The notes under the pieces: model-generated | What the model was told of the DNA's origin: nothing | The model's database searches: none | Seen by the model: the letters and a program-made list of their open reading frames with translations, nothing else | Shown here: piece by piece, positions 1-64,000 of the stretch | How the letters are laid out: each line of letters opens with the position of its first letter | How positions within the stretch are numbered: position 1 is the stretch's first letter | Source: Salsipaludibacter albus | GTDB lineage: Bacteria > Actinomycetota > Nitriliruptoria > Nitriliruptorales > Nitriliruptoraceae | DNA: 64,000 nt | Direction of reading: 5' to 3' | Assembly (NCBI RefSeq): GCF_019798055.1 | Contig: NZ_JAHOPH010000017.1 | Coordinates: 1-64,000, forward strand | Program-made: the position numbers and the translations under genes

Positions 1-66
1 ACAACTCGGAACGGCCCTCGAAGGGCAAGCGCAGCCGGCGATGGCCCGGTGGACACCAAGGGCGCA

Positions 67-85
67 TCAGCAGTCAACCTGCTGA
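67..85 (+). other. Perfect 7-bp hairpin upstream of tyrS
   Basis: TCAGCAG (67-73) pairs with CTGCTGA (79-85) across a 5-nt loop. It lies in the 277-base gene-free stretch before tyrS. No T-rich tail follows, so it is a weak terminator candidate for whatever lies left of the window, or part of a tyrS leader. I saw no recognisable T-box specifier or antiterminator elements here. Confidence 0.4.
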
Positions 86-93
86 TACCCCCC

Positions 94-213
94 AAGGTTG
101 CCCAGTGAGCGCAGCGAGGAACTCCAATGTGCCTGGAGGTCGGCCCCTCCGCAGGTGATGTGGTTCCACCAGGCACGCTGGACGTTGCGAGCGCAGCGAA
201 CAACTCCAATGTG
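94..213 (+). repeat. Two copies of a GAGCGCAGCGA intergenic repeat
   Basis: Two units (about 94-131 and 181-213) share the core GAGCGCAGCGA (107-117 and 189-199) followed two or three bases later by AACTCCAATGTG. In the second unit GTTG and CAAC flank the core and can pair. A third, better-formed relative lies at 2573-2599. They look like REP-type intergenic units; function unknown. Confidence 0.55.
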
Positions 214-277
214 CTCGGATGTCGATGTGTGCGGAGGATGATGGACCACTACGAGCACACGGCTACCGTGGCGGGCC

Positions 278-1558
278 ATGACCCACGTCCTGGACACCCT
301 CCGTTCCCGCGGGTTCGTCGCCGACGTCACCGACGAGGCCGGACTGCGTGACCTGCTCGCCAGCGAGCGGGTGACCTTCTACGTCGGCTTCGACCCGACG
401 GCGCCGTCGCTGCACGCCGGCAGCCTGGTCGGGATGATGGCGATGGCCCACCTGCAGCGGGCCGGCCACCGCCCGATCGCTCTGGCCGGTGGCGCCACGG
501 GCCGGATCGGTGACCCGACCGGTCGCGACGCCGAGCGCGAGGTCGTCGACGAGGCCCAGCTGGCGGCCAACCTCGCCGGGATCCGCGAGCACCTGTCGCT
601 GGTGCTCGACCTCGAGGGCGATGCCGGCAAGTTGGTCGACAACTACTCGTGGACCGGGCCGATGTCGTTCCTGGAGTTCCTCGGCCGGGTCGGGGCGCAC
701 GTCCCGGTGACCCAGATGCTGGGCCGCGAGTCCGTCAAGCGCCGCCTGGACTCCGGTGGCCTGACCTACGCCGAGTTCAGCTACCAGCTGCTGCAGGCAC
801 ACGACTTCGCCCACCTGTACGAGGCCGAGGGCTGCAGGCTGCAGGGTGGTGGCTCGGACCAGTGGGGCAACATCACGGCGGGGATCGACCTGGCCCGCCG
901 GATGCACGGCGCGCAGGTGTACGGCCTGACCTGGCCGCTGCTGCTGACCGCCGACGGCAAGAAGTTCGGCAAGTCGGCCGGCAACGCCGTCTGGCTCGAT
1001 CCCGAGCTGACCTCGCCGTACGGGTACTACCAGTACTTCGTCAACGCGACCGACGACGACGTCGTGGCGTGGCTGAAGCTGTTCACGTTCCTGCCGCTGG
1101 ACGAGATCGAGGAGGTCGCGCGCGAGCACGAGCGCGACCCGTCCGCCCGGTCCGCCCAGCGCGTGCTGGCCCGCGAGGCCACCCGGATCGTGCACGGTGA
1201 CGCCGGGGTCGAGGCCGCCGAGGCCGCAACGGCCGTGCTGTTCGGCGACGAGTCATTCGTCGGGATGGACGACGCCGTGCTGGCCGACGCCTTCGCGGAG
1301 GCCCCGTCGGTGGAGGTGGGCCGTGCCGACCTCGACACCGGGATCGGTCTGCTGAACCTGCTGACCGAGGTCGGCGCCACGAGCTCCAACTCCCAGGCGC
1401 GTCAGCAGGTGTCGCAGGGTGCGGTCCGGCTCAACAACGAGGTCGTGACCGATCACCGCCGCCAGCTGACCACCGACGACCTCGCCTCGCCGACGACCCT
1501 GGTGCTGCGGGTCGGCAAGCGGCGGTACTTCCTGGCGCGGGTCCGGGAGGACGCCTGA
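278..1558 (+). CDS. tyrS: Tyrosyl-tRNA synthetase
   Basis: Cytoplasmic enzyme that charges tRNA-Tyr with tyrosine. The 426-residue protein has the usual length for bacterial TyrS. The class I signature appears as HAGS (residues 46-49, the HIGH equivalent) in the Rossmann catalytic domain, and the second signature as KFGKS near residue 229. The C-terminal ~70 residues form an S4 RNA-binding domain, including SQARQQVSQGAVRLNN. The ATG at 278 gives the expected N-terminus, but no strong ribosome binding site precedes it. The stop codon shares one base with the start of the next gene, so the two are probably co-translated. Confidence 0.97.
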   Translation: MTHVLDTLRSRGFVADVTDEAGLRDLLASERVTFYVGFDPTAPSLHAGSLVGMMAMAHLQRAGHRPIALAGGATGRIGDPTGRDAEREVVDEAQLAANLAGIREHLSLVLDLEGDAGKLVDNYSWTGPMSFLEFLGRVGAHVPVTQMLGRESVKRRLDSGGLTYAEFSYQLLQAHDFAHLYEAEGCRLQGGGSDQWGNITAGIDLARRMHGAQVYGLTWPLLLTADGKKFGKSAGNAVWLDPELTSPYGYYQYFVNATDDDVVAWLKLFTFLPLDEIEEVAREHERDPSARSAQRVLAREATRIVHGDAGVEAAEAATAVLFGDESFVGMDDAVLADAFAEAPSVEVGRADLDTGIGLLNLLTEVGATSSNSQARQQVSQGAVRLNNEVVTDHRRQLTTDDLASPTTLVLRVGKRRYFLARVREDA

Positions 1559-2445
1559 TGGTCGACATGGAGCGGGTCACCTTCGGCATCGGTGGACAGG
1601 CCCTGTCGGCGCTGGTCGCCGGCCCCGAGGACGGCGAGACCGTCGTGCTCGTGCACGGCCTGCTGACCGGGGCCGAGCTGTGGCGCGGGGTCGCCGACGA
1701 GCTGGTCGAGACCGGCCGCCACGTGGTCGCCGTGGACCTGCCCGGCCACGGCGAGACCCTGACCCCGGCGCGGGCCGACCACTCGCCCGGCGGCATGGCC
1801 GAGCTCCTGGGCACGTGGCTGCGGACCACGGCGGGCACTGCACCGTGGGTGATCGCCCACGACCTCGGCGGTGGCGTGGCCCAGATCGTGGCCACCCGCT
1901 ACCCGACGGCCATGTCCCACCTCACCCTGAGCGGATCGATGGTCGAGGACACCTGGCCGGTGCCGTTCGTCGACAAGCTGCGCAAGCGGGCCGACTCGTC
2001 ACTGCGCCGCCCCGTCAGCACGTCGCGGCTGCACCGCTGGGTCGCCCGGGGCGCGGGACCCAACGGCCTGGGCGCCGATGACGTGGCGCGGGTGTTCGAG
2101 CACGGGACCGTCACCGACGACGATGTCATCCGGTCGTTGGAGCGCCAGCTCTCGGCGCTGGACAGCACCGACACGGTGGTCGCCGCCGCCCAGCTGTCAC
2201 GCCTGCCCATGCCGGTCGACCTGGTCTGGGGTGACGCCGACCCCTACACCCCGGCCGACGCCGTGGCCGGTCGGCTGCTCGAGCTGGCACCGCAGGCCGA
2301 GATGGGGCTGGTCGCCGACACCGGCCACTGGGCCCCGCTCGAGGACCCTGCCGGGTTCGTCGCGACCTGCCTCGACGTGCGCGACCGCGACCGCACGGTG
2401 TCCGCCGAGGCCGAGCCCGACGCCGACGCACCCGAGTCCGCCTGA
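1558..2445 (+). CDS. Alpha/beta-fold hydrolase, haloalkane dehalogenase/epoxide hydrolase-like
   Basis: A 295-residue cytoplasmic alpha/beta hydrolase. The oxyanion-type HG motif is seen in VLVHGLLTGAELW, and DLPGHGET follows. The nucleophile elbow reads AHDLGGG (near residue 103), so the nucleophile is an aspartate, as in haloalkane dehalogenases and epoxide hydrolases, rather than serine. WGDADPYTPAD supplies the acid region and DTGHWAP the catalytic histidine. The start codon overlaps the tyrS stop (TGATG), which suggests translational coupling although the functions seem unrelated. The last ~20 residues are acidic and low complexity. The substrate cannot be told from sequence. Confidence 0.85.
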   Translation: MVDMERVTFGIGGQALSALVAGPEDGETVVLVHGLLTGAELWRGVADELVETGRHVVAVDLPGHGETLTPARADHSPGGMAELLGTWLRTTAGTAPWVIAHDLGGGVAQIVATRYPTAMSHLTLSGSMVEDTWPVPFVDKLRKRADSSLRRPVSTSRLHRWVARGAGPNGLGADDVARVFEHGTVTDDDVIRSLERQLSALDSTDTVVAAAQLSRLPMPVDLVWGDADPYTPADAVAGRLLELAPQAEMGLVADTGHWAPLEDPAGFVATCLDVRDRDRTVSAEAEPDADAPESA

Positions 2446-2751
2446 CCCGGTCGGCGCGTGTCCCGCGTCGTCGTCCGCATGGTCGGGACCGGGGTTGCCG
2501 CCGTGACGTGCGGCTCGGTACCGTGACTGCACCGCCCGGGTTGCGACGATCTCTCCCATGCAGCCGGGTCCCGACGTTGTGAGCGAAGCGAGCAACGTCG
2601 AACGCGCCCGGATCGTGTCGACTCCACCGCGAGACGCTCTCGCCGGGCGCGCGACAATCACACACAGATTCGCACCCCTGCCTCCACCGGCGAGTTCCGG
2701 CGCCCACCGGCTCGCGTCCGCCCGAGGCCCCACGTCCACAGGAGGTGCCCC
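2446..2751 (+). promoter_or_regulatory. Gene-free leader upstream of rpsF
   Basis: A 306-base gap before the ribosomal protein cluster. It holds the hairpin repeat at 2573-2599 and ends in a strong AGGAGG ribosome binding site 7 bases before the rpsF ATG. At about 2689-2713 there are three CCGG blocks in close succession, the kind of small stem with CCG that the S6:S18 complex binds in rpsF leaders of other bacteria. I could not confirm the fold, so the autoregulatory leader is only a suggestion. Confidence 0.35.
2573..2599 (+). repeat. Hairpin repeat with GAGCGAAGCGA loop
   Basis: GACGTTG (2573-2579) and CAACGTC (2593-2599) form a perfect 7-bp stem around the loop TGAGCGAAGCGAG. The loop core matches the GAGCGCAGCGA units upstream of tyrS with one change, so this is a third member of the same intergenic repeat family. 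Confidence 0.6.
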
Positions 2752-3054
2752 ATGCGGCACTACGAAATGATGGTCATTCTCTCCGACCTGCTCGAGGAGG
2801 AGGACGCCACTGCGCTGTTCGACCGGATCAAGTCGATCCTGGCCGACCAGGGTGGCGAACTCGTCGACGAGTCCTTCTGGGGCAAGCGCAAGCTGACCCA
2901 CGAGATCCACAAGCGTGACCACGCCTGGTACGGCGTGCTGGACTTCCGCGCCACCTCCGAGGGCGTCGCCGAGCTCGAGCGCCAGCTCAAGATCAACGAC
3001 GACGTGTGGCGCATGAAGACCGTGCGTCCGGAGCTGCGCGTCCACACCGCCTGA
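2752..3054 (+). CDS. rpsF: 30S ribosomal protein S6
   Basis: Binds 16S rRNA together with S18 on the platform of the small subunit. The 100-residue product has the family length and begins MRHYEMMVIL, the typical S6 start. WGKRKLTHEI and VRPELRV match conserved parts of the ferredoxin-like fold. A textbook AGGAGG lies just upstream. It is first in the cluster rpsF-ssb-rpsR-rplI, the standard bacterial order. Confidence 0.98.
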   Translation: MRHYEMMVILSDLLEEEDATALFDRIKSILADQGGELVDESFWGKRKLTHEIHKRDHAWYGVLDFRATSEGVAELERQLKINDDVWRMKTVRPELRVHTA

Positions 3055-3069
3055 GGACCGAACCGGTCC
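3055..3069 (+). other. Short hairpin directly after rpsF stop
   Basis: GGACCG (3055-3060) pairs with CGGTCC (3064-3069) over a 3-base loop, right behind the stop codon. The rpsF-ssb gap is long (187 bases) and very GC-rich, so this may attenuate or stabilise the transcript end. There is no T-tract. Confidence 0.35.
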
Positions 3070-3241
3070 GGGCCCGGCGCGCCCGCCGTGGCGCGTCACC
3101 GTCGACCCGCCCGGTCCACACCGTGGCCGATCGGGCCTGACAGCGTCGCAGGCGCCCGGTTGGCTGGCAGGGAGCCCTGACCCGGGCCGCCCACCCACCA
3201 TTTCCACCCCCGGCGTCGCGCCGGTCGCGCAAGGAGCAACG

Positions 3242-3691
3242 ATGGCCTACGAGTCCAACATCGCCACGATGGTCGGCAACCTGACCGACGACCCCGAACT
3301 GCGGTTCACCCCGTCGGGCGCGGCCGTCGCGAACTTCACCGTCGCGTCCAACCGCCGCTACACCAACCGCGCCGGCGAGCAGCAGGAGGAGACCACCTTC
3401 ATGCGCGTCAACTGCTGGCGCGACATGGCCGAGAACGTCGCCGAGTCGCTGCACAAGGGTGACCGCGCGATCGTCATCGGGCGCATCCGGGTCCGGTCCT
3501 ACGAGGACCAGTCCGGCCAGACCAAGTGGATCACCGAGATCGAGGCCGACGAGGTCGCCCCCAGCCTGCGCTGGGCCCGCGCCAGCATCTCCAAGTCCTC
3601 CGGCGGCTCGTCCGGCGGTGGCAACGGCGGCGGTGGTGGCGGCGGCTCCTACAGCCCGCCCCCGCCCAGCGACGACGACGTCCCGTTCTAG
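3242..3691 (+). CDS. ssb: Single-stranded DNA-binding protein
   Basis: Coats single-stranded DNA during replication, repair and recombination. The 149-residue protein has an N-terminal OB fold (about 1-112: NLTDDPELRFTPSGAAVANF, INCW-type block as VNCWRDMAENV), a Gly/Ser-rich linker (about 117-136) and the acidic tip DDDVPF that recruits partner proteins. The linker is short compared with many actinobacterial SSBs. AAGGAG precedes the ATG. It sits between rpsF and rpsR as in most bacteria. Confidence 0.97.
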   Translation: MAYESNIATMVGNLTDDPELRFTPSGAAVANFTVASNRRYTNRAGEQQEETTFMRVNCWRDMAENVAESLHKGDRAIVIGRIRVRSYEDQSGQTKWITEIEADEVAPSLRWARASISKSSGGSSGGGNGGGGGGGSYSPPPPSDDDVPF

Positions 3692-3736
3692 ACCCCACAC
3701 GATCCAACGACCACTCCGTCACGCAGACGTGACTGA

Positions 3737-3755
3737 CGCGGGCGCCACGCCCGCG
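3737..3755 (+). promoter_or_regulatory. Strong hairpin between ssb and rpsR
   Basis: CGCGGGCG (3737-3744) and CGCCCGCG (3748-3755) form a perfect 8-bp stem with a 3-base loop. It ends 5 bases before the GAGGAG ribosome binding site of rpsR, so it could set the rpsR:ssb expression ratio by RNA processing or pausing. Confidence 0.4.
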
Positions 3756-3775
3756 GTACCGAGGAGAGCCTCCCC

Positions 3776-4018
3776 ATGGCCAAGAAGAAGCCGTCCAAGC
3801 GCAGCAAGCCGGTGCGTACCAAGCCGTGCCCGATGTGCCAGCAGGGCATCGAGTACATCGACTACAAGGACCTCGCACTGCTGAAGTCCTTCGTCACCGA
3901 CCGTGGCCGCATCAAGGCCCGTCGCCAGACCGGCGCCTGCGCCCAGCACCAGTCCAAGCTTGCCGAGGCGATCAAGAACGCCCGCGAGATGGCGCTGATC
4001 CCCTACCTCGGCGGCTGA
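3776..4018 (+). CDS. rpsR: 30S ribosomal protein S18, zinc-binding (C+) type
   Basis: Partner of S6 on the 30S platform. The 80-residue protein carries CPMC (Cys18, Cys21) and CAQH (Cys55, His58), which together could hold a zinc ion. This is the C+ form of S18; many bacteria also carry a zinc-free paralogue used in zinc limitation, not present in this window. [11 protein letters not shown] and [10 protein letters not shown] are S18 signatures. GAGGAG lies upstream of the ATG and rplI follows after 27 bases. Confidence 0.97.
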
Positions 4019-4045
4019 GCCACCCGAGCGAGCAAGGAGACAACC

Positions 4046-4768
4046 ATGAAGGTCGTCCTGCAACAGGAAGTCGACAACCTCGGGCTGGCCGGTGACGTCG
4101 TGGACGTCGCCGATGGCTATGGCCGCAACTACCTGCTCCCGCGTGGCATGGCCATCCTGGCCAGCAAAGGCGCGATGAAGCAGGCCCAGGCCATGACCCG
4201 GGCACGCAAGGTCGAGGAGTCCGAGACCATCGACGACGCCTACGAGATGAAGCGCCAGATCGAGGAGCGCACGCTCAAGGTCGAGGTCCGCGTCGACGAG
4301 CGTGGTCACCTCTACGGCTCGGTCGGGCGTGGCGACGTGGTGCGCGTGCTCAAGCAGCGCGGTCACCGTCTCGAGGAGAAGCGCGTCGAGCTGCGGTCCA
4401 ACATCAAGGAGATCGGGACCTACGAGATCGAGGTCCAGGTCCACCCGCAGGTGATGGCCACCGTGACCCTCGACGTGCTCGACGAGACCGGTGAGGTCAT
4501 CGCGGGCCAGATCGAGGAGACCCCGATCGCACCCCCGCCACTGTCGGGCGAGATCGACCCCGACGTCGACCCAGCCGCAGCGGCCGAGGCGGACGGCACC
4601 GACGAGTTGTCCTCGGACGAGCTCGAGCGGCTCGCCGCCCAGGCCCTCGAGGCTGCCCAGGAGTTCGACGACTCCGACACCTCCGACGACGAGACCTCCG
4701 ACGAGGCGTCCGAGGACGCGTCCAACACCGACGATGCCGCGGCCGAGGCCGCCACGTCGGACGCCTGA
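4046..4768 (+). CDS. rplI: 50S ribosomal protein L9 with long acidic C-terminal extension
   Basis: The first ~150 residues are ordinary L9: the N-terminal domain starts MKVVLQQEVDNLG with NYLLPRGMA, followed by the long helix and the C-terminal domain (VEVRVDERGHLYGSVG). L9 is normally about 150 residues, but this product is 240. The extra ~85 residues are rich in Asp, Glu, Ala, Ser and Thr with almost no basic residues, and are probably disordered. The extension is in frame with no sign of frameshift. Whether it is translated, trimmed or functional is unknown. AAGGAG precedes the start. Confidence 0.95.
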   Translation: MKVVLQQEVDNLGLAGDVVDVADGYGRNYLLPRGMAILASKGAMKQAQAMTRARKVEESETIDDAYEMKRQIEERTLKVEVRVDERGHLYGSVGRGDVVRVLKQRGHRLEEKRVELRSNIKEIGTYEIEVQVHPQVMATVTLDVLDETGEVIAGQIEETPIAPPPLSGEIDPDVDPAAAAEADGTDELSSDELERLAAQALEAAQEFDDSDTSDDETSDEASEDASNTDDAAAEAATSDA

Positions 4769-5103
4769 GCCTCTGCCGACGCCCGGCGTGTCACGCGTCA
4801 CGGCCACAACGTCCGGTTTCGGACATGGCCTCGAGTGGACGCCGGGCCCTGCGGTTGGATACCGTCCGGGTTGAGCGGGAGTTACAAATCGGAATCAACT
4901 TCCCGCGAGGGTGTAAGGATCGCACGCCACGATCGTTGCTCCCACAGCGCAAGGTCTGACGAACCCGTCCGGGGGGAAGGGTTCGTCAGCTCGACAGCAA
5001 TGTCGAGGTGGAGCCCGGCGACGCGCCCCGCGTCGCCGGGCTTCGCGCTGTCCAGGGGAGTCCAGGGGGAATTCGCGGCGTGGCTCGCCCTCGACACTCC
5101 TGC
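4769..5103. other. Gene-free region after rplI
   Basis: No convincing gene. The open frames here lack ribosome binding sites and recognisable motifs. AACCCGTCCGGGGGGAAGGGTT near 4960-4985 can form a short stem and may end the ribosomal protein transcript. The tandem hairpin repeats begin at 5104. Confidence 0.5.
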
Positions 5104-5265
5104 TGGCGTTCGCTCCCGGCTGTGCATGGATCGAACGCCACGCTCTCGGCTGACGCGAGATCCCTTGGCGTTCGCCCCCTGCTGGGTCCGGGTCGAACGC
5201 CGGGCTCCTGGGTCACCTGAGTGCCTGATGGCGTTCGCTCCCGGTTGAGTCGGGGTGGAACGCCA
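5104..5265. repeat. Three tandem inverted-repeat units, period 62-63 bp
   Basis: Each unit begins TGGCGTTCG and ends with its reverse complement CGAACGCCA or a near match, with about 19 bases between. Left arms start at 5104, 5166 and 5229; right arms end at 5140, 5202 and 5265. The third unit stops four bases before the stop codon of the gntR gene, which reads toward it. Possible roles are bidirectional termination, a protein-binding array or a REP-like element. Confidence 0.75.
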
Positions 5266-5268
5266 CGG

Positions 5269-6012
5269 TCAGATCGCGGGGCTGACCTCGACGGTCGGGG
5301 GCCGGTCCGCTGGCCACTGCGAGACCAGGGCGAAGCGGCTGCCGCGGATCAGCGTGATGCGACACTCCAGCGGCCGGTCGCCGTGTCGGCTGGTGCGCAC
5401 GATGCGCTGGACGGCCTCGTCCTCGTCGAGGTCGAGCACCTCACGCAGGTGCGCGTCGGGGACCACCGGGGTGATGATCTCCTCGCCACTGGTCGGCGAG
5501 ATCCCCAGGAGGTCGTCCAGTTCGTCGTACAACGCCGTGTGGCGGAAGTCGACCTGCAACAGCGGTTCGGCGACGTCACCGGGCAGCCACACCGTGTCCA
5601 ACGCCAGCGGTTCGCCGTCGAGACGACGGAGGCGTTCGAGCACCACCAGCGGTGCGTCAGCATCGACTTCCAGCTTCGCGGCGGCACGCTCGTCGGTGGT
5701 GGCGTCCAGGCGCAGCACCTCGCTGGTCTGGGCGGCGCCGGTCGCCTCCACGGCCCGGAACAGGCTGTAGACCGTTCCCATGGCCTGCAGCAACTGCGGT
5801 CGGACGACGGTGCTGCCGCGGCCGCGTTCGCGCTGGATCACCCCGCGGGCCTTGAGCCGGTCGACCGCCTCGCGGACGGTGTGGCGGCTGACGTCGTAGT
5901 GCTCGACCAGCTCGCGGTCGGTCGGGAACCGGTCGGCGATCTCGCCATCGGCGAGCCGGCGCTCGAGGTCGTCCAGCACCTGGCGCCACAGCGGGGCGGT
6001 GTCGGTCGTCAC
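5269..6012 (-). CDS. GntR-family regulator with UTRA ligand domain
   Basis: A 247-residue transcription factor. Residues ~8-75 form the GntR winged helix (FPTDRELVEHYDVSRHTVRE, then GRGSTVV); the rest is a UTRA small-molecule domain, so it is HutC-subfamily-like. It starts at GTG (6010-6012) overlapping the TGA of the TauE/SafE gene as GTGA, and is the last gene of the leftward operon with the persulfide dioxygenase. The inverted repeat at 8332-8357 in the operon promoter is the obvious candidate operator. The ligand is probably a sulfur compound, inferred only from neighbours. Confidence 0.92.
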   Translation of the reverse strand: MTTDTAPLWRQVLDDLERRLADGEIADRFPTDRELVEHYDVSRHTVREAVDRLKARGVIQRERGRGSTVVRPQLLQAMGTVYSLFRAVEATGAAQTSEVLRLDATTDERAAAKLEVDADAPLVVLERLRRLDGEPLALDTVWLPGDVAEPLLQVDFRHTALYDELDDLLGISPTSGEEIITPVVPDAHLREVLDLDEDEAVQRIVRTSRHGDRPLECRITLIRGSRFALVSQWPADRPPTVEVSPAI

Positions 6013-6911
6013 GGGCGCACCTGTTCCGGTTCCTGCTCAGTGGTGGGGGAGGTGCGCTCGGACCCGCGTGCGGCCATGCGTCGCAGGTCGACGATCGCCG
6101 CGACGGCGGTGGCCAGCACGCCCGCCCCGACCAGGGTGGCGGCTCCGCCGGGGATCGGGACGTCGCCGGCGAGCTGCTGGCCGAGCACGATGACGGCCAT
6201 CGCGACGACGAACCAGCCGAACCCCCGTCGCAGGCTGTCCTGCGGGATCCTCGACACCAGCCGGTTGCCGATCACGGTGCCGACGATCGCGGCCGCGGTG
6301 ACGCCCAGGGCGAGACCCCAGTCCAGTTGCACGGTCGCGAGGTAGCCCGCCAGCCCGGCGGCCGACTTCATCGCGATGACCACCAGCGACGTGCCGACGG
6401 CGGTGGCCATCGGCAGGCCACCCAACAGCACCAGTGCGGGCACGACCAGGAACCCGCCACCGGCACCGACCAGGCCGGTCACCACCCCGACGGCCAGGCC
6501 GTGGAGGATGGCGTGGCCGGTCGCGAGGCGGCCGTCGCCCGCCGAGGGCACGGTGTCCGGGCCGCGCAGCATGGCCACGGCGGTGACGGCCATCATGATC
6601 CCGAACGCGACCAGCAGCCAGTCGCCGGGGACGAACGCCGCCAGCCGGCCACCGGCGTAGGCACCCACCATCCCGCCGCCACCGAACACCAGGCCGGTCC
6701 GCCACTGGACCCGTCCGGCCCGGGCGTGGGACACGGCCCCGGCCGCGGCAGTGACGCCGACGACCAGCAGCGAGGTGGCGATGGCGGCCTTGGGGTCCTG
6801 GCCGGCGACCCACACGAGGATGGGGACGGTCAGGATGGAGCCTCCGCCACCGAGCAGGCCGAGCGAGATCCCGATCAGCACCGACAGCGCGAGCGTGAGC
6901 GCCAGCGTCAT
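6009..6911 (-). CDS. TauE/SafE-family membrane permease
   Basis: A 300-residue multi-spanning inner membrane protein of the TauE/SafE/YfcA family, whose members are thought to export or import sulfite, sulfonates and other organosulfur anions. It shows the glycine-rich GISLGLLGGGGSILTVP after the first helix and the matching second-half repeat GLVGAGGGFLVVPAL, giving two inverted halves of about four helices each. The ATG at 6909-6911 overlaps the stop of the upstream persulfide dioxygenase (ATGA). With that neighbour, handling of sulfite or thiosulfate is likely. Confidence 0.9.
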   Translation of the reverse strand: MTLALTLALSVLIGISLGLLGGGGSILTVPILVWVAGQDPKAAIATSLLVVGVTAAAGAVSHARAGRVQWRTGLVFGGGGMVGAYAGGRLAAFVPGDWLLVAFGIMMAVTAVAMLRGPDTVPSAGDGRLATGHAILHGLAVGVVTGLVGAGGGFLVVPALVLLGGLPMATAVGTSLVVIAMKSAAGLAGYLATVQLDWGLALGVTAAAIVGTVIGNRLVSRIPQDSLRRGFGWFVVAMAVIVLGQQLAGDVPIPGGAATLVGAGVLATAVAAIVDLRRMAARGSERTSPTTEQEPEQVRP

Positions 6912-8269
6912 CGGTCGCTCGACGTCACGAGTCCGAGGTCGACCGCGCGGTCGAACTCGTCGTCGATCAGCACGACGTCGCGCCCGGTGGCATCGAGCAG
7001 GGAGGCGGCGATGGCCGCGCGGTACCCGGCGCCGCAGTGCACCCACGTGGTGCCGTCGGTCGGGACCTCGTCGAGTCGGTGCGGCAGCTCGTGGATGGGG
7101 ACGTGCTGGCTGCCCGGGACGTGCGACACCACCCGCTCGTCCGTCCGCCGGACGTCGAGGACCTGCGGGCGATCGGCGCCGTCCAGCGCCTCGGCCAGGT
7201 CCGCGAAGTCCACGATCGGGTAGTCCGCCAGCTCGCGGCCACCTGCCCAGTCATCGACCGTGCCGATGCCGGCCGCGGCAGGACGCTCGATGCCGATGCG
7301 GACCAGCTCGCGCTGGGCCTCGGCGACCTCGTCGGCAGTGCCGAGCAGCGTGATCGGTGCGCCCCGGGGCTTGAGCCACCCGACGTAGGTGACGAAGCTG
7401 CCGTCCAGCCCGATGTTGACGGTGCCGGTCACGTGGCCGGGGGCGTAGGCGGTGCGCGACCGCAGGTCGACGACCCACTCACCGGCGTCGATCCGGCGAC
7501 GCAGCTCGGCCGGGTCGGCGGGCTGGAGCGGTGACAGGTCCGGCCGGTCCGGGCCGTCCGCGTTGGTCGGGGCCATGTGGACGTAGTAGGCGGGCCATGC
7601 ACCCAGCCCGGCCAGCGTGTCGGCCACGAACGCGTCGCGGTCGTCGGTCAGGACCGGGTTGATGGCCTGTTCGTCGGCGATCGTGCCGGAGGTCCCCTCG
7701 GCCTGGCTCGCGGCACAGAAGCTGCCGAACCCGTGCGTGGGCAGCAGGGCCGTCTCGGCCGGCAGTTCGTCGGCCAGCCGACGTGCGGAGTCCCACTGGT
7801 GGCGCACCAGGGCGTCGGTGTGGTCCGGGCCCAGCAGGTCCGGCCGCCCGGTCGAGCCGTACAGCAGTGACCCGCCGGAGAACAGGGCCGGTGGCTGGCC
7901 GTCGACGTCGACGACGTACGCCAGGTGGGTGAAGGTGTGGCCGGGGGTGGCGAGCACGCGGACGGTCATGTCGCCAGCCGTGAGCCGGTCGCCGTCGGAC
8001 ACGCCGTGGCGGTCGAACGAGACCTCGTCGGCCGCGTTGACCACGTAGGTGGCCCCGGTCAGCTCGGCGAGCGCGTGTCCACCGGTGACGTAGTCGTTGT
8101 GGATGTGGGTCTCGAGCACGTGGCTGACCGTCGGGTCGCCGTGTTCGGCCAGCACGTCCAGGACCCGGTCGATGTCTCGTTGCGGGTCGACCACCAGGGC
8201 CACGCCGTCGTGGATGGCGACGTAGCTGCGGTCGCCCAGCGTCGGGGTCTCGATCGTGACGATCTCCAT
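6908..8269 (-). CDS. Persulfide dioxygenase-like MBL-fold protein with two rhodanese domains
   Basis: A 453-residue cytoplasmic protein. Residues ~1-240 are an ETHE1-type metallo-beta-lactamase fold with metal ligands in THIHNDYVTGG and ATPGHTFTH. Two rhodanese domains follow. The first (~265-345) lacks a catalytic cysteine (its loop reads TLLGTADE); the second (~360-450) has it in WVHCGAGYRA. Such proteins oxidise glutathione or other low-molecular-weight persulfides to sulfite and pass sulfane sulfur. The ATG at 8267-8269 is preceded by GGAG. It is first in the operon with the TauE/SafE permease and GntR regulator. Confidence 0.92.
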   Translation of the reverse strand: MEIVTIETPTLGDRSYVAIHDGVALVVDPQRDIDRVLDVLAEHGDPTVSHVLETHIHNDYVTGGHALAELTGATYVVNAADEVSFDRHGVSDGDRLTAGDMTVRVLATPGHTFTHLAYVVDVDGQPPALFSGGSLLYGSTGRPDLLGPDHTDALVRHQWDSARRLADELPAETALLPTHGFGSFCAASQAEGTSGTIADEQAINPVLTDDRDAFVADTLAGLGAWPAYYVHMAPTNADGPDRPDLSPLQPADPAELRRRIDAGEWVVDLRSRTAYAPGHVTGTVNIGLDGSFVTYVGWLKPRGAPITLLGTADEVAEAQRELVRIGIERPAAAGIGTVDDWAGGRELADYPIVDFADLAEALDGADRPQVLDVRRTDERVVSHVPGSQHVPIHELPHRLDEVPTDGTTWVHCGAGYRAAIAASLLDATGRDVVLIDDEFDRAVDLGLVTSSDR

Positions 8270-8326
8270 CGATCGTGCTCCGTGGTCTCGGGTGGGGTGC
8301 AGTTCGTGCCTGGACCAACGCGAGCA

Positions 8327-8357
8327 ATTGTACGGACATTCCGATCCAGGTGTCCGT
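8327..8357 (-). promoter_or_regulatory. Promoter with inverted-repeat operator for the sulfur operon
   Basis: On the minus strand TACAAT (8332-8327) makes a good -10 box, and CGGACA (8356-8351) an acceptable -35 box 18 bases upstream. A perfect 7-bp inverted repeat, ACGGACA (8332-8338) and TGTCCGT (8351-8357) with a 12-base spacer, covers the -35 and spacer. This geometry suits repression by the GntR protein encoded at the end of the operon. Confidence 0.55.
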
Positions 8358-8373
8358 CCGTGGCGGGACGGCG

Positions 8374-11300
8374 TCAGGCCGACGCCAGCCCACCCGGCGC
8401 CGGCTCGGCGGGGGGCCGAGCCAACTGCGCGATCGACGGCGAGCCGGCATCCACCACGAACCCCCGTCCGGGGCCGAGCGGTGTCGAGACGTGGCGGGGC
8501 AGTCTCACGTCGAGCAGGTCGCCGCCCGTCGCCAGGTCGGGTTGGAGCAGGACCCCCGTCCGCGCGGTGCACAGGGCCCGGAGCCACCCGCCGAACGGGC
8601 CGCGGAGCTCGTCGGGACGACCGCTGGCCACCACCGTCACCCGTCGGCAGCTCCGGACGATATGACCCAGCCGGTCGAGGTCGCCCCAGCGACGGACGTC
8701 GTCGACCAGCACCAGGCAGCGACGGTCGGCGTCCTGCTCGACGGCAGCCAGGACCCGGTCCAGCACGGCGGGCGAACCCGACGCGTCCAGGCTCGGCCAG
8801 CCGTGCAGCGTCGAACGGTCCTCGTCGCAGACCGCGACCTGGTGCACACGTGGATCGGCCCGGCGCACCTGGCTCGCGATCACCTGCAGCACGCTGGTCC
8901 GTCCGGACCGCGCCGGCCCTGCCACGACGGCATGGTCGCCAGGATGGAGGTGGAGGACGGCCGGGACGGCATCACGTCCGGTCCCGATCGGGAGCCACAG
9001 GCCATTCTGGCTGGTCGGCGGGGGCAGGTCGTCGATCGCCGACCGGTCCGGCAGGCCGGTGATCCGGTGGGGTGGGCGGTTCCGCGGCCCGGGACGCGGA
9101 CGGGTGAGTCGATCCCACGAGGGCGGTTCCGCGACCTGGAGTTCGACCAGGTCGCCGGGGTCCAACGCGCGACCGGGGACGGCAGGCGACCAGTCGCGGG
9201 AGATCCCCATCATCGCCAGTTCGCGGTCGTCGACGTCCAGCACGAGACGACGGCTGAACGCACTCCGCAGCCTCGCGGGAGTTCCGGTGAGGCGATCCGT
9301 TGCCGCCGCCACGGCCACGTCGACCGACGGTCCGTCGTCCAGGACCCGGCCGAGACGACTGGCGATGTCGGCGCCGGCCCGCGGGTCGTCGACGTCGAGC
9401 AGGGCCGCCAGGCCGTCCACGAGGACGACGATCCGGGGTGGTCTGGCAGTTCGGGCATCGTCACCGAGATCCGTCGTGCGACGTCGGCGGTCGACCTCCT
9501 CGAGCAGCCAGCCGAACAGGGCCACGGTGTCGTCGTGGTCGTGCCCGTCCACCACCGAGCCGACGTGGGGCAGGCAGCGGGCGGCCTTCCACGGCCCGGT
9601 GCCGTCGTGCACGACGTGGAGGTGCACGTCGTCCGGCCCGGCCTCGGCGACCAGGCCGGCAGCCACGGCCACCAGCGTGGTCGTCGTGCCACTGCCACGT
9701 CGGCCCACGACGGCCAGGTGGCCCTGGTCCGGACGCCAGTGCACGGGTCGCTGGGACTGTTGGTCCGGGAAGTCGGCGAGCCCGACCAGGACTCCCCGCG
9801 TGGGGTCGGGGCGGAGGTCGTCGAGTGGGACGTGGTCGGGGAGCGGGGGCAGCCACGGCCGGCGAGGCGGCGGCAGGCCCAGCGCGGCCGTGCGGTCGAG
9901 GCAGCGTTCGACCAGGATCGGCAGGTGGTCCTGGGCGGGCCCCGCGGGGTCGTCGGAGGACGACACGCCGAGCCGGAAGTCGGTGACGACGAGGGCCGCA
10001 CCGGTGCCAGTCGGTGGGGCCGACGCGTGTGCGACCTGGACCTCCCGAGGTTCGGCCTGCCCCCGGCGGATCCATGCCCGACCGGGGATCTCCGGATCGA
10101 GGTGGGCCGGTCGCGGGTCGTCGAGGACGTCACGGGCCTCCGCCTCGCCGTGCACGCGCAGGGCGATCCGCAGGTCGGTGTTGGCCCGGATGTCGGCGCT
10201 GATGCAGCCGCGTGGCCGCTGGGTCGCCAGCACCAGGTGCAGGCCGAGGCTCCGGCCGCGCTGTGCGACGCCCACCAGTGCGTCGAGGAAGTCGGGCAGC
10301 TCGGACGCCATTGTTGCGAACTCGTCGATGACGACGACCAGGCGGGGGAGTGCCTCACCCGGTGATCCCGCCGCTCGGTGGCTGGGCAGGTCGTCGACGC
10401 CGGCGGCGGCCAGGACCCGCTCGCGGCGTCGTAGTTCGGCTCGTAGAGACCGCAGGGCCCGCTCGCCGAGCGCCTCGTCGAGGTCGGTGACGAGGCCGAC
10501 CGTGTGGGGGAGGTCGGCGCAGGTTCGGAAGGCGGACCCGCCCTTGTAGTCCACGAGCACGAAGACGACGTCGTCGGTCGTGTGGCGCAGGGCGAGTCCG
10601 GTCACCAGGGTGCGCAGCAGCTCGGACTTGCCCGATCCGGTGGTGCCCGCCACCAGGGCGTGCGGTCCGTCGCCGACGAGGTCGAGTTCGACGACCCCGT
10701 CCCGGTCCCGACCGATCGGGACGACCAGTCCGTCGGCGCTGGGCCGCCCGGCGTCGTTGTCGTCGACGAGGTCCGCGAGTGGCACGGCCGTCGGCAGGGT
10801 GGACGAGCTGCTGGCTCGCTCCGGGTCGACACATCGAGCGAGGGCGCGGGCGACGTGTCGGGCGGTCGCGGTGTCCGCCACGGCCAGTGCCAGCGTGTCG
10901 ACTCCTGCGTCCCGGTCGCGCAGGAACCGACCCGTCCCGTCGGCGAGGGCCTCCATCACGACGGTGCACGTGGCCGGGAGCTGGTCAGCATGGTCCGCCA
11001 TGACGATGGCCAGGGTCGTGGTCCCAGCCGACCCGCCGTCGACATCCTCGCCCGAGACGCCCACGCCATCCGGGAGCACGCGACCGCCCGGCCCGTCCTC
11101 GTCGATGACCAGGAGCCTGGCCGGCGCGGTCTCGTGGATCCGGTCCCGCGCCGGCCGGCGACCCGGCTGGCTCGCCGGGCTCCGGGACTCTCGGCGTCCA
11201 CCCCGGGTGGAGACGTGGGGAAGCCACTTCGCCCAGTCCCAGGTCGTCGGTGCGCCAACCGGCTCGATCACCAGGTCTGCCGGGCCGTGGAGGACGGCCG

Positions 11301-12564
11301 CCTGCAGCACCAGCGATCGGGCGACGGCTCGACGGACGTCCGCCACGCCCACCAGCCCGATGATGCGGTGTCGTGCGAGGTCCAGCGGGACCGGGAGGTC
11401 GTGCAGGACGGCCTCGACACGCGATCCCCCCGGTGGGGGACCGGACGGACCGGTCGGGGCGCCATCGGATCCCACCAGGCGTGGTCCCCAGGTCACGTCC
11501 CCGGATCCCCACCGCACCACGAGCGCGTCGTCGTGGTGCAGGCGACGTTCCCACAGGCGACGGCTCGGATCGGTCGCGCGGTCCACGAGCAGCCCGAGGT
11601 CGGGCACCGCCTCCTCGCGCCGGATCCGTTCTGCGGCACGGGCGGACGCGAGGTCGTCGTCGAAGCGGGCGAGGTCGGCCCTCCGGGTGCGTGACGCCTC
11701 GCGCCCGTCCCGGCGAGCCCGGCGCCGGTTCGACCACCACGTCGCCAGGGCCATCACCGGGGACAGCAGCGCGAACAGGGCGAAGCGGACACTGCCCGTC
11801 ATCGCGACCATCGCCCCGCCCAGCGCCAGCGGGGCCAGGATCCCGGCCCACCGCAGTGCCGGTGCGGCGCGTGGAGACTCCACGGGTGCTGGCGGGGTGA
11901 TCAATCCGACCGGCAGAGGCGGACCGGGGCGCGGGGGTCGGTGGACCTGCCGGAGCTTCCCGCCGAGGTCGTGGCCACGGGGGGCCTCGCATCCGGTCGG
12001 CCGGTCGATGCGCAGCACGGTCGCGCCCAGCCGCAGGGTGACGGGCACGGTGAGCAGCGTGGGCTCGCCGGGGGCGACGGCCTCGCCCCCCGTCCAGGTC
12101 CCGTTGTGGGACAGCAGGTCGACGACCTCCACGGCGTCGCGGTCGAACCGGACCCGGAGGTGGTGGGCCGAGGCGGTGTTGGACGTCAGGACCAGGTCGT
12201 TGTCCTCGTCACGTCCGACCGTGAGCGTGGTCCCGACCCGGGACCGCGTGGACCGTCCGGTTCCCGGCCCCGCGACCACGCAGACCCGCAACGGGCCATC
12301 GCTCGCCGTCGGGCAGGCCGATGCCGGGTGGGGGTGGGCCACGACCGGGTCGGTGGGCCGGGTGGACAGCGTGGCGCCCGGCGGGATCGCGACCTGTTCC
12401 ACCGTGTCGTGGAGGTCGACGAGCCGACCGTCGACCCAGGCCGACGACCCGTCGGTCGGCAGGCCCTCGGCCCGGAGCAGGTCCGCGACGGTCGTGCCCG
12501 GTGGCACGGACGCTGCCACCTCCCGTTGCCCGTCCGGCCCGGCGAGGACCAGGCGCAGCGTCAT
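8374..12564 (-). CDS. FHA-containing FtsK/SpoIIIE ATPase, EccC/EssC-like
   Basis: A 1396-residue membrane-anchored ATPase. In order: an N-terminal ~65-residue ubiquitin-like segment; an FHA domain at ~92-186 (GRDEDNDLVL, then SAHHL and NGTW); two membrane helices at ~238-256 and 260-277; and three ATPase modules. The first has a canonical Walker A, GTTGSGKS (~637), and Walker B VVVIDEF (~740). The second (GRRGSGTTTT, ~952) and third (GPARSGRTS, ~1207) have altered P-loops. One active and two degenerate modules is the layout of type VII secretion coupling ATPases. The ATG shares one base with the tadC stop. No WXG100 gene is in the window. It ends the Tad operon, so it may serve that machine or a separate export route. 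Confidence 0.9.
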   Translation of the reverse strand: MTLRLVLAGPDGQREVAASVPPGTTVADLLRAEGLPTDGSSAWVDGRLVDLHDTVEQVAIPPGATLSTRPTDPVVAHPHPASACPTASDGPLRVCVVAGPGTGRSTRSRVGTTLTVGRDEDNDLVLTSNTASAHHLRVRFDRDAVEVVDLLSHNGTWTGGEAVAPGEPTLLTVPVTLRLGATVLRIDRPTGCEAPRGHDLGGKLRQVHRPPRPGPPLPVGLITPPAPVESPRAAPALRWAGILAPLALGGAMVAMTGSVRFALFALLSPVMALATWWSNRRRARRDGREASRTRRADLARFDDDLASARAAERIRREEAVPDLGLLVDRATDPSRRLWERRLHHDDALVVRWGSGDVTWGPRLVGSDGAPTGPSGPPPGGSRVEAVLHDLPVPLDLARHRIIGLVGVADVRRAVARSLVLQAAVLHGPADLVIEPVGAPTTWDWAKWLPHVSTRGGRRESRSPASQPGRRPARDRIHETAPARLLVIDEDGPGGRVLPDGVGVSGEDVDGGSAGTTTLAIVMADHADQLPATCTVVMEALADGTGRFLRDRDAGVDTLALAVADTATARHVARALARCVDPERASSSSTLPTAVPLADLVDDNDAGRPSADGLVVPIGRDRDGVVELDLVGDGPHALVAGTTGSGKSELLRTLVTGLALRHTTDDVVFVLVDYKGGSAFRTCADLPHTVGLVTDLDEALGERALRSLRAELRRRERVLAAAGVDDLPSHRAAGSPGEALPRLVVVIDEFATMASELPDFLDALVGVAQRGRSLGLHLVLATQRPRGCISADIRANTDLRIALRVHGEAEARDVLDDPRPAHLDPEIPGRAWIRRGQAEPREVQVAHASAPPTGTGAALVVTDFRLGVSSSDDPAGPAQDHLPILVERCLDRTAALGLPPPRRPWLPPLPDHVPLDDLRPDPTRGVLVGLADFPDQQSQRPVHWRPDQGHLAVVGRRGSGTTTTLVAVAAGLVAEAGPDDVHLHVVHDGTGPWKAARCLPHVGSVVDGHDHDDTVALFGWLLEEVDRRRRTTDLGDDARTARPPRIVVLVDGLAALLDVDDPRAGADIASRLGRVLDDGPSVDVAVAAATDRLTGTPARLRSAFSRRLVLDVDDRELAMMGISRDWSPAVPGRALDPGDLVELQVAEPPSWDRLTRPRPGPRNRPPHRITGLPDRSAIDDLPPPTSQNGLWLPIGTGRDAVPAVLHLHPGDHAVVAGPARSGRTSVLQVIASQVRRADPRVHQVAVCDEDRSTLHGWPSLDASGSPAVLDRVLAAVEQDADRRCLVLVDDVRRWGDLDRLGHIVRSCRRVTVVASGRPDELRGPFGGWLRALCTARTGVLLQPDLATGGDLLDVRLPRHVSTPLGPGRGFVVDAGSPSIAQLARPPAEPAPGGLASA

Positions 12565-13469
12565 CACAGGTCCAGTGAGCGCAACGCTGCCATGAAGGGG
12601 ATCGCGAGGAAGATCACGCCCGGGACGAGCGTCGCCACGGCCACGGGGATCCACACCTGCTGCGCCCGTCGCTCCATCGTCTCGACCAGCTCGCGCTGGA
12701 CGTCCCGCCGGATGGCGCGGGCCTCCTCGGTCAGCAGGCGACCGAGGTCGGTCGCCTCGCGGTTCAACGACAGGACGGCGACGAACTTGGTGACCGCGTC
12801 CACGTCGGCGAGGTCAGCCCACTCACGCAGGGCGGTCTCGGTGTCCAGGCCCTGGCGAACGCGACGCAGGACGCGTTCGAGATCCGATGCCACCGCACCC
12901 TGCCCCCGGGTGGCGACCCGCTCCAGCGCCCCGTTCAGCGAGAACCCGGCGCCCAGCAGCATCGCGGTCTGCTCCGACACGACCGGCAGTTCGAGGAACA
13001 GCGCCCGCTTCCAGGCATCGGAGGCACGGGCGACCTGTTGCTCGACGACCAGGAACGCCAGCAGTGCCCCACCGACGACGAACAGCACGGCGACCGCCGG
13101 CGGGGTCGGGGCGACCAGGGCGACCAGCGTGCCGATCGCCAGGCCGCACAGCGACCAGGCGACCTGGCGGACACGGAAGGCGGTGACGTCGTACTCGGCG
13201 TGGATGCGACGGAGGCGACGATGGAGCTCCTCGCCGACGCCGAACAGTCGGGACACGCGATCCCCCAGCGACCGGGCGAGCGGCCCGACGGCCTGTGCGA
13301 ACGACTCGGCGGACAGCAGGCCGACCCGTGGCCTCACACCCATCCCGCCGGGCACGTAGGGCCCGAGCCGGTCCTCGAGCCGGGGTCGTGAGAACCATCG
13401 CAGCCGGTGCAGCAGCAACGACAGGCCGACCCACAGGGCCAACCCGGAGGGCAGGAGCCAGGCCGTCAT
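12564..13469 (-). CDS. tadC: Tad secretion membrane protein TadC-like
   Basis: A 301-residue inner membrane platform protein of the type II secretion F (GspF) family. It has a hydrophobic N-terminus, a cytoplasmic stretch, a paired helix region (SLCGLAIGTLVALV and AVAVLFVVGGALLAFLVV), then the T2SSF domain with AMLLGAGFSLNGALERVA, and a final helix VATLVPGVIFLAIPFM. The ATG at 13467-13469 overlaps the tadB stop (ATGA). TadB and TadC together form the platform driven by the CpaF ATPase. Confidence 0.9.
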   Translation of the reverse strand: MTAWLLPSGLALWVGLSLLLHRLRWFSRPRLEDRLGPYVPGGMGVRPRVGLLSAESFAQAVGPLARSLGDRVSRLFGVGEELHRRLRRIHAEYDVTAFRVRQVAWSLCGLAIGTLVALVAPTPPAVAVLFVVGGALLAFLVVEQQVARASDAWKRALFLELPVVSEQTAMLLGAGFSLNGALERVATRGQGAVASDLERVLRRVRQGLDTETALREWADLADVDAVTKFVAVLSLNREATDLGRLLTEEARAIRRDVQRELVETMERRAQQVWIPVAVATLVPGVIFLAIPFMAALRSLDL

Positions 13470-14365
13470 GGTCCGGTCCGGTCGTCGTGGAACACCCGGT
13501 CCTCGTTGGGCAGCCGCATGAGACGCCCCGCCCAGATCCAGCAGGCGGCGATCATGACCAGGGCGACCAGCACGGCGGCCTGCGCCCCCGGCGAGGCATA
13601 GGCGTCGGCGCCCGGCCCGATGGACTGGCCGACCAGCGCCATCCCCAGCGGGACGATCAGCACGAAGCTGCGGGCGAACCGGGCACCGGCCTGCTTGGCG
13701 CGGGCGTCCTTGCGCCCCTGCAGGTCCAAGATCCGGTCCTCGACCAGGGCCGCCAGGCGGCGGTCGACCTCGGTCCCGCCGATCTCGTGGGCCACCAGGA
13801 GCGTCTCGCACACCGCGTCGGCGGTCGGGTCGGCGAGCTGTGCCTTGAGCACGGCGAGGGTGTGGTCGAAGTCGGTGGAGATCAACCACTCGCGGTGTGC
13901 GGCGTCGAAGGCGCCACGCATCTCCTCGGGCGCGCGACGTCCCACCGCGAACAGGGCCTGCGGGATCGAGCGCCCGAGGCTGACGGCCTGGATCCGCAAC
14001 TCCTCGATCATCCGTGGCCAGGCGTCGCGAGACCGGTCGAGACGTCGGGTCCGGCGCTGGTGCGCGGCCAGCACGGGCACGGCGGCCCCGACGGCACCGG
14101 TGACCAGCCACAGCAGGTTCCCCGGGAACAACACCCAGCCGACCAGGGCTCCGAGGGCGAACAGGACGACCGCGACGGCCGCGAACTCCCGGACGCCCAC
14201 GCCACCGAGACCCGCCTGGACGAGCAGGTCGTCGAGTCGCTGGCGACGTGACGGCCCGGTGGTCGGCCGTCGTCGCCTGACCGGCAGGGCCAGCAGGGCG
14301 GTGCCCAGCCCGGCCAGCACGGCGAGCAGGAACCCGCCGGCTCCGGACGTCAGCAGGTCAGCCAC
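13466..14365 (-). CDS. tadB: Tad secretion membrane protein TadB-like
   Basis: A 299-residue platform protein with two N-terminal helices, a pair in the middle (AVAVVLFALGALVGWVL and LLWLVTGAVGAAVPVL), a T2SSF domain (EELRIQAVSLGRSIPQAL; VAHEIGGTEVDRRLAALVED) and C-terminal helices. I chose the GTG at 14363-14365 because GGAGG lies six bases ahead of it and it overlaps the cpaF stop by eight bases; a GTG seven codons upstream is possible. Confidence 0.9.
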   Translation of the reverse strand: MADLLTSGAGGFLLAVLAGLGTALLALPVRRRRPTTGPSRRQRLDDLLVQAGLGGVGVREFAAVAVVLFALGALVGWVLFPGNLLWLVTGAVGAAVPVLAAHQRRTRRLDRSRDAWPRMIEELRIQAVSLGRSIPQALFAVGRRAPEEMRGAFDAAHREWLISTDFDHTLAVLKAQLADPTADAVCETLLVAHEIGGTEVDRRLAALVEDRILDLQGRKDARAKQAGARFARSFVLIVPLGMALVGQSIGPGADAYASPGAQAAVLVALVMIAACWIWAGRLMRLPNEDRVFHDDRTGP

Positions 14366-15704
14366 GGCCGACCTCCGTGTCGTCACCGACCGGGCGCGGT
14401 GTCGAGGCTTGGCTCGCGCCGTCGTCGAGCACCTCCCGGAGGTCCACGCCGTCCCGCGCGAACAGGTCAGCCAGTCGCTGGGGCAGTTGGCCGGTCCACG
14501 CCAGTCGTCCGTCCGGCCCGCGTCGGTGCAGCTGGGTCGTGGTGAACGTCGCGGCCTCCGCGCCGGCCTGCTGGTGTTCGACCGCGACGACCTCGGTGAC
14601 CCGGGGGATGCCGTCGATGCGCTGCGTGTGGACCACGACGTCCACGGCCTCGCTCACCAGTGCGTTGAGGGCCGACATCGGCAGCTCCGAGCGGGTGTCG
14701 GCCAGTTGGGCGATGAACCGGAGCCGCGTGAGGGCCTGCCGGGCCGATCCTGCATGGATCGTGGTGTAGCCCTTGACGCCCGACGACAGGGTCAGCAGCA
14801 ACGGCAACGCCTCGCGGTCGCGGACCTCGCCGACGATGGCGATGTCGGGGGCCATCCGCAGGAAGCCGGCGACCAGCCGTCGCAGGTCGACCTCGGGACG
14901 GTCGGGTCGACCGGCCCGGGTCTGCATCGACGCGACGTTGGGCTGGGGCACGTCGACCTCGAAGACCTCCTCGGCGGTGACCACCCGCAGGGACGGGTCC
15001 AGCTCGGCGGTGCAGCACGACAGCATGGTGGTCTTGCCCGAGCCGGGCGGACCGGCGAACACGATCGAGGCTCGGCTGCGCATGCACGCGCCCAGGAACC
15101 GGGCGACGTCGTGGGTCAGCATCCCCTGGTCGACCAACTGTCCCAGCGACCGGAATCCGACCCCGGTGAACTTGCGGATGTTGACGAGCATGTGGTTGCC
15201 GCGACCGACGTCGCGGTGGACGATGTGGAGCCGTGCTCCGTCGTCGAGCTGGGCGTCCTGGAGCCCCTCCGACGGATCGAGCTTGCGATGTGACGTCGAC
15301 GCGTCGTCGAGGATCTTGGTGAGGATCCGCACGACGTGGTCGTCGTCGTGGAACGACTCGTCGTGGTAGCCGGACTGCCCGCGATGACGCTTGACGAACA
15401 CCTGGTCCGGGGCGTTGATCATGATCTCCCAGACGTCCTCGTCGTCCAGCAGTGGTTGGAGCGGGCCGTAGCCGGTGAGGTTGCGCCAGGCTCGGTCCAC
15501 CACCAGTTCGGGGGCGACCAGGTCGAAGGGGCGGCGGCCGTTCTTGAAGTCCAGGCTCCACCGCGCGACCTCGTCCTCGATGAGGGTGCGCAGCTCGTCG
15601 GTCGCGTGGTCATCGACGGCCAGGGCGGCGTCGCGGGCCCGCTCGAGCACGCGCTGCTCGACCACCTCCAAGGGGTTGACGTCGTCGCGGATCCCGGCGC
15701 TCAT
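14358..15704 (-). CDS. cpaF: Tad/Flp assembly ATPase CpaF (TadA type)
   Basis: A 448-residue hexameric secretion ATPase that powers Flp pilus or pseudopilus assembly. It has the CpaF N-terminal region (YGPLQPLLDDEDVWEIMIN), Walker A GPPGSGKTTM, the Asp/His box region, and Walker B within LRMAPDIAIVGEVRDREALP, followed by GYTTIHAGSARQAL. The ATG at 15702-15704 overlaps the cpaE stop (ATGA), which fixes the start. It lies between CpaE and the TadB/TadC platform as in other actinobacterial Tad loci. Confidence 0.96.
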   Translation of the reverse strand: MSAGIRDDVNPLEVVEQRVLERARDAALAVDDHATDELRTLIEDEVARWSLDFKNGRRPFDLVAPELVVDRAWRNLTGYGPLQPLLDDEDVWEIMINAPDQVFVKRHRGQSGYHDESFHDDDHVVRILTKILDDASTSHRKLDPSEGLQDAQLDDGARLHIVHRDVGRGNHMLVNIRKFTGVGFRSLGQLVDQGMLTHDVARFLGACMRSRASIVFAGPPGSGKTTMLSCCTAELDPSLRVVTAEEVFEVDVPQPNVASMQTRAGRPDRPEVDLRRLVAGFLRMAPDIAIVGEVRDREALPLLLTLSSGVKGYTTIHAGSARQALTRLRFIAQLADTRSELPMSALNALVSEAVDVVVHTQRIDGIPRVTEVVAVEHQQAGAEAATFTTTQLHRRGPDGRLAWTGQLPQRLADLFARDGVDLREVLDDGASQASTPRPVGDDTEVGRG

Positions 15705-16996
15705 CCGGCACCCCCGGGCTCCAGCCCCAGCGACCCCGGGGTGATCCGCTCGGGCATCGTCGTGCCGGCGATCGGCTCGGTCGCCAACCCGTCGAGCAGT
15801 CGATCGCGCACGCCCCGGACTCCCGCGGCGAGGGGGGAGGCGAGGCTGCGGGGGAGTGCCACCCCGTCCCGGAGTGCGTCGTCGACCTTGCGGCTGGGCA
15901 GGAAGATCGGGCTGGCGAGCTCGTCCGCCGATCCGCCGAGGCTGGACGCGGCCAGCGACTGGAGGGCGGTGACGATCTCGGCCCGCAGGCGGGGGCTCCG
16001 GGGGGCGCAGGTGATCACCGGGAGGATGCGCGCGACGGGCACGCCGAGGTGGTGGAGGTCCAGCAGGACGCGGACGTGTGCATGGACCCCCTTGAGGCCC
16101 GGTCGGCCGACGAGCACGATCACCTGGGCGCGCAGGGCAGCCGACCGTGCCATCAGGTGGCGTTCTTCGATGTCGGCCGACCCGGTGTCGTCCTCGCCCT
16201 CGAGGTCGGCCTCGATGTCGCACACGACCAGGTCGAAGCAGCGTTGCAGCGAGTCCAGCGTGCTCGAGAAGGCGGTCGGCCGGATGGTGGGCCACTGGCG
16301 CGGGCGACGCAGACCAAGGAGCAGGCGGTAGCCCCGCTCGGTGATGGTGAACGTCTGCGCGACGACGTCCTTGCCCCGTGGTCGGGACACGCGGTGGGCG
16401 TCGACGATGTCCTGCACGGACGGCACGACCACCCGCGAGTCGTGCAGCATCGCCTGGTCGGCCACCCGGCACAGGTCGGCCAGCAGCACGGACTCGTCCC
16501 CGGTCGCGGCCAGTCCCTGGGCGAGTGCGATCGTCGTGACCGACGTGCCGGCGCCGGCCGGCCCGACGACGGCGACGAGCTCGCCGGCACGCTCGTCCCG
16601 CGGGTCGTCGTCGACGGTGCGCACGACGTCGGACTCGCCGATCATCGTGGCGTGCTGGCCGAGCACCTCCAGGAGCTCTGCCCGGTCGTGTGACGGGTGC
16701 AGCACCGAGACGGCGCCGAGGTCGCGCCACTCGCGCAGGTCGGTGGCGACGACGATGGGCACGGCCCCGTGCGAGGCCACCTCGGTCAGCAGGTCGTGGT
16801 CGACGCCTGCCACGTCAGCGTCGAGCACGACGGCCGACCACGCGCGCCCGGAGCGGAGCCGGGACCCGACCTGGGCGGGTGACATGCAGCGGACGACCTC
16901 GCAGGGAACGGCCCCGGTGGTGGCCCACTGGCCGAGCCGCGCGAACCACTCCGCGCGGGGCCGGCCGAGGGCGAGCAGGACGTAGCGCTCCTGCAT
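15701..16996 (-). CDS. cpaE: CpaE/TadZ-like MinD-family localisation ATPase
   Basis: A 431-residue protein with an atypical receiver-like N-terminal domain (~1-130) and a MinD/ParA-type ATPase domain. The deviant P-loop is GPAGAGTSVTT (~149) and the second block LLADLCRVADQ. TadZ proteins place the Tad machine in the cell, usually at a pole. The P-loop has Thr where many MinD proteins have the signature lysine (GKGGxGKT), so ATP hydrolysis may be weak, as in several TadZ proteins. The start shares one base with the cpaB stop. Confidence 0.88.
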   Translation of the reverse strand: MQERYVLLALGRPRAEWFARLGQWATTGAVPCEVVRCMSPAQVGSRLRSGRAWSAVVLDADVAGVDHDLLTEVASHGAVPIVVATDLREWRDLGAVSVLHPSHDRAELLEVLGQHATMIGESDVVRTVDDDPRDERAGELVAVVGPAGAGTSVTTIALAQGLAATGDESVLLADLCRVADQAMLHDSRVVVPSVQDIVDAHRVSRPRGKDVVAQTFTITERGYRLLLGLRRPRQWPTIRPTAFSSTLDSLQRCFDLVVCDIEADLEGEDDTGSADIEERHLMARSAALRAQVIVLVGRPGLKGVHAHVRVLLDLHHLGVPVARILPVITCAPRSPRLRAEIVTALQSLAASSLGGSADELASPIFLPSRKVDDALRDGVALPRSLASPLAAGVRGVRDRLLDGLATEPIAGTTMPERITPGSLGLEPGGAG

Positions 16997-17841
16997 CAGC
17001 CACCCCCGGTCGGTGACGTGCTGGGTGGTGGCTCGGTGGGCGCAGCGGTCTCCGGGGCAGCGGCGGGAGTCGTCGCGTCGGGCTCGGCCGGTCCGGTGTC
17101 GTCGACCGGCGACGAACCGAGGTCCTCCGCGAACGGGCTGTCGGCGACCATGGAGGTCTCGGCCGGGTCGGACGGCGTCGCGGAGTCCCCGGTCCGTGCC
17201 GACGCCACCAGGTGGACCGCCGCCTCGTCGACCGCGTTGCCCAGTGCCAGCACCCGAGCCGGATCGTCCACGGCCAGGGTGATGGTCACGGCCCCGCCGT
17301 CGATGGTGCCCCGGACGACCTCCAGGCCGGTCGCGACGTAGCCGGTCCGCCCGTCGGCGGTCGCCATCACGTCGACACGGTCACCCGGGTCGAGTTGTCC
17401 TGCCAGGGCACGCGAGGTCGGCAGTTCGAAGCTGAACAGCGAGCGACCCGGTGCGGCGTCGGGGGTTCGCACGACGCTGCGTGTCACGAGGTCGCCAGCG
17501 GACAGGGGTGCGATGGCGATCGCGCCCACGAGTTCGTCCACCTGGGCGAAGGTCCGGTCGGCCTGGGCGTCGGGGAGGTCGATCGCCACGGTGTCGAGGT
17601 CGTCGACGGCGAGTTCGTCCCCGGCGGCGACCGTCGTGCTCACGACGACCCACCGGGTGGTCGGCTCCGCCGTCGCGGAGAGCCAGGCGGCGAACACCCC
17701 GATGACCGCGAGCGTGATGAGGAGTGCGCCGACGACCGCGCGTCCACCGGGCAGGGAGCGTCGACGAGCGACCTGGCGGTCGTCCGGCTCCGGCTCCGTC
17801 CGTCCGATCGGTGCGCTGGTCGCGGTTCCGAGGTCAGGCAC
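16996..17841 (-). CDS. cpaB: CpaB/RcpC-like SAF-domain protein
   Basis: A 281-residue envelope protein with one N-terminal membrane anchor (AVVGALLITLAVIGVFAAWL), a SAF domain (VVVSTTVAAGDELAVDDL), an RcpC-type domain with LDPGDRVDVMA, and a Pro/Thr/Ala-rich tail. CpaB supports Tad pilus assembly across the envelope. It starts at GTG (17839-17841) with GAGGAG five bases upstream. In a Gram-positive without secretin it may link to the cell wall instead. Confidence 0.87.
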   Translation of the reverse strand: MPDLGTATSAPIGRTEPEPDDRQVARRRSLPGGRAVVGALLITLAVIGVFAAWLSATAEPTTRWVVVSTTVAAGDELAVDDLDTVAIDLPDAQADRTFAQVDELVGAIAIAPLSAGDLVTRSVVRTPDAAPGRSLFSFELPTSRALAGQLDPGDRVDVMATADGRTGYVATGLEVVRGTIDGGAVTITLAVDDPARVLALGNAVDEAAVHLVASARTGDSATPSDPAETSMVADSPFAEDLGSSPVDDTGPAEPDATTPAAAPETAAPTEPPPSTSPTGGG

Positions 17842-17877
17842 GGTGGTCTCCTCGGTGGTCGGTTCGCGGCCGCGTGG

Positions 17878-18432
17878 TCATCGGTGGTCCACCAGGACCA
17901 CCTGGACGGCATCGGTCGCGACGTAGACGGGCTGGCCGCCAGGCCCCTGGTCCAGGGTGAGGACGTCCTCGCCCACCGCCACGAGTCGGCCGCGGACCGG
18001 TTCGGGCCGGCCCCGGACGACCACGGCCAGGTGGGGGCGGTCGGCCTCCCAACGGGCCAGGACGTGGGGCAGGGTCCGGTCCAGGGCGGCACTCCGGTTG
18101 CCCTGTGCCACGGCGACGCGTCGTTCTGGATCGGGGCGCGCCGTCACGACGTCGGACAGCCGGACATGGGCGCGCTGGTCCGCCGAGGTCGCGACGACGA
18201 CGTGGTCCGGCGCGACGGCCAGGAGGCTGCCCTGCACGAGGTGGTCGCCCGGAAGCTCGAGGGTCACGCCGGCGCGCTGCTCGGCAAGGTCGCGGAGGGT
18301 CCCCGCGAGCGTGGCGGTCTCGACCGAGACCCGCCGGAGCAGGTGGGCATCCGCACGGTCCGCGACGGCCCGGTCCAGCAGGGCGTCGTCACGAAGTCCG
18401 ACGGTCGGGTCGTGTCCCGGTCGCCAGGTCAT
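17878..18432 (-). CDS. Conserved Tad-operon protein with two Sm/SH3-like repeats
   Basis: A 184-residue protein with no signal peptide. Two similar beta-barrel-like segments can be seen: VQGSLLAVAPDHVVVA...VRLSDVV (~72-100) and VRGRLVAVGEDVLTLD...VATDAVQVV (~145-180). The region between is charged. I do not recognise a named family. Its ATG overlaps the stop of the LysM gene (ATGA) and cpaB follows, so it belongs to the Tad operon and is probably cytoplasmic. Confidence 0.7.
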   Translation of the reverse strand: MTWRPGHDPTVGLRDDALLDRAVADRADAHLLRRVSVETATLAGTLRDLAEQRAGVTLELPGDHLVQGSLLAVAPDHVVVATSADQRAHVRLSDVVTARPDPERRVAVAQGNRSAALDRTLPHVLARWEADRPHLAVVVRGRPEPVRGRLVAVGEDVLTLDQGPGGQPVYVATDAVQVVLVDHR

Positions 18433-19673
18433 CCGGCTTCCGATGTCGGCGCGGGGAAGCGCATGACCTGGCCCGGGAGGATCAGGTCGGGATTGTCCCG
18501 GTCGACGAGCCGGTCACGGTTGACCTCGACCAGTCGTCGCCACCACGTGGCGACCTCGTCCTCGGTCGGGACCCGGCCGAGGTGGCGGGCGACCTCGCGC
18601 TCGGCCACACCCCAGAAGTGGTCGCCGGCCACCACGGTCCAGGTGGTGGCCTCCGACGCGTCGACGTTGACCGTGGGTTCGCCGTCGGGTGCTGTGGTCG
18701 CCTGGTCTGCGTCCGCCCCGCTGCTCCGGTCGGCGGTCTCGGCCGCGGCCGCTCCGGTCGCCTCGGCGGTGGCTGGCTCGTCCGGCCCCGTCATCGTCTC
18801 GTTCGACTCCTCCCGGGTGGACGTCGGTGTCTCGTCGGGTGCGGGGGACGGGACGCGGACCAGCCGCGGGGGGTCGTCCGGGTGGTTCGCGGTCGGGTCG
18901 TCAGGACTCGGGTCGGGGACGTCGGTCACGCGGTCGTGATCGGTCCCCGGAGAGGGGCGCGGCGCAGGATCGACCGGCGGGGTGCTCGTGGGACCGGGTG
19001 GAGATGGGGACGTGGCCGAAGGTGCCGGCTGCGAGGTGGTCGGGTCGCCCGAGGGAGTGTCCGCTGGTGCCGGCGTGGTCGGGCCGGCGGAGGGGGGTGC
19101 CCGACGCAGGCGTGGTGGGGTGGTCGGGGAGACGGCCGGATCCGGAGTGGGCGTGGGGTTCGGGAGTCGACGCAGCGACGGTGGACTGGTGGCCGCTCGT
19201 GGGAGGTCGACGCTGCCACGCACCCCGGCGGGCAGCGGGGCGGCCGCGGCAGTCGCCGGACCCGACGTGTTCGCGAAGGCGGCGCCCGGACCCGACGCCA
19301 TGGGGGTCGCGGCCATGACGCCAGCCCCCACCATGGCCGTGGCCAGGTGGCGGGCCATGGTGGGCGTGATGACTCGGGCCAGGGATCCCAGCCAACCCGC
19401 GTCGGTCAGGACCGCGATGACCTGCAGCGCGGTCACGGCGAGCAGGTACCACGCAAGGGCGAGTGCGGCCACGCGGACGAGCGCCATCGCGACCAGCACC
19501 GGCGAGCGCGAACTCGCCCAGTCGAGCCACGAGCCGGGCGCACCGAGGTCGGGCGCTGCCAGTGCGGGCGGCACCAGGAGGTGCAGGCCCAGCACCACCG
19601 AGGCGAGGAGGCAGACACCGAGGACCGCACGAGCCGGTTGGCTCGATCGAGACTCCGGCGGGGGGACCGGCAT
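18429..19673 (-). CDS. LysM-domain membrane protein, first gene of the Tad operon
   Basis: A 414-residue protein with two N-terminal hydrophobic segments (AVLGVCLLASVVLGLHLLV and VRVAALALAWYLLAVTALQV), a hydrophobic patch near 108-120, a long Pro/Ser/Thr/Asp-rich linker (~150-340), and a C-terminal LysM-like domain (WTVVAGDHFWGVAEREV ... NPDLILPGQ). LysM binds peptidoglycan, so the protein could tie the Tad machine to the cell wall. The layout resembles LysM proteins beside actinobacterial export ATPases. The promoter must lie in the 198-base gap shared with the divergent gene at 19872. Confidence 0.8.
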   Translation of the reverse strand: MPVPPPESRSSQPARAVLGVCLLASVVLGLHLLVPPALAAPDLGAPGSWLDWASSRSPVLVAMALVRVAALALAWYLLAVTALQVIAVLTDAGWLGSLARVITPTMARHLATAMVGAGVMAATPMASGPGAAFANTSGPATAAAAPLPAGVRGSVDLPRAATSPPSLRRLPNPTPTPDPAVSPTTPPRLRRAPPSAGPTTPAPADTPSGDPTTSQPAPSATSPSPPGPTSTPPVDPAPRPSPGTDHDRVTDVPDPSPDDPTANHPDDPPRLVRVPSPAPDETPTSTREESNETMTGPDEPATAEATGAAAAETADRSSGADADQATTAPDGEPTVNVDASEATTWTVVAGDHFWGVAEREVARHLGRVPTEDEVATWWRRLVEVNRDRLVDRDNPDLILPGQVMRFPAPTSEAG

Positions 19674-19871
19674 GGCGTCTCCGGGGGGTGGACGTCATGC
19701 CGGACGCTACAAGAGGTCACGTGGACCGGCAACGGGCGGCCTTCCGAACCTGTGGACAACCTCGACCGCCGTGTCGGCCGGTGTCCCCATCCCGAGGGGA
19801 CCCCGGTCCCTGTGCATGGTGGTTTGCAGGACCTAGCGTCAGCGGTGCCAGCACGGGGATCGGGGCGCACC

Positions 19872-20594
19872 ATGGCCAAGGGCAGGAACAAGGACGAGGT
19901 CGGGGACCTTCAGGCCGCCGCCGGGACAGACGGCGGGGACGCGCCGCCGCCTGCAAACGGCGACGACGGCTCTGCCGCAGCCAACACCATGCCGCAGTTT
20001 GCCTTCGAGGAGCTCGGCGTCATCGGCATCGCCTTGGCCCTGGTCGTGCTGGTCGCGATCCTCATGGTCATGGAGGCTCCTGACTGGACGGCCGAGCAGA
20101 CGAACGTCAAGACCACGACGATCACGAATTCCGATGGCACGAGCGTCGAGGTGGTCACCGCACGAGACTTTCCGTTCGCTGCTCAGATGGCTCGACTGCT
20201 CGCTCTGGGTGGACTCGGAGTCATCGCACTGGGGGCGTGGCTGCAGGCTGCCGCCATGAGGAAGGCCGTCGTGCGAACCGAGCTGCCCCAGGCAGAGATT
20301 CTCGGCGGTCGTGCACTGCCTGGCTTCGAGAAGGTCGTGACGGCGGTCGGGGAGGCTTTCAGCAAGTTGAAGCCCCCCGTGGCGCTGGTGGTGGCTGGCC
20401 TCCTGATGCTCTTGGCGGCCGGCTGGATCGCGGTCGAGACGTTGCCGGTCAGGTCTGCGCCGGCTGGGACCACGAGCGATGCCGAGTCCGAGTCGGAGTC
20501 ATCCGCGACTCCAGACCCGACAGCGACGTCGACACCCACGGGTGGCCCTGCCACCGGTGACGAGCCGCTGCCGACGTCCACGCCGACTGGCTGA
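19872..20594 (+). CDS. Hypothetical membrane protein with three helices
   Basis: A 240-residue protein of unknown function, divergent from the Tad operon. It has a charged, Ala/Gly-rich N-terminus, three hydrophobic helices (ELGVIGIALALVVLVAIL ~45, LLALGGLGVIALGAWLQAAA ~102, VALVVAGLLMLLAAGWIAV ~167), and a Ser/Thr/Pro-rich tail ending TSTPTG. A short polar stretch between helices one and two reads TTTITNSDGTSVEVV and is probably extracellular. Base composition is less GC-rich than its neighbours. Confidence 0.7.
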   Translation: MAKGRNKDEVGDLQAAAGTDGGDAPPPANGDDGSAAANTMPQFAFEELGVIGIALALVVLVAILMVMEAPDWTAEQTNVKTTTITNSDGTSVEVVTARDFPFAAQMARLLALGGLGVIALGAWLQAAAMRKAVVRTELPQAEILGGRALPGFEKVVTAVGEAFSKLKPPVALVVAGLLMLLAAGWIAVETLPVRSAPAGTTSDAESESESSATPDPTATSTPTGGPATGDEPLPTSTPTG

Positions 20595-20679
20595 GGCGCC
20601 TCGCACCAAGGTGAGTCGATTCAGCCGAGTCCGTCCAGCCAGTCGTCCGGGGCCGCCGCGACGCGCTCTGCACTGGGGG

Positions 20680-21135
20680 TCAGGCGGATGCGGGAGCGGG
20701 GGTGACGCCGAGCTGGCCGAGCATGCCGGCAACGTCCATGATGATGCGGCTCTCCACGAACATGCCGTCGCGGAAGCGGTCGATGGTCCAGGTCTCGACC
20801 GTGGCGGCGCGCCCGGTCGCTGGGATGCCCATGAATTCGCCGTCGTGTGTGCCTGTCCACGTGGAGAAGCCCAGGACCCTGTCGCCCTCCACGAGGGTGT
20901 CGTGGATCGTCCAGTGCAGGTCCGGGAAGCCGGTGAACATCATGCCGAGCACGTCGGCAAGGCCGGCCCGGCCGGGGCCCTGGCCGGGGAGCGGGTTCAA
21001 CTCCACGAAGTCCTCGGCGACGATCTCGTCCAGCGCCCCGTCGAGGTCCTGGGCGTTGATCACGTCGTCGATGAAGCGTTGCTGGAGGACCCGGACGTCC
21101 TGCTGGACGGCGGAGTTGGTCAGGGTGGCGGTCAT
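20680..21135 (-). CDS. SnoaL-like/ester cyclase polyketide-cyclase fold protein
   Basis: A 151-residue NTF2-like protein. FPDLHWTIHDTLVEGDRV and GTHDGEFMGIPATGR are typical of the SnoaL-like ester cyclase family, in which the fold holds a hydrophobic substrate pocket. The ATG at 21133-21135 follows AAAGG. It is last in the TetR operon. The substrate is unknown; related proteins are often small-molecule isomerases or hydrolases of uncertain role. Confidence 0.82.
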   Translation of the reverse strand: MTATLTNSAVQQDVRVLQQRFIDDVINAQDLDGALDEIVAEDFVELNPLPGQGPGRAGLADVLGMMFTGFPDLHWTIHDTLVEGDRVLGFSTWTGTHDGEFMGIPATGRAATVETWTIDRFRDGMFVESRIIMDVAGMLGQLGVTPAPASA

Positions 21136-21170
21136 GGTGGTGCCTTTCGGTCGAGGGTTCGGGTGGGGGC

Positions 21171-21917
21171 TCACAGCGGCAGCGGGTGGCGCATCACGCC
21201 TGTGCCGGGAAGTCGTCCGCACAGGGTGCGGACGAACTCGAGCGCGTCCATCTCGACGTGCTCCCCGCCCGTGCCCTGGCTGAAGGTGCCGCCGGCGGTG
21301 CCGGTCAGGTGCATGTCGAAGGGTTCTTCGTGGAGTGCTGCCCATTCTCGGACGATGTCGGCGACCAGGCGGCCGTCGTGGTCGATGTGCAGGTCCATGG
21401 GCCGACCGATGGCGGCGTGGATGTCGATGCGGTGCGCCCAGACGTCACGGGTGAACCCCACTTCCAGGAGGTAGTTCACCGGTTTCCAACCGATCGGGGC
21501 GCCGAACGGCACCGGGGTGTAGCGCAGCGGCAGGGGCGTGCCGAACCGGCCCTCGACCGCCTTGCCGCCGACTGCGGCGAGCTGCGCGACCACCTCGGCG
21601 TTGCTGAGTTCCGAGCGCTCGCGGATCTGGAACTCGTTGAGGCCGTCGACCCAGTGGTGGGCGTCGATCTCCTTGTTGAGCGCCAGGCCACGTCGCAGCT
21701 GGTGCAGGAAGACCAGCGGGGAGGCCTGGGCATCGGCCGAGCCGAGGACGTGCAGGACCATCCGGCGGACGTCCCACCCGGGGCAGGCGGTGTCGTTCGC
21801 CCACTCCTGCGGGGTCAACGAGACGGCCAGGGCCGCGAACCTGTCGAACTCGTCCTGGGCGAGCCCCCGGGCCTGCCTGCGGTCGATGCGGATGGCTCCA
21901 GTGGTGGTGGGACTCAT
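21171..21917 (-). CDS. Maleylpyruvate isomerase-like, DinB-fold protein
   Basis: A 248-residue protein of the mycothiol-dependent maleylpyruvate isomerase N-terminal/TIGR03083 type. Metal ligands of the DinB-like bundle are suggested by MVLHVLGS (His near 56) and FTRDVWAHRIDIH (His near 161 and 165). The N-terminal pattern LTPQEWANDTACPGWDVR is typical of this family in actinobacteria. The start overlaps the tetR stop. It probably acts in thiol-dependent metabolism or detoxification under TetR control. Confidence 0.82.
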   Translation of the reverse strand: MSPTTTGAIRIDRRQARGLAQDEFDRFAALAVSLTPQEWANDTACPGWDVRRMVLHVLGSADAQASPLVFLHQLRRGLALNKEIDAHHWVDGLNEFQIRERSELSNAEVVAQLAAVGGKAVEGRFGTPLPLRYTPVPFGAPIGWKPVNYLLEVGFTRDVWAHRIDIHAAIGRPMDLHIDHDGRLVADIVREWAALHEEPFDMHLTGTAGGTFSQGTGGEHVEMDALEFVRTLCGRLPGTGVMRHPLPL

Positions 21918-22498
21918 CGGACGCTCCTGTTCGTGGCATCGTCGACCAGGAGGTCGATCATTCGGTCCAGGTGCTGCAGCCAGCGGTCACCCCCCGGCTC
22001 GTTGCTCATCTGCGAATCGATCAGACCGGCGGTCACCGCGACGAGGCAGTCGATGTCCCCCTGGTTGGTCACGCCGGCCGCATCCGCCGCGACGACGACG
22101 TGGCCGAGCACCTCCTGGGCCACGGCGTAGGACTCGGCACTCGGCTCGAACCCCGGGATCACGCGGCTGAACAGCAGCGAGTAGCGCTCCGGATCTTCGA
22201 CGGCGAAGTCGGCAACGACCCGCAGGCAGACCTTGAGCGCTGCCTCCGCGTCGTCGGGGAGGTCGACCGAGTCGAGCGTCTCCAGCAACTGCTGGTTGCC
22301 GTCGGCGAACATCGCGTCGTACAGGGCGTTCTTGGAGTCGAAGTAGGTGTACAACGACGGCTGCTGCACCCCGACCTCCGTGGCCAGGTCCCGCAGCGAG
22401 AACACCTGGATCCCCTGCTCGTGCGCAAGGCTCCAGGCCGCCTCGACGATCGAGGCGATCCGTGCCTCCCGACGCTGCGCGACCTTGCTGGCGACCAC
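21914..22498 (-). CDS. TetR-family repressor with Tn10-TetR-like recognition helix
   Basis: A 194-residue repressor. The N-terminal helix-turn-helix runs ~12-58 and its recognition helix is GVQQPSLYTYF (43-53). This resembles the DNA-reading helix of the tetracycline repressor TetR(B), which reads VEQPTLYWHV, with Gln, Pro, Ser/Thr and Tyr retained. The C-terminal ligand domain is unlike tetracycline TetR as far as I can see. It starts at GTG (22496-22498). Two palindromes very like tet operators lie 22 bases upstream, so autoregulation of tetR and its two downstream genes is likely. Confidence 0.92.
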   Translation of the reverse strand: MVASKVAQRREARIASIVEAAWSLAHEQGIQVFSLRDLATEVGVQQPSLYTYFDSKNALYDAMFADGNQQLLETLDSVDLPDDAEAALKVCLRVVADFAVEDPERYSLLFSRVIPGFEPSAESYAVAQEVLGHVVVAADAAGVTNQGDIDCLVAVTAGLIDSQMSNEPGGDRWLQHLDRMIDLLVDDATNRSVR

Positions 22499-22517
22499 AG
22501 GGCTCCCCGCTCATTGG

Positions 22518-22559
22518 TTCCTATCAGTGATAGGGATCATTACCTATCACTGATAGGAA
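22518..22559 (-). promoter_or_regulatory. Two tandem tetO-like operators
   Basis: CCTATCAGTGATAGG (22520-22534) and CCTATCACTGATAGG (22543-22557) are near-perfect 15-bp palindromes with centres 23 bases apart. The 19-base window around the first differs from Tn10 tetO2 at two positions only. Both sit directly upstream of the tetR start, in a locally AT-rich stretch likely to contain the promoter. Confidence 0.88.
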
Positions 22560-22689
22560 GTCAAGCCCTCGGCGGCGTGGCCTCGCGGTCGAAGGGACGG
22601 GAACGCCGTTCCATGGCCATGGCCTGTGTGACGAGACCATCGGTCTGCTCCAGGGACGGCCCGTTCATGTAAGGGACTCGGTCGGTGAT

Positions 22690-22953
22690 CACGGTCGGGT
22701 CCCAGGGTGCATGATGGCATCCCGGCGGTTCCGGGTCGAGGCGAGACTCCGGTTCTGGAGGCCACCTGGAGTGGTGCTCCGTTGGTCTGAGTGCCTGCCC
22801 GGGTCGCCACGGATGACCCGGTTGAGGGAAGTGGGGGCCACCGTCGAGTGGTGCCCCGGTTGCAGCACATGAGTGGGCTGCCGCGGTGACGCGGTCGGAT
22901 GCTCTTGGGACCGTTGGTGTCACCGTCGGGTCGACTCGACGACGGGAGACATC
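22690..22953 (+). ncRNA. Candidate IS110 left-end bridge RNA region
   Basis: The ~260 bases before the IS110 transposase have no gene but clear structure. CCGGGTC (22799-22805) and GACCCGG (22815-22821) form a perfect 7-bp stem. On each side lies a related segment (about 22770-22793 and 22837-22862) sharing GGCCACC and GAGTGGTGC-type blocks, each able to form a CCAC/GTGG hairpin. IS110 elements encode a structured bridge RNA with two guide loops in this position. Exact ends and guides were not determined. Confidence 0.4.
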
Positions 22954-24390
22954 ATGGAGACAGGACACCGGCAGCGACGGATCGTGGGGTTGGATCTGGG
23001 GGTGGCGTCGCGGCACACCGCCCAGGTTCTTGACGAGCAGGTGGAGGTGATCGCCAAGCGTCGGGTCGAACCGACCGTGGAAGGGTTCACCACGTTGGAA
23101 CAGGCCGCGCTGGCGGGGGCGGATCCGGGCACGCGTCTGGAGGTGGTGATCGAACCGACCGGGGCGGCGTGGTTGCCGGTCGCGGTGTGGTTCACCCGCC
23201 GGGGCCACACCGTGTTTCGGGTCTCGACCCAGAAGGCGGCCGATCTGCGTCGGTTCCTGTCGCGGCACGCGAAGTCCAACAGCATCGACGCGCACACCCT
23301 GGCCCGGCTGCCACTGATCGACCCCGACGGGCTGACACCGGTGGCGCTGCCGGCCACGGCCGCCGCGGCCACTCTGGACCGCCGGGTGCGGGCTGCGGCC
23401 CGTCTGACCGACGAGATCGGGACCCACAAGCGCCGCCTGATCGAACTGGCCCGCCAGGCCATCCCGACCATCGGGACCGTGCTCGCCAGCCCGCTGAGTC
23501 GCACCGACCTGGCCGTGCTGGAACGCTACGCCGATCCTCGCCGGCTGGCTGCGGTCCGTCCCGATCGGCTCACCGCGCTGATCCACCGTGTTGCGCACGG
23601 CCACGGAGATCCTGCCGCCAAGGCCGAGGCGTTCCGGTCAGCCGCCCGTGCCGCCCTCGACCTCTACGGCGACCATGCCGCGATCAGCTTCGACAGCCTC
23701 GCCGACGAGATCACCACCGAGATCCGTCTCATCCGGACCCTCGAGACCGAACGCGACCGCCACACCGACGCCCGCGAACATGCCTACCGCACCGTCGATG
23801 CCACCCAGCTGGCCCGCACCCTGCCCGGTATCGCCACCACCGGCGGCCCGATCCTGGTCGCGGTCATGGGCGATCCCCACCGGTTCCCCAACGCGGCCGC
23901 GTTCAAGTCCTACGTCGGCCTGGCCCCCCGCGCCTCCGAAACCGGCAACACCGACCGCAAGGGCCAACCCATGTCCAAGGCCGGCAACCGCCGGCTCCGC
24001 ACCCAACTGATCCGCTCGGCCGAGACCGCCCGCCAGCTCGACCCCCAACTCGCCGCGGTCTACCACGACCAGATGGTCCACAAGGGCGCCGTGCACACCA
24101 AAGCCCTCGCCGTGGTCGCCGCCCGACTCGCCGAACGTGCCTGGACCGTCATGGCCCGCAACAGCCCCTACGAACTCCGCGACCTCCACGGCAACCCCGT
24201 CGATCCCGCCACGGCCCGACGCATCATCACCGACCACTACACCGTGCCCGACCACATCCGCCGACAACGCCGATCCCACAAGAGCGGGAAGGCCCCTCAC
24301 AGCGCACAGCGCTCACCGAGGCGACCTTCCCAACCCAAGCATCCCACCAGCCACACCACAACGTCAACCCCGGACGAAACCGCCGCTTGA
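22954..24390 (+). CDS. IS110-family transposase (bridge-RNA-guided recombinase type)
   Basis: A 478-residue DEDD recombinase. The RuvC-like N-terminal domain starts RRIVGLDLGVASRHT (first Asp), with VIEPTGA (Glu) and KSNSIDAHTLAR (last acidic pair) following. The C-terminal Tnp20 domain shows LPGIATTGGPILVAVMGDP and YVGLAPRASETG, including the serine region used for strand cleavage in this family. The final ~45 residues are basic and low complexity. The ATG at 22954 is chosen because RRIVGLDLG is the normal start region. It appears intact. Confidence 0.93.
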   Translation: METGHRQRRIVGLDLGVASRHTAQVLDEQVEVIAKRRVEPTVEGFTTLEQAALAGADPGTRLEVVIEPTGAAWLPVAVWFTRRGHTVFRVSTQKAADLRRFLSRHAKSNSIDAHTLARLPLIDPDGLTPVALPATAAAATLDRRVRAAARLTDEIGTHKRRLIELARQAIPTIGTVLASPLSRTDLAVLERYADPRRLAAVRPDRLTALIHRVAHGHGDPAAKAEAFRSAARAALDLYGDHAAISFDSLADEITTEIRLIRTLETERDRHTDAREHAYRTVDATQLARTLPGIATTGGPILVAVMGDPHRFPNAAAFKSYVGLAPRASETGNTDRKGQPMSKAGNRRLRTQLIRSAETARQLDPQLAAVYHDQMVHKGAVHTKALAVVAARLAERAWTVMARNSPYELRDLHGNPVDPATARRIITDHYTVPDHIRRQRRSHKSGKAPHSAQRSPRRPSQPKHPTSHTTTSTPDETAA

Positions 24391-24411
24391 CATCCCAACA
24401 GCCTTAGGGAA

Positions 24412-27372
24412 TCAGGCCAGGTCGTCGAGGAGGGCGAGGACGTCGTCGCCGTAGCGGTCGAGCTTGGTGGCGCCGACGCCGTGGCAGCGGGCCAGTTCGG
24501 CCGACGAGGTCGGGGCCGCCGCGGCGATCGCCTTGAGCGTGCGGTCGTTGAAGATGATGTAGGGCGGCATGCCCTGGTCGCGCGCCTGGTCGGTGCGCCA
24601 CGCCCGCAGGGCCTGGAAGCGGTCCTCGGCCTCGGGGGTCAGCGCGTCCGGCTCGTCGACCGCCGCACCGGTCCCGGACAGCCGGTCCTGGCGCTGCTGG
24701 CGGTAGGCGTCCAGCCGGGACACCGAGGCGACCTCGCCGTCGCGTCGCGACCCCGGGCTGGTGGTGGTGCGACGGGGTCGGACCACTTTCGCCCGCTCGC
24801 CCTCCACCTCCACCTCCGTGTCGACCGACAGGTGGGCGGCCGCACCGTCGACGTCGACCACGACCCGGTCGGTCCCACCGGAACGCTCGACCCGTCGGAC
24901 CACGACCTCGACGCCACCGGGGGCGGTCAGGACCGCGCCCGGCACCGCCTCGACCCGGCCGTCCACGACCCGCGGGGTGGACCGCTCGGGCAGGTCGTCG
25001 TCGTCGGCCGCCCGCTCGTCGGCCGCCCGTGACAGCTCGGCCACGAACGGGGACAGGCCATTGCGGTCCCCGACGACCGCGACCGACTCGCGACACCGGG
25101 TCACCGCGACGTGGAACACGCGACGCTCCTCCTCGACGTCCTCGGCCAGCCGGTGCGGCATCAGCCCGTCGGTCGCGGCGTACACCACGACGTGGTCCCA
25201 CTCCATGCCCTTGACCCGGTGCACGGTCGACAGGGTCACGCCGTCGTCGTCACCCGGCAGGGCCAGCTGGTCACGCAGCCACGGGCCGAAGTTGGCCGGG
25301 TCGGGCTCGAGCAGGGCGAGCTGGGCCAGCGCGTCGAGGTCGTCGCCGTGGCTGGAGCCCTCCGGCCGGGACCGCGACGCGTCCAGCGTGTCCATCGCCT
25401 CACCCAGCCCGATCCGGCTGCGGATCAGCTGGAGGCACGCGGCGGTCTCGGCCCCGTCGGTGATCGCGTCGGACAGGGCCTGGACGTCGTCGAGGTAGTC
25501 GTCCCAGCGTGTGGCGTGGGTGGTCGACAGCACCTCGGAGACGGTGCGCAGCCGGTCCATCGAGAACCGCCGTCCACGGAGGTGGTCCGACACCGCCGAC
25601 TTGACCTTGCGCGACGGGCGGTTCAGCGTCTCGAAGATGTCGCTGCGCTGCATCCGTTCGGGGTCCAGCCCCAGCCGCAGGTAGGCCAGCGCGGTGCGGA
25701 TCCCGGTCCGCTGCAGCACCCCGACGTCCAGCACCTTGGTGTGCGGGACGCCGTCGATCGCCAGCGACACCTGGACCGGCAGCAGGGTCGCGTTGACCCG
25801 CGCCAGCACCGCGACGTCGGTGGGTGCGGCACCGTCGGCCAGCCGGTCGGTCACGACCTCCACGGTGCGTGCCGCCATCGCCCCGGCGTCGACGGCGTGG
25901 ACCTGCGGCGCGACCTCGGAGTGGTCCCGGCCGGCGCGGATCTGCTTGTCGACCCGGCGGCGGTTGTGGCCCAGCAGGGTCGCCACCTGGTCGACGACCG
26001 CCGGCGGGCAGCGGTAGTTGACCTCGAGCGGGTGGTCGCCGGCGCCGGGGAAGTCGGCCGCGAAGTCGATCAGGTAGTCCGGGTCGGCCCCCGCGTAGCC
26101 GTAGATCACCTGGTCGTCGTCCCCGACCCCGAACACCTGCAGCGACGGGGACGCGACCAATCGCATCAGGAGGTGGAACGCCGGGGTGAGGTCCTGGAAC
26201 TCGTCGACCAGCAGGTGGGTGCCCAGCCGCTGGGCCTGGGCCCGGACGTCGGGGCGGGTCAGCAGCAGCTCGCAGGCCCGGAAGATCATCTCGTCGAAGT
26301 CGATCAGGTTGCGGCGGTCCAGCTCGGCGCGGTACTTGCCGAACGTGTCGTCGAACTCGTCGACCTCGAACGCGAGCCCCGCCGACAGCGGGTCGACCAG
26401 CCCGAGCCGGACCAGCCCCAGTGCGTCGAGGTAGGCCTGGAACGGGTCGGTGTTGGGGATCCGGGCGGTCCGCACCAGCCGGTCCAGGATCGAGCGCTGC
26501 TGGCCCTCGTCGATGAGCTCGCGACGCCCGTCCAGGTCACAGATCCACTTGCCGAGGCTGTGGAAGGTCCGCACGCTGCGCCGCCCACCGGCGGCCACGC
26601 CCGGGACGTCGCCCAGCCGCTGGCGCATCTCGGCCGCGGCGCGGGTGTTGTAGGCCACGGCGGTGACCAGCGACGGCTCGTAGCCGCGGTCGGCCAGCAG
26701 GTGGCGCATCCGGGCGGTCAGCACGCGGGTCTTGCCCGAGCCGGCCGGCGCGATGATCCGGGCCGCCCCGCCGTCGTGCGCGACCGCCTCGCCCTGGTCC
26801 GCGGCCAGGTCGTCGCCGGCCGCGGTGGTCCCGAGCAGTCGCGGACGTCCCTCCTGGATCGACTCGCGGTGCACCAGTCCGGTCGGGGCACCGTCGTCGC
26901 CGAGCCCGGCGACCGGGCCACGGGGTCCACCGTCGGCCCAGGCCACCACGCCGTCGACGACCGCGTCCGCGTCCGGGGTGTCCTCGCCGCCGCGGCGACG
27001 CGCCAGCTCCCCGTGCCACCAGATCGGGTCGCCGGAGCGGGCGTCGTAGTTGTTGGCCCACACCAGGAAGTGGAGCCGCTCGCGCTCGAAGGTGAAGCCG
27101 TGGGGCAGCTCCCACGGGTCGCGCGTCTCGACCTCGGGCTCGCGCAGGCCGGCGTTGTCCGCGGCGAGCTCGACCACGACCGGCTCGCGACGTGCCCAGG
27201 CGAGGTGGAGCCGCGCGACCAGTGCTGACGGCGCGGCCACCGCGGCGTCGTCCACGACCAGTCGCGGGGCGTCCGCGGACGTGCCGGGCGGGGTCGGGGC
27301 ACCCGGTGCGACCACGACGCCACGCCCCAGCGCCACGGGGCCGGGGTAGTGGGGATCGGGTTCGACGGGCAT
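24412..27372 (-). CDS. UvrD/Rep-type DNA helicase with N-terminal extension and HRDC domain
   Basis: A 986-residue superfamily I helicase. Residues ~1-190 are an extra domain with HGFTFERERLHFLVWANN and IWWHGELARRRGG. The motor domains follow: APAGSGKTRVLTARM (motif I), RTFHSLG (Ib), LLVDEFQDLT (II), VGDDDQVIYGYAGADP (III), LEVNYRCPP (IV), TVHRVKGMEWDHVVV (V) and VFHVAVTRC (VI). The last ~80 residues form an HRDC domain (FQALRAWRTDQARDQGMPPY, IIFNDRTLKAIA). The arrangement resembles mycobacterial UvrD2 but is longer. It probably unwinds DNA in repair. A GTG two codons upstream could also be used. Confidence 0.93.
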   Translation of the reverse strand: MPVEPDPHYPGPVALGRGVVVAPGAPTPPGTSADAPRLVVDDAAVAAPSALVARLHLAWARREPVVVELAADNAGLREPEVETRDPWELPHGFTFERERLHFLVWANNYDARSGDPIWWHGELARRRGGEDTPDADAVVDGVVAWADGGPRGPVAGLGDDGAPTGLVHRESIQEGRPRLLGTTAAGDDLAADQGEAVAHDGGAARIIAPAGSGKTRVLTARMRHLLADRGYEPSLVTAVAYNTRAAAEMRQRLGDVPGVAAGGRRSVRTFHSLGKWICDLDGRRELIDEGQQRSILDRLVRTARIPNTDPFQAYLDALGLVRLGLVDPLSAGLAFEVDEFDDTFGKYRAELDRRNLIDFDEMIFRACELLLTRPDVRAQAQRLGTHLLVDEFQDLTPAFHLLMRLVASPSLQVFGVGDDDQVIYGYAGADPDYLIDFAADFPGAGDHPLEVNYRCPPAVVDQVATLLGHNRRRVDKQIRAGRDHSEVAPQVHAVDAGAMAARTVEVVTDRLADGAAPTDVAVLARVNATLLPVQVSLAIDGVPHTKVLDVGVLQRTGIRTALAYLRLGLDPERMQRSDIFETLNRPSRKVKSAVSDHLRGRRFSMDRLRTVSEVLSTTHATRWDDYLDDVQALSDAITDGAETAACLQLIRSRIGLGEAMDTLDASRSRPEGSSHGDDLDALAQLALLEPDPANFGPWLRDQLALPGDDDGVTLSTVHRVKGMEWDHVVVYAATDGLMPHRLAEDVEEERRVFHVAVTRCRESVAVVGDRNGLSPFVAELSRAADERAADDDDLPERSTPRVVDGRVEAVPGAVLTAPGGVEVVVRRVERSGGTDRVVVDVDGAAAHLSVDTEVEVEGERAKVVRPRRTTTSPGSRRDGEVASVSRLDAYRQQRQDRLSGTGAAVDEPDALTPEAEDRFQALRAWRTDQARDQGMPPYIIFNDRTLKAIAAAAPTSSAELARCHGVGATKLDRYGDDVLALLDDLA

Positions 27373-27424
27373 GACCACCGCAGGGTAGGGGCCGGGTGTG
27401 CCCCGTCGATCATCGTCCGGGCCG

Positions 27425-27497
27425 GTGTCGACACGTCGACCACGGTCGTCGAGTGTGCGGTTCGGGGACGCGCGTGGCCGCGATCAGCACACTCGAC
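27425..27497 (-). terminator. Inverted repeats between PQQ-protein and helicase genes
   Basis: GTCGAGTGTGC (27448-27458) and GCACACTCGAC (27487-27497) form a perfect 11-bp stem just past the stop codon of the leftward PQQ-propeller gene, with a 28-base GC-rich loop and no T-tract. GTGTCGACAC (27425-27434), a perfect palindrome, lies close by, in the promoter region of the helicase. The first is likely a terminator; the second may be an operator. Confidence 0.45.
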
Positions 27498-27509
27498 AGC
27501 GACGGACGG

Positions 27510-28868
27510 TCAGTCGGCGTCGTCGGCCGGTCGGAGTGCGACCAGCGCCGCACCGGGATCCTCACCCTGCTCGACCGCCTGCACCACGAGCAGGTCCGGA
27601 TCGGTGACCGGGAAGGCGATCACCAGTCCGGCGGTGATCGGCGTGGTCCACGTGACCGACAGGTCCGGGTAGGCGTACAGGGCCAGGTCCGTGTCGTCCA
27701 TGCCGTCGGTCGCGGCGAGCACGCCGACGTCGGTCGCGGCCACCGCCCCGAAGAAGAAGGCAGGGCTCGGTGGGGTCACGACGGTCGGGGGCTCGCCGGG
27801 CCGGGACAGCTCCAGCCGTTCGGTGCCGTCAGCCACGACCCAGAGCTGTCCGTCGACCTCCACCGCGTCCTGCAGCCCGGACTGCAGGGTGGCCCGCCGG
27901 GTCCCGTCGCCGTCCAGCAGGACGACACACGGGTTCGTCGAACCCCGGCACCCGCCCAGGGTCACGGCGACCTGCCCGTCCCCCCAGGCCTGGAGGTCCT
28001 GCACGTCGGTGTCGAACGACCGTGCCCACCGCTCGCCATCGTCCGGGCCCTGGCTGACCACCCGAGCGCCGTCGGCCGACACGACCTCGTCGCCGACCCG
28101 CAGCGGGTCGGTCCCGGTCGGGGCCTCGTCGTACACCACCTCACCGGCCGCGGTCTGGAGCTGGACCGAGCTGCCGGTCAGCACGACCATGTCGTTGCCG
28201 CGGGGACGGCACGACGGGGCCGGCTGGAGCCGGACGATCTGGCCATCGGTCGGTCGGACCTGGCCGCACTGGCCATTGCCCGAGACGGCCAGGCGCCCAT
28301 CGGGCATGGCCCATCCCTCGAAGCTGGCGTCGACCGGGAGCTCCCACAGCTGCGCGCCGTCCTCCAGTGCGCGCCCCACCAGCCGGTCGGGCGTGACGGC
28401 GGTGCGGACCTGCTCGACCGCGATGGTCGTGCCACCGGTGACGACCGCGGTCACCTCGTCGTGTGCCGGCTCGTGCGCCCAGGCGACGTCGCCGGTCGCG
28501 ACGTCGATCCCCCGCACCCGCCCACCGTCCGGGACCGCGTCGACGACGACCAGCATGTCGCCGTGGCGCACCACCTGGCCCGTGCCGAACTCGAACGCCA
28601 GTGGCACCTGCCACGTGGCCTCCACCGGTCCGGTCGGGGCCGTCGGGAACGACGCGGTCACGTCGGACGGCGGACGGTCGGACGCCAGGGCGAGGACGAG
28701 CACGGCCCCGACGACCACGACCAGCACGGCGCCGAGCCACCATGCCCACGAGGGTGTGCCGGTCGGCCCGGGATGGTCGGTCGGTCCCGAGTCGACCTCC
28801 ATCGGGTGCTCGTCGCCCGTGACACCGGCGACGTCCCGCCCCGACGTGGCGTCGGGCGTGTCCGTCAC
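27510..28868 (-). CDS. Membrane-anchored PQQ/WD-like beta-propeller protein
   Basis: A 452-residue protein with a short charged N-terminus, one transmembrane anchor (AWWLGAVLVVVVGAVLVLAL, ~40-60) and an extracellular region of repeated beta-propeller blades: for example GRVRGIDVATGDVAWAHE and GQLWVVADGTERLELS. The blades resemble PQQ-like repeats but no cofactor site or enzyme motif is evident, so a scaffold or binding role is more likely. Cysteine pairs (NGQCGQV, PSCRP; GGCRG, NPCVV) may form disulfides. GTG at 28868 is chosen because GGAGGAGG lies five bases upstream. Confidence 0.8.
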   Translation of the reverse strand: MTDTPDATSGRDVAGVTGDEHPMEVDSGPTDHPGPTGTPSWAWWLGAVLVVVVGAVLVLALASDRPPSDVTASFPTAPTGPVEATWQVPLAFEFGTGQVVRHGDMLVVVDAVPDGGRVRGIDVATGDVAWAHEPAHDEVTAVVTGGTTIAVEQVRTAVTPDRLVGRALEDGAQLWELPVDASFEGWAMPDGRLAVSGNGQCGQVRPTDGQIVRLQPAPSCRPRGNDMVVLTGSSVQLQTAAGEVVYDEAPTGTDPLRVGDEVVSADGARVVSQGPDDGERWARSFDTDVQDLQAWGDGQVAVTLGGCRGSTNPCVVLLDGDGTRRATLQSGLQDAVEVDGQLWVVADGTERLELSRPGEPPTVVTPPSPAFFFGAVAATDVGVLAATDGMDDTDLALYAYPDLSVTWTTPITAGLVIAFPVTDPDLLVVQAVEQGEDPGAALVALRPADDAD

Positions 28869-29050
28869 GTCCGCCTCCTCCGACACCGAGAGCCTACGAC
28901 ACGACACGAGGGTGACCAGGGCATCGCCGATGCGTCGACGGACCGTTGGTGGGCGTCGGCGCGGTGCGGGCGTCCGCACGTCATGGCATCCTCGACGTGG
29001 CGTGCCCGCTCGGGCGCGTTGCCGTGTCCACGAACCCAGAAAGCCCTCGC

Positions 29051-30103
29051 ATGCCCGAGTCCTCCTCGCCCTGGACGGCCGCCGACGACCGCTACGAGCA
29101 GCTGGAGTACCGGCGGACCGGGCGGTCCGGGCTGGACCTCCCCCCGGTGTCGCTGGGGCTGTGGCACAACTTCGGCGACGACCGCACGCTGGACGACCAG
29201 CGCGCCGTCCTGCGCGAGGCGTTCGACCTCGGCGTCACCCACTTCGACCTGGCCAACAACTACGGCCCGCCCTACGGCTCGGCCGAGTCCAACTTCGGCC
29301 GGGTGCTGGCGACCGACTTCGCGCCCTACCGCGACGAGCTGGTGATCTCGTCCAAGGCCGGCTGGGACATGTGGCCCGGCCCGTACGGATTCGGTGGGTC
29401 GCGCAAGTACCTGCTGTCCAGCCTCGACCAGAGCCTGGACCGGATGGGGCTCGACCACGTCGACATCTTCTACTCCCACCGTGCCGACGAGTCGACGCCG
29501 CTGGAGGAGACGATGGGCGCGCTGCACACCGCGGTGACCAGCGGGCGGGCGCTGTACGTCGGGATCTCGTCGTACTCACCGGAGCGCACCCGCGACGCGG
29601 CCGCGATCCTCGCCGACCTCGGGACGCCGCTGCTGATCCACCAGCCCAACTACTCGATGCTCAACCGCTGGATCGAGGACGAGCTGCTCGACACGCTCGA
29701 GGACGTCGGCGCGGGCTGCATCCCGTTCTCACCACTGGCCCAGGGGCTGCTGACCGACAAGTACCTCGACGGCATCCCGGAGGGGTCACGCGCCGCCCAG
29801 GACAAGTCGTTGGACGACGAGACCATGACCGAGCAGCTGCTGGAACGGATCCGCGGGCTCAACGACCTCGCGTCCGACCGCGGCCAGACGCTGGCCCAGA
29901 TGGCGATCGCGTGGACCCTGCGGGACCCACGCGTAACCAGCGCGCTGATCGGCGCGAGCAGCGTCGAACAGCTGCGTGACAACGTCGGCGCCGCGGACAA
30001 CCTCGACTTCGCCGACGACGAGCTGGCCGCGATCGAGGACCTGCTGGCCGACCGCGCGGGCAGCGACGACGTCGACCTCTGGGCCGACTCCACCCGCATC
30101 TGA
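29051..30103 (+). CDS. gpr: Aldo/keto reductase, YghZ/Gpr-like
   Basis: A 350-residue cytoplasmic NADPH-dependent reductase of the AKR14 type. The catalytic set is visible: Asp and Tyr in HFDLANNYGPPYG, Lys in ISSKAGWDMWPG, His in FYSHRADESTP. SRKYLLSSLDQSLDRM and the length (E. coli YghZ is 346) match the L-glyceraldehyde 3-phosphate reductase group, which also reduces methylglyoxal. The ATG at 29051 fits the usual N-terminus. It diverges from the PQQ protein and is convergent with the Asp-rich protein gene. Confidence 0.92.
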   Translation: MPESSSPWTAADDRYEQLEYRRTGRSGLDLPPVSLGLWHNFGDDRTLDDQRAVLREAFDLGVTHFDLANNYGPPYGSAESNFGRVLATDFAPYRDELVISSKAGWDMWPGPYGFGGSRKYLLSSLDQSLDRMGLDHVDIFYSHRADESTPLEETMGALHTAVTSGRALYVGISSYSPERTRDAAAILADLGTPLLIHQPNYSMLNRWIEDELLDTLEDVGAGCIPFSPLAQGLLTDKYLDGIPEGSRAAQDKSLDDETMTEQLLERIRGLNDLASDRGQTLAQMAIAWTLRDPRVTSALIGASSVEQLRDNVGAADNLDFADDELAAIEDLLADRAGSDDVDLWADSTRI

Positions 30104-30150
30104 TCGACGAACCAGGCTCGTCGACCTCGGGACCGGCCCTGGTGGGCCGG
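30104..30150. terminator. Two hairpins between convergent genes
   Basis: TCGACGA (30104-30110) with TCGTCGA (30118-30124), then CCGGCCC (30133-30139) with GGGCCGG (30144-30150). The first begins immediately after the reductase stop codon. Both are perfect 7-bp stems without T-tracts and probably end transcription from both sides. Confidence 0.55.
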
Positions 30151-30176
30151 CCCCGGGTGGGCGCGAATCCCGACCG

Positions 30177-30878
30177 TCAGTCGTCGTGGTCGTCGTCCTC
30201 GTCGTGGTCGTCGTCCCGATCGTGGTCCTCGTCCCGATCGTGGTCGTCGTCGCCATCCCGACGCCCCGATCGGTCGTCTCGGTCGTCGTCGTGGTCGTCG
30301 GAGTCCTTGCCGTGGTCGTCATCCCGGTCGTCGTGGTCGTCGTCCCTGCCGCGGTCGTCCCGGTCGTCGTCCGAGTCGTCGTCGGCATGCGCCTCGACCC
30401 GACGGTCGCGGACGCGGGCGCGCATCTCGCCGTCCTCCAGCTCGACCTCCAGGTCGACCCGGTCGGTGCCGTGGCGGAAGGCCACCTCGACCTCGTCGCC
30501 GCGCGATTCCTCCACGAACACCTCCCAGCCGTCGATCGCGGACGTGTCGACCAGCTCCAGCACCACGCCGTCGCGGGTGACGCTGACCGTCCCGACCTCG
30601 GCGACGTCGAAGGTCTGGCCGTCGGTGGCGAAGGGGTCCGGTCCGGGGTCGGACGTGGCGGTGGCCGCGTCGTTGCTCGGGCTGTCGTCGGGGCTCGGGT
30701 CGTCGTCCGGGGCGAAGGGGTCGCCCTGTCGGTCGTCGGGCCCGTCGTCCTCGGGCGAGTCGTCGACCTGGGCCGCGGCCTGCACGTCGCCGTCGGACAG
30801 GGCCAGCGCCAGGCCGGCGCTGCCCACGACCAGCAGGCCGGCGGTGCCGACGGCCAAGAGGCTGGTGCGCGTCATCAT
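30177..30878 (-). CDS. Secreted Asp/His-rich protein downstream of two-component system
   Basis: A 233-residue protein with an N-terminal signal peptide (LLAVGTAGLLVVGSAGLALAL). An acidic linker follows, then a compact ~65-residue region (FDVAEVGTVSVTRDGVVLEL ... GWEVFVEESRGDEVEVAF), and a C-terminal tail of about 60 residues made almost only of Asp, His, Arg and Gly. The tail could bind calcium or transition metals. The compact region resembles the PepSY-less stress proteins that sit beside actinobacterial two-component systems, but I assign no family. Start at the first of two ATGs, six bases after GAGGAG. Confidence 0.8.
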   Translation of the reverse strand: MMTRTSLLAVGTAGLLVVGSAGLALALSDGDVQAAAQVDDSPEDDGPDDRQGDPFAPDDDPSPDDSPSNDAATATSDPGPDPFATDGQTFDVAEVGTVSVTRDGVVLELVDTSAIDGWEVFVEESRGDEVEVAFRHGTDRVDLEVELEDGEMRARVRDRRVEAHADDDSDDDRDDRGRDDDHDDRDDDHGKDSDDHDDDRDDRSGRRDGDDDHDRDEDHDRDDDHDEDDDHDD

Positions 30879-30921
30879 GGTGGTCTCCTCGGTTGGTGAC
30901 CACACCGTCGCCCGGCTCGGG

Positions 30922-30959
30922 TCAAGCGCGCCTCCACGCGACCTCAAGAGCAGGTGAAG
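30922..30959 (-). promoter_or_regulatory. Phased direct repeats upstream of the Asp-rich gene
   Basis: On the minus strand CTTCACC (from 30959), CTTGAGG (from 30948) and CTTGACC (from 30926) are spaced 11 and 22 bases apart. This 11-base phase is the usual binding pattern of OmpR/PhoB-family regulators. The same pattern, including an identical GCTCTTGAGGT block (30951-30941), recurs before the other Asp-rich gene. Confidence 0.65.
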
Positions 30960-30986
30960 TCGTCGGGAACGGCCGCGGACACACCC

Positions 30987-32258
30987 TCAGCGAGGGCTGT
31001 GACGAGGCAGGACCAGCTCGACACGGGCACCGACGCCCGCGTCCGGCGTACCCAGCACCACCCGACCACCCGCCTCCTCGGCCAGGCGCCGGCAGATGTC
31101 CAGTCCCAGCCCGGTGGAGCCGTCACCGGACCGCCCCCGCTCGACGAGGTCCGACGCGAACCCGGGCCCCGCGTCGTCCACCGTCAGCACGGCGCCGTCC
31201 GCCTCGGCGGCCACCGTGACCGTGAACGCGGTCGCGGCCGGGGTGTGGCGCAGCACGTTGACGACCAGCGCATCGACCGCGGCCGCCAGGTCGTCGGCGG
31301 ACACCCCGACCACCACCGGGACCGTCGTGACGTCGGCCGTGACCGCCCGCCCCTCGTCCTCCGCCAGCGGGCCCCAGTAGTCCAGCCGCCCACGCACGAC
31401 CGCGGCGAGGTCGGCGGGCCCTCGCCCCGCGGCGCCCGCACGGGCCTGGCGGATCATCTGGTCGACCGCGGCCTCCAGCCGGGCGAGGTCGGCGGCGAGC
31501 CGGTCGATGCCGGGGGCGTCGCCCATCGCCTCGAGGTCCAGCCGCAGCGCCGTGAGCGGGGTGCGCAGCCGGTGGGACAGGTCGGCGGCCCCCTCCCGCT
31601 CGGCGGTCAGCAGGTCGTCGATCGCGTCGGCCAACCCGTTCAGCGCGGTCGCGACGTCGGCGATCTCCGGTGGCCCGTCGACCGGGGCGCGGGTGTCACG
31701 TCGTCCGGTGGTCAGCTCGCGCGCGGCCGCGGCCACGCCGGCGACCGGTCGGGTGATCCGCAGCGCGAGCCGGTCGGCGAACAGGGTCGCTCCCACGACC
31801 AGTGCGAGGCCCAGCAGGCCGATCACGGCCCACGAGGCCGCGACCCCGGCACCCAGGCGATCCTCGGGCACGACCACCTGGACCACGCTGATGTCGTCGG
31901 CGCCGCCGATCGGGGTCACCAGCGCGATCCCCCCCGGCACGGGCACGCGCGCACCCTGCCCGGCCTGGGCGCGGGCCAGCACGTCGTTGGGGATCGGCCC
32001 GGCGCCGACGGTGGTTCCGTCGGGCAGCACGACCGTGACCTCGCCGGCGTCGGCGACCGGTCCCAGTGCCAGGGCGGTCCGGACGGTGTCGGGGCCACCG
32101 TCGACCAGCGCCACGGCCATCAGGTCGGCGACCTGGCCGGCCTGGGCGAGCGCCCGCTCCTCGGCCAGCGTGGCGACCAGGAACCCCAGCGGGATGACGA
32201 AGGCCAGGACCACCATCGCCGTCGTGGCCGCCGCGACCACTGTCAGTTGGCGCCGCAC
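30987..32258 (-). CDS. Sensor histidine kinase
   Basis: A 423-residue membrane sensor. The first helix is MVVLAFVIPLGFLVATLA (~15-32). An extracytoplasmic sensor loop of ~110 residues and a second helix (AVIGLLGLALVVGATLF) follow. Next are HAMP, a HisKA domain with the phospho-accepting His in DLSHRLRTPLTALRL, and an HATPase_c domain with N box VNVLRHTP, G1 DDAGPGF and G2 STGLGLDICRR. It starts at GTG four bases after the regulator stop, so the pair is co-expressed. The signal is unknown; the flanking Asp-rich secreted proteins hint at a cation or envelope-charge cue. Confidence 0.94.
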   Translation of the reverse strand: MRRQLTVVAAATTAMVVLAFVIPLGFLVATLAEERALAQAGQVADLMAVALVDGGPDTVRTALALGPVADAGEVTVVLPDGTTVGAGPIPNDVLARAQAGQGARVPVPGGIALVTPIGGADDISVVQVVVPEDRLGAGVAASWAVIGLLGLALVVGATLFADRLALRITRPVAGVAAAARELTTGRRDTRAPVDGPPEIADVATALNGLADAIDDLLTAEREGAADLSHRLRTPLTALRLDLEAMGDAPGIDRLAADLARLEAAVDQMIRQARAGAAGRGPADLAAVVRGRLDYWGPLAEDEGRAVTADVTTVPVVVGVSADDLAAAVDALVVNVLRHTPAATAFTVTVAAEADGAVLTVDDAGPGFASDLVERGRSGDGSTGLGLDICRRLAEEAGGRVVLGTPDAGVGARVELVLPRHSPR

Positions 32259-32262
32259 GTCG

Positions 32263-32952
32263 TCAGTCCTCGGTCGGCGCGACCAGCTTGACGCCGACGC
32301 CCCGGACGGTGTGGAGGTAGCGCGGTTCCGCGGCGGTCTCCCCGAGCTTGCGTCGCAGCCAGGACAGGTGCACGTCGACGGTCTTGTCGGCACCGCCCAG
32401 GGGCTGCTGCCAGACCTCGGTCAGCAGCTCGCGGCGGCTGACCACCTCGCCCGCCCGACCCGCCAGGTGCGCGAGCAGGTCGAACTCGAGGCGGGTGAGA
32501 TCGAGCTCGTCGCCGTCGAGGGTCGCGACCCGCCCGCGGGGGTCGATGTGCAGTCCGCCGACGTCGATCGGTCCCGGACGGGTGCTCGCGGTCCCGACGC
32601 GGCGCAGGACGGCTCGGATCCGTGCGTCCAGCTGGGCTGCCGAGAAGGGCTTGACGAGGTAGTCGTCCGCGCCGGCGTCGAGGATCCGGACGATCTCCTC
32701 CTCGCCGTCCCGTGCGGTGGCGACGACCACCGGGGCATCGCTGAGCCCGCGGAACATCGCCAGCCAGCGCTCGCCGTCGACGTCGGGGAGGCCGAGGTCC
32801 AGCACGACGACCTCGGGCGGGTCGTCGATCGCGCGCTCGAGGGCGGGCATGCCGGCGGCCTCGGCCAGGACGGCATGGCCACGGTCCGTCAGCGCCCGGA
32901 CCAGCGAGCTGCGGATCCGGGCGTCGTCCTCGACGAGCAGCACGTGCGCCAT
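32263..32952 (-). CDS. OmpR/PhoB-family response regulator
   Basis: A 229-residue regulator. The receiver domain has the acidic pair in LLVEDDARIR, the phosphorylation site Asp in VVVLDLGLPDVDG, and Lys in DDYLVKPFSAAQL. The C-terminal winged helix (GLHIDPRGRVATLDG ... VSRRELLTEVWQQP ... VDVHLSWLRRKLGE) is OmpR/PhoB-type. It is the first gene of the pair with the kinase. Its promoter is shared with the divergent Asp-rich gene and contains phased CTTGA repeats, so autoregulation is likely. Confidence 0.96.
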   Translation of the reverse strand: MAHVLLVEDDARIRSSLVRALTDRGHAVLAEAAGMPALERAIDDPPEVVVLDLGLPDVDGERWLAMFRGLSDAPVVVATARDGEEEIVRILDAGADDYLVKPFSAAQLDARIRAVLRRVGTASTRPGPIDVGGLHIDPRGRVATLDGDELDLTRLEFDLLAHLAGRAGEVVSRRELLTEVWQQPLGGADKTVDVHLSWLRRKLGETAAEPRYLHTVRGVGVKLVAPTED

Positions 32953-32990
32953 GGGGGGAGCCTACGAGCGTCCCGGACCCGGAGCGTCCG

Positions 32991-33032
32991 GCTTGACGAC
33001 CTCCCAAGCCGGGCTTAACCCGCTCTTGAGGT
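32991..33032 (+). promoter_or_regulatory. Phased direct repeats in the divergent regulator/Asp-rich promoter
   Basis: CTTGACG (32992), CTTAACC (33014) and CTTGAGG (33025) are spaced 22 and 11 bases apart. GCTCTTGAGGT (33022-33032) is identical to the block upstream of the other Asp-rich gene. The site lies 31 bases before the ATG at 33064 and 40-80 bases from the regulator start. Confidence 0.65.
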
Positions 33033-33063
33033 GGACGGCGGGGCGATGCGGCACGCTGGCGCC

Positions 33064-33687
33064 ATGCCCCGCACCCTCTTGCTCGTCCTGGCCTGGCTGG
33101 CGGTCACCACCGCCGCCATCGGCGTGGCCTGGGCCGGCGTGCAGATCGTGTCCACCCGCGTGGTCGAACCGCTGCCGCCCGAGGCGCTCGCCGTGGCGTC
33201 CGGGTCGGGCGGACCTTCGGCGACCCCCACGGACGGCCCGGGCACGGCCCTGCCGACGTCGCCCGGCCGAGATCCCGGCAGCCCGCCTCCGTCGGCCGCC
33301 GACACCGCTGCCCCGACGCCCGGCACGACGCAGGACCCGCCGCCCCCCGAGCCGTCGACCGCCCCGACCGACGTCGCGACGACCGCGGTCGGCGAGCTGC
33401 GGTCCTACCGCGTCGTCGGTGGCTCGGTCACCCTGCGGTTCGCGCCCGGGCAGGTGACCGTCGTCGCGGCGGTCCCCAGCGACGACGACTTCGACCTGGA
33501 CCTGTCGGGCAACGGCACGGCCCGGGCGACCGTCGAGTTCGAGTCCGACGACCACCGGTCCCGGGTGCATGGCTGGTGGGACGACGGTCCGGTCGACCGG
33601 GTCGACGAGGACGACCGCGACCACAGCGGTCCGGGTGACGACGATGACGACGAGGACCGCGACGACGGCGAGGACGACGACGGCTGA
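33064..33687 (+). CDS. Secreted or anchored Asp-rich protein divergent from the response regulator
   Basis: A 207-residue protein. It has an N-terminal signal or anchor (TLLLVLAWLAVTTAAIGVAW), a Pro/Ala/Thr-rich linker, a ~55-residue compact region (LRSYRVVGGSVTLRFAPGQV ... VVAAVPSDDDFDLDL), and a final ~35 residues mostly Asp and Glu with some Arg. It is analogous in layout to the protein at 30177-30878. They flank the same two-component system and share promoter repeats, so they probably form one regulon. No enzymatic motif is seen. Confidence 0.75.
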   Translation: MPRTLLLVLAWLAVTTAAIGVAWAGVQIVSTRVVEPLPPEALAVASGSGGPSATPTDGPGTALPTSPGRDPGSPPPSAADTAAPTPGTTQDPPPPEPSTAPTDVATTAVGELRSYRVVGGSVTLRFAPGQVTVVAAVPSDDDFDLDLSGNGTARATVEFESDDHRSRVHGWWDDGPVDRVDEDDRDHSGPGDDDDDEDRDDGEDDDG

Positions 33688-33791
33688 GCGCCACCACGGC
33701 CACCAGGTGTCCTGCACCGTGTTGACGCCGACCTCTTGACACCCGTCCTGTCAGCGCGAACATTCGCTCGCAGCGGGGACGCGGCCGCCAC

Positions 33792-34226
33792 GGGATCGAG
33801 GCCTCCGCGCGCGTGGACGGCTGGAGGACCACGCTCGAGGACGCCGGTCGCGACGTCCCCCCGGTGCGCGTCGGCGACTGGAGCGCGTCGTCCGGCTACG
33901 AGCTCGGGCGCGAGCTCCTGGCCGAGACGGACGCGACCGCGGTGTTCGTGGGCAACGACCCGATGGCGCTGGGGTTGTACCGGGCGGTGCGCGAGGCGGG
34001 GCTGTCGATCCCCGACGACATCAGCGTGGTCGGGTTCGACGACGTGCCCGAGGCGGCCTTCTACGCCCCGCCGCTGACGACCGTGCGACAGGACTTCGAC
34101 GAGGTCGGCACGCGCAGCCTCCGGGTCCTGCTGGCCGGGGTCGAGGGGACCGAGCCCGACGTCGACCTCGAGGTGCCCGTCACACTGGTCGAGCGGGCCA
34201 GCACGGCGCCACGTCCCCGGGCCTGA
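33792..34226 (+). pseudogene. C-terminal fragment of a LacI-family regulator
   Basis: The frame reads GIEASARVDGWRTTLEDAG, then FVGNDPMALGLYRAVREAGL and SVVGFDDVPEAAFYAPPLTT, all diagnostic of the sugar-binding half of LacI/PurR regulators. Only about 145 of the usual ~340 residues remain; there is no helix-turn-helix and no first ligand subdomain. It is unlikely to be functional and no sugar-utilisation genes are nearby. Confidence 0.85.
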
Positions 34227-34260
34227 CCCGGCTCGGAGGTGGCGTTGCCGACCGCAGTAG

Positions 34261-35582
<1,322 letters not shown>

Positions 35583-35597
35583 CGGCCCACGCGGGCG

Positions 35598-36236
35598 TCA
35601 GCCGGTCGTGCGTGCGGCCCGCTGCTCGGCGCGCTGGCGGGTCTCGTCCGGGAGGTGGTCGCCGGCGGTCAGGACGTGGGCGGCCACGTCGTCGCCACGC
35701 CACAGGGCCATGACGTCTGCCACGGTCACCTCGTGGTCCGGGCGCGACACCACCTCCACGACGTCGCCGGCCCGGACGTCGCCGGGGGTGACGATGCGCA
35801 GGTAGGCGCCGGAGCGGTCGGCGTGCAGGAAGGTCTTCTGGAACGTGTCCTGCATCCGCCAGTCCAGCTTGGCGCACGGGATCCGGGGCGACGTGACCTC
35901 GACCTCGACCTCGTCGCCGATCCGCCACCGCTCGCCGATCCGTGCCGCGTCGACGTCGATGCCGGCCAGGGTCAGGTTCTCGCCGAAGAACCCGCTGGGC
36001 AGCTGCTGGTCGCGCTCGGACTCCCACGCGTCGTAGGAGGCCCGGTCGTAGGCGTACACCGCCTGGTCCCGGCCGCCGTGGTGGACCTCGTTGGCCTGGG
36101 TGTCACCCTCGACGTGGTCGTCGCCCAGGCGGACCGGCCCGTCCGTCGCGGTCTTGACGATCGCGGTCTCGACCAGCCGTCCGCCGATCAGGAAGGTCTG
36201 GCTCGATCCCACGTTGACCTGGAGCAGTTCGCCCAT
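35598..36236 (-). CDS. MOSC-domain protein, YiiM-like
   Basis: A 212-residue cytoplasmic protein of the MOSC family, which carries sulfur or binds molybdenum-cofactor-related ligands. The conserved cysteine is in SPRIPCAKLDWRM, and VHHGGRDQAVYAYDRASYDAW and FFGENLTLAGIDV are typical of the YiiM group, involved in reduction of N-hydroxylated compounds. Start chosen at the ATG at 36236 with GGGAGGGAC upstream. It converges with the hydrolase gene before it. Confidence 0.9.
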   Translation of the reverse strand: MGELLQVNVGSSQTFLIGGRLVETAIVKTATDGPVRLGDDHVEGDTQANEVHHGGRDQAVYAYDRASYDAWESERDQQLPSGFFGENLTLAGIDVDAARIGERWRIGDEVEVEVTSPRIPCAKLDWRMQDTFQKTFLHADRSGAYLRIVTPGDVRAGDVVEVVSRPDHEVTVADVMALWRGDDVAAHVLTAGDHLPDETRQRAEQRAARTTG

Positions 36237-36345
36237 CCCGCGTCCCTCCCGTCGGGTGCCCTCACGGTAGGGGGTCCGCCCGGAGGCGAGAGAGGTTGGT
36301 TCGTACCCTGCCGGTCCATGGACGCTGGCGGGAGGAGCCGAGGGC

Positions 36346-36969
36346 ATGGGTGACGAGGCCTACTTCGTGGGGCCACCCGAGCGGCCCGGTCCGGGCGTCC
36401 TGTTCCTGCCGTCCTGGTGGGGGCTGACCTCCGCCGTCAAGGCCCGGGCGGACGGCCTGGCCGACGCGGGGGCCACGGTGCTGGTGCCCGACCTCAACTT
36501 CGGTGCGCGACCCGAGTCCGAGGAGGCCGCCGAGGCGGCGCTTGGCGCGGCCGATCCGAACCGGCTCGCGTCGATGGTGCTGTCGTCGGCCGACCTGTTG
36601 GCCGGCAAGTCGGCGGGCGAGCGCCTGGCCGTCGTCGGCGTGGGCATGGGCGGGTCGCTCGGGCTGTGGCTGTCCGTGCGACGGCCCGACCTGGTGGATC
36701 GCGTGGTGTCGCTGTACGGCAGCCAGAGCATCGACTTCGCGGGTGCCGACGCGGCCTACCAACTGCACTTCGCGGACACCGACCGGTTCATCTCGGCCGA
36801 CGACCGGGCGTTCCTCGAGGCCACGATGCGCATGGAGGACCTGGCCGTGGACGTGGTGGTGCACCCGGGGACGCGCCACGGGTTCGCCGACCCCGAGGGC
36901 CCGACCCACGACCCCGAGGCCGCCAGCGCGGCGTGGGACGCGGTCAGCGTCTTCGTGGACCGGGACTGA
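36346..36969 (+). CDS. Dienelactone hydrolase-family protein lacking the nucleophile
   Basis: A 207-residue DLH-fold protein. GVLFLPSWWGLTSAVKARAD and GATVLVPDLNFG match the family, and TRHGFADP carries the His. The nucleophile elbow, normally G-x-C-x-G-G, reads VGVGMGGS, so the catalytic cysteine is replaced by glycine. Unless another residue substitutes, it is not a standard hydrolase. Its last 26 bases overlap the end of the convergent YihY gene. Confidence 0.85.
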   Translation: MGDEAYFVGPPERPGPGVLFLPSWWGLTSAVKARADGLADAGATVLVPDLNFGARPESEEAAEAALGAADPNRLASMVLSSADLLAGKSAGERLAVVGVGMGGSLGLWLSVRRPDLVDRVVSLYGSQSIDFAGADAAYQLHFADTDRFISADDRAFLEATMRMEDLAVDVVVHPGTRHGFADPEGPTHDPEAASAAWDAVSVFVDRD

Positions 36970-38062
36970 CCGGGTCGACGGACTCGTCGGGGTCAGCGGC
37001 TCCGGCCGGTTCGCCCGGCTCGGCGGGGCGACCGGTGGCCTCGTCGATCGCCGAGGACAGGATCGGATCGCTGGGGGAGCGGCGGTGGGTGTGGCGTCGC
37101 GCCAGCCGTGCGTTGACGATCGCGCCGAACAGCACGCACCACGAGGTCAGCAGCAACCACAGGAGCAGCACCGCGATCCCCGCCACCGTGCCGTACCGGA
37201 AGTTGTAGGTGCCGACCTGCTCGACGACCTGCGAGAACCCCTCGGTCCCGAGCACCCAGGCGAAGGTGGCCACCACCGCGCCGGGCCAGGTCCAGCGCCA
37301 CGACGGCAGCGGCTCGGCCGGTCCGTAGTGGTAGATGACCAGCAGGGCGCTGAACATCATCAGGCTCAGGCCGATGAGCTCGCCGGTGATCGCCAGCACG
37401 CTCGAGCCTCCCTCGCCGAGGTCGAACCAGCCGAGCACGACCGGGAGTCCGGTGATGGCCGCGAGGCTGATCGCGACGAACACCATCGAGCCGAGCGTCA
37501 GCGCGACGGCGATCAGTCGTCGCTTGACCCAGGAACGACGTTCGACGCCCCCGTTGGCGGCCGTGAGCGCCTCCATGACACCCTGGATCGTGGATGCCGC
37601 GACCCACACGGCCAGCAGCAGGGCGACACCGAAGGTGATGCGCAGCTCGGTGTTGTCGGCCAGGACGATCGTCTCGACCTGCGTGACCAGGACCTCGCGG
37701 GCCGATGCCGGGAGCCCGAGCGTGATCCTGCGGGTCTGGTAGATGATCTCGCCGGCCGGCTGGGCCAGTGCGAGGGCGGAGCTGGCCACGACCAGGGTGG
37801 AGAACACGGCGAGGAAGGCCCGGAACGCGACCCCGGCGGCCATCAGGGTCGCGTGGCGGTACTGCAGGTCGCGACGCAGGTCGTTGGCGAGCCGGGTCCA
37901 GTCGGTTCGCCGGAACGTGCGCAGGTCGGCGGTCGTCCAGCCGGGCGACGGGCCGCGGTCGTCCAGGGCGGCCGGGACCAACACCTCGTCGTCCGACGGG
38001 TCGGACGCGCGTCGGGTGCGTGGCTCGGCCACCGGGACCTCCGGGGATCGCGTGTCCCCCAT
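36944..38062 (-). CDS. YihY/BrkB-family integral membrane protein
   Basis: A 372-residue protein with about six transmembrane helices in the centre and hydrophilic ends. HATLMAAGVAFRAFLAVFST resembles the characteristic YihY start (AAxxFYxLLSLFP), and PAEPLPSWRWTWPGAVVAT and YGTVAGIAVLLLWLLLTSW match the conserved later helices. Function is not firmly known; despite older names it is not RNase BN. The acidic tail reads opposite the end of the preceding gene. ATG at 38062 chosen as the first in-frame start near the domain. Confidence 0.9.
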   Translation of the reverse strand: MGDTRSPEVPVAEPRTRRASDPSDDEVLVPAALDDRGPSPGWTTADLRTFRRTDWTRLANDLRRDLQYRHATLMAAGVAFRAFLAVFSTLVVASSALALAQPAGEIIYQTRRITLGLPASAREVLVTQVETIVLADNTELRITFGVALLLAVWVAASTIQGVMEALTAANGGVERRSWVKRRLIAVALTLGSMVFVAISLAAITGLPVVLGWFDLGEGGSSVLAITGELIGLSLMMFSALLVIYHYGPAEPLPSWRWTWPGAVVATFAWVLGTEGFSQVVEQVGTYNFRYGTVAGIAVLLLWLLLTSWCVLFGAIVNARLARRHTHRRSPSDPILSSAIDEATGRPAEPGEPAGAADPDESVDPVSPGPRRR

Positions 38063-38255
38063 GCTGCCACGTCGACGACCGCCCCACACCCGGGCGACGG
38101 GCCGGACCCTGCCGTTCGTCGATCTGCCCGGACGGCAGTGACCCGGGTGTAGGATTCGATCGCCGTTGCGGGCGCGTCGACGGACCTCGACCCCCGGACG
38201 CCACCATTGGCGGTTGCTGCATCGGGCGGGGTCGCCCGACCGGACGGGGTGGGTG

Positions 38256-39980
38256 ATGCGGGTGGGCAGGAGTCGCCAGTCGTCCCACTCGGGCTGGCTC
38301 GCGCGCCACGTCCCCATCCTCGCCTGGCTGCCCGCGTACCGACCCGAGTGGTTCCGCCACGACCTGGTCGCGGGCGTGGCCGTCGCGGCGCTCGTGGTGC
38401 CCAAGTCCCTGGGCTATGCCGAGATCGCGGCCGTCCCGATCCAGCACGGCCTGTACGCGGCCGTCGCCGGGACACTCCTGTACGCCGTGTTCGGGACGTC
38501 GCGCCAGATCTCGACCGGCCCCAGTTCGGCCCTGGCGACGGTGGCGGGCGGTGCGGTCCTCCTGTCGGGCATGACTGGGCCCGATGCGGTGTCGCTGGTC
38601 GCCACCATCACCGCCGTGTCCGGGGTCCTCTTCCTGCTCCTGGCGTTGTTCCGGATGGGCTGGATCTCGCAGTTCCTGTCCCGGGCGGTCATCACCGGGT
38701 TCCTGTTCGGGGCGGCGATCGACGTCGTGGTCGGTGAACTGCCGAAGGTGACGGGGACGCAGGTCGACGGTGGCTCCACGTGGCAGGAGGCCGGGCAGTG
38801 GTTGGCGTCGCTGGCGTCGACCGACCCGACCACGGTGGTCGTGGGGCTGGCGTCGCTGGCCCTGATCCTTGGGTTGCGGTTCACCGACAGCCGCCTGCCG
38901 GGGGCGCTGGTGGTGGTCGTCGCCGGACTGGTGGCATCGACGGTGCTGGACTTCGAGGCCCGTGGCGTGGCGCTGGTCGGTGACGTGCCGCGTGGGTTCG
39001 CCGCGCCGGTGCTGCCATCCCTGTCGCTGCTGGTCGAGCAGGCGCAACTCGTCGGAGCGGCCGCCGTCGGCCTGCTGCTGATCGGGTTCTCGCAGACCGC
39101 GGGGGACGCCCGCGAGTTCGCCAGTCGGCACGGCTACCGGGTGGACATCGACCAGGAGGCCACCGCCCAGGGCATGGCCAATGCCGCGTCGGGGGTGCTC
39201 CAGGGGATCCCGGTCGCGACCAGCCTGTCGGCGAGCTCGTTGAACGACCAGTCCGGGGCACGGACCCCGATGGCGTCGCTAGTGACCGGCGGGCTGGTCG
39301 TGCTGACCCTGGTGTTCCTCGCCCCGGTGTTCTCGGCGCTGCCGAAGCCGGTCCTGGCGGCCGTGATCATCGACGCCGTGGTGTTCGGGATGATGAACCT
39401 GCCGGAGCTGCGTCGGCTGTTCCGCGTGGCGCGGGCCGACTTCTGGATCGCGCTGGCGGCGATCCTGGGCGTGCTGGCCACCGGGGTGCTGGCCGGCGTG
39501 CTGATCGGCGTGGCGCTGTCGGTGGCGTGGCTGGTGCACGTGTCGACCAACCCGGCGATGCCGTTGCTGGGGCGACAGGCCGGCACGCAGGTGTTCCGCA
39601 GTCTCGAGGAGTACCCGGACGGGTCGACCTATCCCGGCGTGGTGGTGCTGGCCTTCGACGCCGGGCTGCACTTCGCGAGCGCCGCCGCGCTCGAGGACCG
39701 GGTCCGGGAGGTGGTGGACCAGGCCGGCGAGCACGTGCACACGATCGTGCTGGACTTCGAGGGGGTGAACTTCATCGACTCGCAGGGTGCGTCGACGTTG
39801 GGCGAGATCGTGGACTTCGCCGAGGAGTACGGGGCGAGCGTGCGACTGGCCCGGGTCAAGCAGCAGGTGCGGGCGCTGCTGGAGCGCGACGGGCTGGTGG
39901 AGCGCCTCGGCGACGGGGAGTTGTACGGCAACATCTACGAGGCCGCCGCGGACCACGTCGCGCGCCACGACGGGGACTGA
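38256..39980 (+). CDS. SulP-family anion transporter with STAS domain
   Basis: A 574-residue transporter. About 12 membrane helices include the SulP signature region (HDLVAGVAVAALVVPKSLGY, then IQHGLYAAVAGTLLYAVFGT and ISTGPSSALATVAGG). The C-terminal ~120 residues are a STAS domain (GVVVLAFDAGLHFASAAALE ... GVNFIDSQGASTLGEI) that regulates transport. SulP proteins carry sulfate, bicarbonate or other anions. The ATG at 38256 was chosen over one 30 codons upstream because the upstream part is Arg-rich and unlike the family. Confidence 0.92.
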   Translation: MRVGRSRQSSHSGWLARHVPILAWLPAYRPEWFRHDLVAGVAVAALVVPKSLGYAEIAAVPIQHGLYAAVAGTLLYAVFGTSRQISTGPSSALATVAGGAVLLSGMTGPDAVSLVATITAVSGVLFLLLALFRMGWISQFLSRAVITGFLFGAAIDVVVGELPKVTGTQVDGGSTWQEAGQWLASLASTDPTTVVVGLASLALILGLRFTDSRLPGALVVVVAGLVASTVLDFEARGVALVGDVPRGFAAPVLPSLSLLVEQAQLVGAAAVGLLLIGFSQTAGDAREFASRHGYRVDIDQEATAQGMANAASGVLQGIPVATSLSASSLNDQSGARTPMASLVTGGLVVLTLVFLAPVFSALPKPVLAAVIIDAVVFGMMNLPELRRLFRVARADFWIALAAILGVLATGVLAGVLIGVALSVAWLVHVSTNPAMPLLGRQAGTQVFRSLEEYPDGSTYPGVVVLAFDAGLHFASAAALEDRVREVVDQAGEHVHTIVLDFEGVNFIDSQGASTLGEIVDFAEEYGASVRLARVKQQVRALLERDGLVERLGDGELYGNIYEAAADHVARHDGD

Positions 39981-40017
39981 GGCCGTCACGTCGACCTTGG
40001 TACCATCTTCGACCGCA

Positions 40018-40068
40018 TGGAGGGATCGCATAGTCCGGCCGAGTGCGCCCGCCTCGAAACCGGGCGGG
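40018..40068 (+). repeat. Truncated tRNA-Ser copy, left boundary of the integrase element
   Basis: Positions 40018-40047 are identical to the first 30 bases of the intact tRNA-Ser at 41958. The anticodon loop CTCGAAA (40052-40058) is also kept. The anticodon stem differs but one change is compensated (C40048-G40062 replaces T-A). After ~40068 there is no variable arm or T-arm, so the 3' half is missing. It marks one end of the integrated element. Confidence 0.75.
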
Positions 40069-40181
40069 CTGTGACGCATGCATGGGCCCGACGTCGATCC
40101 TCTGCGGTCGATGTTTCCCCTGCTGAGCGGCATGTTAGAGCCGCTGCTGCCTTGATCGGTTTCCGGCGTTGGTGCGGGCAC

Positions 40182-40200
40182 TGATACACAATTGATACAC
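40182..40200 (+). repeat. TGATACAC direct repeats downstream of integrase
   Basis: TGATACAC occurs at 40182-40189 and 40193-40200, 11 bases apart, in the short space between the integrase stop and the left att-like copy. The position suits arm-type integrase or excisionase binding sites. Confidence 0.4.
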
Positions 40201-40228
40201 GGTGTCCGTGGCGCGGTCATTTCGCAAG

Positions 40229-41545
40229 TCATCCTTCGTCCTCCTCTCGGTCGTCGTTGTCCTCTGTCTCCAGGTTCTGGCTGGTGTCATCCTCGTCACG
40301 CTCCTCGGGCTCTGGCTGGGCGTCCTCGTGGCCGCGCAACCGGGCGTTGAAGGTCTCGGCGGCACGGCGCTGCATCCCGGGCATGACGTGCTGGTAGGCG
40401 TCCTGGGTGTAGGCGGTCGTCGAGTGGCCGAGCCGCTCGGTGACGACCTTCACCGGCACGCCGGCCTTGATCAGCAGCGTGGCGTTGGTGTGGCGTAGAT
40501 CGTGCAGCCTGGCCCGCGGGATCCTGGCCTCCTCGGTCAGTGCGTGGAAGCGCTTGGTGATGTCTGGCGGGTACAGCCGGCCACCGACCGGCGAGGTGAA
40601 CACGAGGTCGGTGTCGCGCCACGAAGCGCCGACCCACTCGCGCTCGGCCCCCTGCTGCTTGCGATGTCGCCGAAGGATGTCGACGTCGGTGTCGGAGAGT
40701 TCGATCGCGCGGAACGACGTGTCGGACTTCGGCAGCTCGTGCTCGTAGACCGTGCCGCTCAACTCCACCGCGACGCGGACGACCGACACCATGCGCTCTT
40801 CGAGGTCGACGTGCTTCCAGGACAGCGCCACCACCTCGGAGCGACGCATGCCGGTCACGATGGTGAGGTGCCACAGCGCGGCGAGCCGGTCGGTCTCGGC
40901 CACGGCCATGAAGTGGCGGAGCTGATCCCACGTGTAGGTCGTGCGCGCCGCCATGGCCCGGGCCTTGACCTCACTGGTCGAGGGCGGGTCGGCCTGCTCG
41001 CACGGGTTGAGTCGGAGCAGGCCCCAGCGGATCGCGTCGTTGAAGGCCTTGTTGAGCTGGGTGTGGATCCGCCGGATCGTCGTCGGCGACAGGCCCCACC
41101 CGAGCACTGGGTCGGGCTTGCGGGTCCGACCGCGCACGGCCAAGTCGTCGTACATCTCGTTCAGGACGTCGCCGCTGACCTCGTCGAGGTGGAGGTCGCC
41201 GATCCGTGGGAGGACATAGGCCTCCATGTGCTGCAAGCGATCGACCCGGGTCTTCTCGGTCGTGCGGGTTCGAGGCAGCCAGCGGTCGATGAGGTACTCA
41301 CCGACGACGATTCGCTCGGCTTCGGGCGTGGCGGCTTCGGCCTCGCGACGCAGCTCGTCCAAGGCCTGCTGGGCCACGCGCCTGGTCGCGAACCCGCTGC
41401 GGAACGCGCGGTCCTGCGAGCCGTCTGCCTTGCGGCCGAGGAGGATGCTGACCGCCCAGCTCACCGTCGAGCGGGTGCAGCCTTCGCGTGCGCAACGGCG
41501 GCCCGGGACCTTGCGACCGCAGCGCTTGTAGATCGTGCCGGCCAC
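40229..41545 (-). CDS. int: Tyrosine recombinase/integrase
   Basis: A 438-residue phage-type integrase. It has an N-terminal arm-binding/zinc-like region with two CxR-type cysteine clusters (KRCGRKVPGRRCAREGC), a SAM-like core-binding domain (YLIDRWLPRTRT, LNKAFNDAIRWGLL), and a catalytic domain. Arg is in TGMRRSEVVALSW, His/Arg in LHDLRHTNATLL, His in LGHSTTAYTQDAY, with the Tyr nucleophile in DAYQHV. The acidic tail (~40 residues of Glu/Asp) is unusual. GTG at 41543-41545 follows the xis stop by one base, implying coupling. Confidence 0.93.
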   Translation of the reverse strand: MAGTIYKRCGRKVPGRRCAREGCTRSTVSWAVSILLGRKADGSQDRAFRSGFATRRVAQQALDELRREAEAATPEAERIVVGEYLIDRWLPRTRTTEKTRVDRLQHMEAYVLPRIGDLHLDEVSGDVLNEMYDDLAVRGRTRKPDPVLGWGLSPTTIRRIHTQLNKAFNDAIRWGLLRLNPCEQADPPSTSEVKARAMAARTTYTWDQLRHFMAVAETDRLAALWHLTIVTGMRRSEVVALSWKHVDLEERMVSVVRVAVELSGTVYEHELPKSDTSFRAIELSDTDVDILRRHRKQQGAEREWVGASWRDTDLVFTSPVGGRLYPPDITKRFHALTEEARIPRARLHDLRHTNATLLIKAGVPVKVVTERLGHSTTAYTQDAYQHVMPGMQRRAAETFNARLRGHEDAQPEPEERDEDDTSQNLETEDNDDREEDEG

Positions 41546-41546
41546 C

Positions 41547-41858
41547 TCAGCCCCGACTCTCGTTGGCGGAGCTTGCCAAGGTCGGCCTCGGCGCAGGTGG
41601 TGGCGGTTGGAGTTGGCGCGGGGTGGCGTCCTCCACCCAGTCGTTGGGATCAAGGCCCAGTAGGTGCAGTAGGCGCGCCGACGGGACCAACAGCCGTCGA
41701 CCGATACGGACGGCGGGGAGCTCGCCCCGATGCACCGCTCGGTAGGCGGCTCGCCGGCTGATCCCGAGGATCGTGCCCGCTTCTTCGACACTGATGGTTG
41801 GGGGGAGGTGACTTCTTGCGGACACTGTATCGACCTGACCTTCGGGAGTGGGCGACAC
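41547..41858 (-). CDS. xis: Excisionase/MerR-like helix-turn-helix protein
   Basis: A 103-residue protein with a HTH_17 excisionase fold: TISVEEAGTILGISRRAAYR followed by GELPAVRIGRRLLVPSARLLHLLG. It is typical of small DNA-bending directionality factors paired with integrases. It begins at GTG (41856-41858), which lies almost exactly at the predicted transcription start, so a leaderless message is possible; a GTG 11 codons in is the alternative. It precedes int by one base. Confidence 0.9.
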   Translation of the reverse strand: MSPTPEGQVDTVSARSHLPPTISVEEAGTILGISRRAAYRAVHRGELPAVRIGRRLLVPSARLLHLLGLDPNDWVEDATPRQLQPPPPAPRPTLASSANESRG

Positions 41859-41863
41859 GAGGT

Positions 41864-41893
41864 ACTATAATCTAAGTAATATCCTAGATACAA
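41864..41893 (-). promoter_or_regulatory. Promoter of xis-int
   Basis: On the minus strand TTGTAT (41893-41888) and TATAGT (41869-41864) are separated by 18 bases, in a strikingly AT-rich patch. The +1 position expected six to seven bases past the -10 box coincides with the xis GTG. Confidence 0.6.
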
Positions 41894-41957
41894 GCTCCCC
41901 GTGAGTTGGGTGGTTGGGGAGGCCGTAGGACAAGCGCTACGCTCTCTTGCCGTACCA

Positions 41958-42046
41958 GGAGGGATCGCATAGTCCGGCCGAGTGCGCTCGACTCGAAATC
42001 GAGTAGGCCCTTTCGGGTCTCGAGGGTTCGAATCCCTCTCCCTCCG
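41958..42046 (+). tRNA. tRNA-Ser (anticodon CGA)
   Basis: An 89-base type II tRNA. The acceptor stem is GGAGGGA (41958-41964) with TCCCTCC (42039-42045), G is the discriminator, and the anticodon stem CTCGA/TCGAG encloses CTCGAAA with CGA at 41994-41996. A long variable arm (GGCCCTTTCGGGTC) follows, then the T-arm GAGGG-TTCGAAT-CCCTC. CCA is not encoded. It reads UCG codons. The first 30 bases are duplicated at 40018. Confidence 0.97.
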
Positions 42047-42050
42047 CAAC

Positions 42051-42085
42051 ACGAAGGGGCTGACCGGCGAGGTCGGCCCCTTCGT
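42051..42085 (+). terminator. Terminator of tRNA-Ser
   Basis: A 15-bp stem (ACGAAGGGGCTGACC with GGTCGGCCCCTTCGT, one G-T wobble) around GGCGA, starting five bases past the tRNA. It is a strong hairpin with a weak T-content tail. Confidence 0.75.
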
Positions 42086-42256
42086 CGTGGTGTGGGGCGA
42101 CTTCCCTTCGCCAGCGCTGAGGGTCCCAGATCTCTACGGCCAGGATCGTGGCCTGATCGTCCGATATCTCATTCTGGAGCCTGGTCGGGCGAGCTCATGT
42201 GAGTGCTGCTATCGGCGGCTACCAGAGGCCTCCCTGGTGGCCGGTCGAAGGCGCCG

Positions 42257-43231
42257 CTAGCTGTGATTCCTCACCAGGTTGTCGACGTGTGACATGGGAG
42301 CCTGGCCGTCGTGGGCGGTGTGGGGTCGGTGGTGGTTGTAGTGGTGCAGCCAACCATCGAGCGCGTCGAGGCGTTGCTGGTTGGACGTGTAGGGCTGCAC
42401 GTAGGCCCATTCGTTCTTCAGGGTGAGGTTGAACCGTTCGACCTTGCCGTTGGTCTGGGGCCGGTAGGGCCTGGTGCGCAGGTGGCGGACGCCGCGGTCG
42501 GCGAGCTGGTCACGGAACAGCCGTGACCGGTAGCACGACCCGTTGTCGGTCATGACCCGTTCCACGCCGATCCCGAGCTGGGCGAAGTGGTCGATCGCAC
42601 GGGCGATGAAACCGGTCGCGGTCTCCTTGCGTTCATCACGGTGGGCCTCGAGGTAGGCGATCCGGGTCCGATCGTCCACCGCGATGTGGAGATAGTCGAA
42701 CCCCAGCCGGGGTTGCTTGCCGCGTGCCCGCAGATGGGTGCCGCTGGCGACCTTTCCGCGGCCGTGGATGCGCCATCCGCCCCCGTCGGGGATCCGGCCC
42801 TGCTTCTTGACATCGACATGGACCAGCTCACCCGGCCGGTCACGCTGGTAGCGCACCACGGTCCGGGTGGCCCGGTCCAGGTCAGCGAGCCGCGGCAGAC
42901 CGTTGCGACGCAGCACCCGCCACACCGTGGACCGCGACTCGCCCAGCGCCCACCCGATCCGGTGCGGACCCTCCAGAGTCGCCTGACGGTGAGCGATGAT
43001 CGCCGCTTCACGCTCCGGTGAGATCCGGTGGGGGATCCGATGCGGACGCGACGACCGACCCGCCAGCCCTGCCCACCCCTCGGTGTCGTAGCGACCCAGC
43101 CACTTGTGCGCAGTCGCACGCGACACGCCCTGAGCCTCGGCCGCCCTGGTCACTGGCCAGCCACCGAACCGGATCCGTTCGACCAGCAAGCGACGGCCAG
43201 CCACGGTCAGTGCTGCTCTACGATGCTCCAC
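42257..43231 (-). CDS. IS481-family transposase
   Basis: A 324-residue DDE transposase. The N-terminal helix-turn-helix is RAAEAQGVSRATAHKWLGRY, followed by a basic linker (RSSRPHRIPHRI). The catalytic core has Asp in ELVHVDVKKQGRI, Asp in RVMTDNGSCYRS and Glu in NGKVERFNLTLKNEWAY. GTG at 43229-43231 is chosen because AAGGAGG lies five bases upstream. The stop codon TAG (42259-42257) is not inside the element but in the flanking target duplication. Confidence 0.93.
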   Translation of the reverse strand: MEHRRAALTVAGRRLLVERIRFGGWPVTRAAEAQGVSRATAHKWLGRYDTEGWAGLAGRSSRPHRIPHRISPEREAAIIAHRQATLEGPHRIGWALGESRSTVWRVLRRNGLPRLADLDRATRTVVRYQRDRPGELVHVDVKKQGRIPDGGGWRIHGRGKVASGTHLRARGKQPRLGFDYLHIAVDDRTRIAYLEAHRDERKETATGFIARAIDHFAQLGIGVERVMTDNGSCYRSRLFRDQLADRGVRHLRTRPYRPQTNGKVERFNLTLKNEWAYVQPYTSNQQRLDALDGWLHHYNHHRPHTAHDGQAPMSHVDNLVRNHS

Positions 43232-43310
43232 GAGGGCCTCCTTGGTTGTTCGTCTTAGCCCGACGAACCGGGAGGCTCTCACCATGTGAACAACGTTGCG
43301 AGGAACTACA
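42262..43310 (-). mobile_element. Complete IS481-family insertion sequence
   Basis: A 1049-bp element with imperfect terminal inverted repeats beginning TGT (42262-42283 against 43310-43289, 16 of 22 matching). It is flanked by a GCTAGC duplication (42256-42261 and 43311-43316), which fits the NCTAGN target and 6-bp duplication of this family. It contains a single transposase gene and appears intact. Confidence 0.88.
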
Positions 43311-43459
43311 GCTAGCCAGCAGACGACGCCTTGCGCCCGAGAGCCCGTGGTGTCTTCCACCGCAATCGGACGGCAGGCACAATGCTGGAGCAAGAAGCAC
43401 CGCGACATCCGTGAACCTCGCCGCGGCTTGGCCGTCCGAACTGTCTGCGGAGCACCACA

Positions 43460-44365
43460 ATGGAGTACCCCCCTTCGATACGGATCGACAGCAGCGGTCT
43501 CCCGGAGTCTCGGAGCCGTCGTTCCGAGATGATCGCGGCGCGAGTGCTTGCGAGGATCCTCGGAGGCACGTGCAGCCGCAGAGATGAGCTTGTCGGCGAA
43601 AACGGCCTCCATGACCTTGACGTGCTGCTGGCGGACGGGACGACCATCGCCGTCGAGGTCACAACTTGCATCGACGAAGAGGCGGCCGAGTTTGAGGCGG
43701 CGCGCGATCGGCACGGTGTTCATGTCGATGTAGAAGGTCTCGTGCAATCATGGGCCGTCAGGCTGACGGAATCAACCCGGCTCGACGGACTCATCGAAGT
43801 GATCGCGCCGCACCTGGCAGAGTTGGAGAGGCATGGTGTCGACGGCCTTGGGCGACCTGCCCGATCTGACTCCAGCCTCTACATCCGGCACCGGGCGGGC
43901 GATCCTGGCGGGGCCGTTCCGCCGGTGGCCTACGAGCTTCTCGATCTCGGTGTTGATACCGCATGGGCCTTTGCCCGAACGGACGGACGTCAGAGCGTGG
44001 AGTTCATTCGGCGTTCAGGGGGCGGGTCGGGCAATACCGAGCATCTGGTGACGGAGGAAGTGACCCGGGCGGCTGTGAGGAAATCGCCCGTCCTATCGCG
44101 CCCGGCGGCACAGCGCGCAGATCGACGCCATCTGTTTGTCTGGCTGGACCCCGACTGGTGCCGTGAGGCGGAGTTCGGACTCTGGAGCGGAAACCCGGCG
44201 TTCGCACCTCCCCTTGACTTCGCCCCAGGAATTGATGAGATCTGGGTTGGCTCATGGTCCGCTACGCCCGGGGAGGGCATCGGCTACGTAGTGCTCTGGC
44301 ATGCCAACCACCCGTCGGCGGCGTGGCGGCATCCCACCCCGCCAGAGCTCGGCCCTAACCCGTAG
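43460..44365 (+). CDS. Hypothetical protein with PD-(D/E)XK-like nuclease core
   Basis: A 301-residue protein I cannot name. The N-terminal part resembles a restriction-endonuclease-like fold: a helix with Glu (SEMIAARVLARILGG), then HDLDVLLADG (Asp52/Asp54) and TIAVEVTTC (Glu66-Val-Thr). The usual ExK lysine is Thr, so catalytic activity is uncertain. The rest has no motif I recognise but ends in several Trp-rich strands (LFVWLDPDWC, EIWVGSW, VVLWHANH). It starts 150 bases from IS481 and converges with the STAND gene. A defence or toxin role is inference. Confidence 0.6.
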   Translation: MEYPPSIRIDSSGLPESRSRRSEMIAARVLARILGGTCSRRDELVGENGLHDLDVLLADGTTIAVEVTTCIDEEAAEFEAARDRHGVHVDVEGLVQSWAVRLTESTRLDGLIEVIAPHLAELERHGVDGLGRPARSDSSLYIRHRAGDPGGAVPPVAYELLDLGVDTAWAFARTDGRQSVEFIRRSGGGSGNTEHLVTEEVTRAAVRKSPVLSRPAAQRADRRHLFVWLDPDWCREAEFGLWSGNPAFAPPLDFAPGIDEIWVGSWSATPGEGIGYVVLWHANHPSAAWRHPTPPELGPNP

Positions 44366-44600
44366 ATCCTGCAGGACTCCGGCGAGGATGACAGCGCTGC
44401 AGGAGGTAGGGCCCAGTCTCGGGAGCCTGCGACTGCAGTTCGATGTGATGGGAAGGCCGGATCTCCCATGCCTGCCGCTGTCGCGGAGGCGCCTGGGACC
44501 AGAACGGTGGATCTCGACACTCTGGCGAACGCCCGCGAACCCTCGGAGAGCACGAGGCTCTCGCCATCTCGGCGGACGGCAGTACTTACCGGATCGGGGC

Positions 44601-47600
44601 CTACCAACGGCCTCGTATGCGCGCTTTGGCTTCCTGTTCTTCGGCTGCAGCAAGTTTGGAGGTGTACAGGTCGACGCCTGCCCTACCTACCGCGGCAATG
44701 TCGGGGTCGTGATCGTCGACAAGATCGGAGTACTTCGCCAATAGCTCCTGAAACCTTACCGAGCGAGGCCCGTGGGTGATTCCACCCATGTCCTGGAAAG
44801 CGATGGTCCTAGGATCGACCCCGCGAGGGACCAGGTTCGTGGCGAGGTCGCGGATGGGGCGTTCGCGGTCGAAGGAGAAGTTGTATGGATGGAGCGCCTC
44901 CGACGGTTCGATGTCACCGCGGTCCAGGAGTTCGGCGATCCACCTGACGTCGTCACTGCCCAGGCTGCCGACCAGGACGCCCGCTGTCCCGGAACTCCGC
45001 ATTTGCAGCCAGAGCCGTTGCTTACAGGCTCCGGGCAAGTGGTTGAGCTGGTTTGAAATGCTGCTTGGCAGCCGATCAGGGTCCTTGTCCACAACCCAGT
45101 TCTCGACCATGTCCGTTAGGACATCGGGGCAATGGAAGGCCAAGTAAGACGCAAGCGAGTCGAGGTCGTAGCGTCGGGGTTGTGTGAGGTCAGAAAGTTT
45201 GGCTTCGCGCAAGGCTGCATGCCACAGGGGGAGGATCTGAGACTCGAGCGGCCAGCCGGTCGCATTGTTCGACAGGGGCGGGCGAAGAGCCAGCGCCGCC
45301 GAGACTCGGATCTCTCGCCGAGGATGCTCGAGAAGGAGCTGCTGCAATCTTGGGCCGAGCCGACCATCCAGGAAGGCCCAACTCAGGACGTAGTGGTCGC
45401 TCATCTTGAGGTTGAATGTCAGCATGCCCGCCGCCCAATCATGCTGTGCGGCAAGCGAGAGAAGGTGATTAATCGCGTGTGACCGTGTTGCCCTGTTCTG
45501 GACAGCAGTCTGCAACAGAACTTCCGAGGATCCCGATTCCGAAAGAGCCTGTCGGAGGAAGTCGGGTGCGAGATCGGGGTGGTCCGAGAGAGCGGCAATG
45601 AACCATCTGTTGGGATTGTCGACCGCGCCTGCCAGTCGCGGCAGCACGCGAGGTAGCAATCCACCGTCGGTGCCTGCCAGTATGGCGTCGTCGACGATGG
45701 CTTGCAGTCTCTCGAGCCCGTCGGATGGCTCCTGCCCAGCAAGTTCGTTGATCTGAGTTGTGAGACTTCTTTCCAGTTCGGGGTCCTCATCCATCCGCCA
45801 CCAGTCGGAGATGGACAGGATGGCATTGTCCTCGACATCCGTCTCAACAGAGAGGCCGTAGTCCCGGCACATTCGGAGGATCCGCCAGCGCAAGCCCCGC
45901 GGGAGGTCGTTCCGAGTCGCGAGCCGGCGAAGAACATCTTCAGCACCGCCAAGCGCCACCGCAGCCGTCTCGTCGCTGGGCGTAGCTCCGAAGGCCCCAG
46001 GTGCCCCGTTGCCTACGCGGAGCCACTCCTCGGCAACGTCCACGATCGCCGACACCAAGAATGTCTGGGGTAGGTCTGGAGAGACCATGTCGATGGCTCG
46101 TAGCAGCAACTGTCCCAAAATCTGGCGAGTGTCCTCGGCCGTGACGAAGGCGGCAAACATCTCCACAGTGGGGCGGCTGGGATGCATACGGGAGCCGCTG
46201 ATCTCGAGCGAGCAAAGCGCCGGGAACAGACGGGCTATGACCTGAGCGCGTTCTGGCGTGCGGTCTCCGGCAAACCAATGTTGTGCGTCGGCGAAGGCCG
46301 CGACTCGCAGGGCGATGTCGACGTGCGTGTCGGGGTCCTGCCTTGTCGATAGTTCCTCGATGATCCGTAGTGGGTGCTCTGGGTGTGGGTGGGTGGGGCG
46401 GTCGTCGTCGATTGCATCCTCGAGCAGAAGGTCTAGTGCGCCTTGAATTCGATGCTTCCGATAGACCTCGCCAGCCAGCTTCAGCCATCCGCCACGGCCG
46501 TAGGGGCTATTGCGGGCGAGTTCAGCTTGGGTGTACTCGAGTGCGGTGGTGCAGGCGTCGCGATCTAGGTGCAGGTATCCGGCCAGTAGCTCGGGGGTGA
46601 GCCGTGATGTCTCCGCGAGACGGGCGAGGAGTGCTTGGCAGTCCCCTCGCGCAGGAGCGAAGCCTTGCAGGGCGGCATGAATCGTGACGTCGGCCATCCC
46701 CTCGATCCTGTCGGGCCACCGGGTCGCGGCTTCCTCTGCGGTGAAGGGCGGGACGGTGGCCGCATAGAGTTGATTGATGGCCATGGCCCTGGCCATTGGC
46801 TCGGGACGGACGTCGTAGAACGGTTCGCGGCTCCGATGCACAACATCGATAAGACCACCCTTGGCCACAGCGTCGATGATCTCTCTAGTTCGTGGACGTG
46901 GAATGTCGAGCAAGTCCGCGATGCCGTGCAGTCCTTGCCTAGACACCCCGCCAAGAAATGACGCGGCGGCCAAGACCTCGAGGCCGGCCGTAGCGAGTTG
47001 GGCGCGGCGCAAGAACTGCTGGGCGTAGGCGACCAGCTCAGTGCCTGCGGCTACGCCTCTGAGGTCGCCAGTCCGAATCAGGACCTCACCGAGGGCGACC
47101 GCCCAGCCGACACGGCCCTCGGCTTGGTCTAGCAGTATTTGACGGGCTGTGGGGTGAGTCACACCCATAGTCTGAACGACCTCATCCAGTTGCTCGCGCT
47201 CGAGCAACTCAAGTCCGAGATGGACGGCTGGCGTCATGAGCTCAGCCACTTCGTCAGCTTGGTGAGGCCAACAGACAGCAACGAGCCGGAAGTTAATCTC
47301 TGGTTCGGTTGCCCTAAAGGCAACAAGGCGCTCGACCTGATCTAGGGCGACGCCAGCATCGTCGATCCCTACAAGCCCTGGACACTCATAGCGCAAGTCG
47401 TCGGCGAGTTGCCCGAAGTCCGCGTACTGATCTACGAACCAGAGTCCATCCAACTCCGATACCAAGCGTGACTTGCCCACGCCTGGGTAGCCCGTGACGA
47501 TGACGTCGACGGTTGTCTCCCGAATCTTCGCGAGTTCGTTCGTTCGACCTACGAGCGGCAAGGCACCCCAAGGGCTCTCGGCGATCTCACGGGGCTTGGC

Positions 47601-48011
47601 CATTAGCGTCAACGGATCAGTCGGTAGTCCGAGGAGACGGCTTCGCCACGCGCCGTCACGGCGCAACTTGCTTACCACAGCGTCGTGTCCGTACACGTCA
47701 GCGACGTTTAGGGAGACGTCGAGCTTTTCGGCTGACTCCTTCAGTCGCTGACGCTGCAGGTTCGTCAGCCGTGCCGGATTGATGAGCACGATTCGCTCGG
47801 TGGAGACCCCCTTGGCGACCATCTGCTTGATGCCCTTGCGCATGTTGGCGCGCACACCGTCCAGGGTTCGCGAGGACGTGACAAGCACTCGTCCCGTTCC
47901 TCCGTTGGGGAGTCGAAAGTCCGCATCCCGTCCCCAGTCGGTTCCACCCGGCAGGGGGTTCAGGCCGGGGAGAGTGTCGGCGAACAGATCAACCATTGCA
48001 TCTTCAAACAC
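44601..48011 (-). CDS. STAND-type NTPase with N-terminal nuclease-like region and helical repeats
   Basis: A 1136-residue protein. Residues ~1-125 look like an endonuclease-fold region (VFEDAMVDLFADTLP, GTDWGRDADFRL, RVLVTSSRTL). The expected ExK is VTS, so catalysis is doubtful. Residues ~150-420 are a STAND NTPase with Walker A TGYPGVGKSRL (174-181) and Walker B LVGIDDAG, followed by a winged-helix-like stretch. Residues ~430-1136 are helical repeats, a likely sensor. This layout is known from Avs-type antiviral proteins. The start used is GTG at 48011, but the frame is open ~23 codons upstream (RRRLDPG precedes it) without a normal start, so the N-terminus may be cut short. Confidence 0.78.
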   Translation of the reverse strand: MFEDAMVDLFADTLPGLNPLPGGTDWGRDADFRLPNGGTGRVLVTSSRTLDGVRANMRKGIKQMVAKGVSTERIVLINPARLTNLQRQRLKESAEKLDVSLNVADVYGHDAVVSKLRRDGAWRSRLLGLPTDPLTLMAKPREIAESPWGALPLVGRTNELAKIRETTVDVIVTGYPGVGKSRLVSELDGLWFVDQYADFGQLADDLRYECPGLVGIDDAGVALDQVERLVAFRATEPEINFRLVAVCWPHQADEVAELMTPAVHLGLELLEREQLDEVVQTMGVTHPTARQILLDQAEGRVGWAVALGEVLIRTGDLRGVAAGTELVAYAQQFLRRAQLATAGLEVLAAASFLGGVSRQGLHGIADLLDIPRPRTREIIDAVAKGGLIDVVHRSREPFYDVRPEPMARAMAINQLYAATVPPFTAEEAATRWPDRIEGMADVTIHAALQGFAPARGDCQALLARLAETSRLTPELLAGYLHLDRDACTTALEYTQAELARNSPYGRGGWLKLAGEVYRKHRIQGALDLLLEDAIDDDRPTHPHPEHPLRIIEELSTRQDPDTHVDIALRVAAFADAQHWFAGDRTPERAQVIARLFPALCSLEISGSRMHPSRPTVEMFAAFVTAEDTRQILGQLLLRAIDMVSPDLPQTFLVSAIVDVAEEWLRVGNGAPGAFGATPSDETAAVALGGAEDVLRRLATRNDLPRGLRWRILRMCRDYGLSVETDVEDNAILSISDWWRMDEDPELERSLTTQINELAGQEPSDGLERLQAIVDDAILAGTDGGLLPRVLPRLAGAVDNPNRWFIAALSDHPDLAPDFLRQALSESGSSEVLLQTAVQNRATRSHAINHLLSLAAQHDWAAGMLTFNLKMSDHYVLSWAFLDGRLGPRLQQLLLEHPRREIRVSAALALRPPLSNNATGWPLESQILPLWHAALREAKLSDLTQPRRYDLDSLASYLAFHCPDVLTDMVENWVVDKDPDRLPSSISNQLNHLPGACKQRLWLQMRSSGTAGVLVGSLGSDDVRWIAELLDRGDIEPSEALHPYNFSFDRERPIRDLATNLVPRGVDPRTIAFQDMGGITHGPRSVRFQELLAKYSDLVDDHDPDIAAVGRAGVDLYTSKLAAAEEQEAKARIRGRW

Positions 48012-48239
48012 GCCCGGATCAAGCCGACGGCGAGTGGCCAGCGTTCGAGAAACGCGATCTGGGTCGATGGGTTGATGGCTTCCGTGGTCTGGTCAATGGC
48101 AGCCCCATCATATGCCTGCATTGATCGTCGATTTGCGTCGTAGCTCTAGGGCCCATCGGAGCGTCATTGATTGACATCGGAGTAGGGCACCTACTTGGGC
48201 AGGAACCGACCGTTGTGGGGTCACCAACCGGCCCCGGGC

Positions 48240-48342
48240 CGCGGCTGCCGGCTGGGTCAGGCCGCCCAGGCTCGCGGGCGGCTGCTGCTGCGGCGGTGCC
48301 TGCAAGCAGCCCGCGCCGGGTGATCCCTGCTCTGGTGGCCAT
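48240..48342 (-). pseudogene. Remnant of a Tat-exported protein gene
   Basis: Starting at the ATG at 48342, the frame encodes ITRRGLLAGTAAAAAA, a twin-arginine signal peptide, after a plausible AGGA site. Within ~35 codons the sequence loses protein character, and no mature domain is present before the STAND gene. It is probably a truncated gene start. Confidence 0.5.
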
Positions 48343-48384
48343 GAGAGATGTCCTGTGTTTTGGGGTCTGGGTCAGTTGGGGTTG

Positions 48385-48989
48385 CCGGCGCCGGGGCCTG
48401 GTGGGGGATGTCGAAGTAGGCCTGGGGGTCGACGTCGTAGACCTCGCCGGTGGCCATGCCGGACAGGGCGGTGACGCCGCGGGTGACCTGGCTGGTGAGC
48501 ATGCCGTTGGACTTCTGGCCGACCTGGCCGCGGATCTCCATGAGCATCCCGGCGGTGCCGTTGAGCTCGAAGGATCCGAGTGCGGAACTGGGCACGTCCC
48601 AGTTGAGCCGGTAGCGGCTGATCGCGGAGAACGGCGACGCGTCGGTCCCGATGGCGTTGGCTGTTGGTACACGTCGGCGATGGTGCGGGCCTCGGGTGTG
48701 GCGAAGAACCCGAAACCGGTCTCGTCGCCGGGCAGCAGGTGGGCGTTGGACGGGTCCAGGCGGAAGTCCAGGTCGGCGTTGAAGTCGCGGTTGAGGTCGT
48801 AGCCGTGCACGTCCAACGGTCCGGGCGAGTACGGGTTGAGGTTCCAGTTGAACGGGGCCGGCGCGTCAGCCGCCAGGCCCCACTCCTGCGGTGTCCACTC
48901 CTGGACATTCTGGCGGCGCTGCACGACCAGACCGTCTTCTTCGAACGCCGCGCCGTCCATGTTGACCCGCGGCATGAACCACACCGAGA
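48385..48989 (-). pseudogene. Frameshifted and truncated M14 zinc carboxypeptidase
   Basis: One frame reads MPRVNMDGAAFEEDG, then DVHGYDLNRDFNADLDF, typical of the M14 carboxypeptidase active-site region. Near 48664 the match moves to another frame, which continues NAIGTDASPFSAISRYRLNW and then GTAGMLMEIRGQVGQKSNG, again M14-like. The N-terminal zinc-ligand part (HxxE) is missing; the gene is joined to a receiver-domain fragment at ~48990. Nonfunctional. Confidence 0.78.
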
Positions 48990-49111
48990 CCGTCGACGTC
49001 GGGCATGCACAGGTCCACCACGACGACGCTTGGCCGGTGGCGGACCGCCGCGGCGATTGCGTCGCGGGGCGTCGTCGGCGAGACCACCGCGGCCAGGGTG
49101 GATCGCAGCAC
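48990..49111 (-). pseudogene. Fragment of a response-regulator receiver domain
   Basis: The frame encodes DAIAAAVRHRPSVVVVDLCM followed by PDVDG, the middle of a receiver domain with the phosphorylated Asp. Neither the N-terminal acidic pair nor the later Lys region is present, and the match runs directly into the carboxypeptidase fragment. Confidence 0.7.
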
Positions 49112-49158
49112 CCACCACGACCTGCTTTGACTCTCCGAGACCGTCCCAGTGTGTGGAA

Positions 49159-50790
49159 TTACGCGTTGAGGGTCTCGATCCAGTTCTTGAGCTCGCCGCC
49201 GGTGATACCGAACCAGGAGTGTCCCTTCCCAAGTCCGGTCGCTTCGATGATCTGGGCGCCTGAACAGCCGCCAGTGTCAGCCAGCGTGTAGGCAACCACG
49301 CCGTCGGTGGACACGAACCCGTCCGTAACTGCGATGTAGCGGTTCGTCTTCAAACCTCGGGTCGGTTCGTCCGGCAACCTCGTGGCAGCACACACATCGT
49401 CGCTGTTGTCCACGCCGTCACCATCGATGTCGTCGTCGCAGGCGTCACCGAAGCTGTCGCCGTCGAGATTGGCTTGGTCGGTGTTCGGGATGCCGGGACA
49501 GTTGTCGACATCGTCGTCGAGACCGTCACCGTCACCGTCCACGGTTGCTGTGTACACGTACACCGACCCCGAGTTGGACCCGTTGTCGTCATCGAGAAAA
49601 GCGCCGACAAGGATTGCGTCACCATCCACTGCAACCGAGTTGCCGAACTCGTCGCCCGCTGCGGCGTCGGATGCAATCAGTTTGCCTTCGGTGTACCCAC
49701 CGTTGCCGTCGGGTTGGTACATGTACGCCGAGCCCGACGCCGACCCGTTGTCGTCATCGAAGGAGGAGCCGACGACGATTGTGTCACCGTCTACCGCCAC
49801 CGACACACCGAATCGGTCGCTCCCTAGGCCGTCGGACGCCGTCAGTTTCGTCTCGGTGTACCCACCGTTGCCGTCGGGTTGGTACATATACGCCGACCCC
49901 GAGTTCGTCCCGCCGGTGGCGCCGACGACGATGATGTCACCATCCACCGCAACCGAGTAGCCGAAGAGGTCGTTTGCGGCCGCGTCGGAGGCGGTCAGTT
50001 TCGTTTCGGTGTACCCACCGTTCCCATCAGGCTGATACACGTACGCCGCCCCCCAGGACCCATCGATGCCGCCCTTAAAGGCGGCGCCAACGAGAATCGC
50101 GTCACCATCCGCCGCAACCGACCAACCGAAATGATCATCTGCAGCGCCGTCGGAGGCGGTTAGTTTCGTTTCGGTGTACCCACCGTTCCCATCAGGCTGA
50201 TACACGTACGCCGCCCCCGAATCCGACTCGTTGCCGCTATCGCCGATGGCGCCGACGACGATCGTGTCACCATTCACCGCAACCGACCAACCGAAGTATG
50301 CGAAGGCGGCGCCGTCGGATGCGGTCAGTTTCGTCTGGGTGTAGCCACCGTTGGCGTCGGGTTGGTACACGTACGCCGATCCCGAGTTCGTCCCGTTGTC
50401 GTCATCGAGGGAGGCGCCGACGACGATGGTGTCACCATCCACGGCAACCGAGACACCGAACTCGTCGCCCGATGCGGCGTCGGATGCGGTCAGTTTCGTC
50501 TGGGTGTAGCCACCGTTGCCGTCGGGTTGGTACACGTACGCCGATCCCGAGTTCGTCCCGTTGTCGTCATCGCCGATGGCGCCGACGACGATGGTGTCAC
50601 CATCCACCGCAACCGCGTAACCAAACGCGTCGTCTGCGGCGGCGTCGGATGCGGTCACCTTAGTTTCGTCACCCGGGTCCGCGTTGGCCGCCGTAGGCGT
50701 CAATACGACGCCCAACATCAGGGCACATGCGGCCCCGAACTTCGCCACCCTGCGGCCCAACCGGCCATGTGCTTCGTTGTTCCCTCGCAT
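49159..50790 (-). CDS. Secreted FG-GAP repeat protein with thrombospondin type 3 calcium repeats
   Basis: A 543-residue secreted protein. The signal peptide includes FGAACALMLGVVLTPTAANA. Then come seven near-identical ~54-residue repeats, each like KLTASDAAAGDEFG, SVAVDGDTIVVGA, DDDNGTNSGSAYVYQPDGNG, which resemble FG-GAP beta-propeller blades; seven blades would close a propeller. A thrombospondin type 3-like calcium segment follows (DGDGDGLDDDVDNCPGIPNT, then FGDACDDDIDGDGVDNSDDV). The last ~75 residues form a small domain with two cysteines. The ATG at 50790 was chosen because the signal peptide follows it. A role in adhesion or surface recognition is likely but unproven. Confidence 0.82.
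   Translation of the reverse strand: MRGNNEAHGRLGRRVAKFGAACALMLGVVLTPTAANADPGDETKVTASDAAADDAFGYAVAVDGDTIVVGAIGDDDNGTNSGSAYVYQPDGNGGYTQTKLTASDAASGDEFGVSVAVDGDTIVVGASLDDDNGTNSGSAYVYQPDANGGYTQTKLTASDGAAFAYFGWSVAVNGDTIVVGAIGDSGNESDSGAAYVYQPDGNGGYTETKLTASDGAADDHFGWSVAADGDAILVGAAFKGGIDGSWGAAYVYQPDGNGGYTETKLTASDAAANDLFGYSVAVDGDIIVVGATGGTNSGSAYMYQPDGNGGYTETKLTASDGLGSDRFGVSVAVDGDTIVVGSSFDDDNGSASGSAYMYQPDGNGGYTEGKLIASDAAAGDEFGNSVAVDGDAILVGAFLDDDNGSNSGSVYVYTATVDGDGDGLDDDVDNCPGIPNTDQANLDGDSFGDACDDDIDGDGVDNSDDVCAATRLPDEPTRGLKTNRYIAVTDGFVSTDGVVAYTLADTGGCSGAQIIEATGLGKGHSWFGITGGELKNWIETLNA
49560..50680. repeat. Tandem ~165-bp DNA repeats encoding FG-GAP units
   Basis: Seven copies, with stretches of 20 or more identical bases between neighbours, for example the part coding YQPDGNGGYT. 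Copy 5 is a few codons shorter. Such high identity could allow copy-number change by recombination. Confidence 0.8.
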
Positions 50791-51560
50791 TGTTTCCCCA
50801 GACTGATCGATCTCCAAGCCGTGATGGCCAGGATCCCCACTACACGCAGAATGAGACGCTAGCAGGCCTTGCGGGGTGAATCGCGAGGAGGGATCCCATT
50901 TTCGCCTGTTGCGCGGAGTGCGGTCGTCGGGTATAGCAGCGGTGCGCCAGGCCGCGGTGAGAACTAGGGGCTTCGAGCCACGAGTCAAACTGCAACAAGT
51001 TGGAGTGTCGGCTCGAAGCGGCTCCTCGGTAGTTCATGTGGGTGTCGGGTTGATGGTGGCCAGCTTGGACCAGTCTCGCTTAATGGCGCAGGGCAGCACG
51101 CGGATGCGCCAGTGGGTCCACTTCGTCAGTCCGAACGCGCCCGCTTGTTCCTCTTCGCCGGATTGATGGCCTCCACGGGGTGTTGGCAGCGCGGGACCAC
51201 AAGATCGCGCCTCCCGCGACTGGTGCGGGACTCCTAGGTGTAGAAGCTGGCTTGTGGAGGGCGGACGTGCCGAGTCGAAGGCCGTCTTGATTGCGGCAGG
51301 GCTGCATGCCGCGCGCCACACGAGGATGACGAGTCCCCTTTGGCCGATCGCGAGAGTGGCGCTATCCCCCAGATCTCGCAGCCCTGCGAGACGCCGTGTC
51401 AGGTGCTCGGTGTCCTAATGGGACAGTTGAACTGGGGCGTTCGGTGGCGCTGCCAGCGTCAATGGTGGGTGTCGCACAGCCCCAGCGACCTAATCGGGAC
51501 GCTCGCGCCCGTCGTCGGGGCGCGTGCCGTACTTCGTGGCGCTGTGACGTCGGCTCTCGC
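50791..51560. other. Gene-poor region with no clear gene
   Basis: About 770 bases in which I see no supported gene. Open frames of 60-95 codons exist on both strands but lack ribosome binding sites and familiar motifs. The IS3 remnant at the right edge suggests that it is debris from transposition. Confidence 0.5.
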
Positions 51561-51668
51561 ATCGACTACGACACCCGACGGCCCCACTCCGCCCTCGACG
51601 CCCTGACCCCGACCGCGTTCCACCAGGCTTGGATCACCCGGTCCAGTACACAACCTCAACCCGCATAG
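51561..51668 (+). pseudogene. C-terminal remnant of an IS3-family transposase
   Basis: The frame encodes IDYDTRRPHSALDALTPTAF followed by HQAW, the well-known end of IS3-family OrfB proteins. Nothing of the catalytic core upstream is preserved in this frame. Confidence 0.85.
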
Positions 51669-51710
51669 CCGTGGACCAGCCACCGGGCGCTCTCCGGGCC
51701 GCCCGGTGCC

Positions 51711-52643
51711 TCAGGCTCCCCCGCAACCCTCGACGCTGACCTCGGCTGGATCCACGAGCAGTAGCACGATCGTCCGGTCGGGAGGCCACTGAGTGCCTGG
51801 TGACGGATCGATGCCTACGGCGAGTCGTCCGCGCTGCGGGACGAAGGAATCGTCGGGGTCGGTCGGGTCCGTGGGCTCGATGTCGCGGAATCCGTGGGCG
51901 TTGAGCAGATCGACTGCTAGCTGGCCATCCAGGCAGCCGACGGCTGGTATCAGACCGTCCTCGAAGGATGGTTCATCGGGGGTACCAAGTTCACCCCAGC
52001 GGGCGTAACCGAGTTCGAGCCGAATCTCACCTCCAAGACTGATCTGCGTGCCTGCGGCGGGCTCCTGCTCAACGACCACCCATGCCGAGTCGCTGATTGC
52101 TACTCGCCCCTCACCGGTGGCGTCGTAGTCGTCGATGAAGAGGGCCACATCGAGTGCTTGTAGGAAGTCCTGCGCAAACTGCAACGAAAGCCCCGTCAGC
52201 TCAGGCATCACTTCTTGGGACACGGAGGCCAGATCCGACCGCTCGCTGTCCGGGATGCTGAACGAGACTGGCCCTGGGCTCGTTGTCGGCTCAGGGGTAG
52301 TGGTCGGCTCTGGGGTCGGGGTGGGGGTTAACGCTGGGGTCGGCGTCGGTTCCTGAGGAGGGGAAGCCTCCTCCGCGGGTGTCGGTGTGACCGATGGCTC
52401 CGGTGGAAGGGTTTCGAACGACTCCAAGCCTTCGGCCACGACCGGCTCGGACTCTTCCGTGGTGGTCCCCACGGTGAACAAGGCAGTGACAAAGGCGAGA
52501 AGAAACAGTGCCACTAGGAGTCCACCGAAAACGATCAGCGCGATTCCCCACCCGCGCTTCCACCAAGGCTTGCTGGCCTCCGCTCCCGGAGCCGGTGGTG
52601 GCGGTGGTGGCGGTGGAGGTGGAGGAGGCGTGGACTTTGACAC
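51711..52643 (-). CDS. PASTA-domain membrane protein (copy 2)
   Basis: A 310-residue single-pass protein. It has a cytoplasmic poly-Pro stretch, a PWWKRGWGIALIVFGGLLVA membrane segment, a Thr/Pro/Glu-rich linker (~70-135), and then a PASTA-like domain (~150-215: MPELTGLSLQFAQDFLQALD ... VVVEQEPAAGTQISLGGEI). A second, partial PASTA-like domain (~230-305: IPAVGCLDGQLAVDLLNAHG ... VGIDPSPGTQWPPDRT) follows. PASTA domains bind peptidoglycan fragments or other ligands, but there is no kinase domain. It shares its layout with the next gene upstream. GTG start after AGGGG. Confidence 0.8.
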   Translation of the reverse strand: MSKSTPPPPPPPPPPPPAPGAEASKPWWKRGWGIALIVFGGLLVALFLLAFVTALFTVGTTTEESEPVVAEGLESFETLPPEPSVTPTPAEEASPPQEPTPTPALTPTPTPEPTTTPEPTTSPGPVSFSIPDSERSDLASVSQEVMPELTGLSLQFAQDFLQALDVALFIDDYDATGEGRVAISDSAWVVVEQEPAAGTQISLGGEIRLELGYARWGELGTPDEPSFEDGLIPAVGCLDGQLAVDLLNAHGFRDIEPTDPTDPDDSFVPQRGRLAVGIDPSPGTQWPPDRTIVLLLVDPAEVSVEGCGGA

Positions 52644-52765
52644 TAGTACCCCTGTTGTGATGACGGGCCGGACGCAAGTGCCAATGCGGATATTGCTGTC
52701 GTGTCGGGACTGGCTGCAAAAGGGGAGGATTCCCGACGTCCAAAGTTCGTCTGGCCTCCCCCGGT

Positions 52766-53857
52766 CTAGTCGTTGGAAAGCTCGATCGTCCATGTCCCTT
52801 CAGCCATGATCTCAAGCAGTTGAGTTCCGCTGGGCCATCTCGCCCTAACGTCCGTGTCACCAATCTCGTTGACCAAGAGCTCGGACCCGTAGTCGCCGTA
52901 GGCATCAATCACGAAGTTACTTTCGCCTTGGTGAGTCACATTGGCGATGCGTCCTTCGCCCTCGCCTTCAGGGATGAACACCACTTCGTCGGATTCTCCT
53001 TCGATGGCACCATCTTGCATGTTGGGAGCGTTCTGGATGGGCTCAAAGGTCATCGTCCACGGCCCGTCGGCCATGACGTCGAACTCCCGCGTGTTCTCGC
53101 CGACGAAGAGGTTGATGGCGCCTCCAGCCTCGTAGGGGGCGATCCCGTTAAAAAGTAGATCAAGTTGCTCGCCATCTTCGTCGTAGGTATCCACAACGAA
53201 GTTGCTGTCGCCATTGGCGTCAGCTCGGACATACGCCACGGCGTCGCCAGGGATCTGAAAGTCCAGAATCACATCATTTCCGTTGCCTTCCAAGACGATG
53301 GGTTCACTCCAGGTGAAGCGCCCGACCGCGATGACGACTTCGGTTCCCGGTGGCACTTCCTCTCCGGCCGCCGGTTGTTGTGACACCACGACACCATCGC
53401 GGTCACTTGCGTCCACCTCGGATTCTTGGGCTGAAACTGCCAGATCCAACCCTTCCAACACTGCCCGGGCGTCCGCCTCCGACAACCCCTCAACGTCTGG
53501 AACCCCTATCGGCTCCGGGGTGGGGCTGGGCGTCGGACTCGGCGTGGGGCTGGGTGTCGGACTCGGCGTCGGGCTGGGTGTCGGACTCGGCGTGGGGCTG
53601 GGCGTCGGACTCGGCGTAGGGCTTGCTGGCGCAGCTGCGTCTTGCTCCTCGGGATCCTCATCGCCGTCCACAGCAATCCCAATAGCTACGAGCACACCCA
53701 GTGCGATGAGCCCGATGCCCCACCAGGTCTTCCACCAGGGACGACCATCCCCGTCCTCGGGGGTGTTGTCGCCAACAGCCGGAGCTGGAGGCGGCGTCGA
53801 GGACGGCGATCCCTCATCGCCTTCGGAGGACGGCGGCGGCGGCGTGGGCGATGACAC
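52766..53857 (-). CDS. PASTA-domain membrane protein (copy 1)
   Basis: A 363-residue protein of the same design: Pro-rich N-terminus, RPWWKTWWGIGLIALGVLVA membrane segment, a linker of nine Ser-Pro-Thr-Pro repeats, one PASTA domain (IGVPDVEGLSEADARAVLEG ... VVVSQQPAAGEEVPPGTEV), and a ~190-residue C-terminal domain with two similar halves. Each half has a motif like GDSNFVVDTYDEDG or GESNFVIDAYGDYG and ends in WTMTFEP or WTIELSN. These halves look like beta-sandwich modules; I do not recognise the family. GTG start after GGGGAA. Confidence 0.8.
   Translation of the reverse strand: MSSPTPPPPSSEGDEGSPSSTPPPAPAVGDNTPEDGDGRPWWKTWWGIGLIALGVLVAIGIAVDGDEDPEEQDAAAPASPTPSPTPSPTPSPTPSPTPSPTPSPTPSPTPSPTPEPIGVPDVEGLSEADARAVLEGLDLAVSAQESEVDASDRDGVVVSQQPAAGEEVPPGTEVVIAVGRFTWSEPIVLEGNGNDVILDFQIPGDAVAYVRADANGDSNFVVDTYDEDGEQLDLLFNGIAPYEAGGAINLFVGENTREFDVMADGPWTMTFEPIQNAPNMQDGAIEGESDEVVFIPEGEGEGRIANVTHQGESNFVIDAYGDYGSELLVNEIGDTDVRARWPSGTQLLEIMAEGTWTIELSND
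53517..53624 (-). repeat. 12-bp tandem repeat coding Ser-Pro-Thr-Pro
   Basis: About nine units with alternating synonymous variants (GGCGTGGGGCTG and GGTGTCGGACTC types on the plus strand). It encodes the linker of the PASTA protein and could vary in length by slippage. Confidence 0.8.
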
Positions 53858-54204
53858 GAAGTTCCCCTAGTGACGACAGCGAGCGAAACCGTAGTACAAA
53901 CCTGAGACTTCCGATGCACCTCAATGCCTGACAACCGAGACGCACGGTCCTGCACCACCACCCAGGACGCGATCCCGTCGCATCTACCGAACAGGGATTG
54001 ACCGGCCGCAGCGCCTGCTCTTTTCGCCCACTCGGGCGCAGCGAGCCCGCGTACGAATTCGAGATAATCGGGGCTCTGTGTAACAGGTGTGGTTAGGCCT
54101 GCTTATGAAGGTGGGGTGGAAACTTCGAGCCGACCCGCTGTGACACCCCGGACGTTGCCCGTGGGCTGGTAGCGCTACTTCCTCGGGAAGATGGGAAGGC
54201 GGAG
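53858..54204. other. Gene-free region before PASTA genes
   Basis: About 350 bases with no supported gene. It is less GC-rich than average and must contain the promoter of the leftward PASTA genes. A GGGCGCAGCGAGCCC short palindrome near 54034-54048 echoes the GCGCAGCGA motif at the left end of the window. Confidence 0.4.
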
Positions 54205-55140
54205 TCAAGCGTTGCCATCGTCAGTCCGGCTTGGCCTGACGGGCGGAGTCCTGGCTCCCAACCAGCGACCGACGGCCCAACCAGCCAGAGCGGCTGCTGC
54301 CCCAAGGAGCAGCGGATTCCCCCAGCGAGCGACGTCACTGCCGGGCTCCGGCCCGGGATCGAGGAGGTGCTTGGCCAGCCATTCGACTGTCAGGGCGAGT
54401 GCTTCGGGATCTCGATCGCTTGTTAGCACGGAGTGACGCGAGCCCGGGACCTCGACAGTCGTCAAGCGTCCGTGCGTGAAGACTCGCAGGTGGCCACGTC
54501 GCTGCCACTCTCCGAGCGGGTGCTCTTCGTCCGTGGACTTCAGGCGGGTGCGGATGTGGTCGAACCGACCGTCGCCACACAGAGGGTCGTTGCGATAGCG
54601 CAGGCACAGCAGGGGCGTGTCCGATTCCTCGGCCGCCTCGAGCGTCTCGTCGGATAGACCGAGGTCGGCGCTGGTGGTCGGGGACCAGGGACGCATTGGA
54701 GATGACGGCTGGCTGCTGATTACGGTAGCTGTGCTCTCGTTGGCGAGCGTGCCGAGCACGATGCCTCCGGTCATGCACATCCCGATCACGGCGACGCCGC
54801 GACTGGCGTCGAGTTCTGGGTCGGCAACCAGTTCGGCGATGAGAGCGTTCAGCCAGTTAGTGAGCTTGTCTGGACCACCTGCGCTGAACAGTGCCATTTC
54901 ACGTCGAAGACAGCTCCAGGCTTTCACAGCGCCTCCGAGTGTGCTGCGCACCTCGGAGTCGCCGTAGAGCAGGGGCACGTGGACCGAATAGCCCTGCAGT
55001 TGGAGCATGCACGCGAGTTCGTGGAAGGCGGTGGAGACGCCGTGAAGCTCGTGGAGCAGCACCACCGGCGGTCCCTCGCCATAGGACACGACCTCGAACC
55101 GACGACCGTCGTGGGCCACGGAGCGCGTGCGCTGACTCAT
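54205..55140 (-). CDS. Dienelactone hydrolase-like protein with C-terminal membrane segment
   Basis: A 311-residue protein. Residues ~10-255 form a DLH-type alpha/beta hydrolase with ELHG in VVLLHELHGVSTAFHEL, nucleophile Cys in VIGMCMTGGIV (G-x-C-x-T-G-G), and His in VPGSRHSVLT. A C-terminal hydrophobic segment (PLLLGAAAALAGWAVGRWLG) may anchor it. The ATG overlaps the stop of the large membrane protein upstream (ATGA), so the two are co-translated. Confidence 0.85.
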   Translation of the reverse strand: MSQRTRSVAHDGRRFEVVSYGEGPPVVLLHELHGVSTAFHELACMLQLQGYSVHVPLLYGDSEVRSTLGGAVKAWSCLRREMALFSAGGPDKLTNWLNALIAELVADPELDASRGVAVIGMCMTGGIVLGTLANESTATVISSQPSSPMRPWSPTTSADLGLSDETLEAAEESDTPLLCLRYRNDPLCGDGRFDHIRTRLKSTDEEHPLGEWQRRGHLRVFTHGRLTTVEVPGSRHSVLTSDRDPEALALTVEWLAKHLLDPGPEPGSDVARWGNPLLLGAAAALAGWAVGRWLGARTPPVRPSRTDDGNA

Positions 55141-57602
55141 GTCGCGGTCGGGTCTGGCGGACTGTGTGTGTCGAACATCGGCCGCAGTTCGGTGATAGCC
55201 ACGGCGTACCGGTCCTCCAACCAGTATCCCGAATGGAGCCGGTTCTGTGGATCTGCAAGTCCGTACGGGGGGTCCGACAGCTCGTCAATTACCGTCGAGG
55301 CTTCGTCCTCGTTGCTGTCCTGGGAGTGGGCTATCGGCCCGCCGATGGGATCGGTGACACGCCACAGGTTGCGCCACCGGATCTCCCCCGTCCCAGGACT
55401 CGTCAGGTGGCCGGCCAGTTCCGTCAGCAGCCCCGCGTGGAACATCCCAGGGAATAGTTCGCTGTACAGCCGCCGGACCGGCGATCCGTACGTCAGCAAG
55501 GCCACTTGGTCGAGCGAGCCTGCGTCTGGGTCCTTGTCGTGCGCTAGCAGACACGCCGGCACGGCGATCACGCTGCCTTGCGAGTGCGGAGCCAGGATCG
55601 TCGAGGCACCAGCCGCCCTGCGTCGCTGCAGGACCACTGCGAGGCCGCTGACAGCTGTGTCGGAGTAGCTGCGTTGCGCGAATGGATGGAACCACCGTGG
55701 CCAGAACGCCGTGAGGTCCCACAGGACCGCAAGCCCCCGCCGGGTCGATCGGTCCCGAAAGCCATAGACCATCCTCGTGCCGATCGCCAAGACCGGGGCC
55801 GTGAAGGCCACGAACACCGCCACGTCGGACAGCGACGGGTCGTACGGCGGTAGCCACGCCGGTGCCGCCAGCCACTCCAGGCGGCCAGTCCAGCCACCTT
55901 TGAGCGTTGTCTCGATGACACCGAGCAAGAGCGTCAACCCAGCGAGGAGGAAGATCAGGAAACCGACCCATCGCCAGGGGCCCTTTATAGCGATCAAGAC
56001 AATCACAGCGACCGTGACGAGAAGTACGGCGCCGAGTCCCCACACCAAGTCTGACGAACCGATTCTGAGGCATTCCTGGCTGTCCAGCGCCACTGCCTCG
56101 AAGCCCCATGGCGTGGCGCCTGGCCGTGTGCACTCCCGGACTGCCTTGTAGAGAGCAATGAAGCCGATCACCCCGAGCGCGCCGAGGAAGACGACAAGCC
56201 GGGTGGGCTGGCTGACCAGTTGCCGCACGGCGCTCATCGGTCGCGAACCGAGGTCGGGGTTCTGCCTCTGAACGAGACTGGCGAGGCGGATGCCGCCGAT
56301 CACGACGACCAGGAGTGCCAGCACCAGGAAGACAAGAGCGACCCACTCCAGCACGGCAGGCGTGACAATCTTTGTCAGCGCCTTCTCGGCCCTCCCGGTC
56401 AACGGCCCCGCGAGGATCTCCATGCCGCCGAGCAGGAAGCCGGCCCCGTATACAGCACCCGTAGCGCCGGCGAGCAGCATCACCGACGGCCCCGTCAACA
56501 CCTGCAACCCAGACGTCCCCGGTGACCCTAGACGAGAGGTCCAGAACTCAAGCACGGCCACCGCGACGGCCGCGACTAGCACCGCGACGGCGGCGACGAC
56601 GAGAGTGCCGCGGAGGCCAGGCAGCGTCTCAGTGGGCTCGATGGGCAGGCGCGACAAAGACGCGCCGGCCATGACGACGCTCAGAGCCCCCAACAACCCG
56701 GCGAGCCAGCGTGCAACGGCACTCCACACCCGATGTAGCGGTCGGCCCGCGGACCACGACATCGCAACAAGGAACCCGGCTGAGATCGCAATGCAGGCAC
56801 TAGCAGCGACGAGACCACTGAGCGCTACCCAATTCTCCGCTAGTTCGCCCACAACCCGGGGCGGCCACGCTTCGAATGTGATTCCACCCACCGCCAACGC
56901 GGCGGTGCAGACGGTCGCGGCGATCACGGAGAACGCGACCGCGGTGTGCGGGCGATGGCTGTGAGCGACGGTCTGCGGTGTAGACCACATCCCATCAGGA
57001 TCGACCTCAAAGCTAGTCGTCCGAGCACGCTCCACCACCAGCGGGGAGCGCTTCGGCCATAGCGGTCTCCACGGGTCTCGCGGGGCGACGGTCGTCAAGA
57101 TTGCGAGGGCCGCGATGGAGCTGAGCGCCAACACGTAACCCACCCAGGCGCCGATGCGTTCGCCGACGATGGCCCCCGCGACCGACGGGGCCACGTCAAG
57201 GAACGCGAGCGCCACGAACGTTGACCACAGCACGGTCAAAGCGAGCCCGTGCAACCGCAGCATGGCCGTCGCGAGCCTGCCCTGCCAAGGTGGCCTCTCG
57301 GCGGTGCAGTTCGGACGTATCGAGGGCAGCATCCAGCCCGCCACGTTGCTCAGCATGAACGGCAGCAGCAGAATGTTGAACGCGTGCCACGGCCGACCCG
57401 ACGTCAGAGACCCCCATGAGAACGCACGCCGGTCCCTCGGGACACGCCGCCCCCTCCCCGTCAGCTCAAGGCCGGTGGGCAACCCGTACTCGACCTCGCT
57501 GACACCAACCTCGAGCAGCGACTCGGCCGACGTCCCGGCCACGCCATGGATCCGGAGCTCCCAGAAGCTCGCATCAGACGTCCCCCAGCCCTGCCCCGTC
57601 AC
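55137..57602 (-). CDS. Large multi-spanning membrane protein with lipase-like motif
   Basis: An 821-residue protein that starts with WELRIHGVAGTSAESLL, a strand-turn with His-Gly as in alpha/beta hydrolases. It continues through about 14-16 membrane helices and ends with a cytoplasmic or extracellular domain carrying the nucleophile elbow ILAPHSQGSVIAV (G-H-S-x-G-type, here P-H-S-Q-G). The hydrolase fold seems split by a long membrane insert. GTG at 57602 is chosen because GGGAG lies five bases upstream; the frame is open to 57794. It forms an operon with the DLH-like gene. Substrate unknown, possibly a lipid. Confidence 0.72.
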   Translation of the reverse strand: MTGQGWGTSDASFWELRIHGVAGTSAESLLEVGVSEVEYGLPTGLELTGRGRRVPRDRRAFSWGSLTSGRPWHAFNILLLPFMLSNVAGWMLPSIRPNCTAERPPWQGRLATAMLRLHGLALTVLWSTFVALAFLDVAPSVAGAIVGERIGAWVGYVLALSSIAALAILTTVAPRDPWRPLWPKRSPLVVERARTTSFEVDPDGMWSTPQTVAHSHRPHTAVAFSVIAATVCTAALAVGGITFEAWPPRVVGELAENWVALSGLVAASACIAISAGFLVAMSWSAGRPLHRVWSAVARWLAGLLGALSVVMAGASLSRLPIEPTETLPGLRGTLVVAAVAVLVAAVAVAVLEFWTSRLGSPGTSGLQVLTGPSVMLLAGATGAVYGAGFLLGGMEILAGPLTGRAEKALTKIVTPAVLEWVALVFLVLALLVVVIGGIRLASLVQRQNPDLGSRPMSAVRQLVSQPTRLVVFLGALGVIGFIALYKAVRECTRPGATPWGFEAVALDSQECLRIGSSDLVWGLGAVLLVTVAVIVLIAIKGPWRWVGFLIFLLAGLTLLLGVIETTLKGGWTGRLEWLAAPAWLPPYDPSLSDVAVFVAFTAPVLAIGTRMVYGFRDRSTRRGLAVLWDLTAFWPRWFHPFAQRSYSDTAVSGLAVVLQRRRAAGASTILAPHSQGSVIAVPACLLAHDKDPDAGSLDQVALLTYGSPVRRLYSELFPGMFHAGLLTELAGHLTSPGTGEIRWRNLWRVTDPIGGPIAHSQDSNEDEASTVIDELSDPPYGLADPQNRLHSGYWLEDRYAVAITELRPMFDTHSPPDPTAT

Positions 57603-58224
57603 CTGTGCTCCCAACCTCTGGACAAGATGAGTCCGCAACTTGCCGCCGGCACACCCAAACTCATGAAGCCCACCACGGCGATTACTGGCGAACGTCGTCG
57701 AGTGCTCATCGGCTGCCCCATCCCCAATCCAGTCGCCCAATGGACCCTTGCAGATGTCGCTGCGTCCGTCAACTGTTGTTGGTGTCGTCGCCAAGGGGTA
57801 GACCTCGACGTGCCCTGTATCCGCTCGGGCTTTTGCAGGCTCCGACCGAGTTTCGCGGTCGCCGACTGACGCCCAACGAGCGCCTGGGCAGGTCCTTCGC
57901 CTTCCGGCCCAGCAGAACGCCCCGTCTTACGCCGGGCCGAGCATTGATGTCGCGATTGACACCACAGCCGGCATGAACCGCTTCAGCCTCAAGCCCGACC
58001 TTGAGACTGGGATAGCTCTTCACCGCGCATGAAGTCGGCAGGACGACACTGAACGCCTGCTTGTGCTCAAGCTGCCTCTGCATCGGCAGGCGGCCGGGGA
58101 TCGCAACTCGGATGCGGATACTCGGGGCTATGCGGGTCGGGGCTATTCCCAAAGCCGGGAGGTCCGGGGTTGCCCCTGCGGCCCTCCTCATCCTTGGTCT
58201 CATGGGCGGGCAGGGTCCGGACCG
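57603..58224. other. Gene-poor region
   Basis: The first ~190 bases could code an N-terminal extension of the membrane protein, but its composition argues against it. The rest holds a 144-codon minus-strand frame (57769-58203) without ribosome binding site or motif. I see nothing certain here. Confidence 0.4.
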
Positions 58225-59121
58225 TCAGTGCCGCTGGGGTTCGGAGTTGTGTGCGAGGTGGTCTTCGACGACTTGCCGGTAGTCGCTGAAGGTGGTCCGT
58301 GTTTCGGGCACAGCGTCCGCGATCGCCTTGGGGTAGATGCGCTCGGGCTGGTGGGTCAGCAGATCCCGGCGCTCGACGCAGGTTGCCAGCCGGTTGGCGA
58401 GGTCACCTGGGAGGATCCCGGCATGTGCCAGGAGCTCGATGCCGTCGCGGTTGTCGGTGGGTGCTCGCCGTCCCGCGGCGGCGAGCATGTCGGCGTTGAT
58501 CTGTCCTGCGGTATCGACGAGGCTGGCCAGCACTCGCTCGAGCGAGTGACGTAAATCTCTGTCGACCTCGAGGTCCGAACTCTGGACGTTGCCGTGACGG
58601 CGAAGGTCGTCGAGCAGTTCACCGATTGTGGAGAGTCTGGCTCGGAGGGTCGCAACATCGAGCGGGGCGGTGGTCGTGGCAAGGAGCGACCGGAGTGTGT
58701 CGCGTCGCATGCTTGCGGTCTCCATGAACGTGCCGTCGGCCGCCATGGCTGCAAACGCGTGTTCCATCGGCTCGCGTTCGTACAGTGCGATTCCGTCGGC
58801 GATCGCACGGCGGCGTGCCGTGGTGGTGGCGTGAGCGGCGTCCACGACATCGATGGCTTCTGTGCCCAGCAGCGAGACCAGACTGTCGAGTAGTCCGACG
58901 ACGTCGTGGCGGCTGCCTGGTTCGAACACCACGCCGAAGTCGAGGTCGCGCGGCCGGTCCACCTCAGGGTCAGCTGCACTGCCGAACAAGGTGAGCACCC
59001 ACACGTTGTGGCGACGACACATCTCGTCGAGCTTGCCTTCGGGGAGACCGAACAGCCGCAGGCGTGCAGCTTCAACGCTGCCGGCCGGGTCGTCCGAACC
59101 ACAGTTGCCATGGGTGGGCAT
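58225..59121 (-). CDS. Fused nucleotidyltransferase (MNT) - HEPN protein
   Basis: A 298-residue protein. Residues ~25-120 are a minimal nucleotidyltransferase domain: VWVLTLFGSAADPEVDRPRD with LDFGV, giving GSA (47-49) and the Asp pair D59/D61, and a later acidic strand IDVVD. Residues ~135-290 are a helical HEPN/HepT-like domain with the RX4H ribonuclease motif RDLLTH (R252, H257). HepT toxins usually have RX4HXY; here the following residues are Gln-Pro. MNT and HEPN are normally separate antitoxin and toxin genes in which MntA-type enzymes AMPylate HepT. Here they are one chain. The MNT Ser is replaced by Arg before DLD, so activity needs testing. Confidence 0.78.
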   Translation of the reverse strand: MPTHGNCGSDDPAGSVEAARLRLFGLPEGKLDEMCRRHNVWVLTLFGSAADPEVDRPRDLDFGVVFEPGSRHDVVGLLDSLVSLLGTEAIDVVDAAHATTTARRRAIADGIALYEREPMEHAFAAMAADGTFMETASMRRDTLRSLLATTTAPLDVATLRARLSTIGELLDDLRRHGNVQSSDLEVDRDLRHSLERVLASLVDTAGQINADMLAAAGRRAPTDNRDGIELLAHAGILPGDLANRLATCVERRDLLTHQPERIYPKAIADAVPETRTTFSDYRQVVEDHLAHNSEPQRH

Positions 59122-59574
59122 GGGAGCCTTCGCCTCCGCACATCTCGAATGCCACGATAGACGTCAACGAGTCCGGATCAGTCCCTGGCAGGGTTGCCCC
59201 GGTCGGGCCTGACCCGCAGGCCCCATATCGCACCGGCACCATCTCCGGGCCACCGAAGACCTCTGTCAGTCGCACTGGCCGTGCAGATCCGTGGGCCAGG
59301 CACGGAACTCCTTGCTGGCGTCGATCTCCGAACCGCTGAACCCCTCCGCTGTCGCCTCGAGCAGTTGCATGCCACCGTCCAGGTGGTGATCACCCCCGGC
59401 CCGTCCCGGATGTGGCGCGACAAGACCTCTGGTAGCGGGGGCTATCCGATGGCAGCGCCGACGCACGGTCCCCTATGAAGGACGACGCGGCCGTCGTGTC
59501 GCTCTCCACCCGTATCGTTGACTCCGATCATTCGGACCGCTGATCTAGCAGGCCGAGCGGCAGACGAGGTGGGC
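59122..59574. other. Gene-free region
   Basis: About 450 bases with no supported gene. Short frames show no motif. It separates two divergent HEPN-type genes and should hold both promoters; I could not pick out convincing -10/-35 boxes. Confidence 0.4.
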
Positions 59575-60309
59575 ATGGCCGGACTGTTCGTGATGAAGGG
59601 CATGGAAGTCCACCTGACGGACTTCACGATTTCGGTAGACGAGAGCGGCAGGACCCACTCGTCGATTTCGCTTGCCGTTGCTCTTGATGTATGGCCCATG
59701 TGGCTTGATGTCGCGATTGAGCACGCGCAGACGGCTCAGATGGCACGGCTGGAACTTGAGGCCGCGTCTGGGAAGGGCAGGGAGGGCGCCGATCCGTCCT
59801 TGCTGGCTGACTTGATGACGCAGGAGTGTCGTGCCTCTCTCGTGGCCATCTCGGCCGCAGCCTTCGCCCTGGACAACTTCCACACGCACGCGCTCCTAAA
59901 GCTTCCAGGGGCCGATGAGTTGAAACGCCAGTGGCGAAACAAGACTGCCCGGCATCGCCGCGTGAATGAGGTTCTCAGGCGACTGATTCGCCCCACGAAT
60001 CCCGGGAGCGCTGAACTTCAGTCCGCCGTCTCGGGCATCTTCGGGCTACGCGATCTGGCCGTCCACGCTCCCGCCGCGTATCGCGATCCCGTCACTCACG
60101 ACCTACTGAAGCAACCCGTTGAGTGGAGGCTCGCTCAGTACACCGGCCGACAAGCCAACACCGCCGCCTACTCGGCGACGGGTGTGATCTGGCAGGCCTG
60201 TCACAACGATCACCCTTGTTCTCCTGACCTCGATCGTTGGTGCGCCGCAAGGCGTGAGCGCGTTCAGGAACGGCTTGATCGCGCAACCAGGCTGGAACCG
60301 CGCAACTAA
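59575..60309 (+). CDS. Hypothetical protein with HEPN-type RX4H motif
   Basis: A 244-residue, mostly helical protein of unknown function. After a beta-rich start (MEVHLTDFTISVDESG), helices follow (IEHAQTAQMARLELEAA; CRASLVAISAAAFALDNFHT). GLRDLAVHA contains an RX4H motif (R159, H164) as in HEPN nucleases. The sequence THDLLKQPVEW follows. The ATG at 59575 is preceded by GAGG; the frame is open to a TTG at 59518. It diverges from the MNT-HEPN gene. Membership in HEPN is tentative. Confidence 0.6.
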   Translation: MAGLFVMKGMEVHLTDFTISVDESGRTHSSISLAVALDVWPMWLDVAIEHAQTAQMARLELEAASGKGREGADPSLLADLMTQECRASLVAISAAAFALDNFHTHALLKLPGADELKRQWRNKTARHRRVNEVLRRLIRPTNPGSAELQSAVSGIFGLRDLAVHAPAAYRDPVTHDLLKQPVEWRLAQYTGRQANTAAYSATGVIWQACHNDHPCSPDLDRWCAARRERVQERLDRATRLEPRN

Positions 60310-60586
60310 CCGACTCGGCGCAGTAGACCAGGTACGGCAGCGTCGCACCCTTTCCGAGGAAGCGCCCTTTGGACGGTCGGCATAGGTGGCTCTCCTAGGC
60401 TTCCGAGTCGGCCTCGAGCGTGTTTGGATTAGGCGACCTTCGCGGAGCCTCCGACCCTGGGCCCATCGGACTCGGGCTGTCCCGTAGGCCTCGACTCCGT
60501 GAGTGTGCGGTGTGGCCTGCTCAGCCAGTTCGTGACCCTTAGGCTGGTGGTCCAGCTCTCACCACCACGAGCGATTGGAGTGCGAC
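60310..60586. other. Gene-free region before the DUF2510 gene
   Basis: About 280 bases with no supported gene; probably contains the promoter of the following gene. A GGAG six bases before the GTG at 60587 is the likely ribosome binding site. Confidence 0.4.
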
Positions 60587-61258
60587 GTGACCGACGACAT
60601 GGCCCCGGCTGGCTGGTACCCGCAAGATGACGGGCGACAGCGCTACTGGGACGGACAAGCATGGACGGACCATTTCGCTCCCGGAGCCCAAGAGCAAAGT
60701 GACGGTTCGGGAGCCGTTCACGTGGATGAGGACGCGATATGGCAGGTCCGCGGAAAGCCTCTTAGCGGCATGGGCGCCGGCCGGTACAAGCTGACGGAGC
60801 ACTACCTGTTCTTCGAGACCGGGACACTCCGAACGGACTCACAGCAAATTCCGATCGCGAAGGTTACGGATGTCGATGTGAAGCAGTCGATGTCACAGAA
60901 AGCCCGTGGGGTTGGGAACATCCTTGTCCACGTGGAGCGCCAACAAGGGACTGAGACAGTGACGATGGCTGACGTGCCGAACTTTCGGGAGGGTCAGCGG
61001 CTGATCAATGAGACCGCCCATGAAGCTCGGCGCACCTTGCAGCAGCACGCCAACACGATGAGATACGAGCATTCCGGTGGGCCTCAGGCGCCGGTCGACC
61101 CGAGCCACGCAAGGCCCACAACCGATTCTGCTGAGGCCAACGGGCCAACGTTAGATCCGATCGAACAACTCGAGCGTCTGGGCAAATTGCGTGACGCTGG
61201 TGTCGTTACCGACGAGGAGTTCGAGGCCAAGAAGGCAGAGATCTTGTCGCGAATCTGA
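60587..61258 (+). CDS. DUF2510 - bacterial PH - SHOCT protein
   Basis: A 223-residue actinobacterial protein with three small domains. The N-terminal DUF2510 is seen in APAGWYPQDDGRQRYWDGQA (~6-25). A PH-like (bPH_2) domain (~60-130) includes GAGRYKLTEHYLFFETG and VTDVDVKQSMSQKARGVG. The C-terminal SHOCT motif is IEQLERLGKLRDAGVVTDEE followed by FEAKKAEIL. No membrane segment is seen. SHOCT proteins often oligomerise; the function is unknown. GTG chosen over an upstream TTG for its ribosome binding site. Confidence 0.87.
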   Translation: MTDDMAPAGWYPQDDGRQRYWDGQAWTDHFAPGAQEQSDGSGAVHVDEDAIWQVRGKPLSGMGAGRYKLTEHYLFFETGTLRTDSQQIPIAKVTDVDVKQSMSQKARGVGNILVHVERQQGTETVTMADVPNFREGQRLINETAHEARRTLQQHANTMRYEHSGGPQAPVDPSHARPTTDSAEANGPTLDPIEQLERLGKLRDAGVVTDEEFEAKKAEILSRI

Positions 61259-61444
61259 GATCGCCGATGGTCCGACACCAGACGCTGCCGAGGGGTATGC
61301 GAGGTCCGGCCTGGGCGGCTCGGGAGTAGATGCTGGCCGGCGGTGTGGTCACCGCGGAGGAGGTCGAGGCCTGGGGCCCGCCTCCAGGGTTCCAACACAA
61401 GTACGGAGCGACCCGTCGACTTCGCGGCGATCGCGTCCCGGGTG

Positions 61445-62796
61445 GTGGTGTAGGACCGTGCGTCTCGGTTGTCAGGTGCGGGGTGCTGCGGGCAGGGACG
61501 GTAGACGGTCCTCCTGGTTGGTGAGTGGGGTCAGGGTGGCTTCGGCGATGTAGCGGCGGGGTGCGGCGACGAGTTCGTCGCTGACCTCGACCAGCAACGC
61601 CCCGACCAGTCGGATCACCGACTCGGGGTCGGGGAAGATCTGTACGACGTCGGTGCGGCGCTTGAGCTCGCGGTTGAGCCGTTCGATCGGGTTGTTGGAC
61701 CAGATCTTGGACCAGTGCACCGGCGGAAACGACGTGTAGGCCAACAGGTCGTCCTCCATGGCCTGGAGCCGCTCGGCCACGGCGGGTTCGATCGGGATGA
61801 GCTGGTCGACGACTCGGCGCAGTTGGGCCCGGGCAGCGTCGGCGTCGGGTTGGGCGAAGATGGTCGACACCGCGGCCGACACCACGGTGCGGTGCTGATG
61901 GCGTGCCACGGCGAGCAGGTTGCGCTTTGCGTGCACCCGGCATCGTTGCCAGGCTGCGCCTTGCAGCACCCGGGTGATCGCGGCACGCAGACCGGCGTGG
62001 GCATCGGAGACGACCAGCCTCACACCGTCCAGGCCGCGGTCGACCAACCCGCGCAGGAACTCGGTCCAAAACGTTTCGTTCTCGCTGTGGCCGATGTCGA
62101 CGCCCAGGACTTCACGGTGGCCGTCGGCGCGGCACCCGGTCGCGATCACGACCGCTTTGGAGATCACCTGGCCGTGCTCGCGCACGTGGACGTAGGTCGC
62201 GTCCAGCCAGACGTAGACGAACGGCAGATGGTCCAGCCGCCGCTGGCGGAGCACCGCGACGTCGTCGTCGATCAGCTTGCAGATCCGCGACACGGTCGAC
62301 TTGCTGATCCCGGAGTCGCACCCCAGCGCCTTGACCAGGTCGTCGACCTTGCGGGTGGAGGTGCCGGTGACGTAGGCGCGCATGATCACCGCCCACAGTG
62401 CCTTGTCGATCCGGCGGCGTGGCTCGAGCAGTTCGGGGAAGAACGATCCGGTGCGCAGCTTGGGGATCGCCAACTCCACGTCCCCGGCCGGGGTCGACAA
62501 CCGCTTGGGACGATGTCCGTTGCGCTGGGCGGTGCGCCACGGCGTGCGCTCACCAGGCTCGGCACCGATCCTGGCCGACAGTTCGGCTTCGATCAGCTCC
62601 TGGATCGCGGCACCCAGGATGTCGGCGATCGAGGTGGTCAGGGTCGCGTCGGCGTCCTGGAGACGCTCCGCGAGTTCGTGCATGGCAGACTGGTAGTGGG
62701 TCATCGTGTGGAACCTCTTTCGTGTGGAAGCTGAAGAGATTCGCACGGTGGCCCGCCTACGTCACGGAGGACTCGGCGGGCCGGCTCCTACACCAC
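61445..62796 (-). mobile_element. IS256-family insertion sequence
   Basis: A 1352-bp element bounded by the perfect 11-bp inverted repeats GTGGTGTAGGA (61445-61455) and TCCTACACCAC (62786-62796), with further partial match inward. It contains one intact mutator-type transposase. I found no matching 8-bp target duplication directly outside these ends. Confidence 0.82.
61472..62704 (-). CDS. IS256-family (mutator type) transposase
   Basis: A 410-residue DDE transposase. It has the N-terminal region AIQELIEAELSARIGAEPGE with RNGHRPKRL, and catalytic Asp in VWLDATYVHVREHG and in LVVSDAHAGL. The signature CRVHAKRNLL and the Glu in WSNNPIERLNRELKRRTDVV complete the core. The length is normal and the frame intact. 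ATG at 62704 with GAGG upstream. Confidence 0.95.
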   Translation of the reverse strand: MTHYQSAMHELAERLQDADATLTTSIADILGAAIQELIEAELSARIGAEPGERTPWRTAQRNGHRPKRLSTPAGDVELAIPKLRTGSFFPELLEPRRRIDKALWAVIMRAYVTGTSTRKVDDLVKALGCDSGISKSTVSRICKLIDDDVAVLRQRRLDHLPFVYVWLDATYVHVREHGQVISKAVVIATGCRADGHREVLGVDIGHSENETFWTEFLRGLVDRGLDGVRLVVSDAHAGLRAAITRVLQGAAWQRCRVHAKRNLLAVARHQHRTVVSAAVSTIFAQPDADAARAQLRRVVDQLIPIEPAVAERLQAMEDDLLAYTSFPPVHWSKIWSNNPIERLNRELKRRTDVVQIFPDPESVIRLVGALLVEVSDELVAAPRRYIAEATLTPLTNQEDRLPSLPAAPRT

Positions 62797-63127
62797 GTGA
62801 TGGGACTCACCCTTCGCGGCCGCCTTCAGCCGCGTCGTCGGGGTTCACTGACGGCTCGTCAAGTGCCGAACTGACAGTCTGCGGTCGGGCATGCAGTTGC
62901 TGTTGATTCCGTGGCGATGGATGCTTCTGGTCGGCGAGTACAAACGGGGCCCACCGACCGCGCCGCGATCCTCACGGGCCAGATCGCCCGATCTCGTCTG
63001 CTGCGCTGAGCGGATGGGGGGTGCACCCCGCGGGTCCCGACCGATCCTCGCGAGTGTCGATACCGGGTGATATCCGATGGCTGGTACCAAAGGGGTGCGC
63101 GTACTCGAGTTCCCGCTCCATCCGAGC
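62797..63127. other. Gene-free region right of IS256
   Basis: About 330 bases with no supported gene. Small frames lack motifs. It lies downstream of the leftward HEPN-like gene and may contain its terminator, though I saw no clear hairpin. Confidence 0.4.
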
Positions 63128-63949
63128 TCAAGCCTCGCCAAACAACGCGTATGGGTCGGGCCAGACGAAGTGGACTTCGACGGCCTCTTGGTAGGTGTCA
63201 TCTACATCCGCGGGTCGTTCCCCAAGCCCAAAGTGTCGATCTAGGCGCGCCCGCGCGTCGATCCACGAGCGGAGATACTGCCCAGGCTCAAAGAGCGTCA
63301 AGGCAAGCATCAGATACGTCTGGGTTTCGGTGCTCGGTCGGACGAGCGGTGGAGCCCAACCAAGAAGATAGAGGTGCCACTTGCGAGCGATTTCGTGAAG
63401 ATCACCAAGTACTGAGTCGAGAAGCTCATCTGGTACTAGTTCGCCACCAACCTTCAGCCCATCGCCGTCGTGAAAGGATGCCTGTCGATGAGCGACGACC
63501 TCATCGCGTGCCTTCTTGACCTCGGTGTGTGCACTTTGCAGACGCTCTTGGTCGTGCCGAACGGTGCTCTTCGCAGCCCGCTCCCAGGGACTCTCTGGCG
63601 GGACCGGGCTGTCTTGAGAATTCGATCGCTGGCTCGCGCGGCGTCTCACCGCCACGATCCCCTCGTAGTCAATCCTGGGCGCGAGTGCTGCAACTGCGTC
63701 GAGCGCCTTGACTACGCTGCGCACGCCTTTCGTGGCATCGAGCAGTCGACCGCAAGCAGCCACGACCGAGTCGTTGTGCCACTGCCGAATGAAGGGCGCA
63801 TAGTTCTCGAACTTGCTTGCAAGCAACGGTTCGATATCGGCAATCAGAGCGCGACCGTGGTTGACAGCAGACACCTCGATCAAGGCCTCATTGAACATCC
63901 CGGCTGCATCATCCAACTTCGCGACAGCCTGTTGGTTCAGCATCGCCAC
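63128..63949 (-). CDS. Hypothetical protein with AbiU2/HEPN-like motif
   Basis: A 273-residue, mainly helical protein. Centre: KKARDEVVAHRQ with R148 and H154 (RX5H), similar to the Arg-...-His block of AbiU2-type and other HEPN proteins. The N-terminal half is a helical bundle (GRALIADIEPLLASKFENY; VVAACGRLLDATKGVRSVV). The C-terminal part has WHLYLLGWAPPLV and an aromatic end (VHFVWPDPYALFG). Not assignable to a named family by eye; AbiU2-like abortive infection protein is the best guess. Confidence 0.6.
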   Translation of the reverse strand: MAMLNQQAVAKLDDAAGMFNEALIEVSAVNHGRALIADIEPLLASKFENYAPFIRQWHNDSVVAACGRLLDATKGVRSVVKALDAVAALAPRIDYEGIVAVRRRASQRSNSQDSPVPPESPWERAAKSTVRHDQERLQSAHTEVKKARDEVVAHRQASFHDGDGLKVGGELVPDELLDSVLGDLHEIARKWHLYLLGWAPPLVRPSTETQTYLMLALTLFEPGQYLRSWIDARARLDRHFGLGERPADVDDTYQEAVEVHFVWPDPYALFGEA

Positions 63950-64000
63950 TCTTCTCCCTACTGCTCCGGTTGCGCGCTGCGTCGGGGTGTGCCTGTAGTG

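Follow-up and report, generated by a model that had tools for sequence, protein, structure and literature searches.

The window analysed here, a 64,000-nucleotide stretch of a contig of Salsipaludibacter albus, contains a gene in which the two components of a type VII toxin-antitoxin (TA) system, mntA and hepT, are joined in a single open reading frame (Table 1). The nucleotidyltransferase (MNT) domain is N-terminal and the HEPN domain C-terminal, and the Polbeta and HepT-like matches both exceed the Pfam gathering scores. An earlier note on this DNA had read MNT and HEPN as one chain at this position, and the open frame, its coordinates and strand, and the Pfam domains all bear this out. With the NCBIfam models, the fused protein scores 43.8 bits for MntA and 50.7 bits for HepT, so that neither reaches the equivalog cut-off (60 bits for each); two-gene relatives score about 50 bits for MntA, while for HepT the two relatives scanned reach 67.1 and 75.4 bits and both pass. 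The codon-position bias in GC content is intact in the two halves (0.73/0.49/0.76 and 0.74/0.46/0.77).

Table 1. Features of the fused gene, in positions of the 64,000-nucleotide window
Feature	Position	Strand	Evidence
Fused mntA-hepT gene	58225..59121	(-)	Open frame of 298 codons; two Pfam domains; codon-position GC
MNT (Polbeta nucleotidyltransferase) domain, residues 30-117	58771..59034	(-)	PF18765, E 1.5e-8; 26/26 conserved columns
GSX10DLD catalytic motif, residues 47-61	58939..58983	(-)	Alignment with 12-13 MntA relatives
Fusion scar, ACGA where relatives have the ATGA stop/start overlap	58674..58677	(-)	Junction DNA alignment with 7 relatives
HEPN (HepT-like, DUF86) domain, residues 168-280	58282..58620	(-)	PF01934, E 6.8e-11; AlphaFold HepT fold
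RX4H remnant of the HepT motif, R252-D-L-L-T-H257	58351..58368	(-)	Alignment with 14-15 HepT relatives
Q258-P259 replacing the relatives' E-Y, AMP-acceptor Tyr gone	58345..58350	(-)	Tyr in 15/15 two-gene relatives

The catalytic motif of the MNT half reads G47-S48 X10 D59-L60-D61, with D91 as the third conserved Asp, and the HEPN half retains RX4H, as the earlier note had stated. The note was also right that the Tyr modified by MntA is missing: the motif runs R252-D-L-L-T-H257-Q258-P259, with Pro259 at the position of the Tyr in RX4HXY. Because the canonical Tyr cannot be AMPylated in this protein, its regulation must differ from that of classical type VII systems, which agrees with the note's suggestion of a different mode of control. 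The Arg in front of DLD, which the note had singled out, was correctly read, and it turns out to be no special feature, since the residue there varies among two-gene MntA relatives (Q, G, N, R or A). Among the aligned two-gene HepT relatives, R is present in all 15 and H in 13, so that the lack of RX4H conservation that would have spoken against the earlier reading is not seen. The motif of these relatives is mostly RN(X3)HEY, with the His occasionally absent. Specifically, two of the two-gene HepT proteins have the catalytic His replaced and the Tyr kept: L041:540-974 (+), with RNLLTREY, and L039:3761-4216 (-), with RNVLIQEY.

Searches of relatives, class and phylum recover mntA and hepT as separate genes in numerous genomes belonging to the family and class, and the named relatives with such a gene are mostly Nitriliruptorales metagenome-assembled genomes (MAGs). 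The two-gene arrangement is found in related Nitriliruptorales genomes and in one Acidimicrobiia MAG (L101), and the MNT half of the latter shares 61% identity with that of the fused protein. Wherever both genes of a relative are complete, L101 included, hepT begins inside the end of mntA, in a 4-nt overlap of start and stop (ATGA or GTGA); the single frame of the fused gene thus supports the note's view that this is not a classical two-gene TA pair. As a query against the genome contigs, the fused protein alone gave no match, and an MNT alignment gave nine loci, of which L101 is the informative new one. No shared neighbour genes or conserved synteny with relatives were found on the retrieved contigs, and a search for phage or viral homologues returned none. 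The plasmid search produced one weak HEPN match; apparently fused matches on Cytobacillus and Haladaptatus plasmids were set aside, as a short nucleotidyltransferase is annotated separately there.

Alignment of the junction with the DNA of seven relatives reveals two changes: one extra nucleotide a few bases upstream of the overlap, at a non-homopolymer site, and a T-to-C substitution that turns ATGA into ACGA, by which the stop of mntA and the start of hepT are abolished at one stroke. Through the net +1 shift upstream of the overlap, mntA is read on in the frame of hepT, and because ATGA became ACGA the ancestral hepT start is gone from the fused gene. The closest upstream in-frame start is an ATG at codon 138, within the MNT half, with GGAG nine bases before it. 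This alignment shows that the shift and the substitution are what joined the overlapping mntA and hepT. We consider it very improbable that a false extra base, introduced by sequencing or assembly, has merged two genes that are truly separate. The genome is indeed a draft (4.2 Mb in 79 contigs), but the extra base lies outside any homopolymer, and the Tyr and further conserved residues have been lost independently. The stop and start of the overlap were removed by a separate substitution, which makes an artefact unlikely, as deleting the extra base would not restore the ancestral arrangement.

The two halves differ in what they have kept. The MNT half retains 26 of 26 columns conserved among 13 MNT relatives, whereas the HEPN half retains 23 of the 35 conserved among 15 HEPN relatives. 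The HEPN losses cluster in the active-site segment, residues 247-263, where 3 of 9 conserved columns are kept, compared with 20 of 26 elsewhere (Fisher P = 0.04). The lost residues include Y224, F228, P247, G250, N253 (to D), E258, Y259, and D263; in two-gene relatives, Y224, F228, G250, N253, and Y259 are invariant, and E258 and D263 are present in nearly all. The HEPN alignment is free of internal indels.

A three-taxon branch codon model places omega on the branch of the fused gene at 0.10-0.13 for the HEPN half (omega = 1 rejected, P = 3e-5 to 2e-3) and at 0.10-0.15 for the MNT half (omega = 1 rejected, P = 0.01-0.02), estimates that are rough, with saturated synonymous sites and a branch that includes time before the fusion. 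For these two reasons, the values speak against long neutral decay, though a recent relaxation would still be compatible with them. Compared with L101, both halves have evolved faster (Tajima P = 0.02 and 1e-4), with no difference in this excess between them (Fisher P = 0.8). The open frame by itself is weak evidence, because in simulations of neutral decay by point changes alone, the chance that no stop has arisen by about the divergence seen here is 20-26%.

An AlphaFold2 model built from an alignment of related halves (mean pLDDT 92, pTM 0.67) predicts both domains with confidence, their mutual placement being less sure. Foldseek pairs the modelled HEPN half with crystal structures of HepT (7ae8, TM 0.91 by target, 1.8 A); chains from MntA-HepT complexes were also among its matches. 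In the model, the HEPN half thus retains the HepT fold.

The sole other genome of the genus compared (G001) has lost its toxin by a different route. Its mntA, at L035:4426-4875 (-), is an open frame with GT replacing GS, and the match to hepT lasts 14 codons past the ATGA overlap and then ends; no remainder of the HEPN domain was found on that contig. Modification by Shewanella MntA was lost in the double mutant G27A,S28T (PMC7641770), and by analogy the nucleotidyltransferase of the sister genome may be impaired. In the genome of the fused gene, profile searches found no further HepT-like or Polbeta (MntA) protein while the positive controls were detected, and we therefore rejected a HepT or MntA acting in trans from elsewhere in the genome.

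The fused protein shares its domains, their order and their folds with the HepT/MntA systems of type VII (Shewanella SO_3166/SO_3165; Aphanizomenon HEPN/MNT; PDB 5yep, 6m6u, 7bxo, 7ae2, 7ae8), and, as in these, GSX10DXD and RX4H are intact. The known systems consist of two adjacent genes, MNT first, whereas here there is a single chain, the acceptor Tyr is Pro, and several invariant active-site neighbours have changed too. Fusions of MNT with a DUF86-type HEPN domain whose motif is eroded have already been described (Anantharaman et al. 2013, PMC3710099; Makarova et al. 2009, PMC2701414), including one on pAgK84 (PMC2701414), and the gene reported here appears to be a further example. MNT-fused HEPN domains typically lose their RNase residues, and the proteins that carry them have tentatively been interpreted as domesticated TA systems (PMC3710099). 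Compared with those surveyed, erosion here is partial, in that R and H of the Rx4-6H motif remain while the Tyr and several invariant neighbours are gone, and a small change at the ATGA overlap still reveals how the fusion arose. We also find other single-chain MntA-HepT proteins, at L031:1721-2509 (-) in G045, at L034:1497-2285 (-) in G028, and at L092 in G130. Unlike the gene described here, these keep complete GSX10DXD-type and RNX3HXY motifs, so fusion as such is not tied to motif loss; the first two share only about 20% identity with the fused protein. Kanamycin and aminoglycoside nucleotidyltransferases, such as ANT(4'') and AadA, likewise combine a nucleotidyltransferase with a helical HEPN-like domain in one chain, but their whole-chain Foldseek overlay on the fused protein is poor (rmsd about 16 A, TM 0.25-0.3), and the second half here is HepT-like.

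Given these observations, we consider that the fused gene is probably a type VII TA operon (mntA-hepT) that has been merged, defused, and domesticated, and that encodes a nucleotidyltransferase with a HEPN subunit that no longer serves as a switchable toxin. In the fused gene, the HEPN half would have ceased to be a toxin neutralised by AMPylation, and its most likely role would be that of a dimerising or substrate-presenting subunit of a putatively active nucleotidyltransferase. This reading draws on the two-gene relatives with their overlap and the scar at the junction, on a fully conserved MNT half next to a HEPN half that lost the Tyr and its active-site surroundings with its predicted fold kept, on purifying selection on the HEPN half, on a genome without HepT or MntA in trans, and on the cut-off hepT of the sister genome. 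It also draws on experiments in Shewanella, where HepT with a substituted Tyr stays toxic and its neutralisation is "reduced", not abolished (PMC7641770), so that an active toxin without this Tyr would be costly. Counted against domestication are the retention of R252 and H257, the fused protein being a single sequence among those compared, the acceleration of both halves, and the roughness of the omega estimates.

The same acceleration would also be expected of a relic on its way out, in a genus where the module has become useless and neither half is important, and the truncated hepT and the GT-for-GS change in the sister genome, the patchy distribution and the lack of common neighbours on the retrieved contigs fit such decay as well. 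We nevertheless hold this to be unlikely, as the MNT half retains every conserved column, neutrality is rejected for both halves, the frame is open with no indels in the HEPN alignment, and codon-position bias is intact. We give still less weight to the earlier note's suggestion of a self-inhibited effector, in which the tethered MNT domain would hold an active HEPN RNase in check in cis, with no AMPylation involved, until a signal sets it free; if true, a type VII toxin would have turned into an auto-inhibited sensor-effector. RNase activity of the HEPN half is possible, because it retains both R252 and H257, and because D is one of three usual residues after R in the HEPN motif (PMC3710099), as in other active HEPN families. 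The predicted HEPN fold and the partial neutralisation of Tyr-less HepT by Shewanella MntA are compatible with this too, and work on Legionella, where the R and H of RX4HXY are nearly dispensable for RNase activity (PMC11586414), calls for caution in reading the motif. By contrast, seven residues that are invariant or nearly so in two-gene relatives (G250, N253, E258, Y259, D263, Y224, and F228) have changed, the toxin is lost in the sister genome, and most of the MNT-fused HEPN domains described in the literature are inactive (PMC3710099). These points, together with the complete set of conserved MNT columns, are why self-inhibition is not our first choice.

If domestication is the correct reading, the taming of a TA system has been caught part-way, with the fusion change still legible, relatives of the same family that still have two genes and intact motifs, and a sister genome that displays another route of toxin loss. 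Whether MNT-HEPN enzymes have arisen from domesticated TA modules, as has been proposed, then becomes testable within one small clade.

Other genes of the window were noted on the same strand. An 885-aa open reading frame with long hydrophobic-looking stretches (55137-57794 (-)) has no match in a Pfam scan and has partial relatives in the sister genome and in G037. A second HEPN-type protein lies 4 kb from the fused gene, where a 273-aa open reading frame (63128-63949 (-)) matches HEPN_AbiU2 (PF18734, E 1.3e-6) barely above the gathering score. Between this AbiU2-like gene and the fused gene is a transposase of the Mutator family (IS256-like) at 61472-62746 (-) (PF00872, E 5.5e-126).
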